The position numbers and the translations under genes were made by a program. Positions 1 to 42,867 of a DNA stretch of 42,867 nt are shown here, in pieces. Source of the DNA: Draconibacterium orientale (GTDB taxonomy: Bacteria; Bacteroidota; Bacteroidia; Bacteroidales; JAIFNL01); the NCBI GenBank assembly GCA_022729915.1, contig DZBP01000008.1, forward strand, positions 1-42,867, read 5' to 3'. Each line of letters starts with the position of its first letter. Position 1 is the first letter of the stretch. The notes under the pieces are model-generated. The model was not told the DNA's origin. It searched no databases and saw only the letters and a list, made by a program, of their open reading frames with translations.

Positions 1-179
1 CCTGCCTCACCTAAGGAACCACCTCGAGAGTCGGGAGTAATTGTTAAAAAAGGAACCGCAGATGTTACGGTATTTACTTGCCCTGCAAGTTCATCTTTTG
101 ATAATATTTGTGCATTGGCTACCGAAAATAATAGTACAAAATTTACTGTAAGCACAAATTTAGCGAGTGTTCTCATCAT
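1..179 (-). CDS. porV: PorV, type IX secretion outer-membrane protein (N-terminal part only)
   Basis: Partial gene: the start is inside the window and the rest runs off the left edge, leaving about 59 codons. Two adjacent ATG codons (177-179, 174-176) can start it. The protein opens with a signal peptide ending near VANAQ, followed by a segment containing VNTVTSAVPFLTITPDSRGG and then LGEAG. This AVPFLTI-PDSR-GG block is the typical mature N-terminus of PorV/LptO, a FadL-like outer-membrane barrel that shuttles cargo from the PorU sortase in the type IX secretion system. PorV is confined to Bacteroidota and relatives, so it also helps place the organism. Neighbouring porU, if present, is not upstream here; a non-coding leader with two promoter-like sites precedes the gene. 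The family call rests on motif recall; the barrel itself is not visible. Confidence 0.85.
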   Translation of the reverse strand, partial: MMRTLAKFVLTVNFVLLFSVANAQILSKDELAGQVNTVTSAVPFLTITPDSRGGSLGEA

Positions 180-265
180 TCTTTCTATTTAATTAGTAAA
201 ATTGTTGTTTTATTAAGCTTCTGTTAATCAAGTATATATCAAAGAAAACTATTTTTTAGAAGCGC

Positions 266-326
266 AAACAAACTTAATTTATGTTTGTTTTTAGCTCTAT
301 TTTCAAAGTAAATACATTGAAAATAG
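266..326 (-). other. Two tandem hairpins in the porV leader
   Basis: This lies in the 405-base non-coding stretch between porV and the next gene. Two perfect inverted repeats are visible: arms 297-306 and 317-326 (10 bp, 10-base loop) and arms 266-273 and 283-290 (8 bp, 9-base loop). A 35-codon reading frame (381 down to 274) spans the first hairpin and stops inside the second. Neither hairpin is followed by a T-run in the porV direction, so they look like leader structure rather than a terminator. A function is not shown. Confidence 0.35.
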
Positions 327-329
327 AAT

Positions 330-359
330 CAAAATTATTACTTAAAGGATTGGAATCAA
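330..359 (-). promoter_or_regulatory. Candidate proximal porV promoter (P2)
   Basis: On the minus strand TAATTTTG (330-337) is preceded by TTG (357-359) with a 19-base spacer, a full match to the Bacteroidota TTG-N19-TAnnTTTG pattern. Transcription would start near 323, leaving a leader of about 145 bases before porV. Confidence 0.4.
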
Positions 360-440
360 TTAAGTTAAACATATTTTTCATTTTGCAGTAAATTTTTTTC
401 AATACAATTCTAGTTTTAGTGATGAGATTGCTATCGGGCG

Positions 441-470
441 CAAAAGTAAATAATTCTATTTTTTCTACAA
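441..470 (-). promoter_or_regulatory. Candidate distal porV promoter (P1)
   Basis: Minus-strand TACTTTTG (441-448) follows TTG (468-470) with a 19-base spacer and is itself followed by CGCCCG, a run often seen at Bacteroidota start sites. Transcription would begin near 434 and give a leader of about 255 bases. Confidence 0.5.
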
Positions 471-544
471 AATATATTTTAGAAACGATTTTTTATTTTC
501 AATAGTATGTAATGATTTTTTTTTTTTTTGATAAAAAGTAGTGA

Positions 545-583
545 ACCAAATCAACTTGTTCATTTATTTTGCCAAGTGCTTAA
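545..583 (+). repeat. Partial copy F of the dyad repeat family
   Basis: The stretch running from ACCAAATC through TTTTGCCAAGTGCTTAA matches one half of the repeat seen in full at 8796-8884 and 17499-17637 (consensus half ends in TTTTGCTAAGTGCTTAA). It ends just beyond the stop codon of the small membrane-protein gene at 585. Only the left half is recognisable. Confidence 0.5.
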
Positions 584-584
584 C

Positions 585-1082
585 CTAAAAAAGCGAAGCA
601 ATTGAAAGCAAAAAGAATAAAACTAACAAAACAAAAAAAGGTTTTAAGATTTTGGCAGTTGCTTTTTGTTTTTCTTCCAACGGATAGTTCAGAAACGATT
701 TTGTCAATTTTAAATAATTGATTTCAGAGCCAACTGTTTTATTTACAACAAAATAAATAATTCCCATCAATGGAATTGCCAGCAACTTTCCTATTGTTTT
801 ACCCGACGAATAACCAAACAATTGCTCAAATAATGAATCTAACGCTTGTTTAAAATCCTGAAAAACAGTAATTAAAATTAAAATAGCTAGGAAAAAAGAA
901 AGAATAACTAGAACTGTCAAAAATAAATTTCCGTTCATTCGACCAGAATTACCATTTCCGCCTTTTTCAGTAATTTCATAATACTGACTTCCATACAACG
1001 CTTCGAAAAATGTCATGCCTTTTTTTACTAATTTAAAATAAATTGAATCTGCAAATAAAATTATTTTTCTGAAAAATTTCAA
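585..1082 (-). CDS. Small membrane protein of unknown function
   Basis: I do not recognise a family for this 165-residue protein. The first 50 residues are basic and soluble-looking, including a Gly/Asn-rich patch (GGNGNSGRMNG). Three hydrophobic segments follow: about residues 52-73 (a long Leu/Ile run), about 97-115 (LLAIPLMGIIYFVV) and about 147-164 (FFVLLVLFFLLSIASLF) at the C-terminus. Between the second and third is a charged loop (SEINYLKLTKSF). The codon use matches neighbouring genes and the frame is long for such AT-rich sequence, so it is probably real. It is divergent from the amylase gene and separated from it by about 100 bases. Its C-terminus abuts a partial repeat. It may be a small integral inner-membrane protein; nothing in the context suggests a job. 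Confidence 0.65.
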   Translation of the reverse strand: MKFFRKIILFADSIYFKLVKKGMTFFEALYGSQYYEITEKGGNGNSGRMNGNLFLTVLVILSFFLAILILITVFQDFKQALDSLFEQLFGYSSGKTIGKLLAIPLMGIIYFVVNKTVGSEINYLKLTKSFLNYPLEEKQKATAKILKPFFVLLVLFFLLSIASLF

Positions 1083-1133
1083 ATTAATGTGAAAACAATT
1101 TAAAAAAAAGACATTTAGTTGTTCCGATTTTAG

Positions 1134-1141
1134 TACATTTG
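1134..1141 (+). promoter_or_regulatory. Candidate -7 element of the amylase gene
   Basis: TACATTTG matches TAnnTTTG. No TTG sits at the usual distance upstream (only TTT near 1114-1116), so the match is half complete. The implied start near 1148 leaves a leader of about 37 bases. Confidence 0.4.
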
Positions 1142-1184
1142 TAACATTACATTTTACAATATTATTTCAAAAAAAAATTAAAAC

Positions 1185-3089
1185 ATGACAAAAAATATTC
1201 AAAAACTATTTTTTTTGCTTGGGCTTATCGTTATAGGTTGCAATTCAAACAACCAAAAGCAAACCAATAGCATAAAGCAAAATACAGAATTAGATATTTC
1301 GGCTGTTCCACAATGGAGCAAGGAAGTAGTTTGGTATCAGATATTTGTGGAGCGTTTTAGAAATGGCGACCCTTCCAACGACCCAACTCGTAACGACATC
1401 ATGGGAACTTATCCCGATTCAGTTCCAGCCAATTGGACTATAACTACTTGGACCCAAGACTGGTACAAACCCGATGCTTATTTCAAAACGTCCATTTTGC
1501 CCGACCAGTGGAATAATTTGCAACTTCGCCGTTATGGTGGTGATTTACAAGGAGTTTTAGACAAGCTCGACTATCTTCACGATTTAGGAATTACGGCTAT
1601 TTACTTCAATCCGCTCAACGATTCGCCTTCGCTTCACAAATACGACCCGCGAACTTGGACGCACATTGACGTAAATTTTGGTCCAAATCCCACTAAAGAC
1701 AAGCAAATCATAGCCAAAGAAAACCCTTTAGACCCAAAAACTTGGCAGTGGACTGAAGCCGATAAATTGTTTTTAAAAGTAATAAATGAATGTCATAAAA
1801 AAGGAATTAAAGTAATACTCGATTATTCATTTAATCATACAGGAAAAGAATTTTGGGCTTTTAAAGACATTCAAAAAAATGGAAAAAATTCTAAGGTAGC
1901 CGATTGGTACGAAATTGAAAGCATGGACAATCCGGAAACTCCTGAAAATGAATTCAAATACAAAGGTTGGGCAAACGTGCCAAATATGCCCGAAATGGCA
2001 AAAATTATAACTTCCGACCCCAAAGAAATGCCTTTTGAAGGAAACTTAGAAAGCGAAGATGCCAAACAACACATTTTCAACATTGCACGCCGCTGGCTCG
2101 ACCCCAATGGCGATGGAAATCACGAAGATGGACTCGATGGCTACCGACTTGATGTGGCTGCCGAAGTACCAACCGGTTTTTGGCGCGAATTTAGAAAAGT
2201 AGTACGCCAAACCAACCCCGAAGCCTATCTTATTGGCGAAATTTGGTGGAAAACTTGGCCTGACGAACTACTTTTTCCGAAAACTTTTTTGGAAGGCGAT
2301 ATGTTTGATGCGATTATGAATTACCGCTGGTTTAGACCAACACGCCAATTTTTTGCTGATGCCCCAGAACCTATGAAAGTAAGCGATTTTGTAGCTGAAT
2401 TGAAAGATAAACTTGACCAAATTGACCCTAACCGCTCACAAGCAATGATGAATTTGCTTGCTAGCCACGATGCTGAAAGGGTTTCAACATCACTTTACAA
2501 CAAAAACAAATACAAATTTCAAAGCAAACCGTATGACAACAAAAATTACAAAATCGACAAACCCGACGAAGCCACACGCAAAATTTTGGAAATGCTTCTA
2601 ATTCATCAATTTACATACATTGGTGCGCCACACATATGGAATGGCGATGAGGTTGGTATGTGGGGAGCAGACGACCCAGATTGCAGAAAACCAATAGTTT
2701 GGGCTGATTTGCAATACGAACCCGAAACCCACCACCCTTTCAACATGAAACGCAAAACCGACAAAGTAGAACCTGATATGAATTTATTTAATTTCTACAA
2801 AAATATTATAAAATTTAGAAAGGAAAATTCGGTTTTGGTGTACGGTGATTTAGAATATACTCTCATAGATGACAATGCTATTTGTCTGGCTTACAGTCGA
2901 TTTAATGAGAAAGAAGAAATTGTAGTTGTGTTTAATAAATCCGAAAAAGAGCAAAATTTAAATGTTCCGGTACAAATAAATGGCTCATTTTCAAACGCTT
3001 TTGATGCAAACGAAACAATTTCGACACAAAACAAAACATTAACATTAAAAATGCCTCCAATGACAGCCAAAATATTCAAATTGAAATAG
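1185..3089 (+). CDS. GH13 alpha-amylase family lipoprotein
   Basis: A 634-residue glycoside hydrolase expected to cleave alpha-1,4-glucans or maltooligosaccharides. The N-terminus is a lipoprotein signal with lipobox LIVIGC (Cys19), so the enzyme should be anchored to a membrane facing the periplasm or the outside. The TIM-barrel signature motifs are all present: WYQIFVERF near residue 50, the nucleophile Asp323 in GYRLDVA, the acid/base Glu352 in LIGEIWW, and the third carboxylate Asp429 in LASHD. A small beta-rich C-terminal domain follows from about residue 545. A Bacteroidota-type GH13 of the neopullulanase/alpha-amylase kind is likely, but substrate cannot be read from sequence. No SusC/SusD pair or sugar regulator lies nearby, so it is not in a visible polysaccharide utilisation locus. 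It appears monocistronic and ends at a bidirectional palindrome. Confidence 0.93.
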   Translation: MTKNIQKLFFLLGLIVIGCNSNNQKQTNSIKQNTELDISAVPQWSKEVVWYQIFVERFRNGDPSNDPTRNDIMGTYPDSVPANWTITTWTQDWYKPDAYFKTSILPDQWNNLQLRRYGGDLQGVLDKLDYLHDLGITAIYFNPLNDSPSLHKYDPRTWTHIDVNFGPNPTKDKQIIAKENPLDPKTWQWTEADKLFLKVINECHKKGIKVILDYSFNHTGKEFWAFKDIQKNGKNSKVADWYEIESMDNPETPENEFKYKGWANVPNMPEMAKIITSDPKEMPFEGNLESEDAKQHIFNIARRWLDPNGDGNHEDGLDGYRLDVAAEVPTGFWREFRKVVRQTNPEAYLIGEIWWKTWPDELLFPKTFLEGDMFDAIMNYRWFRPTRQFFADAPEPMKVSDFVAELKDKLDQIDPNRSQAMMNLLASHDAERVSTSLYNKNKYKFQSKPYDNKNYKIDKPDEATRKILEMLLIHQFTYIGAPHIWNGDEVGMWGADDPDCRKPIVWADLQYEPETHHPFNMKRKTDKVEPDMNLFNFYKNIIKFRKENSVLVYGDLEYTLIDDNAICLAYSRFNEKEEIVVVFNKSEKEQNLNVPVQINGSFSNAFDANETISTQNKTLTLKMPPMTAKIFKLK

Positions 3090-3140
3090 TTGCTTGCACT
3101 AAAATTTTATAAATATTAACTAATTTTATGCTAATTAATT

Positions 3141-3173
3141 AACTTTGCCAAAGTTTTAAACTTTGGCAAAGTT
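3141..3173. terminator. Palindromic bidirectional terminator, CCAAAG/CTTTGG type
   Basis: Perfect 13-bp arms (3141-3153 and 3161-3173) flank a 7-base TTTTAAA loop. It lies between the convergent amylase and moaA genes and can stop transcripts from either side. Its core CCAAAGTTT-AAACTTTGG recurs at 8881-8916. Confidence 0.7.
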
Positions 3174-3199
3174 TTCTGGTATTTACAAAAAAAAATAAA

Positions 3200-4000
3200 C
3201 TACCCTCCCACTCCACTAAAATTATTTTTTCGGCTAATTGTTCCTCGTTTAGGTTTTTCGTTGAGAGCAGTTTCGAGCGCACTAGTTGCACCTAATGCTC
3301 GCACACTGTATTCCAAATCGCTGAAAAGACAAGGTTTTATCATGCCTTTGCTGGTCAGACGCAGTCGGTTACACGTTTTGCAGTCGCCACCATCTCCACC
3401 TTGAACTTTCCAAAATCGACCATTTTCTAAATCCATTTCACGAATGTAACGAATTTCGAGATTGTTTTGCTTACAATATTCCGCAACTAACTGAGCATCT
3501 GGCTCTAAAGCCGATTCTTTTATTACACAATTTATTTTAATGGGTTGAAGTCCGGCATTACGGGCAGCGTCTATGCCTTTGTAAACCAAGTCAATATCAC
3601 CCAAACGAGTAATTTCTTTGTATCGAATTGGGTCGGTTGTATCGAGGCTGATGTTTACACGCTGCAAACCTGCTTTTTTCAATTCATTAGCGTATTTTGG
3701 CAATAAAATACCGTTTGTAGTCATTCCTAAATCTGTAACACCTTCAAGCTCAGCAATCATTCTCACCAATTCGACAATATTTTTTCGAACTAAAGGCTCG
3801 CCACCAGTTATACGAATTTTATTTACACCATCAGAAACCGCTTTTCGCACCACGTCCATTATTTCGTCAAAAGAAAGTATTTCGGTATGAGAAATTGGCA
3901 CAACTCCCTCAGCAGGCATACAATACACACATCGCAAATTGCATCTGTCGGTAACCGAAATACGCAAATAATTAATATTTCGGTTGAATTTATCTTTCAT
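3200..4000 (-). CDS. moaA: GTP 3',8-cyclase MoaA, short form
   Basis: Radical SAM enzyme of the first step of molybdopterin synthesis, converting GTP to the cyclised precursor used by MoaC. The SAM cluster motif is Cys20, Cys24, Cys27 (CNLRCVYC). ITGGEP follows. The second iron-sulfur cluster has Cys207, Cys210 and Cys224 in a CX2CX13C pattern with the family signature CNRLRLT, and the protein ends with the characteristic Gly-Gly. At 266 residues it is clearly shorter than the usual 320-340: the segment between the barrel and the second cluster, normally about 60 residues, is reduced to a short GRFWKVQGGDGGD linker. All cysteines remain, so it should be active; similar short forms are, from memory, common in Bacteroidota. 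It lies 42 bases downstream of moeA on the same strand, in a likely two-gene operon. No moaC, moaE, moaD or mogA is in the window. Confidence 0.9.
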   Translation of the reverse strand: MKDKFNRNINYLRISVTDRCNLRCVYCMPAEGVVPISHTEILSFDEIMDVVRKAVSDGVNKIRITGGEPLVRKNIVELVRMIAELEGVTDLGMTTNGILLPKYANELKKAGLQRVNISLDTTDPIRYKEITRLGDIDLVYKGIDAARNAGLQPIKINCVIKESALEPDAQLVAEYCKQNNLEIRYIREMDLENGRFWKVQGGDGGDCKTCNRLRLTSKGMIKPCLFSDLEYSVRALGATSALETALNEKPKRGTISRKNNFSGVGG

Positions 4001-4042
4001 TTCTTATATTTTATCAGTTTTTTTGAAACTCAGTGCAGTTAA

Positions 4043-5263
4043 TTAATACAATCTAACAGTAACCAACTCACCAGCCATAATTTGTTTTTGTCCAATTTCT
4101 ATTACAATTAGACCTTGTGCAAAACTCAAGGCATTAATGTGTGCAGAACCATGATAATTAACAATTTGCACTTTTCCATCCTCGGTAATTCGAACTGGAA
4201 TCCACGATTTTCGAGAATATTTTTTGCGAGAATAAGTTTCAGCCAGAGGCATTTTAATAGCCAATGGCACAAAATCGTGTCCTTGCATTTTGTAAATCAA
4301 TGGTTTAGCAAGTAATTCAAATTGTGTAAAAGCCGATACCGGATTTCCGGGCAATCCAAATAAAAATTTATCACTCTTTACTGCCAAAAGCGTAGGTTTT
4401 CCAGGCTGTACCGCCAAGTGATGAAACAAAATTTCAAATCCGTTTTTTTCTACTATTGCCGGAACCAAATCAAAATCGCCCATTGAAACTCCTCCGGTAA
4501 GCAAAACAACATCATTATCATTAATTGCTTGATTTATTGTATTTTGAGTCGATTCTTCTAAGTCATCAGCAATTCCTATATAACTTGGAATTGCGCCCAT
4601 AGCTGTAATTTGAGCAATCAGTTGAGCCGAATTGCTATTTCTGATTTGCGAAATAGAAGGCTTTTCGTGTGGCTCTACCAACTCAGAACCTGTTGCAATA
4701 ACAGCAACTCTAATTTGTTTACTTACAGGAACTTGAACACAACCCACAGAGGCTAAAACAGCAATGTCTTCGGGTTTAATTAATTTTCCTTTTTTCAAAA
4801 CAATTTCACCTTCTTTTATATCTTCACCAATATAGCAAATATTCAAATTTGGTTTATCGTCAATTTCCACTTGACAAACATTCAGATTTTTGCCATTTTT
4901 TGTATTTTTAATTCTATTTTGAGCTATTTCGATAGTATTTTCAACAATAATTATGGCATCAGCACCTTTTGGAAGCATTGCACCAGTCATAATTTTTGTA
5001 GCCTGATTTTTACCAATTTCTTTCTTTGGAATTTGTCCGGCTGCTACTATTTCAATTACGTCCAATTCGTTATAAATATCTTCTTTTCGGCAAGCATAAC
5101 CGTCCATAGCTGCTTTATCAAAAGGAGGCATATTCATATCCGAAACTATATCGCTGCAAAGCACTCTACCTAAGGAATTTAACAAATCAACCGTTTCGCA
5201 TTTCAAAACATAACGCTCTGAATTATGCATTAATATTTTGTAAGCTTCTTCAAATGTAATCAT
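4043..5263 (-). CDS. moeA: Molybdopterin molybdenumtransferase MoeA
   Basis: A 406-residue cytoplasmic enzyme that inserts molybdate into adenylylated molybdopterin, the last step in making the cofactor. Family hallmarks are the N-terminal MPPFDKAAMDGYA, MTGAMLPKGADAII, the MoCF-fold region VIATGSELV with LLTGGVSMGDFD, and FGLPGNPVSAF. Length matches the family. It is the first gene of a likely moeA-moaA operon with a good promoter immediately upstream. The molybdenum hydroxylase at 8952-11504 is an obvious client, though a separate gene lies between them on the other strand. Confidence 0.95.
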   Translation of the reverse strand: MITFEEAYKILMHNSERYVLKCETVDLLNSLGRVLCSDIVSDMNMPPFDKAAMDGYACRKEDIYNELDVIEIVAAGQIPKKEIGKNQATKIMTGAMLPKGADAIIIVENTIEIAQNRIKNTKNGKNLNVCQVEIDDKPNLNICYIGEDIKEGEIVLKKGKLIKPEDIAVLASVGCVQVPVSKQIRVAVIATGSELVEPHEKPSISQIRNSNSAQLIAQITAMGAIPSYIGIADDLEESTQNTINQAINDNDVVLLTGGVSMGDFDLVPAIVEKNGFEILFHHLAVQPGKPTLLAVKSDKFLFGLPGNPVSAFTQFELLAKPLIYKMQGHDFVPLAIKMPLAETYSRKKYSRKSWIPVRITEDGKVQIVNYHGSAHINALSFAQGLIVIEIGQKQIMAGELVTVRLY

Positions 5264-5309
5264 ATCAATTTATTATTATTGAGGAAAGATGTCGTCTTTA
5301 ATTTAATTA

Positions 5310-5338
5310 CAAAAATATAAATAGTTAGATAATTGCAA
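5310..5338 (-). promoter_or_regulatory. Candidate moeA-moaA promoter
   Basis: Minus-strand TATTTTTG (5310-5317) follows TTG (5336-5338) after an 18-base spacer. The implied start is near 5303, giving a leader of about 40 bases. Confidence 0.5.
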
Positions 5339-5567
5339 AACGATTAGTAGTAGTTTCTTTTTTTTATCCAAAATATAATAATTTTCCAAAAATTAAAAAC
5401 AATTATACAGAAAAAAGAATTTGTATTTATTTTATTTTAACAAAAAAATAAAACAAATTTTAATTTTGTTATGAAGATTAAATTATTGATTATGTGATAA
5501 TTGAAATTAATTTAATCCATTTGCCTCAAAAAAAAATAAAAAAATAAAATCGACAAAGGAATAATTA

Positions 5568-5597
5568 TTGTTTGAACAAAATTTATATTTAATTTTG
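5568..5597 (+). promoter_or_regulatory. Candidate promoter of the VWA/OmpA gene
   Basis: TTG (5568-5570) is followed after 19 bases by TAATTTTG (5590-5597). The start would be near 5604. The rest of the 443-base divergent gap 5264-5706 is A/T-only sequence; besides this and the moeA promoter I see nothing in it. Confidence 0.45.
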
Positions 5598-5706
5598 TTA
5601 CAAAACTTTTTATACAAATCGCAATTTTTTTTAGAAAGTAAAAAAATAAAATTTGTAACTAAAATTTATGAAAAATTATGTACCTTAACTTAACTAACTA
5701 CGTATA

Positions 5707-8700
5707 ATGAAATCAACATCAACATCTTATAAAAAAATATTTTTTTTATTTTTTTTATTAACTCCTTTAGCGTTTTTTGCACAAACACGTGCAATAGTAA
5801 GCCCAAACAATCGCTTTTTTGCAATTGAAGAATTTAACGGAAAAAAAGATGAGAATGGCGTAAAAGTTTATGAATATGAATACAAAATATTTCATTTACA
5901 AACCAAAACTTTCCTCCAATCTTTTGTAATTCATTCCAAAAGCAAAGAGCAACCCAATTTGGTACAATTTAGTCCCGATGGTAAGTTGTTTAGTGTAAAG
6001 CAATTACAAATCGAAAAGAAAATTGAAATTGCTGGCGGCATCGAAAAAACGGAAACATCGCACCATATTTTAAAAATTTGGGACGTTCGTACCGGAAACC
6101 TTGTTACTGAAGACATTGGATACGATGATTTGGAATTAGTATTTTTCAATCAATCACATTATTATTTGCTCATTTCTAAAGACGAAATGCGCTCTTTTGA
6201 TACACACAAAGGAAGTAAAATACTTGATTACAAATATGTTAAAGGCACAAAAATAAAGTCGGCTTTTTTGAGTGCTGACGACAAGTACATTGTAGTAATC
6301 AATAACTTAGGTCAAGCAATGATTTGGCTAGCCGGAAATCCCAAATTGCTCAAACGAATTTCGGGGAGCGAAATAAAATTTAGCATCGATATGCAATTTT
6401 TAACTTCTTACAGAGTTTCTGGTCCAAATATTTCGGCTTATGTTTACAAAATTCCTACTTTTGAGCGAGTAAAAAGTGTAAATGCCAGCAAAATTTTACG
6501 CGAAATGGCTAAAAAAGAAAAGGACAAAATAAAAGCAGAAAATCCTGATATGAAGAGCATTGTGTTACCAAGTTACAGAATTGACCCTGCTAAATCGAAT
6601 TTTGGTCCGTATGGAAAATACATGGTTACTTATACCGAACGTCAATACAACGAACCTCCAATGCTTGAAAAAAAGCTCGTGTTTATTGATATTTTCAAAG
6701 GAAAAGCCATTTATGAGGTGGAAGAAACCAATGACAAATTATCGCTTTTCCCTTACAAGTGGGCAGGAAATTCTATTTTTTTATTACAAGCTGATAGTTT
6801 TAATATCGACGTATTGAATCTTAAAGCTGAACAATTTGTTCAAAATTTGGAACTTGATATGGAGTACGAAGCAGGCGAAAAAGGTGTTACACCCGAAAAA
6901 CAGCTCAAAAGCAGAATTTTAAGCCCAAACAAACGGTATGTAATAATGCCTGTAATTGGCTCAAAAACTGACTTTTACATCAAATGTACTTACCTTGATA
7001 CTACCAAAACACTTGTTAAAAACTTGCAATTTATTGATTTTAGCCCTAACAGTAGGCAAATTTTTCTAAAAAATGTGAAAAACGAATTGGTAACTGTCAA
7101 TACCATCGATTTTGAAACATTAGGAGGAAAAACAATTGATTTTGAAATAGTTAAAGCAACACCTGACTCTCTCAGAACACCCGAAATGTTGGTTTTTAAA
7201 GAGTTCAAACTTGGTACTCCCGATAAAGAAGAATTAATTGAAAACGACACTGAAATACCTCAAAATTTTGAATACATTAGAGGTGGCAACACACGCGAAA
7301 TTTCTAGTTTGGATTCGTACGATAAACTTTTTTTATACACCAAATGTGTAGAAATGTATCGGGAAAAACTAGGTATTCAATTTCATTTGATGGATAATTT
7401 TGGCAATTTTATCGAAGGCGGTGGTACTGAAGAATGGAAAAAAATTTGGTGCAATTTGATTATTGAATCTCCCGATGGGCAAGTACAGCAAATCAATGAC
7501 TTTGAGCTAACAGAATATTCAAGCAAAGATTCTGTGAAAACAGCAATTGCTATTGTGCTCGATCACAGCGGCTCAATAGGAAATGAACGTGCAAAGTTGA
7601 TGCAAGAAGGCGCAAAAGATTTAATCAAAAACAAAAGCAAAGAGGACGCCATTGCGATAGTTAAATATGACCACAATATTGGAATAGAATCAGAGCTTAG
7701 TGATGATAAAAGCTTGTTAACAAAACAATTAACAATGAATGGTATAGGACGCTTTGGCGGTGCAAGCTCGCTCATTGATGGCATTAACGAAGGCATTTCA
7801 CTTTTAAACAATGCAAATAATTACCAACGCAAAGCAGTAATTGTTTTGACCGATGGAAATGAAAATAGCTCATATTTATCAAAAAACGAAGTAGTTACAC
7901 GTGCAATTAGAAGCAATATAAGTGTACATGTAGTTAATTTTGGCGAATTAAGCAACCAAAATTTTTTGGCAGGAATTGCAAATCATACCGAAGGAAGTTT
8001 TTCTCAAATCTATGAGAGACAAGATTTTAGATGGATTTTTACCGACATTTATCGTCGAGTTAAAAATTATTACGCAATCCGATTTAATAACACTTTGCAA
8101 GGAAATTATAAGGTATTTGTAGAAATTTGTCCGCAAAAAATTGAATCGCAAAAACTAGCTACTCAATTTAATTACTCACCTGTTGAACTAGATGAAGTAG
8201 CATTGTATTTCGATTCAAAAGATGCTTTTTTGCAAAATACAAACGAAATAGCAAAAGAAATTGCTCAGGATAAAAAGTATTCGATAAAACCACTAACAAA
8301 TTTTGATAAAATAAAGATTTTGAGCCCAAAAGGAGAATTAATTTCGCTTCCAATCGATACGAGTACTGTTAATTTGGTTCCTTTAGTAGAAGAATTTAAT
8401 AGTTTAACATTTCCCGACATTAAATTTAATTTCAATGAAGCCTCAATTGTAGAAGGTACAGCCGATGGATTGGAAGAACTTGCTGCTTTTTTGAAAAAGA
8501 ATCGTACTGTAGTAATCGAAATTGGCGGACATACAGACGATGTAGGTGATGCAAAACGTAACAGAGAGCTTACAGAAAGGCGAGCTATCAATGTGAAAAA
8601 GAAATTATTAGCTCTTGGAGTAATAGCTGAAAGAATTCAAACTGTGGGTTATTCTGATTCGCGTCCGGTTGTGGACAACAGCACGGAAGAAAATAGAAAT

Positions 8701-8739
8701 TTGAACAGACGCATTGAATTTAAGCTACTTAGCTATTAA
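5707..8739 (+). CDS. Secreted WD40-like/VWA/OmpA-domain protein
   Basis: A 1010-residue protein with a signal peptide (residues 1-25, ending LAFFAQ). Residues about 27-480 hold repeats of the kind seen in beta-propellers: short stretches such as VSPNNRFF, FSPDGKLF, LSPNKRYV and FSPNSRQIF. A von Willebrand A domain follows at about 610-800, with a complete metal-site start Asp619-x-Ser621-x-Ser623 (DHSGS) and VLTDGNENSS. The C-terminus, about 900-1010, is an OmpA peptidoglycan-binding domain: IGGHTDD around 939-945, NRELTERRA and the final NRRIEF. The OmpA domain should hold the protein to peptidoglycan while the propeller and VWA domains bind partners or metal-dependent ligands in the periplasm. 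It stands alone, with a promoter upstream and a palindromic terminator downstream. The combination is unusual; the individual VWA and OmpA assignments are firm, the propeller less so. Confidence 0.85.
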   Translation: MKSTSTSYKKIFFLFFLLTPLAFFAQTRAIVSPNNRFFAIEEFNGKKDENGVKVYEYEYKIFHLQTKTFLQSFVIHSKSKEQPNLVQFSPDGKLFSVKQLQIEKKIEIAGGIEKTETSHHILKIWDVRTGNLVTEDIGYDDLELVFFNQSHYYLLISKDEMRSFDTHKGSKILDYKYVKGTKIKSAFLSADDKYIVVINNLGQAMIWLAGNPKLLKRISGSEIKFSIDMQFLTSYRVSGPNISAYVYKIPTFERVKSVNASKILREMAKKEKDKIKAENPDMKSIVLPSYRIDPAKSNFGPYGKYMVTYTERQYNEPPMLEKKLVFIDIFKGKAIYEVEETNDKLSLFPYKWAGNSIFLLQADSFNIDVLNLKAEQFVQNLELDMEYEAGEKGVTPEKQLKSRILSPNKRYVIMPVIGSKTDFYIKCTYLDTTKTLVKNLQFIDFSPNSRQIFLKNVKNELVTVNTIDFETLGGKTIDFEIVKATPDSLRTPEMLVFKEFKLGTPDKEELIENDTEIPQNFEYIRGGNTREISSLDSYDKLFLYTKCVEMYREKLGIQFHLMDNFGNFIEGGGTEEWKKIWCNLIIESPDGQVQQINDFELTEYSSKDSVKTAIAIVLDHSGSIGNERAKLMQEGAKDLIKNKSKEDAIAIVKYDHNIGIESELSDDKSLLTKQLTMNGIGRFGGASSLIDGINEGISLLNNANNYQRKAVIVLTDGNENSSYLSKNEVVTRAIRSNISVHVVNFGELSNQNFLAGIANHTEGSFSQIYERQDFRWIFTDIYRRVKNYYAIRFNNTLQGNYKVFVEICPQKIESQKLATQFNYSPVELDEVALYFDSKDAFLQNTNEIAKEIAQDKKYSIKPLTNFDKIKILSPKGELISLPIDTSTVNLVPLVEEFNSLTFPDIKFNFNEASIVEGTADGLEELAAFLKKNRTVVIEIGGHTDDVGDAKRNRELTERRAINVKKKLLALGVIAERIQTVGYSDSRPVVDNSTEENRNLNRRIEFKLLSY

Positions 8740-8795
8740 TCACGACTATCTTCTTCGTGAAAATTGTTAAAGTATTGATTAATAAAAAAGAACAA

Positions 8796-8884
8796 AACTA
8801 AATTGTATATTTTGTTTTACTAAGTGCTTAAAATTTATTTGATTACAAAAAGATTTGCTTCAATTAAAAAGCACTTGTGCTTAA
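8796..8884 (+). repeat. Dyad repeat family, copy A
   Basis: Shares the blocks AAATTGTATATTTT, TAAGTGCTTAAAA, TTTGATTACAAAA, TTGCTTCAATTAAAA and GCACTTGTGCTTAA with copies at 12191-12315, 17499-17637 and 19631-19700. It is non-coding and lies between two convergent genes. The outer parts are imperfectly complementary, so the RNA could fold. Its right end runs into the palindrome at 8881. Confidence 0.65.
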
Positions 8885-8916
8885 CTTTTCCAAAGTTTAA
8901 ACTTTGGAGAAGTTAA
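8881..8916. terminator. 36-base palindromic bidirectional terminator
   Basis: Almost perfect palindrome centred on GTTTAAAC; one mismatched position becomes a G-U pair in RNA on one strand. A T-run follows on the plus strand. It sits between the convergent VWA and molybdenum hydroxylase genes and resembles the palindrome at 3141-3173. Confidence 0.7.
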
Positions 8917-8917
8917 A

Positions 8918-8940
8918 TTTTTTAGACAGCCTCTTTTATT
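8918..8940. repeat. Solitary end of a MITE-like element
   Basis: TTTTTTAGACAGCCTCTTTTATT is nearly the same as the right end of the element at 28042-28160 (TTTTAGACAACCTCTTTTATT). No matching opposite end was found nearby, so this looks like a solo end or remnant. It lies just beyond the stop codon of the hydroxylase gene. Confidence 0.45.
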
Positions 8941-8951
8941 TTGTAAAATAC

Positions 8952-11504
8952 TTACTTTCTTTGCATTGGTAATTTATAACGTCGTATTTTATCGAATTGA
9001 TAAAGTGCATTTGCAATCGCTCCTGCTGTTGGTACAAGCCCAATTTCGCCAATTCCTTTTGCCCCATAAGGTCCCACCAAATCTTTTACTTCTACGCCAA
9101 TTACCTCAATTTCAGGAGTTTTATCAGCACGCAAAATTCCCAAATTTCGCATTTTATCGCTTACCAAAAAGCCATTTTTCATGGGCAAATCTTCAGTGAG
9201 CGCGTAACCAATTCCCATGTGAACAGCTCCTTCTATTTGACCTTCAAAAAGAATGGGATTCATAATTTTTCCGGCATCGTGTGCAGCATAAATTTTCTCA
9301 ATTTCTCCATTTTCATCGAGTACACAAAGCTGTGCAGCATAGCCATAAGAGTAATGAGTAATGGGCTTTTCAACCTTTGCTCCTGGTTTTGTTGTCCAAT
9401 CGCAAATCCAACCGCCTTTGTAAATTTTACCAACTAATTTTTCTAATCCAACTGCATCTAAATCTTGTTTAAATGCTTTTGCTGCATCTATAATTGCGTT
9501 TCCTACCAAAGCAGTCGCACGCGAGGAAGTAGTCATTCCTGTTTTAATCTGTGCCTCTGTATCTACCACTACTTCAATCATTTCGGGCAATAAATCGGTT
9601 TCTTGACAAAGCGTTTGCAAAGCCATATTGTGGACACCCTGCCCCATTTCAGTCCAGCCATGATGCAAAATAACTTTATTTGGCGACTTTACTTCAATTT
9701 TAACATTGCTAAAATCAGCCATTCCATTTCCAACTCCCGAATTTTTGATTGCAGTAGCAATTCCGGCATATTTTGCAGCTTCAAATTTATCTTTTAACTT
9801 GAGCAAGCAAGCACGAATTCCCACACCAAAAACTTCTTGTCCGGTGGAAGTTTTTGCACCATCTACCAAAGCGTTATCGTATCTAAATTGCCAACGATTA
9901 AAATTTCCCTTTTCACAAATCTCATCAATAAGCGATTCTAAAGCAAAATTTACTTGATTTGCTCCAAATCCACGCATAGCTCCACTTGGTATGTTGTTGG
10001 TATAAACAGTTTTAGCTTCAATATCTACGCACGGAACTTGATAACCGCCCGTTGCATGCCCAGCAACTCGCTCCAAAACTTTCATTCCCACCGAAGCATA
10101 AGCACCTGTATCACCTATTGCTTTCAATTTCAGAGCAGTAAGCTTGCCATTTTTGTTTGCAGCCAGCGTCATGTCCATAAAAACCGGATGTCGTTTGGGG
10201 TGCATACGAATCGATTCTTGGCGTGTAAGTGCCAATTTTACAGGCTTTTGCAATAAATATGCATAAAGTGAAACGTGCCCTTGCACAGTCATATCTTCTT
10301 TTCCACCAAAACCACCGCCATTTGGAACTAGCTGAACATGAACGTTTTCCTCTGGTAAACCCAAAATCAAAGCCACTTGCCTTCGGTCTTCATAAATTCC
10401 TTGACTTTGCGAAATTAGTTTTATTCCACCATTTTCGGGCAAAGCTATTGCCGCTTCAAATTCCATAAAAGCATGTTCAATGCGTTGAGTTTCAAACTTT
10501 CCGCTCACTACAAAATCTGATTTTTCAAATTCTTCGTCAGCATCTCCTATTTTAATTATACTATTTTCAAAATTATTTGGCATTTCGCTATGTACTTGAA
10601 TACTAGATGGTTTCAAGGCTTCAAAAACGTCAGTTACTGCTTCCAAAACTTCATACTCAACGTGAATCAGTTCAACAGCTTTTCGTGCAATTTCCTCATT
10701 TTCAGCAACTACACCAGCCAAAACATCACCAATATAATGTGTAATTTCGCCTTCAGCTATCATCAATTGCCAATCGTCAATAATTAACCCAATATTTCGT
10801 TTTGCAGGAACATCTTTGGCTGTAAAAATTCTCAAAACTCCAGCAAGTTTTGAAGCTTTTTCAATGTTTATTTTCAACACTTTAGCTCTCGGAAACTCAC
10901 TAAATTTGAGTGCAGAAAAATACATTCCATCTATAAAAATATCGTTCACAAAATTACGCTTACCCAACGCTGTGTCAAGTGCTTGATATTTAGGCTCCGG
11001 CTCACCAATTTTGCCGGAAGTTTTGATTAATTCCAAGCTCTCTCCATTTCGCAAAACTTTAGCTGCTAGCAAGATAGAATCTTCAATTTTTTTATAACCT
11101 GTACAACGACACAAATGCAGTTTAATGGCTTTTCGAACCTCTTCTTTTGTTGGATTTGGATTTTCTTTGAGCAAAATTTTGGTTCGCATAATAAAACCAG
11201 GCGTGCAAAATCCACACTGCACAGCTCCTTTATTTACAAAAGCTTTAGCAATTGTTTTCATCACTTTTGGCGGAAAACCTTCCATCGTAAAAATTTCGGC
11301 ATCTGCCAGGTTTTTTAATTTGGTAGTGCAAGCTAATTTTGCTTTTCCATTGATTTCTACTAAGCAAGCTCCACACGTACCTTCACCCGAGCAACCATCT
11401 TTTAAGCTTGTTATTTTTTTTGTTTCACGTAAAAATTTTAAAAGTGAAACTTCTTCATTTTCAGAATAATAAACATATTCTCCGTTTAGTTTGAATTGAA
11501 TCAT
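8952..11504 (-). CDS. Molybdenum hydroxylase, fused 2Fe-2S and molybdopterin domains (xanthine dehydrogenase family)
   Basis: An 850-residue cytoplasmic oxidoreductase. The plant-type 2Fe-2S cluster has Cys38, Cys44, Cys47 and Cys59 (CSGEGTCGAC), the second cluster Cys97, Cys100, Cys132 and Cys134 (CGFC, CRC). The molybdopterin region from about residue 170 contains GGGFGGKED, MRGFGANQ and GWTEMGQGVHNMA. The catalytic Glu is Glu820 in GAKGIGEIG near the end. There is no FAD domain, unlike classical xanthine dehydrogenase, so electrons must leave to an outside acceptor. The layout and size fit aldehyde oxidoreductases of the Desulfovibrio type and the group called selenium-dependent xanthine dehydrogenase. 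The substrate (purine, aldehyde or other N-heterocycle) cannot be told. No selD or yqeB-like partner is visible. moeA and moaA lie 4 kb away and would supply the cofactor. It appears to be a single-gene unit. Confidence 0.9.
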   Translation of the reverse strand: MIQFKLNGEYVYYSENEEVSLLKFLRETKKITSLKDGCSGEGTCGACLVEINGKAKLACTTKLKNLADAEIFTMEGFPPKVMKTIAKAFVNKGAVQCGFCTPGFIMRTKILLKENPNPTKEEVRKAIKLHLCRCTGYKKIEDSILLAAKVLRNGESLELIKTSGKIGEPEPKYQALDTALGKRNFVNDIFIDGMYFSALKFSEFPRAKVLKINIEKASKLAGVLRIFTAKDVPAKRNIGLIIDDWQLMIAEGEITHYIGDVLAGVVAENEEIARKAVELIHVEYEVLEAVTDVFEALKPSSIQVHSEMPNNFENSIIKIGDADEEFEKSDFVVSGKFETQRIEHAFMEFEAAIALPENGGIKLISQSQGIYEDRRQVALILGLPEENVHVQLVPNGGGFGGKEDMTVQGHVSLYAYLLQKPVKLALTRQESIRMHPKRHPVFMDMTLAANKNGKLTALKLKAIGDTGAYASVGMKVLERVAGHATGGYQVPCVDIEAKTVYTNNIPSGAMRGFGANQVNFALESLIDEICEKGNFNRWQFRYDNALVDGAKTSTGQEVFGVGIRACLLKLKDKFEAAKYAGIATAIKNSGVGNGMADFSNVKIEVKSPNKVILHHGWTEMGQGVHNMALQTLCQETDLLPEMIEVVVDTEAQIKTGMTTSSRATALVGNAIIDAAKAFKQDLDAVGLEKLVGKIYKGGWICDWTTKPGAKVEKPITHYSYGYAAQLCVLDENGEIEKIYAAHDAGKIMNPILFEGQIEGAVHMGIGYALTEDLPMKNGFLVSDKMRNLGILRADKTPEIEVIGVEVKDLVGPYGAKGIGEIGLVPTAGAIANALYQFDKIRRYKLPMQRK

Positions 11505-11564
11505 TCTTTTTCTAATTTGGTTTATTTTGTAGTTTTTTTAATTATCTTATATTCAGAATATTCA

Positions 11565-12119
11565 CTAAAACATGATTAGAAAAAAATCTTGCAATTTCTT
11601 CGACATATTGATTATTTCGATAAACGCCTCCTTATTTTCTTCAACTGCTTGATTTTCATATTTTCCAATGAAATCAATTAATTTATTATTTGATAAATAG
11701 TAACGAAATTCGCCGACATCGCTTTGTTTGTAAAAGCAAAAAATAAGTTTTCCGTCTTTAAAAATAAATTCGTACGAATCAGAATTTGCAGCATAAACCT
11801 CAGTGTAATCAATTCTTAATAAGGCTTCTAAACCTTTTTCGTCCCAATGCGCAGGAGCTTTGTCGTACCAAAAAGTTATTTTCTTTATATAATTTCCTGT
11901 TGCGGGCCAATTAATTGTTCTTTCACCGTTTGAATTGATTGTTAAGTCGTTACGATAAATCTGACACGCTTCAACTTCAGTCTGATTGCAAGCTGCAATT
12001 TTTTCGGAAATGTCGTAATAATACTTTTTAATTTCTTTTATATCAGACAATTGTGCATTGGCTTGAAAAATAAATAACAATAGTGAAAAGCTCAAAATTT
12101 TAAATTTCAATTGTTTCAT
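11565..12119 (-). CDS. Secreted protein of unknown function
   Basis: A 184-residue protein with a clear signal peptide (MKQLKFKILSFSLLLFIFQANAQ, cleavage after the Ala-Gln region) and thus probably periplasmic or surface exposed. I do not recognise the family. The mature part alternates polar beta-like segments (KKITFWYDKAPAHW, YEFIFKDGKLIFCFYK, FRYYLSNNKLIDFIG) and has Cys residues in ACNQTEVEACQIY that could form a disulfide. The pattern FKDGKLIFCFYK is seen in many small Bacteroidota secreted proteins. It lies 60 bases upstream of the molybdenum hydroxylase on the same strand, so the two could be co-transcribed, but nothing in its sequence points to that enzyme. Confidence 0.7.
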   Translation of the reverse strand: MKQLKFKILSFSLLLFIFQANAQLSDIKEIKKYYYDISEKIAACNQTEVEACQIYRNDLTINSNGERTINWPATGNYIKKITFWYDKAPAHWDEKGLEALLRIDYTEVYAANSDSYEFIFKDGKLIFCFYKQSDVGEFRYYLSNNKLIDFIGKYENQAVEENKEAFIEIINMSKKLQDFFLIMF

Positions 12120-12190
12120 AGTTCATTAGATATAAAAAAAATGGACGACACTGTTTCAATAAAAAAGTTCTAAAAAAAGGAAACCGAAAA

Positions 12191-12315
12191 TTAAGCACCT
12201 ATACTATTTTAATTAGAGTAAACCTTTTTGTAATCAAATAGATTTTATGCTTTTGGGAAAACAAAACATACAATTAAATTTGTTTCATAACTTAAATTTG
12301 ATACAAATTAAATAG
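12191..12315 (-). repeat. Dyad repeat family, copy B
   Basis: Reverse-orientation copy with the blocks TTAAGCACC, CTATTTTAATT, TTTTTGTAATCAAATAG and ACAATTAAATTTG, followed by an inner inverted repeat (ATTAAATTTGTTTCA against TGATACAAATTAAAT). It fills most of the 396-base divergent gap 12120-12515. The remainder of that gap is A/T-rich with a small CTACT/AGTAG hairpin near 12427-12443. Confidence 0.6.
12253..12282 (+). promoter_or_regulatory. Candidate promoter inside repeat copy B
   Basis: TTG (12253-12255), 19 bases, then TAAATTTG (12275-12282). It points at the serine hydrolase gene but would leave a leader of about 230 bases. The -7 part is not kept in copy C, so this may be chance. Confidence 0.3.
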
Positions 12316-12515
12316 CAGGCATACAGTTTTTTTCAAAAATATAAAAAAAACGGAAAATTCAAAAGAAACTTTTTAAAATAAAGTTTTTCTTTGTAGGTTT
12401 GAATGCTTTTGGCTAAAAAAACTTTTCTACTTAATAATAGTAGTTTTTTTTGGCTAATCAATTTAAAAACAAAATGCTTTTTAATAACTAATTCAATAAA
12501 ATTTAAAAAATAACT

Positions 12516-13757
12516 ATGAAAAAAATTCAATTTTGTGTACTGTTTTCACTTCTTTTTTTAAGTTTAAAAACAATGAGTCAAGAAACAAAAAATCCTATAG
12601 TTGAAATTTTGTCCAAATCTGATGGCATTATAAAGCAAGTCTTTGAAAATGCTGAGCAATACGAAGTTCAAATAATTTACACCCAAATAGATAGAGATAA
12701 AAAAAATGTTCCTCATTTTACTAATTATCAGTTCAATTTGGATAAAAAAAGATATTTCTATCCGGCAAGTACCGTTAAAATGCCCATTTCATTTCTTGCG
12801 CTCGAAAAAATTAACAAACTAAAAAAGCAAGGCATAAAAATAGACAAATCGTTTGCTTTAAGAATAGATTCGGTTGCCGAAAATCAAATAGCTGTTAATG
12901 GCGATTCTACTAGTCAAAATGGCGAAGCAAGCATTGAGCATTATATTAAAAAGGTTTTTTTGGTAAGCGACAATGATGCTTATAATCGCTTGTTTGAATT
13001 TTTAGGACCCGATTATATCAATAAAACACTGGCTGAGAAAAACATCAAACCTTTGAGAATCACGCATCGATTATCAGTTTGGGGGCTCGACAATACAATT
13101 ACTCCTTCCTTTCATTTTTATAAAGGAAAAAAAGAAATTTATAGCCAAAATAAGCAACAAGCAATAGCCAAATACGATGGAATACAAATTGAAAATACTC
13201 AAAAAGGAAAAGGATATTACTCTGGTGATGAGTTAATTAATACTCCAATGGATTTTAGTAAAAAAAATTATTTTCCTTTGGAAAGCATGTTAAAAAGTTT
13301 GCAAACAGTTATTTTTCCTGAAGCTTTTCCAAAAAGTGAGCGTTTCGATTTGACAAAAGAAGACTACCAATTTTTATATAAATACATGTCAATGAGTCCA
13401 TTAAAGAGTGATTTTCCTAAATATGAAGCAAACGAATATTGGGATAGCTACGTAAAATTCTTCCTTTTTGGCGACAACAAAAACCCGATGCCTTCTAATA
13501 TAAAAATTTTCAATAAAGTAGGCGATGCTTATGGTTTTTTAATAGACTGTGCTTATATAGTTGACTTTGACACAAATACAGAATTTTTTCTTACAGCAGC
13601 GCTCAGCGTAAATGAAGACCAAATTTACAACGACGATAAATATGAATACGATAAAATTGGATTTCCATTTATGGCTAATTTAGGAAAAGAAATTATTAAA
13701 TTTGACCAAGCACGAAAAAAACAATATGTACCTGATTTAAAGAAATTTAAACAATAA
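12516..13757 (+). CDS. Class A beta-lactamase-like serine hydrolase, exported
   Basis: A 413-residue protein with a signal peptide (MKKIQFCVLFSLLFLSLKTMSQ). The active-site pattern of penicillin-binding/beta-lactamase enzymes is present: Ser85-x-x-Lys88 (STVK) in the setting YPASTVKMP, Ser151-Asp152-Asn153 (SDN), and a third-box candidate Lys334-Val-Gly336 (KVGDAYG) where KTG is usual. The SDN box puts it nearer class A than class C enzymes. At 413 residues it is longer than a class A beta-lactamase (about 290), with extra sequence between the second and third boxes, and the Glu of the omega loop is not obvious. It is therefore more likely a periplasmic peptidase or esterase-like relative than a resistance enzyme. 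It stands alone between repeat copy B and the HTH locus. Confidence 0.82.
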   Translation: MKKIQFCVLFSLLFLSLKTMSQETKNPIVEILSKSDGIIKQVFENAEQYEVQIIYTQIDRDKKNVPHFTNYQFNLDKKRYFYPASTVKMPISFLALEKINKLKKQGIKIDKSFALRIDSVAENQIAVNGDSTSQNGEASIEHYIKKVFLVSDNDAYNRLFEFLGPDYINKTLAEKNIKPLRITHRLSVWGLDNTITPSFHFYKGKKEIYSQNKQQAIAKYDGIQIENTQKGKGYYSGDELINTPMDFSKKNYFPLESMLKSLQTVIFPEAFPKSERFDLTKEDYQFLYKYMSMSPLKSDFPKYEANEYWDSYVKFFLFGDNKNPMPSNIKIFNKVGDAYGFLIDCAYIVDFDTNTEFFLTAALSVNEDQIYNDDKYEYDKIGFPFMANLGKEIIKFDQARKKQYVPDLKKFKQ

Positions 13758-14189
13758 AAATATTTTCATTTCACAGGAAAAAGCAAGCTTTTAGAGAAAA
13801 AAAGAAAACTCTTTTTAAATGTTAAAATTCAAAAAGTCGGATTTACAAAAAGAAACTCCGCTTTTTTTGAACACAATATATAAAGAGCAAAATAAAAACC
13901 TAAAAGTTTGCTTTTTTTGAGTAAAACACAGTATTTCAGCACATTACAAATCCAACAAATACCTACATAATTAAAGTAAAAACACGTAAAAAATAACGTC
14001 AAACATCAAAAGAAATCGACTTTTAGAAAAAAATGCAGTTTTAATAAAAATAAAAAACTCCTAAAACGATGAAAAAAAGTGCATTTTTTACATTCAATTT
14101 CCTGCACCATTTTTAGTATTCAAAAAATCATTAAAATATTGATTTTAAATAAATTATAAATTTGAAACTCAATTTCAAAACGCAAAAAG
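13758..14189. other. A/T-rich non-coding stretch
   Basis: Downstream of the serine hydrolase gene. It is dominated by A-runs and contains only a weak AAAAGC/GCTTTT hairpin near 13779-13792. I see no gene, RNA or clear regulatory site before the operator array that begins at 14190. Confidence 0.5.
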
Positions 14190-14282
14190 CAGTAAAAAAT
14201 TACTGTACGACTTGCGTAAAATTACTGTACGACTTGCGTAAAATTACTGCAAAAAAAATCAAAAAAACAGTATAAAATTACC
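14190..14282 (+). promoter_or_regulatory. Operator-like repeat array upstream of HTH gene 1
   Basis: A perfect 16-bp palindrome CAGTAA-N4-TTACTG (14190-14205) overlaps a 22-bp direct repeat (14196-14217 and 14218-14239), followed by a third partial unit (14240-14249). Each unit carries AAAATTACTG, and two end in CTTGCGT, so the sites recur every 22 bp, about two helix turns. A weaker site, CAGTATAAAATTACC, lies at 14268-14282. The same word CTTGCGTAAAATTACTG occurs upstream of the paralogous gene at 20813-21082. The array is immediately upstream of the promoter, as expected for an activator or autoregulatory operator. Confidence 0.6.
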
Positions 14283-14305
14283 TACAAAAACAGTACTAAT
14301 AACTA

Positions 14306-14336
14306 TTGATTACTTTTATTTAAGAATGTAATTTTG
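14306..14336 (+). promoter_or_regulatory. Promoter of HTH gene 1
   Basis: TTG (14306-14308), a 20-base spacer, then TAATTTTG (14329-14336) followed by TATCAA. The paralogue's promoter has the same 20-base spacer and the same TATCAA, which supports both. The leader is about 65 bases and has an AAGGAA/TTCCTT hairpin. Confidence 0.6.
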
Positions 14337-14409
14337 TATCAAATAAAAAGAGGTAAATAAGGAAGCCCTAAAGTTTCCTTTCAATATAAGGACATTAAAA
14401 ACTAAAATT

Positions 14410-14685
14410 ATGAAATTTGTAAGAAATTTAACCCCACAAGAAAAAGCTAGTTTATACGAATTGATGCGTAAAAGCACTAGTTTTAAAGTTCGCCAAAGAG
14501 CTCACGCTATTCTTTTGAGCGCGAAAAAACATAGAATCGACCAACTTTCTGACATTTTTGATGTGGACAGAGATACAGTAAGTGAATGGTTGAATCGCTG
14601 GGAAGTAAAAGGTTTGAGCGGCTTAATCGATGCTCAACGTTCTGGTCGTCCACGCAAAAAAGATTTAGAAAACGCAGAAGCTTAA
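14410..14685 (+). CDS. Stand-alone helix-turn-helix protein, IS630-transposase N-domain type (paralogue 1)
   Basis: A 91-residue protein consisting only of a DNA-binding region. Residues about 25-83 match the helix-turn-helix of IS630-family transposases: VRQRAHAILLSAKK, LSDIFDVDRDTVSEWLNRW, then the GL-GL-D and SGRPRK tail. The DDE catalytic domain is absent and no remnant is seen after the stop. About three quarters of the first 83 residues are identical to the protein at 20813-21082, with the central helices almost unchanged. It has its own promoter and an upstream array of repeated sites, and ends at a hairpin terminator, so it looks like a retained, independently expressed gene rather than a transposase fragment. 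I infer a DNA-binding regulator that may control its own promoter. A hairpin without a T-run (14721-14747) lies after the stop. Confidence 0.8.
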   Translation: MKFVRNLTPQEKASLYELMRKSTSFKVRQRAHAILLSAKKHRIDQLSDIFDVDRDTVSEWLNRWEVKGLSGLIDAQRSGRPRKKDLENAEA

Positions 14686-14838
14686 TCGTTTTTAGCAAAC
14701 TGTTTTCTATAAAAACAACCTCAAGTATTTGATATTCAAAAACTTGAATTAAGATAAAAATTACTCAAAATTAAAATATTTCAATCAGATTTTTTTTTGA
14801 TTGATACCCTAGATTTAATTGTGTGTGTGTGTTTATTC

Positions 14839-14875
14839 AGCCTGGCAGCTACCTAAATGTCAGGCTTTTATTTTT
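14839..14875 (+). terminator. Rho-independent terminator of HTH gene 1
   Basis: Stem AGCCTGGCA (14839-14847) with TGTCAGGCT (14858-14866), one G-U pair, 10-base loop, then TTTTATTTTT. A (GT)6 tract at 14821-14832 precedes it. Confidence 0.65.
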
Positions 14876-14882
14876 CAAAAAA

Positions 14883-14912
14883 AATCCCTTCAAAAAAAAA
14901 TTTGAAGGGATT
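14883..14912. terminator. Strong bidirectional terminator before lysA end
   Basis: Perfect 12-bp stem AATCCCTTCAAA / TTTGAAGGGATT around six A residues, with A-run and T-run on the two sides. It sits 4 bases from the lysA stop and serves lysA on the minus strand. Confidence 0.8.
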
Positions 14913-14916
14913 TTTT

Positions 14917-16074
14917 TTATTGTAAAATATCGGAATAATAAGCTTTTGCAAAATCTTTCAAATTATAGGCTGACGCCATCACTTCACCGTAAGCACCTGC
15001 ACTTCGTATCGCAACCAAATCGCCACGTTGTGCTTCGGGTAGTTTAAAATCTTTCACAAACACATCAGAGCTTTCACAAACCGGACCAACAATGTCGTAA
15101 ACCGAATCTTGTTTGTCAGAAGTCAAGCTTTCTATTTTATGAAATGCTTGATACAGAGCTGGTCTAATTAAATCGTTCATGCCAGCATCTAAAATCAAAA
15201 AGTTTTTGCTATTTCCTTTTTTAACGTACAACACCTTAGAAATTAAGCTTCCACTTTGTGCAATTATCGAGCGACCAAGCTCAAAATGAACAGTTTGTCT
15301 GGGCTTAAGTTTTAAATTGTCGGCAAAAATTTTAAAGTATTCTTCAAAACGAGCTGTTGCGTCTTCGTCGGGATTTTCGTAGCTGATTCCTAAACCACCA
15401 CCAACATTAACATGCTCTATTTCAGTTTGTTGAGCTACAAAAATATCCTGAATTTCGTTTATTCTAATACACAAATCTTTAAATACACTCAAATTGGTTA
15501 TTTGCGAGCCAATATGAAAATGTATTCCAACTAATTGTATGTTTTTCAGAGGTTTAATTATTTTGAGCAATTCGGGCAAATCTTCATAATTTACACCAAA
15601 TTTGTTTTCGCTCAAACCGGTTGTAATGTGTTTGTGTGTTTTAGAATCCACATTTGGGTTGATACGAATGGCAATTTTTGCCAATTTTCCTTCTTTATGA
15701 GCAATTTGATTTATTACTTCTATTTCAGGAATGGATTCGCAGTTGAAGCTAAAAATTCCACTATTCAATCCAATTTTTATCTCCTTATCTGTTTTTCCAA
15801 CACCAGCGAAAGCAATTTTGCTGGGTGAAAACCCATTTTCGAGTGCTTTTAATACCTCATTGCCACTCACACAATCAGCTCCAAAGCCATTTTTTTGAAT
15901 TAATTCTAAAATTCGGTTGTTAGAATTGGCTTTTAAAGCATAATGAACCGAAAAATTGTATTTTTCGCTTGCATTTTTTACAGTTTCGAGCGTTTTTTGT
16001 AATAATTGAACATCGTAAAAATAGAATGGAGTTTCTATTTGCTCAAATTTTTTAATTAAAGTTTCTGAAAACAT
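14917..16074 (-). CDS. lysA: Diaminopimelate decarboxylase LysA
   Basis: A 385-residue PLP enzyme that decarboxylates meso-diaminopimelate to lysine, the final step of lysine synthesis, in the cytoplasm. The PLP lysine is in VHYALKAN near residue 48; the phosphate-binding and substrate regions are HFHIGSQI and GGGLGISY; the second active-site part contains GPVCESSD and GAYGEVMASAYN. The length is a little short of many homologues (about 400-420) but all motifs are present. It lies 69 bases downstream of lysC on the same strand, so the two are probably co-transcribed and give the first and last steps of the pathway. Confidence 0.93.
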   Translation of the reverse strand: MFSETLIKKFEQIETPFYFYDVQLLQKTLETVKNASEKYNFSVHYALKANSNNRILELIQKNGFGADCVSGNEVLKALENGFSPSKIAFAGVGKTDKEIKIGLNSGIFSFNCESIPEIEVINQIAHKEGKLAKIAIRINPNVDSKTHKHITTGLSENKFGVNYEDLPELLKIIKPLKNIQLVGIHFHIGSQITNLSVFKDLCIRINEIQDIFVAQQTEIEHVNVGGGLGISYENPDEDATARFEEYFKIFADNLKLKPRQTVHFELGRSIIAQSGSLISKVLYVKKGNSKNFLILDAGMNDLIRPALYQAFHKIESLTSDKQDSVYDIVGPVCESSDVFVKDFKLPEAQRGDLVAIRSAGAYGEVMASAYNLKDFAKAYYSDILQ

Positions 16075-16143
16075 AACTTTTTAGTTAATAGTTTTTTATA
16101 TTAAAATTAATTTTTCAAATTTAATAAATAAATTGTATTAAAA

Positions 16144-17457
16144 CTACGAAAACAAATGTTTGCTCAATAATTCTAAAGCTGCTTGCTTGTCTTTTGTATT
16201 GATTAAGAGCGAAATATTGTGCTTGCTACCACCGTAAGAAATCATTCGTAGTGGAATATTTCCCAATGCTTCAAAAACTTGAAGAGCTACTCCGGTTTTT
16301 TCGGCAATAAAGTTACCTACCACACAAATAATTGTTTGGTCGTGTTCCACAGTAATGTTTGAGTACTTTTCAAGCTCATATTCAATATTTTGCAAATTTT
16401 TAATGTTATCGATAGTTACTGAAACCGAAATTTCGGAAGTTGTAATCATATCAATAGAAGTTTCGTATTTTTCAAAAGTTTCAAACACTTTTCGTAAAAA
16501 ACCGTGTGCCAAAAGCATTCGAGCCGAATTGATTTTGATGGCTGTAATTCCATCTTTTGCGGCTACCGCTTTAATTCCATCGCCCGTTTCATCGCGTGTA
16601 ATAAGCGTTCCGAGCGCATCGGGTTGGAGCGTATTTTTTAAAAGCACCGGAATATTTTGCAATTTAGCAGGTAAAACGCTTGCCGGATGCAAAATTTTTG
16701 CGCCAAAATAAGCCAACTCTGCGGCTTCATCAAACGAAAGTTCTCTAATGGCACGAGTATTTTTGACATAACGCGGGTCGTTGTTGTGAAAACCATCAAT
16801 GTCTGTCCAAATCTGGATTTCTTCAGCTTTGATGGCAGCTCCAATCAACGATGCCGAATAATCACTTCCGCCACGCTGCAAATTATCAATTTCGCCGTAC
16901 ACATTTTTAGTTATAAAGCCTTGTGTTACAATAATTTCTGCATCAGGAAAAGCTTTTATTTCACGTTTTAAATTTTCTTTGATGTAAAAATAATCCGGTT
17001 CGTCATCTTTACCAATTCTCATAAAATTTAAAGCACTTACAAGCACTGCATTCACTTTATTTTCAACAAGATGCAAGTGAAATAAGTTGGTTGAAATAAT
17101 TTCACCTTGTGCCAAAATTCGTTTTTCGGTACGAACAGTAAAAGGAGAATCAACTAGCGATTTAAGTGTCTCGAAAATATTGATTAATATATAGTTAGCA
17201 TCTTTTTTGTACTGTTCGGTTTTGTATAATTCGTCTAAAAAAATGGTGTAGCGTTTTTCCAAATTTTCAATTTCCTTAATCGCTTCTTCCTTTTGCTTTT
17301 TTTCAGCTAAATTTGAAATTTCCACAAGTTTGTTTGTAGTGCCTGAAACCGCAGACAAAACAACAATTTTGCGATTTTTGTCGCAAATAATCTGAGCTAC
17401 ATTTTTCATTCTTTCGGGCGAGCCAACCGATGTTCCTCCAAATTTTAGAACTTTCAT
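16144..17457 (-). CDS. lysC: Aspartate kinase LysC (monofunctional)
   Basis: A 437-residue kinase that phosphorylates aspartate, the entry to lysine, diaminopimelate, threonine and methionine synthesis. The N-terminus KFGGTSVG is the nucleotide-binding signature; other kinase motifs are QGFITKN, LQRGGSDYSA and WTDIDGF-NDPR. The last 140 residues form a pair of ACT-like regulatory domains (GITAIKINSARMLLAHGF, ISVSVTIDN, ISYGGSKHNISLLI), so feedback inhibition by lysine or threonine is expected. There is no fused homoserine dehydrogenase. It is the first gene of the likely lysC-lysA operon. I found no lysine riboswitch upstream; the leader holds repeat copy C instead. Confidence 0.94.
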   Translation of the reverse strand: MKVLKFGGTSVGSPERMKNVAQIICDKNRKIVVLSAVSGTTNKLVEISNLAEKKQKEEAIKEIENLEKRYTIFLDELYKTEQYKKDANYILINIFETLKSLVDSPFTVRTEKRILAQGEIISTNLFHLHLVENKVNAVLVSALNFMRIGKDDEPDYFYIKENLKREIKAFPDAEIIVTQGFITKNVYGEIDNLQRGGSDYSASLIGAAIKAEEIQIWTDIDGFHNNDPRYVKNTRAIRELSFDEAAELAYFGAKILHPASVLPAKLQNIPVLLKNTLQPDALGTLITRDETGDGIKAVAAKDGITAIKINSARMLLAHGFLRKVFETFEKYETSIDMITTSEISVSVTIDNIKNLQNIEYELEKYSNITVEHDQTIICVVGNFIAEKTGVALQVFEALGNIPLRMISYGGSKHNISLLINTKDKQAALELLSKHLFS

Positions 17458-17498
17458 AATTTTTCTTTTTTTTTGTATTTTTAAAATACGATTTTTGA

Positions 17499-17637
17499 AT
17501 TAAGCACCAGTGCTATTTTAATTTGAGCAAGTCTTTTGTAATCAAATAGTTTTTAAGCACTTAGCAAAATGAAATATACAATTTAATTTGGCTTACTATT
17601 TAAAAGTTAAACTAAGTAGTAAAGCAAATTTAATTGT
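17499..17637 (-). repeat. Dyad repeat family, copy C (longest)
   Basis: The first part (17499-17570) carries TTAAGCACCAGTGCTATTTTA, TTTTGTAATCAAATAG and TTTTTAAGCACTTAGC and is the reverse complement of copy A. The second part is an inverted repeat with 21-base arms, 17578-17598 and 17617-17637, matching at 18 of 21 positions. It occupies the middle of the 468-base gap 17458-17925 upstream of lysC; the rest of that gap is A/T-rich with nothing else I can support. Confidence 0.65.
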
Positions 17638-17925
17638 GCATTTTATTCTATCAAATATTTATAAATTAATCGATTACAAATATATTTATTTCGAATAAAA
17701 TAGTAATTATTTTTATTTTTGAGGTATTCACAACAGAAATTTCATTTACACTTCTATAAAAAACCCCGCAGAATAAAAAACAATTTAAGACCTACTAATT
17801 TATTTCAAAAAAAATTGCAACTACAAAAGAGTAATTGCAATTTAAAATCATTTTGGGCTCAAAAATATAAAATATTCTCCAATTTTATACTTTTTCTTTC
17901 AATTTGTAAGTTATTTTTTTGTTAA

Positions 17926-18978
17926 TTAGTTCAAATCCACATTTCCATATTTGGTTTCAATATCAATAGTTGCTTTTGCAGCTTTATCGTTACCTACTAA
18001 ACCCCAGTATTTTGTGCGTGTAGTTTCTTTTATTTTACTCAATTCTTTTGAGTCTGGCACATTTATGTTAGCATATTGAGCTTCAGCATTCAGCTTATAC
18101 GAAACAGTAGGGTCAATTCCCAAATTAATTGAACCATAAGAATTTACGATTTCAATTTTCTTAAAATCGTTTGAAATTTTTTCAACACCTGTGTTGGTAT
18201 ATTTTGTTTCGAGTTTTAGAATTTGCTTTACTAGCTCAATTTCAATGTCTGCATAAGCCGAAGTGGTTTTAAAAGCATTGACTGTTCCTATTTTGTAACT
18301 ATCATATTTTGAGTCAGCTACCATTAAATTAACCGATTTAACGCCCAATTTTGAGTATTTTGAACTCGATATAATTGCATTTGCATCGCCAATTGATAAT
18401 TTTGAATAACTCAATTCCAATTTTAAATAATTGCAATTGTCTATTCTACTGCTTTTTGAGTATTGTAAGTTTACAATTCCGTAAGGCTTAGAATTGTCGC
18501 CCGAAAGTGTATTTATTTTAAGAGCGCCATATTTTACCGTTACGTTGAACTTATTAGAAAGTTCATTGATAAATACATCGCCAAATTTATTTTCGAGTTT
18601 TAAATATAAATTTTTTGGCATTTTAACTTTGTAATTAATGCTAAATTCTACATTATTAAAACTACCTTCCAAATCGGTACGTCCAAAAATATCATCACCA
18701 GATTTAGAGAGACTTACCGAAATTTTTTTCATAACTTCCTCGGCTTTCGATGCACTTGAAGCATCAACTTTGATAAAAACTTCAATTTGAACAGAGTTCT
18801 TGTCCCAATTTTCAATGTCGATATTACCGTATTTATTTTCTAAATTTACAACCGAATTATCTGTTGTAGTGAATGTTTCTTGCAATTTTTTAGTAATTTC
18901 TTCGGCATTAATTGTTACAACAAAAATAAGCTGAAAAATCACCAACAAGAAGAGCTGATAAATTTGTTTTGTTTTCAT
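17926..18978 (-). CDS. Exported DUF4097-like beta-repeat protein
   Basis: A 350-residue protein from the ATG at 18976-18978, which gives a good signal peptide (MKTKQIYQLFLLVIFQLIFVVTINAEE); an upstream TTG start would put 17 extra residues before it and is less likely. The mature part is a chain of short beta repeats: LENKYGNIDIENW, LENKFGDVFINEL, VKYGALKINTL, LSYSKLSIGDA, SSKYSKLGVKSV, ETKYGNVDLN. This ladder resembles DUF4097/putative adhesin proteins, which usually form a beta-helix. It should be periplasmic or surface attached. It is the last gene of an apparent ECF sigma, anti-sigma, DUF4097 operon; such trios are frequent in Bacteroidota, and I infer it is a target or sensor part of the same envelope-stress unit. 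Confidence 0.75.
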   Translation of the reverse strand: MKTKQIYQLFLLVIFQLIFVVTINAEEITKKLQETFTTTDNSVVNLENKYGNIDIENWDKNSVQIEVFIKVDASSASKAEEVMKKISVSLSKSGDDIFGRTDLEGSFNNVEFSINYKVKMPKNLYLKLENKFGDVFINELSNKFNVTVKYGALKINTLSGDNSKPYGIVNLQYSKSSRIDNCNYLKLELSYSKLSIGDANAIISSSKYSKLGVKSVNLMVADSKYDSYKIGTVNAFKTTSAYADIEIELVKQILKLETKYTNTGVEKISNDFKKIEIVNSYGSINLGIDPTVSYKLNAEAQYANINVPDSKELSKIKETTRTKYWGLVGNDKAAKATIDIETKYGNVDLN

Positions 18979-19050
18979 GGCTTTATATTTAAATAATTTA
19001 TAATTTACTTGTATTGAATATATTATCAAGCAGGCAGAGTAAAAAAAATG

Positions 19051-19566
19051 CTAGCAATTTTCTTTTACCTTAGCTATTACTTTGTTCAAAAATTCAGAAC
19101 GCTCTTGCATATTCATAATCATTGCATTGATTATCAATTTATTCTGGCTATTTTGCCTTAGCTCATTTTCGAGCTCGTTGTAATTGGTTTCAAAGTTTTT
19201 TAGTTCGTTCAAAATTTCATTTTTATTAATATCTGAATTTTTGCAATCCAATTGTTTGAACTCCAAAAGTTCTTTGGTAAAATTATCTTCGTAGTAATCT
19301 TGAACTTCATAAAAATCTGAATTTGCCAATTTAATTTGATAATTTGGAGTTACGTTTTTATTCAAACCATTATTTAGCAATGTAGCCAAAACAGCTGAAA
19401 AAATTAAAAAAATAAAAACCGCCGCAAAACTGTATCTTCTTTTAATTCTGAAAACTGTTTTTGTCGATTTTTGAGCTTCCATTTTTTGCATAAAACGATT
19501 GAAATGCTCAGCATCTGGTTCTTCCGAACTAAATAATTCTTTGTTATTTTTTATAAACTCTTCCAT
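19051..19566 (-). CDS. Membrane-anchored anti-sigma factor-like protein
   Basis: A 171-residue protein using the ATG at 19564-19566 (the longer frame begins with TTG). The first 55 residues are soluble and acidic, then RIKRRYSFAAVFIFLIFSAVLATLLNN gives one membrane segment with positive residues on the cytoplasmic side, followed by about 95 residues outside the membrane rich in Lys, Glu and Asn (LENELRQNSQNKLIINAM). A short cytoplasmic part, one membrane helix and a periplasmic helical part is the usual plan of anti-sigma factors. I see no ZAS zinc motif (HxxxCxxC). It follows the ECF sigma gene and precedes the exported protein. The assignment rests more on order and topology than on motifs. 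Confidence 0.6.
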   Translation of the reverse strand: MEEFIKNNKELFSSEEPDAEHFNRFMQKMEAQKSTKTVFRIKRRYSFAAVFIFLIFSAVLATLLNNGLNKNVTPNYQIKLANSDFYEVQDYYEDNFTKELLEFKQLDCKNSDINKNEILNELKNFETNYNELENELRQNSQNKLIINAMIMNMQERSEFLNKVIAKVKENC

Positions 19567-19630
19567 TTTGTCAATTTTTAGTAATATATATGGTAAAATT
19601 GGTTTTTCGTAATGAGCCAACTTAATTGGG

Positions 19631-19700
19631 TTTTTTATTTTAGCAAATGCTTAAAATTCATTTGATTACAAAAAAAGATGCTCCTAATAAAATAGCACTA
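19631..19700 (-). repeat. Dyad repeat family, copy D, inside the sigma-factor operon
   Basis: Blocks TTAAAATTCATTTGATTACAAA and AATAGCACTACCGC match copies A and C. It fills the 131-base space between the sigma-factor gene and the anti-sigma gene. Its right end overlaps the sigma-factor stop codon (19698-19700), so the repeat appears to have supplied it. Confidence 0.55.
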
Positions 19701-20237
19701 CCGCTTTTTTTCGTTCAAAATTGTAATGAGCTTTTGTTTAGCTCTTGTAAATTGCGACCTTGAGGCAGATGCTGTAATTCCAAGTATTTCAGCTATTTCG
19801 CTATGGTCGTAACCTTCGAGCAAATAAAGTGAGAAAACGATTCTGAAACCATCAGAAAGCTTTTTCATAGCTTCTTTAATTTCTTCAACTTGCTCATTTA
19901 CCGACAGTTCAAATGAAAATTCATCGTTCTCGCTACTTACATCATGCTTTTCTTTGAGTTCGTCAAATTTTACTCGCTTTTTTTTCAAAAAGTCAAGTGA
20001 TTTATTAATGACAATCCGTTTGAGCCATGCTCCAAAGCTTACTTCACCTTTGTAAGAATCGAAGTTTAAAAAAGCAGAAATAAAAGCTTCTTGCATCAAA
20101 TCCTCCGTCTCAATTCTTGAATTTACTATTCGTAAAGCTGTGTTGTACATAGCTTTATAGTACAATTTATAGATTTCAAATTGAGCTTTTTTATCGCCAA
20201 GTTGTAATCTTTGTAATAAATCGCTTTGCTGAATCAT
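19698..20237 (-). CDS. ECF-type RNA polymerase sigma factor
   Basis: A 179-residue sigma-70 relative of the extracytoplasmic-function group; the ATG at 20235-20237 is preferred to a GTG five codons upstream because an AG-rich stretch precedes it. Region 2 is seen as FEIYKLYYKAMYNTALRI, ETEDLMQEAFISAF and FGAWLKRIVINKSLD; region 4 as FSLYLLEGYDHSEIAEILGI and SRSQFTRAKQKL. It should direct RNA polymerase to a small set of promoters when released by its anti-sigma factor, here probably the next gene downstream. The stop codon lies in repeat copy D, so the last residues (EKKR) could have been altered by the insertion. Upstream is the 575-base A/T-rich gap. Confidence 0.92.
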   Translation of the reverse strand: MIQQSDLLQRLQLGDKKAQFEIYKLYYKAMYNTALRIVNSRIETEDLMQEAFISAFLNFDSYKGEVSFGAWLKRIVINKSLDFLKKKRVKFDELKEKHDVSSENDEFSFELSVNEQVEEIKEAMKKLSDGFRIVFSLYLLEGYDHSEIAEILGITASASRSQFTRAKQKLITILNEKKR

Positions 20238-20675
20238 ACTTTTTTCTTCCACTTGCTTTCTATTTTAAATGACGATGAGAAATTAGAAAAGCTGCAAACA
20301 ATTGCATTTTTTCTTATTTTTTTTTAAAAGAATAATATTGTTTCTAGCTGTTTGTTTTTTTGCAATAATTTAATTTTTTTGCTCTAAACAAACAAAAATA
20401 AATTAAATGATATTCGCAATATATCAACTAATTTCAATTTTTTTACAAAATCTAACGGCTATTGCATTTTTTTAATGAAAGTGAGTCTAATTGTAATATT
20501 CTAATTTTCAAACAATAAAGAAAATAATTCAATAATTACTTTTATTACACTTTCAAAATGTAAAAAAATATAAAAGTTGAAGAGAAACTAAATATCAAAA
20601 ACAACTAATTATCAATAAGTTAATAAAAAAAATGGGTCAAATTGGAATTCTAAAATTATAAAAAAAAGTGAAATA
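20238..20675. other. A/T-rich gap with no visible gene
   Basis: Between the sigma-factor start and the terminator of HTH gene 2. It is low-complexity and holds no conserved reading frame; the sigma-factor promoter should be here, but I see no good TTG-N19-TAnnTTTG match near its start, which would be in keeping with autoregulated ECF promoters of another type. Confidence 0.4.
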
Positions 20676-20708
20676 AAAAAAGCTACCTTTTTTGAAGGTA
20701 GCTTTTTT
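20676..20708 (-). terminator. Terminator downstream of HTH gene 2
   Basis: Stem AGCTACCTT / AAGGTAGCT with a 5-base loop, extended by A-run and T-run (20676-20689 and 20695-20708). It is symmetrical and so works on both strands, but its neighbour on the minus strand is the HTH gene ending about 105 bases away. Confidence 0.7.
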
Positions 20709-20812
20709 AAAAAAGCAAAAGATTTTAACATTTTACCAAAATCAAATTTTTAATTATTTTGGCTTGTATTGAAAATTTTCAATCGTCTGTTTTTTTTGTA
20801 TATAACAGAAAA

Positions 20813-21082
20813 CTAAGCTTCTACTTCGTTTTCTTTGCGTGGACGACCTGAGCGAGGAGCATCGGCTAAGCCTTGAATTCCTTTTTCGCTCCATCTTCTA
20901 AGCCATTCGCTTACGGTGTCTCTATCAACTTCAAAAATATCTGAAAGCAAATCAATTCTGATTTTTTTTGCACTTAATAAAATTGCGTGAGCTCTTTGAC
21001 GCACTTTAAAACTATTGCTTGTTCTCATTAATTCGTACAAGCTAATTTTTTCTCTACCATTTAATTTTGTAACGTATTTCAT
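20813..21082 (-). CDS. Stand-alone helix-turn-helix protein, IS630-transposase N-domain type (paralogue 2)
   Basis: An 89-residue paralogue of the protein at 14410-14685 with the same layout: KVRQRAHAILLSAKK, LSDIFEVDRDTVSEWLRRW, GIQGLADAPRSGRPRK. No catalytic DDE domain follows. Differences cluster at the N-terminus and in the linker after the recognition helix, whereas the helices stay nearly unchanged. It has its own promoter, the same operator words upstream and an independent terminator. It points toward the other copy across about 6 kb. Like its partner it is best read as a small DNA-binding regulator descended from a transposase domain. Whether both bind the same sites, or one another's promoter, cannot be told from sequence. 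Confidence 0.8.
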   Translation of the reverse strand: MKYVTKLNGREKISLYELMRTSNSFKVRQRAHAILLSAKKIRIDLLSDIFEVDRDTVSEWLRRWSEKGIQGLADAPRSGRPRKENEVEA

Positions 21083-21209
21083 AACTCAAATTTTTTAGTT
21101 GTTTATTTTTTCTTTTTTTAGTTTGCCCCTCGTTTTATGAAAGGAAGCTTATTATGTGTTAGAAATTCTAAGAATTTCATTTCTAATTTTCTTTCTGATT
21201 TTCTTGATA

Positions 21210-21240
21210 CAAAGGTAATGTGTTTGAAAAGCCTATACAA
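21210..21240 (-). promoter_or_regulatory. Promoter of HTH gene 2
   Basis: On the minus strand TTG (21238-21240), 20 bases, TACCTTTG (21210-21217), then TATCAA. Spacer and following bases match the paralogue's promoter. The leader is about 120 bases. Confidence 0.6.
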
Positions 21241-21264
21241 GAGAGCTTTTTACTGTTTTTTTAT

Positions 21265-21333
21265 GTAATTTTAAGGGGGTAAAAGATGAGTTGAAGCAGT
21301 AATTTTACGCAAGTGTTAGGTAATTTAACGCAT
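21265..21333 (-). promoter_or_regulatory. Operator-like sites upstream of HTH gene 2
   Basis: Minus-strand CTTGCGTAAAATTACTG (21297-21313) is identical to the word in the array upstream of HTH gene 1. A variant GCGTTAAATTACC (21319-21331) lies 21 bp farther upstream and another, CCTTAAAATTAC (21265-21276), 34 bp downstream toward the promoter. The rest of the 334-base gap 21083-21416 is the leader of HTH gene 2, its promoter and a terminator. Confidence 0.55.
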
Positions 21334-21347
21334 GTTTTTAAGTAAAA

Positions 21348-21374
21348 AAAACCGACTTTCTTTAGGTCGGTTTT
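21348..21374 (-). terminator. Terminator of the response regulator gene
   Basis: Stem AAAACCGAC / GTCGGTTTT with a 9-base loop and flanking A/T runs, about 43 bases downstream of the response regulator stop. Confidence 0.7.
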
Positions 21375-21416
21375 GTATATTCAATTGATATTATGAGACT
21401 TAGCTTTTAAAAAAAA

Positions 21417-22055
21417 TTATTTATCTACCAGTTTATTTTTCATTGCATGAGCTACAAGTTGCACACTATTTTTGCAACCGGTTTTGGCGAGTAACTTACT
21501 TTTATGTCCAATAACTGTTCGCTCGCTGATAAAAAGTTCTTCTGCTATTTCGTCGTTTGACATGCCTTCGCAGATAAGTGCTAAAACTTCAATTTCGCGT
21601 TTTGTGAATTGCTCTTTGTCTTCTTTTGGCGCCATTTTTTTTGTAAAAAAAGTCCAAAGTTCTTCCGAAAAATAATTTTGACCTTGGCTAATGAGTGTAA
21701 TGGCTTTCTCAAGTCCTTCTTTTGTAATGTTTTTAATCAAATAGCCTTTTGCACCGGCATCTATCATGTTTTGAACGTAATTATCGTCCACAAACATCGA
21801 AAGTGCAATGATTTTAAGATTTGGATTTTTGTCTAAAGCTTTTTTTGTTGTCTCAATTCCGTTAATTCCGGGCATTTCAATATCCATAAAAACCATATCG
21901 GCATCAGGATATTTATCGAGCAAATCTAAAAGATCTTCTCCGTTAGAACTTTCAGCAATTATTTTAGTATTTTTAAGCCTATTTATGGTTGTAATTAGTC
22001 CTTTCCGAAAAATTTCGTGATCATCAACAACTATAATCCTAGTTTCTTTTTTCAT
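21417..22055 (-). CDS. NarL/FixJ-type response regulator
   Basis: A 212-residue two-component regulator from the ATG at 22053-22055 (an in-frame TTG lies three codons upstream). The receiver domain (1-120) has the acidic pair Asp11-Asp12, the phosphorylated residue Asp58 in VFMDIEMPG, and KGYLIKN with the conserved Lys. A LuxR-type helix-turn-helix follows at about 145-205: FTKREIEVLALICEGMSNDEIAEELFISERTV-GHKSKL. It should bind DNA after phosphorylation by the kinase encoded 314 bases upstream on the same strand. Targets are not indicated. Confidence 0.93.
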   Translation of the reverse strand: MKKETRIIVVDDHEIFRKGLITTINRLKNTKIIAESSNGEDLLDLLDKYPDADMVFMDIEMPGINGIETTKKALDKNPNLKIIALSMFVDDNYVQNMIDAGAKGYLIKNITKEGLEKAITLISQGQNYFSEELWTFFTKKMAPKEDKEQFTKREIEVLALICEGMSNDEIAEELFISERTVIGHKSKLLAKTGCKNSVQLVAHAMKNKLVDK

Positions 22056-22206
22056 GTGTTTCAATATTTTAGAGATGTAGCAATGTGCTAATTACAACTA
22101 TTCATTGCTTTTTTTGCGTCTCAAATTAAAAATAGCCTTAGCTGTTTTAATATTCGATTCTCCTAAGTTAGTTATAAAAAAGCAAAATGCCTTTTACATA
22201 ACTTTA

Positions 22207-22214
22207 CAAAAGTA
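22207..22214 (-). promoter_or_regulatory. Candidate -7 element for the response regulator
   Basis: Minus-strand TACTTTTG; no TTG at the usual distance. It would give the regulator its own transcript with a leader of about 145 bases, inside the 314-base gap 22056-22369. The rest of that gap is A/T-rich with nothing else seen. Confidence 0.3.
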
Positions 22215-22369
22215 ATAAAAAAAACGGAATTCCTCACTAAAGAACAAAAAATTCTTATCTTTTTTTTGTTTCAAAAGTACACTTATACCCCATTTTTGAA
22301 AACTAAATTTTAATTTGCCGAAATAAAAAGAAATGGCAAAAAAAAAATCTGAAATAAAAAAGTTCGATT

Positions 22370-23872
22370 TCAGAAGTTAATATCAACGACTACGCTTACT
22401 CCTTGACCTAAAACACTCTTAATCATACAAGTACCATTTACAGATTTTGCTCTTGTAATGATGTTGTTTAAGCCCATTCCTTTGGTTCTGCTGTTCATAA
22501 CTGCCTGAACATCAAAGCCTACTCCATCGTCTTCATAAAGTAATTGCAACCGTTTATCTTTTTCGTTGAGAGTTATGTTAATGTGCTGTGCTTTAGCATA
22601 TTTTATTGTATTGTTTATCAATTCTTTAACAATTCTGTATAGAACAATTTCTACTGTTTTGTTAAAATGAGCAGAACTAACATTGGGGTCGAAAAAAACA
22701 TCAATATGTTCTACAACATTAATTTTTTGGCAAAAACTTTCGATTGCAGCAATTAAACCAAAATCCCTTATCACACTAGGCATCAGATTGTTAGAAATAT
22801 CTTTAGCACTTGCGATAGCTTCATCTATCATTTCGGTAGCTTGCAGTATCAACTCAGACTTGTCTTTTTTCTTCAAATCTTTGTCATCTAGCTGATTGAT
22901 AAAAAGTTTTATAGTTGATAGTAAAGGTCCCAAACCATCGTGCAAATCTTTTGCAAAACGCTTTCGTTCACGTTCTTCGGTTTCTATAATGGTTCTGAGA
23001 ATCATTTGCTCGTTTTCTTTTCTATCCACAATGTCATGAACCATAAGCATAACTTGCTTATTACTTTCACTTTGCAAGATTTTACTCCGAATCTGAACCG
23101 GAATAATTCTACCGTCTTTAGCCACCGCATAATCCATCGCCAAAGGACTCAAACGAGCTCCATTTTCAAAGAAATTACGAATTTGGTCAAAGTAATTATT
23201 AAAAATCATGCTATCTTGGCTAAAACTTTTCAATTCGTCCAATTCGTAGCCAAAGTACTCAGTTACAGCAGGATTAATTTGCACAAAGTGCATTTTAGAA
23301 TTTATAATAAAAACGGGATCGTTGCTATTTTTAATAATATAATTTAAGTTGGTTTTAGACTCGGCATTTTGACGGTCTGTAGATTGTTTGTTTAAAAAAT
23401 CCGAAATTATTTTTTGAATTGTTCTAATATCCGTTTTAAAATTTTCGGTATAAACAAAAGCTGCTTCGTTCTCAAGCGATATAAAACCAATGCTTTTTTT
23501 TGACCACAAAATAGGAAAAATAACCGATGCTTGAGTTTTTCTGCCAGCAAAAAAAGTTCTAAAATATTTTTCCGAAATTTCTTTTTCTCTGATAATAAAA
23601 GCCTTACCTTCTTTTAAGCGAGCAATAAAAGGATAATCAATGCTATTGATGTATTTTCGATACTCAATAATATGTTTTGAGTAAAAAGTAGCTATTTCAG
23701 CAGTAGAATCATTGGTATCAAAGGCATAATATAAAATAGTATCAAAGCGAAAATGTCGAGCAATAATGCGCAATAAACTCGGAAAAGCATCAATAGATTC
23801 ATTTTCAAGCATCAAATTGAAAAGTAAATGATAAAATTTTGTTTCCCTAATATTTTTTTGAGTTAAATCCAT
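22370..23872 (-). CDS. GAF-PAS sensor histidine kinase (HisKA_3 type)
   Basis: A 500-residue kinase without membrane segments. Residues about 15-155 look like a GAF domain; a PAS domain follows at about 165-290 (IIKNSNDPVFIINSKMHFVQINPAVTEYFGY in two parts, DGRIIPVQIRS). The dimerisation/phosphoacceptor region has His311 in DLHDGLGPLL, typical of NarX/DesK-type kinases, and the ATPase domain has NNTIKYAKA (N-box) and GVGFDV with GMGLNNI. It should phosphorylate the NarL-type regulator encoded next on the same strand. Lack of membrane helices implies a cytoplasmic signal, which the GAF/PAS domains would sense. Confidence 0.9.
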   Translation of the reverse strand: MDLTQKNIRETKFYHLLFNLMLENESIDAFPSLLRIIARHFRFDTILYYAFDTNDSTAEIATFYSKHIIEYRKYINSIDYPFIARLKEGKAFIIREKEISEKYFRTFFAGRKTQASVIFPILWSKKSIGFISLENEAAFVYTENFKTDIRTIQKIISDFLNKQSTDRQNAESKTNLNYIIKNSNDPVFIINSKMHFVQINPAVTEYFGYELDELKSFSQDSMIFNNYFDQIRNFFENGARLSPLAMDYAVAKDGRIIPVQIRSKILQSESNKQVMLMVHDIVDRKENEQMILRTIIETEERERKRFAKDLHDGLGPLLSTIKLFINQLDDKDLKKKDKSELILQATEMIDEAIASAKDISNNLMPSVIRDFGLIAAIESFCQKINVVEHIDVFFDPNVSSAHFNKTVEIVLYRIVKELINNTIKYAKAQHINITLNEKDKRLQLLYEDDGVGFDVQAVMNSRTKGMGLNNIITRAKSVNGTCMIKSVLGQGVSVVVDINF

Positions 23873-23911
23873 TTTCGCAGTTTTTGGTTAGAGTTGTTTC
23901 CAAAAAAAAAG

Positions 23912-24583
23912 TTAAAGAATTGATTTCAATAATTTTATAACTTTAAGTAGCATAGGGAAATTCAATGCAAGCAAAATGAAAAATAAGCTATAAATTGCAA
24001 TATTTATTTTTTTAGTTTGAGAAATAAATTTTAAAGCAGTTCCAAGCGATTTTTTTGGTTTAAATTTGCCTGAAAGGATTTGAGTCGAAAAAATTTCATC
24101 GAGCAACAAATGGCTAAAATATCCAACTCCAATTGCAAAAGCCATAATAAACCTATCCAAAATAGGAATGTTTACTAAGTTGAGAATCAGAAAAATAAGC
24201 AAAAAACTAATAAAAATAGCAGGGATAGAATGAAACATACCTCTATGTTTAGTAACTTTTTTAAAAATAGGTGGTAATGCAAAATTGACCAACAAAAAAG
24301 CAACTAAAGGTGCAACAAAAGAAGCAATTACATTTTCATTAGTCATATTATAGGTTACAAAAAAAGCGATTCCAGCTGCAACCAATGCATAAAACCCGAA
24401 TAAAATTTTAACAGGCGTACCGCTATCGCTATCCAAATCGGGTAAAAATGAGCCAATTGCAGTGTTCAAAAACACAAGCACAGCAACCGTTAGACTCGTA
24501 ATTATGCCTAACATGTAACTACTTATCATCAATATAAATCCGGTAGCAATTCCTACGGAAGAGTGAGTTTTAAATCCGGCCAT
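23912..24583 (-). CDS. YdjM-family membrane protein (putative metal-dependent hydrolase)
   Basis: A 223-residue membrane protein with about six hydrophobic segments. Diagnostic motifs are GSFLPDLDSD, the HRGMFHS block and YFSHLLLDEIF, which are the conserved acidic and His residues of the YdjM/LexA-binding inner-membrane family. The reaction is not known for the family. Its start codon lies inside the preceding PAP2 gene: the two overlap by 31 bases in different frames, so translation is likely coupled. I infer they act on a related lipid or membrane process. Confidence 0.8.
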   Translation of the reverse strand: MAGFKTHSSVGIATGFILMISSYMLGIITSLTVAVLVFLNTAIGSFLPDLDSDSGTPVKILFGFYALVAAGIAFFVTYNMTNENVIASFVAPLVAFLLVNFALPPIFKKVTKHRGMFHSIPAIFISFLLIFLILNLVNIPILDRFIMAFAIGVGYFSHLLLDEIFSTQILSGKFKPKKSLGTALKFISQTKKINIAIYSLFFILLALNFPMLLKVIKLLKSIL

Positions 24584-25152
24584 TTTTTTAAAACAAAATT
24601 AAATAAAAAATAAAATAACAAGGCAATTACAGTTCCGACTAATGCACCTCCCAAAATATCGAAAGGGTAATGTACACCCAAATAAATTCGGCTATACGAA
24701 ACCAAAAATGCCCAAATAAAAATAAAAAAAGTATATGCTTTTATATTGAAAATCAACGAAGTAAAACAAGCCAAACCAAACGTATTGGCGGCATGAGATG
24801 AAACAAAACCGTACAATCCGCCTTTGTAAAACTCACCATCTTCAAATTGGTGCAAATGCAACAAATTGGCAATTTGAGGGTTTTGACTTGGACGAAGGCG
24901 CTCAAAAACTTCTTTAAATAATTTCACCGAAGTTAAGTCGGCTAAAGAAACAGCCAAAAGCAGCAACAATAAAGCAAAAGAAGCTTTTCTGAGCTCAAAA
25001 CGTCTGAAAATGAACGCAAAAATTACCAAATATAAAGGAATCCATACTTTGCTCATGCTTAAAAACCACATAAGTTTGTCAAAAAAAGGAGTATGCAAAC
25101 TGTTTAAATACAGAAGCAAAGTAGTATCCCAATTTATTAAAATTTCAATCAT
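24553..25152 (-). CDS. PAP2-family membrane phosphatase
   Basis: A 199-residue integral membrane phosphatase with the three family motifs: KEVFERLRP (K-x6-RP), SSHAANTFG (in place of PSGH) and SRIYLGVHYPFD (SR-x5-H-x3-D). About five to six membrane helices separate them, placing the active site on the periplasmic side. Family members dephosphorylate undecaprenyl diphosphate, phosphatidic acid or phosphatidylglycerol phosphate; which one applies here is not clear. It overlaps the YdjM-like gene by 31 bases and lies 56 bases downstream of obgE. Confidence 0.9.
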   Translation of the reverse strand: MIEILINWDTTLLLYLNSLHTPFFDKLMWFLSMSKVWIPLYLVIFAFIFRRFELRKASFALLLLLLAVSLADLTSVKLFKEVFERLRPSQNPQIANLLHLHQFEDGEFYKGGLYGFVSSHAANTFGLACFTSLIFNIKAYTFFIFIWAFLVSYSRIYLGVHYPFDILGGALVGTVIALLFYFLFNFVLKKWPDLKLTLP

Positions 25153-25208
25153 ATAGCATGCTTTTGAAAGATTTTAAGAAAAATATTTTTATTCTAGAAT
25201 TCCAAAAA

Positions 25209-26204
25209 TCAATCCTTTTTATTAAGTTCTTTCCAAATAATATCTTTTAATTGCGTTAATCCAAAATTGGTAAACGATGAAATAAACACACTCGGAATTG
25301 CAGGTAAATCATTTTTTATTTCGTCAATAAGCTCATCATCAAGCATATCAGATTTACTAATTGCTAAAATTCTTTGTTTATCGAGCAATTCTGGATTATA
25401 AACCTTTAGCTCATTAAGCAAAATTTCATATTCTTTTTTAATATCTTTTGTATCAGCCGGAATTAAAAATAAAAGCACCGAATTACGTTCTATATGGCGC
25501 AAAAATCTAAGTCCCAAACCTTTACCTTCCGATGCACCTTCAATAATTCCGGGAATGTCAGCCATAATAAAAGAATGCTGCTCACGGTACGAAACAATGC
25601 CTAAATTTGGCACCAAAGTAGTAAAAGCATAGTCAGCAATTTTTGGTTTTGCTGCTGAAACAACAGAAAGCAAAGTAGATTTTCCGGCATTCGGAAAACC
25701 AACCAACCCTACATCAGCCAGCACTTTAAGCTCCAAAATTTTCCAACCTTCGACTTCATCATCACCTGGTTGTGCATATCTAGGAGCCTGATTAGTAGAA
25801 GATTTAAAATGCCAATTGCCTAAACCGCCGCGTCCACCACGTTCGAGAATTTCTGTTTGATCTTCTTTCGTTATTTCAAAAAGAATTTCACCGGTTTCAG
25901 CGTTTTTTGCAATTGTACCTAAAGGCACTTCAATGATTTCATCTTTTCCGTCGGCACCTGTTGAGCACGCGCCACTTCCCGAAGTGCCATGTTCGGCAAA
26001 AATATGTTTCCGATAACGCAAATGCAACAAAGTCCACATCTGCGCGCTTCCTTTGAGTATAACATGTCCGCCACGTCCACCATCACCGCCATCGGGTCCA
26101 CCCATTGCGGTTGATTTATCTCTCTTAAAATGTGCAGATCCTGAACCTCCACGCCCCGAACGTGTAAAAATTTTTACGTAATCTACAAAACTTGTTCCAG
26201 CCAT
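25209..26204 (-). CDS. obgE: GTPase ObgE/CgtA
   Basis: A 331-residue GTPase involved in large-subunit ribosome assembly and stress control. The first 158 residues are the Gly-rich Obg fold ([40 protein letters not shown]). The GTPase domain follows with P-loop [17 protein letters not shown] and ISKSDM. The optional C-terminal OCT domain is absent, giving the short form usual in Bacteroidota. It follows adk and hpt on the same strand, the common gene order in the phylum, but a 239-base gap with a hairpin separates it from adk, so it may have its own control. Confidence 0.95.
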
Positions 26205-26250
26205 TTTTCTACTAAACAGTATTCAATTTGTTTGTTTAAAATACAAAATT

Positions 26251-26278
26251 AAACTCTCACAATTACTTGTAAGAGTTT
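26251..26278 (-). other. Inverted repeat in the adk-obgE gap
   Basis: AAACTCT and AGAGTTT arms, extended by ACA/TGT after one mismatch, around a 6-base loop. On the minus strand it overlaps a TAATTTTG sequence (26244-26251) that could be a -7 element for obgE, although no TTG is correctly spaced. It might be an operator or leader hairpin; the T-run expected of a terminator is weak. Confidence 0.3.
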
Positions 26279-26443
26279 GATTTTCAATGCAATTTGTAAT
26301 TTATTTATTTTTTTGAAAGTTTACTCTTTTTTATCATTATTTCTTTTTAATAACTAACAAAATATTTAGAGGGTAAACTTTTTAATAATAAAATTTAATT
26401 ATCTTAAAATATACAGAAAATTTATAAAAAAGTTTATATTTTT

Positions 26444-27016
26444 TTATAAATTATCAATTACAGAAGTCAATCGTTCAAAAATTTCGTCTAATGAGCCAAC
26501 TCCTTTAATAGCAACTGATTTACCAGTTTTTTTGTAATGTTCCATAACCGGAATAGTTTGTTGTTTGAAAACAGCAATTCTATTTTCGATAATGCTAACA
26601 TCTTGGTCGTCGGCACGTCCGGAGTCTTTGCCTCTATTTAAAAGTCTAGCTTTCAATTCATCATCATCAACATCGAGCAAAATAAGCTGTGAAATACCTT
26701 CACCAATTTCAGCTAAAAGAGCATCAAGTGCTTCAGCTTGCTTTACTGTGCGAGGAAAACCGTCAAAAATATAGCCTTTAGCTTGCTTGTTAGCATGTAC
26801 TATACTTTTAATCATTCCTACAACTATCTCATCTGAAACAAGATCGCCATTAGCCATTATCTGCTGGGCTTTTAAACCAAGCTCTGTTTTAGCAGCAATT
26901 TGCGAACGTAGCATATCGCCCGTAGAAAGTTGTGAAAGACCGTATTTATCTATAATACGTTGAGCTTGAGTTCCTTTTCCAGCTCCCGGAGGTCCAAATA
27001 AAATTAAATTAAGCAT
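26444..27016 (-). CDS. adk: Adenylate kinase
   Basis: A 190-residue cytoplasmic enzyme that interconverts ATP and AMP with two ADP. P-loop GPPGAGKGTQ is at the N-terminus; FDGFPRTVKQA and LLNRGKDSGRADDQ (LID arginines) follow. The LID is short, without the zinc-binding insertion of long adenylate kinases. It stands 67 bases downstream of hpt and precedes obgE on the same strand. Confidence 0.95.
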   Translation of the reverse strand: MLNLILFGPPGAGKGTQAQRIIDKYGLSQLSTGDMLRSQIAAKTELGLKAQQIMANGDLVSDEIVVGMIKSIVHANKQAKGYIFDGFPRTVKQAEALDALLAEIGEGISQLILLDVDDDELKARLLNRGKDSGRADDQDVSIIENRIAVFKQQTIPVMEHYKKTGKSVAIKGVGSLDEIFERLTSVIDNL

Positions 27017-27083
27017 AAAATAAATGTTATTTTGTTTTGTTACATCAAAAAATTATTTGTTATACTATTTTATGAATATAAAT

Positions 27084-27620
27084 TTAATCAATTACAGTAT
27101 AAATATCTTCTAAATTTCGTCCATAACCATTGTAATCAAGCCCATAACCTACAATAAATTCGTTTGGAATTTCCAAACCTATATAATCAACAGGATATTT
27201 ATTTTGAAAAATTTCTGGTTTTAAAAGTAAAGTAGCAATTTTAATTTCAGACGGTTCGTAACCTTTAAGTTGTTTCAATATACTCTCCATTGTATTTCCA
27301 GTATCAACAATATCCTCAATTACTACAACTACCTTATCCTTAATATCTTCGTTTATTCCTATCAGCCTTTTGATTTTACCGGAAGAAGTTGTACCATCAT
27401 AAGAAGCTAATTTTAAGAAAGTTATTTGACTATCAAAATTAATTTGTTTGTATAAATCAGACGCAAACATAAAAGCTCCATTCAAAATTGCCATAAAAAT
27501 TACATCTTTATCTTTTAAATCGTTATTAATTTTTATAGCAAGTTTGCTAATTGCTTCTTGTATTTTTTGCGATGGAAGTGAAATTTTAAATTTCCTGTCT
27601 AATAATTGAATTTCTTTCAT
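27084..27620 (-). CDS. hpt: Hypoxanthine phosphoribosyltransferase
   Basis: A 178-residue purine-salvage enzyme that joins hypoxanthine or guanine to PRPP. The PRPP-binding loop is VVVIEDIVDTGNTM; an earlier block, VIFMAILNGAFMFASDL, and a later PVDYIGLEIPNEFIVGYGLDYN complete the family pattern. It is the first gene of the hpt-adk-(obgE) run and has a candidate promoter 135 bases upstream. Confidence 0.95.
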   Translation of the reverse strand: MKEIQLLDRKFKISLPSQKIQEAISKLAIKINNDLKDKDVIFMAILNGAFMFASDLYKQINFDSQITFLKLASYDGTTSSGKIKRLIGINEDIKDKVVVVIEDIVDTGNTMESILKQLKGYEPSEIKIATLLLKPEIFQNKYPVDYIGLEIPNEFIVGYGLDYNGYGRNLEDIYTVID

Positions 27621-27754
27621 TTTTATATTTTTAAAAACCTGAAAATGAGCTATTTATAATTTATTTACATTTATAAAACGGTAAGTTTTATTGTTAATAT
27701 TTCCTTTTAAATTGCATGCTAATACGAAGCAAAATTTTTTTTTATTATTTAGTG

Positions 27755-27762
27755 CAAATATA
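27755..27762 (-). promoter_or_regulatory. Candidate hpt -7 element
   Basis: Minus-strand TATATTTG followed by CACT. No TTG at 17-23 bases upstream. The 545-base gap 27621-28165 also contains repeat copy E and the MITE-like element; the remainder is A/T-rich with nothing seen. Confidence 0.4.
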
Positions 27763-27982
27763 CGAAAAATATTTCGGATATTCCTTTATTCTTTTTCAAA
27801 AATATTCAATAAAAAGGTTTGATGCCATTTGTATAAATAAACAAAACTTGTTTTATTGGTCTTAAAAACAAATCAATAATACATATAAAAAGATGAATTT
27901 TAATTACTTACAAATTAAAAGTTTTAAAATTCGTTTAATTATAAAATTGAATTTTTTACTTAATTTTTCATGCAATTTTATG

Positions 27983-28036
27983 TAGCAAAGCAAAATTAAT
28001 TACATATTTAATTATGCTAAGTGTTTAAAATTATTG
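27983..28036 (+). repeat. Dyad repeat family, partial copy E
   Basis: AGCAAAGCAAAATTAATTACATATTTAATTATGCTAAGTGTTTAAAATTATTG, here in two parts, aligns with the left half of copies A and C. The right half is missing; the MITE-like element begins 6 bases later and may have replaced it. Confidence 0.45.
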
Positions 28037-28041
28037 AAAAA

Positions 28042-28160
28042 AAAAGAGGGTATCTAAAAAAATCAATTAACCAATAATTTATTCAAGTTTAGAAATTTTT
28101 CAACGACTAAACAGTAAATTGAAAATTCGTCAAATGATTTTTTTTTAGACAACCTCTTTT
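28042..28160. mobile_element. MITE-like element with imperfect terminal inverted repeats
   Basis: Left end AAAAGAGGGTATCTAAAAAA (28042-28061, continuing to 28064) and right end 28136-28160, whose complement reads AAAAGAGGTTGTCTAAAAAA, differ at two positions plus a 2-base gap. The interior of about 70 bases has no gene. A near-identical single end occurs at 8918-8940, so the sequence is repeated. Read on the minus strand, the element follows the ferritin stop by a few bases and ends in a T-run, so it could also terminate that transcript. No target duplication is clear because the flanks are A/T-only. Confidence 0.5.
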
Positions 28161-28165
28161 ATTAT

Positions 28166-28663
28166 TTATTGAGCAGCAGTTTGAGTGCGCATTGCAAATA
28201 CGTCTCTATCAAATAAATACATGTTATTATTACCAAGCAATTTTAAATTGTCGATAATTGCTTTTACCGAATTTTCTTCTTCAATTTGCTCATTTACAAA
28301 GAATTGAAGCCAATTCAAGGTTGTAAAGTCTTTTTCAGAAGAGCATATAGCAACTATTTCGTTGATAGAATCGGTAATAAAACGCTCATGTTCAAGTACT
28401 TGATTAAACAAACTTTGCACACTCTCCCACTCTTGCGGCGGTTGATTAATTTGCGGAATTAAGACTTTTCCACCTCTGCCATTGACATATTGAATGAACA
28501 AAACTAAATGGTTTCTTTCTTCAAGTGCCTGTGCATAAAGCCATTTAGAAGTTCCATTGTATCCTTGAGCTTCAGCCCAAACTGCCATAGATAAATACAA
28601 ATGAGAGGAATAAGCTTCTCTATCTATTTGTAAATTCAATGCTTGTTCTACTTTTAATTTCAT
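28166..28663 (-). CDS. ftnA: Non-heme ferritin
   Basis: A 165-residue iron-storage protein from the ATG at 28661-28663 (an in-frame TTG seven codons upstream is less likely). Ferroxidase residues are in place: REAYSSHLYL, EERNHLVLF with Glu-Glu-x-x-His, LEHERFIT, and NEQIEEE. It closely follows the E. coli FtnA pattern, including a WLQFFVNEQ helix. It should oxidise and store iron in the cytoplasm. It lies 37 bases downstream of the peptidase gene and may be co-transcribed with it. No iron-responsive site was recognised. Confidence 0.93.
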   Translation of the reverse strand: MKLKVEQALNLQIDREAYSSHLYLSMAVWAEAQGYNGTSKWLYAQALEERNHLVLFIQYVNGRGGKVLIPQINQPPQEWESVQSLFNQVLEHERFITDSINEIVAICSSEKDFTTLNWLQFFVNEQIEEENSVKAIIDNLKLLGNNNMYLFDRDVFAMRTQTAAQ

Positions 28664-28700
28664 TGTTTTCTTTTTTTTATTCAAAAAATTAGTATGTTTT

Positions 28701-30851
28701 TTATTTCAAAAAGTCATCAAAATACTTGGTTACTTTTTTCATTAAATGAATTCTGTCTTTTCCTCTTACATTGTGCTCATGCGTAGGATAGGTATAAAAA
28801 TCTACCAAAATTCCTTCAGCCTCTGTAGCTCGTAAAAATTCCAAACTATGCTGTGGTACTACCGTGGCATCTTGATAACCTTCGATAACCAAAAGTTGCG
28901 ATTGTAGTTTTTTTGCATTTTCAATTAAACTTGTAAGTTTGTAACCTTCAGGGTTTTCGATTGGAGTATCCATGTAACGTTCGCCATACATTACTTCGTA
29001 AAATTTCCAATCAATTACCGGTCCACCAGCTACTCCTACTTTAAAAGTTTCGGGGTAATTTGTAAGTAAAGAGATTGTCATAAATCCACCATACGACCAG
29101 CCATGAACACCAATTCTTTCGGCATCTACATAAGGTAACGATTTTAAAAACTCAATACCTTTTATTTGGTCAGCCATCTCATTTTGACCACATTGACGAT
29201 GAATAACACTTTCAAATTCAAACCCACGGTCAGATGAGCCACGATTATCGAGTGTAAACATAACATAATCATTTTGAGCCATATAATAATCCCAAAGCCC
29301 TGTTCCACCAAGCCATGAATTTGTAACAAGCTGTGCATGAGGTCCGCCATAAACATAAACTACAACCGGATACTTTTTACCACTTTTGTAATTCAAAGGT
29401 TTAATAAGTCTGCCATGCAAATCGGTTTTTCCATCAGCCGATTTAATTGTAACTAATTCCATTTCAGGCATTTTAATCGAGGTCAGTGGATTTTTGGCAG
29501 TCAAAACGTTTTTAATCAATTTAGAATCGATCGAAAGTAAATCTACTTTTTGAGGAATTGTAACACTTGAATAGGAATCGATAAAATATTTAGCCGTTTT
29601 ACTTATGATAACAGAGTGTGTTCCAGCATCATGAGTCAATTTTAAAGTTTTTCCTTTTTTCAAATCCAAGCTATAAACATGTCGCTCCAAAGGACTAACT
29701 TCAGTAGATTCAAAATACAAGAATTTTTCTTTTTCGTCAGTACCCAAAAACTGAGTAACAACCCAATTTCCAGAAGTAAGTTGTTTTATTAAATTACCCT
29801 CTGTATCATATAAATACAAATGATTGAAGCCATCACGCTCGCTTTGCCAAATAAATTGGTTTGGAGTATTTTTCATGAAAATAAGGTCGTGTTCGGGTTC
29901 TACATATTTGGCATTTTTCTCTTCAAAAAGAGTTTTTACAAACTTACCGTTCGAAGCATCGTATTTATTTAATTTTACATGATTTTGTTCACGATTTACC
30001 ACAGCTATATAAATAAATTTTTCGGAAGGATCCCAAGTAATGCAAGTCAAATATTTTTCAGAATTAGGCTCATCTTCAATCCAAATTGTCTGTTTGCTAG
30101 CAATATTATAAACTCCTAAAGCTACATTTTCACTAGCTTCGCCAGCCATTGGGTATTTTGTATTTTTGAGTTGAGCAATGCGTGTAGTAACATCAACTAA
30201 CGGATAATCAGCTACATCGTCTTCATTTTTCCTGAAAAAAGCTAATAAATTTCCTTTAGGCGACCAAAAAATTCCACCCGAAATTCCAAATTCATTTCGA
30301 CTAACAGAAGTACCACATACTAAGTTTTTATCCTCATAATTAGTAACTTGAGTTTGTTCTTGAGTTGCATTAGAAAAATAAAGATTATTATCTATTGTAT
30401 AAGCTAAAAATTGTTTTTCAATACAAAATTTTGGGTTTGCAGCATTCTCAGGTGCCGAAATTGCAGCGTTAATTTTTTTATTTGCTACATCATAAACTAC
30501 AACATTGTTGTCGTTTTGAAATAAAATAGTATTAAAATCAAGCCACGAATAATCGTAAAAATAAGCTAATGCTTGCTTTTTTTCAGCTTTAAGCAAACTA
30601 TTTACATCAGTCAATTCAACTAATGTCAAGCTATTTTCGCTTGAAACATCAGCTTGCAAAATTTTACTGTAATCTTTTATGTACGTGTAATTTACATCGT
30701 TATCTCGCCATTTTGGATTGAGTAAATTTTCAGGGCTGTATTGTCTGTAAGCGCCAAGCACAGCTTCGTCTATGCTCAACATTTTTTCTTGACCTATAGC
30801 TAATCCAGTAAAAATGAGAGCAATAAAAAGTAAGAAAATCTGTTTTTTCAT
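28701..30851 (-). CDS. Dipeptidyl peptidase IV-type serine peptidase (S9B)
   Basis: A 716-residue exported peptidase with a signal peptide (MKKQIFLLFIALIFTGLAIGQ). Residues about 30-470 form the DPP4 N-terminal beta-propeller (SPEKLLN-like start, GIFWSPKGNLLAFFRK, QSERDGFNHLYLY). The alpha/beta-hydrolase domain follows with the nucleophile Ser in GWSYGGFM (about residue 585), Asp in YQDATV and His in THEHNVRG (about 690). It should release Xaa-Pro dipeptides from peptide N-termini in the periplasm, consistent with amino-acid feeding. The ferritin gene follows by 37 bases. No promoter match was found upstream. Confidence 0.93.
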   Translation of the reverse strand: MKKQIFLLFIALIFTGLAIGQEKMLSIDEAVLGAYRQYSPENLLNPKWRDNDVNYTYIKDYSKILQADVSSENSLTLVELTDVNSLLKAEKKQALAYFYDYSWLDFNTILFQNDNNVVVYDVANKKINAAISAPENAANPKFCIEKQFLAYTIDNNLYFSNATQEQTQVTNYEDKNLVCGTSVSRNEFGISGGIFWSPKGNLLAFFRKNEDDVADYPLVDVTTRIAQLKNTKYPMAGEASENVALGVYNIASKQTIWIEDEPNSEKYLTCITWDPSEKFIYIAVVNREQNHVKLNKYDASNGKFVKTLFEEKNAKYVEPEHDLIFMKNTPNQFIWQSERDGFNHLYLYDTEGNLIKQLTSGNWVVTQFLGTDEKEKFLYFESTEVSPLERHVYSLDLKKGKTLKLTHDAGTHSVIISKTAKYFIDSYSSVTIPQKVDLLSIDSKLIKNVLTAKNPLTSIKMPEMELVTIKSADGKTDLHGRLIKPLNYKSGKKYPVVVYVYGGPHAQLVTNSWLGGTGLWDYYMAQNDYVMFTLDNRGSSDRGFEFESVIHRQCGQNEMADQIKGIEFLKSLPYVDAERIGVHGWSYGGFMTISLLTNYPETFKVGVAGGPVIDWKFYEVMYGERYMDTPIENPEGYKLTSLIENAKKLQSQLLVIEGYQDATVVPQHSLEFLRATEAEGILVDFYTYPTHEHNVRGKDRIHLMKKVTKYFDDFLK

Positions 30852-30973
30852 TCGTTTTTTGTTTAAGAAATTTATAAATTTGTAAGTATTTTTTAAAGAA
30901 TTTTCAATGTAAAAATAAGTGTTTTTTTTAAAGATTGAATAAACTTTTTTATGTTTTAACTTATTTTAGTATC

Positions 30974-31003
30974 TTGCACACTCTATGTATTTTAATAAAT
31001 TTG
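30974..31003 (+). promoter_or_regulatory. Candidate promoter of the ABC transporter gene
   Basis: TTG (30974-30976), 19 bases, TAAATTTG (30996-31003). A second TAATTTTG lies at 31010-31017 without a spaced TTG. The leader would be about 124 bases. Confidence 0.5.
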
Positions 31004-31133
31004 CTAAAATAATTTTGTTTTGATGATTTTTCAAGTTTTAAAATTCTCATTTACAATAATAATAGCTTTATTAAAAGCAAAAAAATAAGTTTACAAAAAA
31101 GCAATTTGTCTCTAATTATTCTTTTATAACTAA

Positions 31134-34100
31134 ATGAGCGATAGCATTCTTCAAGCCTTAATGCAATTATTTGCAATAATTGCTTCTGATGAAAGTAAAC
31201 TTTCTGAAAGACAAGCTATTATAAAAAGCTTCCTTGCCAATGAATTGAATAAGAATGCAGTAAATGAATACCTTGTTGTTTTTGAAAAATATTTTGATGC
31301 TTATCATCATACTGAGCTAAATGCGCGCAAAAAAAAGAAAAAAATGGCTGCAAGCTCAGTCAAAATTTTACGAATTTGCACTGAAATAAAAGAGAAACTA
31401 ACTCTCAAACAAATTTATATTGTTTTAATTCGTCTTTTTGAATTTGTTAAGCTCGATAAAGAAGCCGAAGCTCAAAATACCGAATTTGTAAACACAATAG
31501 CCGAATCCTTTGAAATCAAAACAGGCACTTTCAACCAAATAAAAAGCTTTGTAAACGAAAATAACCCAATGAATTTGAACTATCAACAAGTTTTGATTCT
31601 TTCGGGTACGGAAAGTATTCTTCCGCAAAAATGCAAACACCAAAAGATAGATGGTTTTATGGGAAATTTGGCAATTTTGAATTTAAAAGATGCCGATTTA
31701 TTTTTTATTCGTTACTTTGGAATACATGAATTATTGCTAAACAATTCAGCTATCAAAAGAGGCAAGATATATGTTCTAAATACCGATTCTGCCATCAAAG
31801 GTCAATTTACTAAACCAATATATTTCAACAATATATACAACATTTTCAACAAAGAAAAAGAGCAAAATGAAATACTTTTTGAAGCTAACAGCCTATATTT
31901 GAGGTTCAAAAACGGTTCTGTTGGCTTGCATAACATCAGCTTTAAAGAAACTTCAGGTCAACTTATTGGAATAATGGGAACTAGCGGAACCGGAAAAACA
32001 ACCTTGCTCAATGTTTTGAATGGAACCAACAAACCTATTCACGGTGAAGTTTTGCTCAATGGAATAAATATTCACACCAATCAAAAAAAGTTAACAGGTC
32101 TTATTGGACACGTTTCGCAAGATGATTATTTAATAGAAGAACTCTCTGTTTTTGAGAACTTATATTTTAATGCAAAACTAAATTTTAGCGGTCACAGCGA
32201 AGATTTTATTGTTTCTAAAACAGAAGAAACACTCCAACTACTTTGGCTTTTGCATGTTAAAGACTTGAAAGTAGGCAATGCGCTCGATAAACGAATCAGC
32301 GGAGGGCAACGAAAACGCTTAAACATTGCCTTAGAATTGATAAGAGAACCTTCGGTGCTTTTTTTAGATGAACCCACTTCCGGTTTGTCGTCAAAAGACT
32401 CGGAAATTATTATGGATTTGCTCAAAAATTTGTCGAATAGAGGCAAATTGATTTTCAATGTTATCCATCAGCCTTCGTCGGATATTTTCAAAATGCTCGA
32501 TAAGCTATATGTCTTAGACCAAGGAGGTTACTTGATTTATAACGGCGACCCTATCGAAGCAATTTCGTACTTCAAACAGCAATCCGGTGAACCAAATTTT
32601 GAAGAAAATATTTGCAATGCTTGCGGAAATGTAAAACCGGAACACATCTTTAACATCATAGAATCCAATGTGATAGATGAATATGGAAACGAAACTCAAA
32701 TTAGAAAAATTACTCCCTCGGAGTGGTTTCAGATTTACAAAGAGCATCATTCCGGAAACGAAAACAGATATGCAAGTTTAAAGCCAAATTTACCCGTAAG
32801 TACTTTTAAAAGACCTAATTGGATACAACAATTTGGTGTTTTTGTGAAAAGAGATGTGCTTGCTAAATTTGCTAACAAACAATACATTTTAGTCAATTTG
32901 CTCGAAGCACCAGTTTTAGCATTCATGCTTTCGTATATCATTAAATATTACGACATTAGCACTATTAGTGGATACCAATTTGGCAAGAATAGCAACTTTT
33001 CAATTTATATTTTTATTGCAGTAATTATTGCCATTTTTATTGGCTTATCGGTTAGTGCTCAGGAAATTATAAAAGATAAAAAAATCTTACGCCGCGAGCG
33101 TTTTTTGCATTTGAGTCGTTCGAGTTATTTATCGTCAAAGCTTTTTATTTTATTCTTATTATCTACAATTCAAGCATTTAGCTTTGTTATCATCGGAAAT
33201 TATATTATGGAAATCCACAATATGATTTTACCCTACTGGCTTGTACTTTTTTCAATTTGGTTTTTTGGAAACATACTTGGATTGCTCATTTCTGATAGTT
33301 TCAAAACAACTGTAACTATCTATGTAATAATACCTTTTCTAATTATTCCGCAACTTATTTTAAGTGGAGTAATTGTGCAATTCGATAAAATAAATCCCAC
33401 AATTTCTCACCCCGGAAACATTCCTTGGTATGGCGAAATTATTACTTCGCGCTGGGCTTACGAATCCTTAGCCGTTTATCACTTCAAATACAACGACTAT
33501 GAAAAAGAGCTTTTTAAATTTGATAAAATAATTAGTAAAAGTAATTACAAAGAAAATTTTTGGATAAGTGCTTTGAAAACAAAGAATCACAGGTGCAGTG
33601 TTTTGCTGAATATGGAAAATATGGACGAACTAACACAAAATTTGGCATTGCTCAAAAATGAAATAACAAAAGAACTTGAATTGAATAAAAGTGTTGATTT
33701 CAAATATTTAAATTATTTACAAACAAATAGTTACAATGAAACAATTTACAAAGAAACCGACAAATATTTAGAACAACTTAAAAGCCACTACAATTTATTA
33801 TTCAACAATGCAACAACGCTTAGAAATAGAAAGATTATTGAACTTAAAACCGCTAAAGGTTCTGATGCTCAATTTGTTGATTGGAAAATGAAATACCACA
33901 ACAACGGTTTGGAACGTTTTGTGAAAAACACCCAAGAAAGCGAAAAAATTATTGAATTTGAAAATAAGCTTTACCAAAAAGCTGACCCAATTTTCAAAGA
34001 CCCTACTTCAAACTTTTTGAAATCGCATTTTTACTCATCGCGAAAAAAATTATTCGGCATTTTCTTAGATACTTATTGGGTAAATATTGCTGTTATTTGG

Positions 34101-34190
34101 TTTATGAGTATTTCGGTTTATATCGTACTATATTATCAGGTTTTGACAAAATTTATCAACATTTTCAATCGAAAAATGATTAAAAATTGA
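31134..34190 (+). CDS. ABCG-type ABC transporter with N-terminal helical domain and large insertion
   Basis: A 1018-residue fused ATPase and membrane protein. Residues 1 to about 150 form a helical region (QLFAIIASDESKLSERQAI) that resembles TerB-like domains. The ATPase domain spans about 250-480: Walker A GTSGTGKTT (282-290), signature ISGGQRKRLNIAL, Walker B LFLDEPTSGLSS, and NVIHQPSSD. Signature and ATPase-first order place it near the ABCG/White group. Five membrane segments lie at about 585-760, then a soluble stretch of about 210 residues (760-970), and a sixth segment near 975-1000. It probably works as a homodimer in the inner membrane. The substrate is unknown. It forms a single-gene unit with its own promoter. 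Confidence 0.85.
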   Translation: MSDSILQALMQLFAIIASDESKLSERQAIIKSFLANELNKNAVNEYLVVFEKYFDAYHHTELNARKKKKKMAASSVKILRICTEIKEKLTLKQIYIVLIRLFEFVKLDKEAEAQNTEFVNTIAESFEIKTGTFNQIKSFVNENNPMNLNYQQVLILSGTESILPQKCKHQKIDGFMGNLAILNLKDADLFFIRYFGIHELLLNNSAIKRGKIYVLNTDSAIKGQFTKPIYFNNIYNIFNKEKEQNEILFEANSLYLRFKNGSVGLHNISFKETSGQLIGIMGTSGTGKTTLLNVLNGTNKPIHGEVLLNGINIHTNQKKLTGLIGHVSQDDYLIEELSVFENLYFNAKLNFSGHSEDFIVSKTEETLQLLWLLHVKDLKVGNALDKRISGGQRKRLNIALELIREPSVLFLDEPTSGLSSKDSEIIMDLLKNLSNRGKLIFNVIHQPSSDIFKMLDKLYVLDQGGYLIYNGDPIEAISYFKQQSGEPNFEENICNACGNVKPEHIFNIIESNVIDEYGNETQIRKITPSEWFQIYKEHHSGNENRYASLKPNLPVSTFKRPNWIQQFGVFVKRDVLAKFANKQYILVNLLEAPVLAFMLSYIIKYYDISTISGYQFGKNSNFSIYIFIAVIIAIFIGLSVSAQEIIKDKKILRRERFLHLSRSSYLSSKLFILFLLSTIQAFSFVIIGNYIMEIHNMILPYWLVLFSIWFFGNILGLLISDSFKTTVTIYVIIPFLIIPQLILSGVIVQFDKINPTISHPGNIPWYGEIITSRWAYESLAVYHFKYNDYEKELFKFDKIISKSNYKENFWISALKTKNHRCSVLLNMENMDELTQNLALLKNEITKELELNKSVDFKYLNYLQTNSYNETIYKETDKYLEQLKSHYNLLFNNATTLRNRKIIELKTAKGSDAQFVDWKMKYHNNGLERFVKNTQESEKIIEFENKLYQKADPIFKDPTSNFLKSHFYSSRKKLFGIFLDTYWVNIAVIWFMSISVYIVLYYQVLTKFINIFNRKMIKN

Positions 34191-34217
34191 AAATTTACCA
34201 TAAAAAAATACTCTTAA

Positions 34218-34251
34218 TTCAAAAAAACAAGCTTTATTGCTTATTTTTGAA
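34218..34251. terminator. Candidate bidirectional terminator
   Basis: TTCAAAAA and TTTTTGAA arms with an inner AAGC/GCTT stem between the convergent ABC transporter and siaC genes. The two arms differ by two bases, leaving a small bulge. Confidence 0.5.
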
Positions 34252-34363
34252 CTAAGAACATTTGCTAAACACTTGCTGTTTATAATCTAAAAAATTCAAT
34301 CCAGCTACAGCTTAATAGCCTAATTGATAAATCTTTAAAGAAAAAGAATCCTATTAAAATTTC

Positions 34364-34747
34364 TTATTCGTCATCAATTTCTATCATTTTGAAAGGAATT
34401 CTCAAAATAGATTGATAATCTTCGCCAGCTTCGAGCATATCTTCGTCGTCTTCTTCATAATGCCAATTAATAACAATTTCTTTATTAGCTTGTGTTACTT
34501 TTTCCAGTTTTTTAAACACATCTAAGATACATTTCGACGAACTTGTATTAAAATATTCGAGCTGAATATTAACTTCTGTTTTATCAAGAGGACTAGAAGC
34601 ATATTTATCAAGCCAATCAACTAAGGGTTTGTAAAATTCAATTGAATTTTCAGGTATCGAACGTCCTTTAATTTCGAATATACCTTCCTCTGAATTGAAA
34701 TTTACTGTTGGTGTTTTTGGAGTACCTTCTATAAAAATTGCTTCCAT
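34364..34747 (-). CDS. siaC: SiaC-like protein (DUF1987)
   Basis: A 127-residue cytoplasmic protein of the DUF1987 family. In Pseudomonas aeruginosa SiaC is phosphorylated on Thr68 by SiaB, dephosphorylated by SiaA, and in the unphosphorylated form activates the diguanylate cyclase SiaD. Here Thr68 falls in the conserved YFNTSSSK (Asn67, Thr68, Ser69-71), and the beta segment before it (TEVNIQLEYFN) and the helix after it fit a STAS-like fold. The acidic C-terminus (YEEDDEDMLEAGEDY) is notable. It lies 203 bases downstream of siaB on the same strand. No diguanylate cyclase is seen, so its output partner is unknown. Confidence 0.85.
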   Translation of the reverse strand: MEAIFIEGTPKTPTVNFNSEEGIFEIKGRSIPENSIEFYKPLVDWLDKYASSPLDKTEVNIQLEYFNTSSSKCILDVFKKLEKVTQANKEIVINWHYEEDDEDMLEAGEDYQSILRIPFKMIEIDDE

Positions 34748-34950
34748 AATTTATTATTTATTTTTTTAGTTTTTTTCAAATTTTATGCATTTAGACGTTT
34801 TTTTGTAAAAAAACGAACTTAAAAAAAAACGCTAATTGCAAATAAATTAGCCAATTAAACTAGCATTATCTAAAATTTCTATAATTCAAAAATAATTAAT
34901 TTTATCTAAAAATTCTTATTTTTTTTTAAAATTAAATTTTTCGGTATTTT

Positions 34951-35520
34951 TTAAATTTCGATGTGAAGCACAAAAAAAGCATATTCTTCATCGTATTTAA
35001 AAAAATTATAATTCAAATCGGCAGAAATTCGGCGTGCTATGTCTATAATTCCTAAACCACCGCCTCCTTTTTCCGAAAATTCTTGATTGTTCAAAATTAA
35101 TTTGTACAACGCTTTTCTTTCCTCAACCGATAAGTAATTGACTTGGTCTATTCTATCTTTTAGAAAGCGCACTTTATCAAATTTAATAAAATTGCCTGTT
35201 ACTATTTTATAAATATCGTCGTACTTACTTATAATAAAAACGATAAACCTATCGCCTAAACTCAATTTTTCTTGAGGAGTGGAATCAATATGATGGTACA
35301 AATTCTGAAGCGCTTCTACTAAAACATTGTAAACTCTTTTCTTCACTTTCATCTTCTCTTGCTTTTTACCAAGCTCATTTTCAATAGTTTCCAATATTTC
35401 AGTAATTAAAGCAGGCGAAATGTTTCCTTTAAAAGCAAACAAAAGCTCTCCACTTTGCTCAGACAAATACCATTTTTCAATATCAAATTCTGCCAATTTA
35501 TTTTTTGCCTTTAGTTCCAC
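34951..35520 (-). CDS. siaB: SiaB-like protein kinase (GHKL fold)
   Basis: A 189-residue protein with a C-terminal GHKL-type ATP-binding fold: VLVEALQNLYHHID (N-box with Glu and Asn) and GGGGLGIIDIARRI (G-box). The N-terminal half is the SiaB-specific region (LLFAFKGNISPALITEIL). SiaB kinases phosphorylate the small partner SiaC, here the next gene downstream. The pair forms a partner-switching module of the anti-sigma-factor kinase kind. Its SiaA phosphatase is not encoded nearby. A -7 element upstream suggests a start separate from mlaD. Confidence 0.82.
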   Translation of the reverse strand: MELKAKNKLAEFDIEKWYLSEQSGELLFAFKGNISPALITEILETIENELGKKQEKMKVKKRVYNVLVEALQNLYHHIDSTPQEKLSLGDRFIVFIISKYDDIYKIVTGNFIKFDKVRFLKDRIDQVNYLSVEERKALYKLILNNQEFSEKGGGGLGIIDIARRISADLNYNFFKYDEEYAFFVLHIEI

Positions 35521-35564
35521 TACTGTTGTTTCCTAAATTCCACAAAGAAGTTTTTTTACTACTA

Positions 35565-35572
35565 CAAATATA
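35565..35572 (-). promoter_or_regulatory. Candidate siaB -7 element
   Basis: Minus-strand TATATTTG, 45 bases upstream of siaB and within the 90-base mlaD-siaB gap; no spaced TTG. It suggests siaB-siaC can be transcribed apart from mlaD. Confidence 0.35.
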
Positions 35573-35610
35573 GTAAATATATTTTATTAAAAAAAAGTTT
35601 CCAAAAAAAA

Positions 35611-36549
35611 TTACTTTTTTTCTTCTTTTTTTTCTTTTCCGCCCATCAACGAAAAATGAACATAACGTTTTGGGTTTTCTTTCATATCTATTAATAAATA
35701 GTTCAAACTTTCAGTCGAATTCTTCAAGTTATGATACAGTGTATCGTTGTGAACCAAAGCTCCTATGCTTCCTTTTCCAGAGTTAATTTTTTTCATAATT
35801 TCGGCTGTTTGTGCCAACGTTTTGTCTGCATTTTCTATAGTACGTTTCAAATTTGATTTGGCAATAGTGTCGCTAATATTTGCAAAATTTTGCATGGCTT
35901 TGCTCAAATTTTTACTGTTTTTTCGTAGCATAGTGGTAAGCGAATCTACATTCGAAAAGATTGAGTGTAAACGATTTCGCTCACTTTGCATAAGCATACT
36001 CATTTGTGCAGAGGTATTGTTTAAATTTGCCAAACTTTGTTTTATATCATTTTGAGCAGCAGAATCGAGCATAGAATTAACTCCATTTACTAATGTATCA
36101 ATAGACAATATTAAATCTGAAATTTGATTTTTTAATGGTAAAAAACTCGAAAGCAAGTCGATTTCTATTCCCGAAGCTATTTGATCGCCATCTTTTAACA
36201 ACTCAGTTGAGCTACCGGTAATAATTTTTATTGCCTTTGTACCCATCACATCTGTGCTGAAAATCAACGCTTTACTGTCTTTTGGTAAGCTATATTTATT
36301 TTGAATAGAAAGTTCTAAAGTTAATTGATTGCCTGCATTTTGCAACAAAGTAATACTTCTCAAATATCCAATTTTAAAGCCATTGAGCATAACTGGATCA
36401 GATGCTTTAATTCCTTGAATATCATCAAATTGAGCATAAAAATAGTCATCGCTCGAAAATAAATTATTTCCTTTCAAATAACTTATTCCCCAAATTAATA
36501 TGCCAATACTAAAAGTTACTACAATTGCTATTTTTACTTCTTGTTTCAT
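35611..36549 (-). CDS. mlaD: MlaD-family MCE protein
   Basis: A 312-residue lipid-transport component. A single N-terminal membrane helix (IAIVVTFSIGILIWGISYL) anchors it to the inner membrane. The MCE domain spans about 38-125: YFYAQFDDIQGIKASDPVMLNG and VMGTKAIKI with IEIDLLSS in the usual positions. A long helical/coiled-coil C-terminus follows (about 140-290), rich in Asn, Ser and Leu. It should form a hexameric ring passing phospholipids across the periplasm. The MlaE permease and MlaF ATPase, often adjacent, are not in the window; they may be encoded elsewhere. siaB starts 90 bases downstream. Confidence 0.88.
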   Translation of the reverse strand: MKQEVKIAIVVTFSIGILIWGISYLKGNNLFSSDDYFYAQFDDIQGIKASDPVMLNGFKIGYLRSITLLQNAGNQLTLELSIQNKYSLPKDSKALIFSTDVMGTKAIKIITGSSTELLKDGDQIASGIEIDLLSSFLPLKNQISDLILSIDTLVNGVNSMLDSAAQNDIKQSLANLNNTSAQMSMLMQSERNRLHSIFSNVDSLTTMLRKNSKNLSKAMQNFANISDTIAKSNLKRTIENADKTLAQTAEIMKKINSGKGSIGALVHNDTLYHNLKNSTESLNYLLIDMKENPKRYVHFSLMGGKEKKEEKK

Positions 36550-36582
36550 TTATTATGGTTTAAAATTTCTGCTTTTTTTATT

Positions 36583-36615
36583 CAAATTTATGAAAAAAAA
36601 TAATTCTTTTAGCAA
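36583..36615 (-). promoter_or_regulatory. Candidate mlaD promoter
   Basis: Minus-strand TAAATTTG (36583-36590), with TTG (36613-36615) 22 bases upstream, a longer spacer than other sites here. The implied leader is about 27 bases. Confidence 0.35.
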
Positions 36616-36859
36616 ATAAATTGTAATATTTAAATTTTCTTGTATAAAAAAACTTTTTAATATATTAAATATCAACAAAATAATAAATATTTTTTTTTGA
36701 TAAAAAAGATTTACTTACATAATTTCGTTGAATTATCATTATTTTATAATTATTCCATTGAAAATTATAAATTGCAAACAATCAATATTTTATATTGGAA
36801 GCAGAATTTTTTTGATTTTTCTATATTCTATTTAGTGCTATTAAAACAAAAAGATGAAA

Positions 36860-36892
36860 AAAAAGCTGACAATTTTTTTTTGTCAGCTTTTT
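36860..36892 (-). terminator. Terminator of the TlpA-like gene
   Basis: Perfect 13-bp stem AAAAAGCTGACAA / TTGTCAGCTTTTT around seven T residues, 18 bases beyond the stop. The rest of the 360-base gap 36550-36909 is A/T-rich and holds only the mlaD promoter candidate. Confidence 0.8.
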
Positions 36893-36909
36893 TATTCTGC
36901 TCCTTGAAA

Positions 36910-38025
36910 CTATTTTGCAGCTACTAATTCAGCTACTTTTGCATCAAGTTCATTTTTATCTAAATTCTTTGCAACTATTTTGCCTTGTTTGTCTATCAAA
37001 ACAGTGTGAGGAATTGACATGATACCATATAATTTTCCGGCAGCATTGCCCCAGCCTTGCAAATCGGAAACATGATTCCAAGTTAGACCGTCTTTTTTTA
37101 CGGCAGCAATCCAATCCGCGCGGCTTTTATCGAAAGAAACTCCCAAAATTTCAAAACCTTTGGAATGGTATTTTTTATAAATTTTCACTACATCGGGGTT
37201 TGCTCTACGACAAGGTCCGCACCATGATGCCCAAAAATCGATTAGAATTACTTTTCCTTTCAATGACGACAACGAAAATGGTTTTCCAAGTGAATCATTC
37301 TGAGTAAAATCGGTAAAATCTTGACCAATTTCTACTTTTTTAAGTATTTCAACACGATCTTTTAGAAAAATGTAATATTCTGATTTATTAATCTCTGCAT
37401 CAAACGAACTTACAATTTCAGAAAGTTGTTCTAAACTCAACGAATAAACCAATTCGCTGCGAACAATGTAAGGGCTTGCAAACGATTTAGAATGCTTTTT
37501 TACGTAATCAATTACAAAAACTGTTTTTTCAGACATAATTGCCTCATAAACAGAATCTAAGCGAGTTATTTCGGCTAATTTTTTCGCTTCTGCAGCTACT
37601 TGATATTGCGCTTCGAGCGAATCCATTCTAACTGTAAACGCTTGAGCCTCTTTTTGGTACGCAACCAATTCATCGTGTGATTTAGAGCCTTTTACTTCTG
37701 CTTTATCCAACTCGCCAAGTTTTGCAGTTACCGTAATTTTTGAGTTTTCCAAAAACAACTCAAAGCGTTCTTCATTTACTTGAATGTAGCGCACTACCGG
37801 AACTTCTACTTCGCCTTTGAATTGAAAATGTGCAACGCTGTCAATTGTAAGAGAATCAACTGTTTGCAATTTTCCATCTTTATACTCTTTAATAAAAACC
37901 AATTGATTTTCAGCACCTGAAATTGTTCCAGATAATTCATAACCCGTTGATTCTTCGCTTGTTTGTGTTTGATTACATGCAAAACCAAGCAAACCAATCA
38001 TTAATACCCAAAAATACCTTTGCAT
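36910..38025 (-). CDS. TlpA/ResA-like thiol-disulfide lipoprotein with DUF4369 N-domain
   Basis: A 371-residue exported redox protein. The lipobox is LGFAC with Cys17, so the mature protein is lipid anchored. Residues about 30-120 resemble DUF4369 (LSGTISGAENQLVFIKEY, VDSLTIDS). A helical linker follows, then a thioredoxin domain (about 240-371) with active site Cys269-Gly-Pro-Cys272 in WASWCGPCR and a cis-Pro segment SIPHTVLID. Members reduce or exchange disulfides in periplasmic proteins such as cytochrome c apoproteins. It is monocistronic, with a strong terminator. Partners are not visible. Confidence 0.92.
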   Translation of the reverse strand: MQRYFWVLMIGLLGFACNQTQTSEESTGYELSGTISGAENQLVFIKEYKDGKLQTVDSLTIDSVAHFQFKGEVEVPVVRYIQVNEERFELFLENSKITVTAKLGELDKAEVKGSKSHDELVAYQKEAQAFTVRMDSLEAQYQVAAEAKKLAEITRLDSVYEAIMSEKTVFVIDYVKKHSKSFASPYIVRSELVYSLSLEQLSEIVSSFDAEINKSEYYIFLKDRVEILKKVEIGQDFTDFTQNDSLGKPFSLSSLKGKVILIDFWASWCGPCRRANPDVVKIYKKYHSKGFEILGVSFDKSRADWIAAVKKDGLTWNHVSDLQGWGNAAGKLYGIMSIPHTVLIDKQGKIVAKNLDKNELDAKVAELVAAK

Positions 38026-38319
38026 AATTTTATTTGTTAATTAAATAATTGAATGTGCAATTTCAACTTTGTTTTTTTTAAATTACATTATTACATCATT
38101 GATTTAATTGAAAATGAAAAACTAGCTTCTAACGCAACTAAATTGTATTCAGTCAATTAAATTAGTTGTTACTTAAAACTCGTTTTAGAAAAAAAAACAC
38201 AATTTATAAAAGCTAAAAGTCAGATTTTCAGTGCAAAATTAACAATAAACTACACATCTCAAAAAATAAATGTGAAAAAAATCACACTTTTAAATTTTTC
38301 AAAAGTTTCCAAATTTTGA

Positions 38320-39102
38320 CTAAGCATACATTCTAATGGCTTGCGAAGGTTCGCTTTCATAAATTTTTGCTCCAAAATCGCTATCAAGCCTTCGCCCTTT
38401 GGGTTCGAGAAGCCAACTTCCGTTCACTTCAGTGCTTTTGTATTGCTCCGTTACTGGATACGCATTCATCATATACGCCGGGTAGGTGCGCAAAAGCCTC
38501 AAAATGTCAGACATATTTTTGCCCGTATCGAGCCAAACTTTCTCTTTACCTCGCGGCAAAATTACGGGCATTCTGTCGTTTGGAATTCGTCTAACTAGCT
38601 CATTTGCAGGCACAGTAACTATCGAAAACGAATTAACTTCTTCGCCAGATTCTTTGTTGAGCCAAGTATCCCAAATTCCGGCAAAGGCAAAGTGGCGTCT
38701 ATTCTCCTTTAAATAAACCACATACGGTTTTTTGAAACCAAACTGCAAACTACTTTCAATATAAGCATCGGCTATTACCAAACACCTTTGCGAGCGTAAT
38801 GGCTTGTTACAGTTTGGGTTACTCATAATTCCTTTTATGCCCATGTAGTCAATTTCATTGCTCGGATTATTTTCGCCTTCCGCTCTCACATTAAAAATAT
38901 AACGAGGTTTTTCGACCCAAGCCGGATTTAATCCAAAACGAAACATCTGAATTTCATATGGATTCAAATTTGTAATAATTGGTGCAAAATCGCCAACCGA
39001 AATATTGTAATTGGCTTTGTATTGAGCATTTTCGGCAAATTTTGCCTCAAAAATTTTCTCTAAATTTTCTTTTTTTTGAACTGAAATATATCTTCCACAC
39101 AT
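38320..39102 (-). CDS. SRAP (HMCES/YedK) family protein with altered active-site residue
   Basis: A 260-residue DNA-repair protein that in characterised members caps abasic sites in single-stranded DNA by a covalent bond from Cys2. Here Cys2 is present right after the start Met (MCGRY). Asn71 (NVRAEG) and Glu116 (ADAYIES) match the other catalytic positions. The His normally in the HxRMP box is replaced by Asn175 (NDRMPVIL). Also RCLV-IADAYIES lacks the usual Trp following the Glu. The gene diverges from an S24-peptidase regulator at 39402, hinting at DNA-damage control. Function as a crosslinker is likely but the His change may alter release of the adduct. Confidence 0.88.
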   Translation of the reverse strand: MCGRYISVQKKENLEKIFEAKFAENAQYKANYNISVGDFAPIITNLNPYEIQMFRFGLNPAWVEKPRYIFNVRAEGENNPSNEIDYMGIKGIMSNPNCNKPLRSQRCLVIADAYIESSLQFGFKKPYVVYLKENRRHFAFAGIWDTWLNKESGEEVNSFSIVTVPANELVRRIPNDRMPVILPRGKEKVWLDTGKNMSDILRLLRTYPAYMMNAYPVTEQYKSTEVNGSWLLEPKGRRLDSDFGAKIYESEPSQAIRMYA

Positions 39103-39237
39103 ATTTTTATATTTTTTATTTAAAAGTAAAAACTAAAACGAACAAAGATTAAAAAGTTGAAATACAAATATTTATTATCCTAAAAAAATGTAAAAAAAAT
39201 TCAGTTTTATTTATTTGAAAAAAAATGCGCATTTTTT

Positions 39238-39268
39238 TTGTTTTATAAAATGAAAATTCTTACTTTTG
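39238..39268 (+). promoter_or_regulatory. Promoter of the S24-type regulator
   Basis: TTG (39238-39240), 20 bases, TACTTTTG (39261-39268). The leader would be about 127 bases. It lies in the 299-base divergent gap shared with the SRAP gene. Confidence 0.5.
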
Positions 39269-39401
39269 ATTAATATTTAATCAAACTTTCGATTACAATA
39301 TAATCATTTTATTTCATTGCACAAATTTTTTTCAAACTATTTTTTTATTTTTTTTTTAGAAAATTGAATCTCAGGGTTAAAAACTTTAAAATTTAACAAT
39401 T

Positions 39402-40199
39402 ATGTTTTTTCATTCCAATATAAAGTTTTTGCGAAAACGAAAAAAACGCACACAAGACGATGTAGCTTTAAAACTCGATATGAAGCGTTCAACCTTAAGT
39501 GGTTACGAAAATGAAATAGCACAACCGAACATTCCGGTTTTGATTGCATTTTCCGATTATTACAAGATTTCGATTGATACGCTTATCAAGATTGACCTCA
39601 GTCAATTATCTGAATTTCAGATGACTGAACTTGAAAATGGCTTCGATGTCTATATAAAAGGAAACAAATTGCGCGTTTTGGCTACAACCGTTGATTCAGA
39701 AAACAACGAAAACATAGAACTTGTCCCAGAAAAAGCCAAAGCCGGCTACATGCGTGGATTTGCCGACCCCGATTTTATAAAAGAATTGCCCAAATTTCAG
39801 ATGCCATTTTTATCTAAAGACAAGAAATACAGGACGTTCCAAATTTCTGGCGATTCCATGCTTCCTATTCCCGACAAATCGTGGGTTACTGCCGAATTTG
39901 TACAAGATTGGGAATTTGTGAAAGACAATGAATCGTACATTATTTTGACACTCGACGATGGAATTGTGTTCAAAGTAGTTGAAAATAAGTTAATTGAAGA
40001 AAAAAAATTGCGTTTGCACTCGCTCAATCCAGACTATAAATCGTACGACTTGCCGGCTAGTGAGATTAAAGAAATTTGGAAATTTACACATTATATAAGT
40101 AGTGAATTGCCAGAACCGGAAATTCCTAAAAATAATATAGTAGAAAAAATTGCTTATTTGCAACGCGAAGTTGAAAAAATGAAACTTTCTGTTTATTAG
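39402..40199 (+). CDS. LexA/CI-like regulator with self-cleaving S24 peptidase domain
   Basis: A 265-residue regulator. The N-terminal helix-turn-helix (residues 5-65, RTQDDVALKLDMKRSTLSGY and YENEIAQP) is of the Cro/CI type. The C-terminal part is a peptidase S24 fold with Ser152 in SGDSMLPI and the Lys general base Lys191 in VFKVV. An Ala114-Gly115 bond (KAGYM) sits before the domain in the place where LexA and CI are cut. The residues fit RecA-induced self-cleavage, which would relieve repression after DNA damage. The C-terminus has an extra charged helix (PKNNIVEKIAYLQREVEKMK). It diverges from the SRAP gene. Regulators of this kind occur widely in Bacteroidota; the target set is not known. 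Confidence 0.85.
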   Translation: MFFHSNIKFLRKRKKRTQDDVALKLDMKRSTLSGYENEIAQPNIPVLIAFSDYYKISIDTLIKIDLSQLSEFQMTELENGFDVYIKGNKLRVLATTVDSENNENIELVPEKAKAGYMRGFADPDFIKELPKFQMPFLSKDKKYRTFQISGDSMLPIPDKSWVTAEFVQDWEFVKDNESYIILTLDDGIVFKVVENKLIEEKKLRLHSLNPDYKSYDLPASEIKEIWKFTHYISSELPEPEIPKNNIVEKIAYLQREVEKMKLSVY

Positions 40200-40245
40200 G
40201 TTTCTAAATAATTCAGCAAAAAAATAGCCTAAAAATCTAATATTA

Positions 40246-40363
40246 AATCAGCAAGTCATCGTATCAATCTATTAATAAACAACTAATTAATGATTTATAG
40301 TTGTATATTTTGCAAACAATTGATACGATAACTCTCCGTTAATTAACAATAGACTTGCCGATT
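40246..40363. repeat. Nested three-tier inverted repeat between convergent genes
   Basis: Outer arms AATCAGCAAGTC (40246-40257) and GACTTGCCGATT (40352-40363) match at 11 of 12. Next, ATCGTATCAAT (40258-40268) and ATTGATACGAT (40319-40329) are a perfect 11-bp pair. Innermost, ACAACTA (40279-40285) pairs with TAGTTGT (40298-40304). A 22-base extra piece on the right contains GTTAATTAAC. It lies between the S24 regulator and mnmE and could be an unusual terminator, a small structured RNA or a mobile remnant. Confidence 0.6.
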
Positions 40364-40441
40364 TTAGCTCTAAATAAAAATTTTATTTGTAGCAAACTCA
40401 TTTCAATTTAGATTTTTAGCTTATAAAATTAAAAAGACAAT

Positions 40442-41818
40442 TTATTTTCCGATACAAAATTTACTAAAAATATTGCCAAGTATCTCATCAGTAGTAATTT
40501 GTCCGGTAATTAGCCCAAAATAATGCAAAGCTTGGCGAATATCTTGCGCTAAAAAATCGCTCGAAATATGCGTTTCTAAGCCTTCGCGTACACGCTCAAT
40601 GGCTTGAAGCGCATTTTGCAGCGCATCAAAATGTCTTAGATTTGAAATTATTATATCTTTGCTGTTCAAATTGTTATAATCGCTAAAATCCAATAAAGCG
40701 TTTTGCAAATCCTCAATATTTTTTCTATTTTTAGCAGAAATATAAACGGTTTTGTAATCATTTTCAAAAACAGTGTCTATCAAATGCGAGGATTGAACAT
40801 CTATTTTGTTGAATGCGACAATTAGTTTTTTATTAAGATTAAGAATATCAGAAATTTGCATCATCAATTCAAATCCGGGCGCGTTAGGTTCACTTACCAA
40901 AATCACAATATCTGCCTTTGCAATGGATTGATGAGTTCGCTCAATTCCCAGATTTTCAATAACATCTGTAGTATGTCGAATGCCCGCAGTATCAATAAAT
41001 CTAAAAGTCAAGCCTTTAATAATCATAGTATCTTCGAGCGTATCGCGCGTGGTTCCAGGAATTTCGGACACAATGGCTCGCTCTTCGTTGAGCAAAGCAT
41101 TCAAAAGTGTTGATTTTCCAACGTTAGGTTTTCCAATAATTGCAACCTGAATACCTTTTTTTATAGCATTGCCTTGTGCAAATGAATCAATTAAAGTTTT
41201 TAGGTATTTTTCAGCGCGTACAATCAAGTCAGAAAGTGCATTTCGGTCGGCAAATTCTACGTCTTCTTCCGAAAAATCGAGCTCAAGTTCAATTAATGAG
41301 ATAAAATTCAAAAGTAAATCTCTAAGTCTCTGAATTTCAGTAGTAATTCCACCTTTCATTTGCTGAATGGCTAAGCTGTGCTCAGCTTGAGTTTGCGATG
41401 CAATCAAATCAGCAACAGCCTCAGCTTGCGACAAATCCATTTTTCCGGCTAAAAAAGCTCGCATGGTAAATTCACCAGCTGTTGCAAGCCTTGCCCCTAG
41501 TTTTACAAGTAATTGCAAAATTTGTTGCTGAATAAAAACCGAACCATGACACGAAATTTCTATCGAATCCTCACTCGTGTAAGAATGTGGTGCACGAAAA
41601 AGGCTAACTAACACTTCGTCAAGAACTTTGCCTTCCGATTTTATTTCTCCAAAATAAATCGTATTGGCTTTAAGTGCGTTCAATTTTTTTCCAGATTTTG
41701 AGAAAAAAATTTTATCAACAATACCATAACTATCGGAACCAGAGATTCTAATCACAGCAATAGCACCATTTCCAGCAGCAGTAGCAATTGCACAAATTGT
41801 ATCTTTATATTGCATCAT
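40442..41818 (-). CDS. mnmE: tRNA modification GTPase MnmE
   Basis: A 458-residue GTPase that, with MnmG, adds carboxymethylaminomethyl groups to U34 of certain tRNAs. The N-terminal tetrahydrofolate-binding domain (TICAIATAAGNGAIAVIRISG in two parts, SYTSEDSIEISCHGS) precedes the helical part and the G domain with GKPNVGKST, DTAGIRHT and NKID. The protein ends in FCIGK, the invariant C-terminal Cys motif needed for modification. It begins with two adjacent ATG codons. It overlaps the end of a small ORF by 14 bases. Confidence 0.96.
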   Translation of the reverse strand: MMQYKDTICAIATAAGNGAIAVIRISGSDSYGIVDKIFFSKSGKKLNALKANTIYFGEIKSEGKVLDEVLVSLFRAPHSYTSEDSIEISCHGSVFIQQQILQLLVKLGARLATAGEFTMRAFLAGKMDLSQAEAVADLIASQTQAEHSLAIQQMKGGITTEIQRLRDLLLNFISLIELELDFSEEDVEFADRNALSDLIVRAEKYLKTLIDSFAQGNAIKKGIQVAIIGKPNVGKSTLLNALLNEERAIVSEIPGTTRDTLEDTMIIKGLTFRFIDTAGIRHTTDVIENLGIERTHQSIAKADIVILVSEPNAPGFELMMQISDILNLNKKLIVAFNKIDVQSSHLIDTVFENDYKTVYISAKNRKNIEDLQNALLDFSDYNNLNSKDIIISNLRHFDALQNALQAIERVREGLETHISSDFLAQDIRQALHYFGLITGQITTDEILGNIFSKFCIGK

Positions 41819-41987
41819 TTTTTACCGTTTTAATTTTTTCGCCTTTGCATAAATATTTTGTTTTTTTTGCTACGCGTCCACGTTTCCAACAAATATATTT
41901 AGGCTTTGAAACTATTTTAAGGTATTCCAAAACCTCCTTTTCAAGAATTTTCTGACTAATTTGTTTGCATAATACCTTAGTTTCCAT
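41805..41987 (-). CDS. Small basic Cys-containing protein, possible
   Basis: A 60-codon frame that ends inside mnmE, overlapping its start by 14 bases, so the two would be translationally coupled. The product has three cysteines (Cys7 and a later pair spaced CWKRGRVAKKTKYLC) and is rich in Lys/Arg, giving the look of a small nucleic-acid-binding or zinc-binding protein. I do not recognise a family. The location immediately upstream of a conserved gene and the non-random composition support it; its short length in A/T-rich DNA argues for caution. Confidence 0.4.
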   Translation of the reverse strand: METKVLCKQISQKILEKEVLEYLKIVSKPKYICWKRGRVAKKTKYLCKGEKIKTVKNDAI

Positions 41988-42413
41988 ATTTTTAAATGAA
42001 TTAAATGATTAATTTTACTTTTCACTTTTTTCGATGAAAAATACGCACAAAATAATATAAAATTTTTCGATTGAACGAATTAAACCAAAATTTAATTTAT
42101 AAAAGACTTTCAAAATACTAAATTATTAAACATAATAATCTTAAAATCATTAAGATAAAAATGCAAAATGAAAACTTTAATAGAGCATTTGTTCAATTGA
42201 AAATTTTTATGGATAATAAAAAAAATAAAAAAAATAAAAAAAAATCAAAAAAAAATATTTTTAATTGAAAAATTTTTATTTAATTTGTGTTTTTATATTG
42301 AAAAGCAAAAAAAATATAAACCTCTGATTTGTTGAATTTTAAACAGAAAATAACAAATCATAAACTTCGCACAATAGAAAATATTTATATTCACAATCTA
42401 TAATACATTATTA
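41988..42413. other. A/T-rich divergent intergenic region
   Basis: The 426-base stretch between the small ORF/mnmE and sucD must hold promoters for both, yet no good TTG-N19-TAnnTTTG match was found. Two similar segments around ATTGAAAATTTTTAT (near 42196) and ATTGAAAAATTTTTAT (near 42265) flank an A-run, a weak direct repeat. I see no gene or RNA. Confidence 0.35.
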
Positions 42414-42867
42414 ATGAGTGTTTTAGTAAATAAAGAATCAAAAGTAATCGTGCAAGGCTTCACCGGAGGTGAAGGAACTTTTCACGCTTCTCAAATGATA
42501 GAGTTTGGAACGAATGTGGTAGGTGGCGTAACTCCCGGGAAAGGTGGACAATTGCACCTTGGCAAACCGGTTTTTGATACCGTAGCCGATGCTGTTAAAG
42601 CAACCCAAGCAGATGTTACTATTATTTTTGTACCGCCAGCATTTGCAGCCGATGCCATTATGGAAGCTGCCGAAGCGGGCATAAAAGTTATTGTAACCAT
42701 CACCGAAGGCATTCCAACCAACGATATGGTAAAGGTAAAAGAATATTTGAAAGACAAAGACTGCCGCATGATTGGTCCAAATTGCCCGGGAATTATTTCA
42801 GCCGGACAAGCAAAAGTGGGAATTATGCCCGGATTTATTTTTAAAGAAGGTTGTGTAGGAATTGTTT
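42414..42867 (+). CDS. sucD: Succinyl-CoA synthetase alpha subunit (partial, 5' part)
   Basis: The gene starts at the ATG at 42414 and is cut by the right edge after 151 codons. The translation starts [20 protein letters not shown] and continues through [27 protein letters not shown] and GPNCPGIIS. This is the CoA-binding Rossmann domain of succinate-CoA ligase alpha subunits. The phosphohistidine loop lies beyond the window. The enzyme makes ATP or GTP from succinyl-CoA in the TCA cycle together with SucC, which is not visible. It is transcribed away from mnmE. Confidence 0.93.

Follow-up and report, generated by a model that had tools for sequence, protein, structure and literature searches.

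A 42,867 nt stretch of DNA from Draconibacterium orientale (hereafter 'the window') contains two genes encoding small proteins with a transposase-type helix-turn-helix (HTH) domain, each preceded by an array of short repeats. This raises the question of which protein recognises these arrays, and what is controlled through them. The original prediction was that the HTH proteins do so themselves, as a transposase domain turned into a regulator family.

HTH-only genes related to IS630 transposases

Copy 1 (14410-14685, forward strand) encodes a 91 aa protein composed of an IS630/Tc1-type N-terminal domain and a GRPRK tail, whilst copy 2 (20813-21082, reverse strand), directly downstream of a response regulator gene, encodes one of 89 aa; both were identified from the list of open reading frames (ORFs) and profile matches, and are candidate output genes of the system described below. 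The two proteins are 74-75% identical, and both score above the cut-offs of the Pfam models HTH_29, HTH_23 and HTH_28. Residues 29-88 align to the NCBIfam IS630 model NF033545 (E 8e-13) over positions 1-60 of its 299 only, and the whole-protein scores of 46-48 bits fall short of its cut-off, which is 100. The N-terminal HTH expected of the IS630 family is thus present, on the basis of NF033545 and HTH_29, and the earlier description of two proteins about three-quarters identical, consisting of a DNA-binding domain only, holds.

A catalytic DDE domain is absent from both genes, and no same-frame or frameshifted ORF carries one: just 231 bp lie 3' of copy 1, and the roughly 560 bp 3' of copy 2 contain no ORFs of 60 aa. 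An origin from two-ORF (frameshift) IS630 elements was rejected, as ORF B is missing downstream. Split IS630 elements do occur in the genomes G1006 and G881. An inverted-repeat search found no pair of transposon-end repeats framing either gene, the inverted repeats present nearby being terminator-like or AT-rich low-complexity pairs.

The HTH-only family is rare, being found in this genus and one further genome, G036, among roughly 1000 Bacteroidota genomes. The genes are conserved between species, with gene order kept, and the dN/dS values between species of 0.00-0.05 indicate strong purifying selection. Matches on plasmids are mostly to IS630 transposases at less than 60% identity (34-43% to annotated IS630 transposases); viral contigs and phages gave no matches to the HTH-only proteins, and a phage or viral origin was rejected on these grounds. 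Judged from their sequences, the HTH-only proteins evidently represent domesticated IS630 (Tc1/mariner-type) DNA-binding domains.

Foldseek returned no match to the HTH-only protein at E<=0.001. Residues 23-79 have a fold similar to that of the paired domain's PAI half (1k78, Z 6.7; 6pax, Z 6.6), but this Pax-type match (Z 6.4-6.7 over 54-55 residues) is tied with sigma region 4, and a second look with VIA left Pax/TnsB/Mos1 and sigma region 4 tied. Given Z scores below 8 and the tie with sigma region 4 and others, the likeness to Pax is at most one of fold.

Arrays at a fixed distance from the promoter

Both genes have a promoter of the form TTG-N20-TAnnTTTG, as do all five promoters in the genus, in agreement with the Bacteroidota primary-sigma pattern (TTG-N19-21-TAnnTTTG). 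The -33 TTG and -7 box lie at 14306-14308 and 14329-14336 (TAATTTTG) on the forward strand for copy 1, and at 21238-21240 and 21210-21217 (TACCTTTG) on the reverse strand for copy 2. Upstream of copy 1 are three AAAATTACTG units with a spacing of 22 bp (starts 14196, 14218 and 14240). Relative to the -7 box, the array consists of two distal sites that match CTTGCGTAAAATTACTG exactly, D1 (14211-14227, core at about -112, or -113) and D2 (14233-14249, core at -91), and a proximal element, AAAATTACCTACAAAAACAGTA (14274-14295, core at -57 and CAGTA at -38), recognised by pattern match and register; all are on the forward strand. The copy 2 array, on the reverse strand, has D1 placed by register (21320-21329, core GTTAAATTAC at -112), D2 as an exact match to CTTGCGTAAAATTACTG (21297-21313, core at -91) and the proximal element AAAATTACATAAAAAAACAGTA (21251-21272, core at -57 and CAGTA at -38), placed by pattern match and register, the cores at -112 and -91 being 21 bp apart. 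Copy 1 has an extra distal site, the perfect palindrome CAGTAA-AAAA-TTACTG (14190-14205), found only in this species; 0.11 matches to CAGTAA-N4-TTACTG at up to one mismatch are expected in the window. The original account of the promoters, unit spacings, palindrome and retention of repeats at both copies was accurate in these respects, the repeats being conserved also in related species. That account overlooked the proximal element, of the general form AAAATTACnTnnAAAAACAGTA, as well as the fact that the sites keep constant distances from the -7 box.

Orthologous promoters from three species have GTAAAATTAC cores at -112, -91 and -57, and CAGTA at -38, measured from TAnnTTTG. The -112 core is degenerate in one of the five genus promoters, and CAGTA at -38 is present in all five. 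Alignment of homologues with their upstream regions showed the arrays to be kept in orthologous promoters but absent from tandem HTH-only paralogues in the genus (t1/t2), which have a near-identical recognition helix. Pattern searches of the whole 3.5 Mb genome found, beyond the HTH-only promoters, one exact match to CTTGCGTAAAATTACTG, within recA, and none with one mismatch. Exact TTGCGTRAAATTAC and the proximal element are each confined to the two HTH-only genes in both G000 and G002, the recA match aside; D2 differs by one mismatch in G001, where the proximal element is unique. The recA match, a 17-mer within 20 bp matching copy 1, was taken as coincidence, since recA of the two congeners does not retain it. 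The arrays at the HTH-only genes are real, and lie far beyond chance expectation.

Given that the proteins derive from IS630 transposases and that copy 1 is a paralogue of copy 2, the repeats might be leftovers of a duplication, or of the ends of a transposon, that no longer have a function. However, when the DNA upstream of the two copies is compared, only the site blocks align and the intervening DNA has diverged, whilst each site keeps its distance from the -7 box to within 1-2 bp. Nor does any repeat pair frame the two genes in the manner of transposon ends, and the array in G051, described below, stands with no transposase-type gene adjacent. This explanation is highly improbable.

Arrays beside response regulators in the absence of HTH-only genes

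The gene preceding copy 2 (21417-22064, reverse strand) encodes a NarL/LuxR-type response regulator with receiver (PF00072, E 3e-24) and GerE (PF00196, E 3e-18) domains, the NarL/FixJ composition. Directly upstream of it, on the same strand, is a PAS/HisKA_3 histidine kinase gene (22370-23872; PF07730 and PF02518 within 22373-23872). Their domains, neighbourhood and gene order make these the putative activator binding the arrays and its putative sensor partner. The same kinase-regulator order is present in G001, G735 and G051. The response regulator family is widespread in the order, with members in 117 of 393 genomes at E<=1e-50, and the array is missing from most of its loci; the idea that regulator and HTH-only genes occur only together was rejected because the regulator family is so common.

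In G051, where no HTH-only gene was detected at E<=1e-14, an array with all four elements lies at -112, -90, -58 and -38 from the -7 box. It begins 6 nt past the stop codon of the response regulator orthologue, ahead of a gene encoding a receiver-only protein; there is no second copy in the 1.13 Mb examined (around 45% of the genome), and no transposase-type gene was found beside it. At least three of the four array elements were found, among 1043 TAnnTTTG boxes of sampled loci, only at the G051 array and the genus promoters. The operator is hence not restricted to occurring together with an HTH-only gene, and the full array beside a sensor kinase and response regulator in G051 therefore most likely serves that pair. 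Partial arrays lie 3' of the response regulator in five more genomes lacking HTH-only genes. A D-type site or CAGTA at -38 is present in six of the seven loci at which a response regulator is followed by a receiver-only gene, and a weak match in one of the other 21 loci that lack an HTH-only gene. Loci outside the genus were located through their proximity to the response regulator gene, and in most genomes such regulator-adjacent loci were the only ones sampled.

A second family with a different operator

G036 has seven HTH-only genes bearing a different operator, TTGGGT, which in all seven cases is located exactly 39 nt before TAnnTT(T/C)G. These promoters have a -7 box but no -33 TTG; this, in conjunction with the fixed operator distance, fits activator-dependent promoters. 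One of the genes directly follows the only close response regulator match in G036. C214, the seventh match in the genome to the G036 pair pattern, is probably due to chance: it overlaps GC-rich coding sequence, and the reversed-pattern control gave three matches.

The recognition helix of the response regulator is RT(V/I)(I/V)GHK in the genus and its array-bearing relatives, and RTVERHR in G036, a covariation of helix and operator that rests on one change. At only 48-50% identity, the regulator in G036 ranks lower than a group at 57-60% present elsewhere, and its orthology is therefore not certain. The HTH-only recognition helix, VDRDTVS, is common to the genus and G036 despite their different operators.

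The model in which the HTH-only proteins bind the arrays, auto- and cross-regulating their own genes, draws on the position of the arrays, which immediately precede HTH genes and in the genus occur nowhere else, and on the single operator type common to the seven G036 genes. It is nevertheless improbable, in view of the complete array in G051, the arrayless t1/t2 and the change of operator without change of helix; furthermore, the HTH-only members L050 and L051 of G036 keep the common operator with a divergent recognition helix. Thus of the original prediction, a small, conserved family of IS630-derived DNA-binding domains stands, but binding of the repeats by its members is not supported and was probably wrong.

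A third regulator common to these Bacteroidota might instead bind the arrays, its tie to the response regulator gene being one of gene order only. Adjacency is no proof of binding, and as the loci outside the genus were found beside the response regulator, a third factor in the same genomes could also bind. Yet the G051 array, single in around 45% of the genome, adjoins the response regulator, whose helix changes where the operator changes, and we regard a third regulator as unlikely.

Proposed regulation of the HTH-only genes

The reading we favour, with a probability of about 0.72, is that the neighbouring two-component system uses the arrays as activator sites and has the two HTH-only genes as its outputs. 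Array geometry, gene neighbourhood and helix/operator covariation all point to the response regulator as the probable binder and activator, the role of the HTH-only proteins being inferred as well. The kinase and regulator would form a signalling pair controlling the arrays: the phosphorylated regulator would bind as dimers to GTAAAATTAC-type sites, which are stacked at -112, -91 and -57 in phase with the helix and joined by a half-site at -38, and would bring RNA polymerase to the -33/-7 promoter next to them, thereby activating the domesticated transposase-domain genes as outputs of the system.

Known NarL/FixJ systems are similar in the domain make-up of their kinase (HisKA_3) and receiver-GerE regulator, in having an array of short and nearly palindromic sites, phased with the helix, immediately before the core promoter, and in the target gene adjoining the regulator gene; they differ in that the predicted target here is a transposase-derived DNA-binding protein in the genus and in G036; in relatives it is a receiver-only protein. 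With IS630 transposases the HTH-only proteins share the N-terminal HTH followed by a GRPR-type tail, but not the DDE domain, a second ORF in range or framing terminal repeats, and their genes are rare and under purifying selection.

Transposon DNA-binding domains acting as host regulators are well documented in animals. Metazoan Pax and other transposon-derived transcription factors have likewise kept a Tc1/mariner-type DNA-binding domain without catalysis (PMC10027918); the proteins described here differ in being bacterial and in having a single HTH, with no RED half. In bacteria, the TldR proteins are TnpB-derived, RNA-guided transcription factors (PMC13418256), and so also represent a transposon protein turned gene regulator, but their fold is unrelated and no guide RNA is involved for the HTH-only proteins. 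A review of prokaryotic co-option covers mainly Xre- and RHH-type factors, with IS630 unmentioned (PMC8987985), and in the literature searched we came across no report of bacterial regulators consisting solely of an IS630-derived HTH.

An operator beside an HTH gene can be misassigned to the encoded protein unless genomes without that gene are examined, and the present case narrows the DNA fragments and proteins for direct binding tests down to a few. It would constitute a compact, conserved instance of transposase-domain co-option, wired to an identifiable signalling pair through a promoter geometry fixed to 1-2 bp across genera. More tentatively, and with somewhat less than even odds, an ancestral receiver-only output may have been replaced by domesticated Tc1/mariner-type domains acting as second-tier transcription factors, which in G036 multiplied to at least seven genes under operator control; this would be a bacterial counterpart of the route from transposase to Pax.

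Solo DNA-binding domains derived from IS630-type transposases

The two HTH-only genes, copy 1 (14410-14685, forward strand) and copy 2 (20813-21082, reverse strand), encode proteins of 91 and 89 aa that are 74-75% identical, as originally described; they lie on contig C218 of a 3.5 Mb, 83% complete assembly (G000) of 299 contigs. Both proteins match the Pfam models HTH_29, HTH_23 and HTH_28 above the cut-off, and their alignment to the NCBIfam IS630 transposase model is confined to positions 1-60 of 299. No catalytic domain was found in the 231 bp between copy 1 and lysA, nor 3' of copy 2, where about 560 bp are free of ORFs of 60 aa, and a repeat search found no pair bracketing either copy as a transposon end. 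The AlphaFold model (mean pLDDT 82) has helices at residues 9-21, 25-38, 43-50 and 54-72 and a low-confidence GRPRK tail. In the VIA second look at the model, TnsB, Pax paired domains (1k78, 6pax and 1pdn) and Mos1 were matched with Z scores (5.7-6.8) no better than that of sigma region 4, which supports a PAI-like HTH and nothing more specific. On the sequence evidence and structural matches together, the product is a domesticated IS630/Tc1-mariner DNA-binding domain that probably acts as a transcription factor.

In a tree, the HTH-only genes form a grouping of their own, distinct from the transposases except for one member whose placement is unresolved (93/88). A profile search of roughly 1000 Bacteroidota genomes gave only transposase-type or weak matches beyond the genus and G036, a genome from another family of the same order. 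Elsewhere, IS630-type elements whose HTH ORF (138-147 aa) stands apart from a DDE-like ORF were seen at L124:1501-2170 and L126:1450-2488, representing either frameshifted elements or decayed copies. The window also encodes, at 39402-40199, a lone 265 aa protein that reads as an N-terminal XRE-like HTH with a LexA/S24-like C-terminal part.

Conservation of the promoter arrays

The operator-like repeats exist at both copies just as first reported. Across the G000 genome CTTGCGTAAAATTACTG has four exact matches (copy 1 has two, copy 2 and recA one each) and none with one mismatch, such that recA is the sole exact match besides the HTH-only genes. This is a 20 bp exact copy of copy 1 array sequence (CTTGCGTAAAATTACTGCAA; G000:C44:10766-10785, L005:1501-1520). 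Since the site is not kept in recA of two congeners, which read CAAGCTTTGAGGAAAATC... and CAAGCATTGAGAAAAATT..., it was taken as a coincidence and rejected as a real target, although a 17 bp exact match is unusual.

Both the array and its geometry are conserved in the two same-genus genomes compared, G001 and G002. In the latter the two copies are found in unchanged order; in the former copy 2 is present, and the contig stops before it would reach copy 1. For orthologues of copy 1, dN/dS is 0.05; for those of copy 2 it is 0.00-0.02. Alignment of the five genus upstream regions breaks down save for the site blocks, namely the distal (D) sites, which follow (C)TTGCGTAAAATTACTG, and the proximal element AAAATTACnTnnAAAAACAGTA. 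Exact TTGCGTRAAATTAC does not recur in G000 (recA apart) or G002, nor does the exact proximal element in any of the three genomes. All five promoters have TTG-N20-TAnnTTTG, with CAGTA starting exactly 38 nt 5' of the -7 box (TAnnTTTG) and GTAAAATTAC-like cores at -111 to -113, -90/-91 and -57 from it; in G002 copy 2 the -112 core is too degenerate for scoring.

A tandem pair of HTH-only paralogues (G000:C242:17645-18277; L035:2646-3299), 56-62% identical to copy 1 and with dN/dS of 0.03-0.05, has none of the array elements upstream. The pair is conserved in G001, and G002 has both genes spaced further apart; it lies downstream of a gene resembling that at 34364-34747 of the window and adjoins moaE-like and mobA-like genes.

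The array beside a response regulator

Copy 2 lies directly downstream of genes for a PAS/HisKA_3 histidine kinase (22370-23872) and a receiver-GerE, NarL-type response regulator (21417-22064), all on the reverse strand; G036 has a single close match to the regulator (48-50%), directly upstream of an HTH-only gene. With matches at E<=1e-50 in 117 of 393 genomes, relatives of the regulator are widespread in the order, so the array could be sought in genomes lacking HTH-only genes. One of these is G051, with no HTH-only genes at E<=1e-14 in the profile search. Past its regulator stop codon is CCGGTAATTTTACGCAA, a D site on the opposite strand with one mismatch in 16, followed by further cores and CAGTAATTAAGTCTCTT; the elements, at -112, -90, -58 and -38 from TATCTTTG, form the window's full array in the same register, before a receiver-only gene. 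Among 1043 distinct TAnnTTTG boxes in the loci examined, at least three of the four registers are occupied only in the genus promoters and that of G051, and the G051 sequence scanned (1.13 Mb, about 45% of the genome) contains no second box exceeding two and no other D site with up to two mismatches.

Partial sites accompany the regulator in other relatives: D-type sites 14 nt beyond its stop codon in G735 and G688, CAGTA at -38 in G735, G550 and G057, and single cores at -90 in G054 and -57 in G688. A D-type site, CAGTA at -38 or a core is present at six of the seven loci where a receiver-only gene comes after the regulator; the 21 other regulator loci without HTH-only genes yielded one weak match. 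None of the site-bearing genomes is among the seven with matches to the family in the profile search. The array therefore exists independently of the HTH-only genes and is linked to the regulator locus. It had been proposed that the HTH-only proteins bind the repeats upstream of their own genes, which is hard to reconcile with a full array in G051 and partial sites elsewhere, in genomes where no such genes were detected; binding by the response regulator would fit.

In G051 and G735, hydrogenase-type (Fe_hyd_lg_C), DRTGG-like or, as read by eye, NuoE-like genes lie downstream of the array-driven receiver-only genes (regions L182:690-4202 and L158:1-1337). Speculatively, these neighbours might reflect an ancestral setting in which the signal was redox- or hydrogen-related.

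Different operators in a second lineage

G036 has ten family matches, nine of them HTH-only in type. At seven HTH-only genes TTGGGT is placed at a fixed distance of 39 nt upstream of TAnnTT(T/C)G; these promoters have no TTG at -33, and the intervening DNA is unrelated. A second TG(G/C)GTG or CGGGTG unit is found 21-23 bp further upstream in six. The pair pattern ACCCAAN{13,15}ACACSC has seven matches in the 4.8 Mb genome (reversed control, three), six being the HTH-only genes from which it was derived, and is hence informative only for its near-absence elsewhere. The family is therefore found under promoters of fixed geometry in two lineages, with differing site sequences.

In the genus and array-bearing relatives the regulator has the recognition helix RT(V/I)(I/V)GHK; in G036, with its different operator, the helix is RTVERHR. 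The HTH-only helix, VDRDTVS, is common to the genus and G036. In NarL, the counterparts of the variable regulator positions are presumably the base-reading residues Lys188 and Val189. That the regulator helix differs where the operator does, with the HTH-only helix unchanged, agrees with the regulator as binder. So does the retention of the common operator by two G036 members with diverged HTH domains (L050 and L051), as this suggests a single trans-acting factor common to these genes. On G036 contig C50 (L127:5657-6373), the response regulator gene is followed by the HTH-only genes L050 and L052 in tandem, both with diverged recognition helices.

A putative two-component output

Array elements are spaced at intervals of about two and three helical turns (21-22 bp and 33-35 bp), and the array ends directly 5' of the -33 box, its distance to that box being fixed to the base. 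This stacking and constancy, together with the absence of the -33 TTG in G036, suggest that the sites activate rather than repress. Two-component arrays as such are ordinary; as far as literature searches reach, an IS630-derived DNA-binding domain as the output of such a system is undescribed. A signal would probably pass through the kinase to the response regulator, which would be likely to activate copies 1 and 2, and their products may then bind DNA elsewhere.
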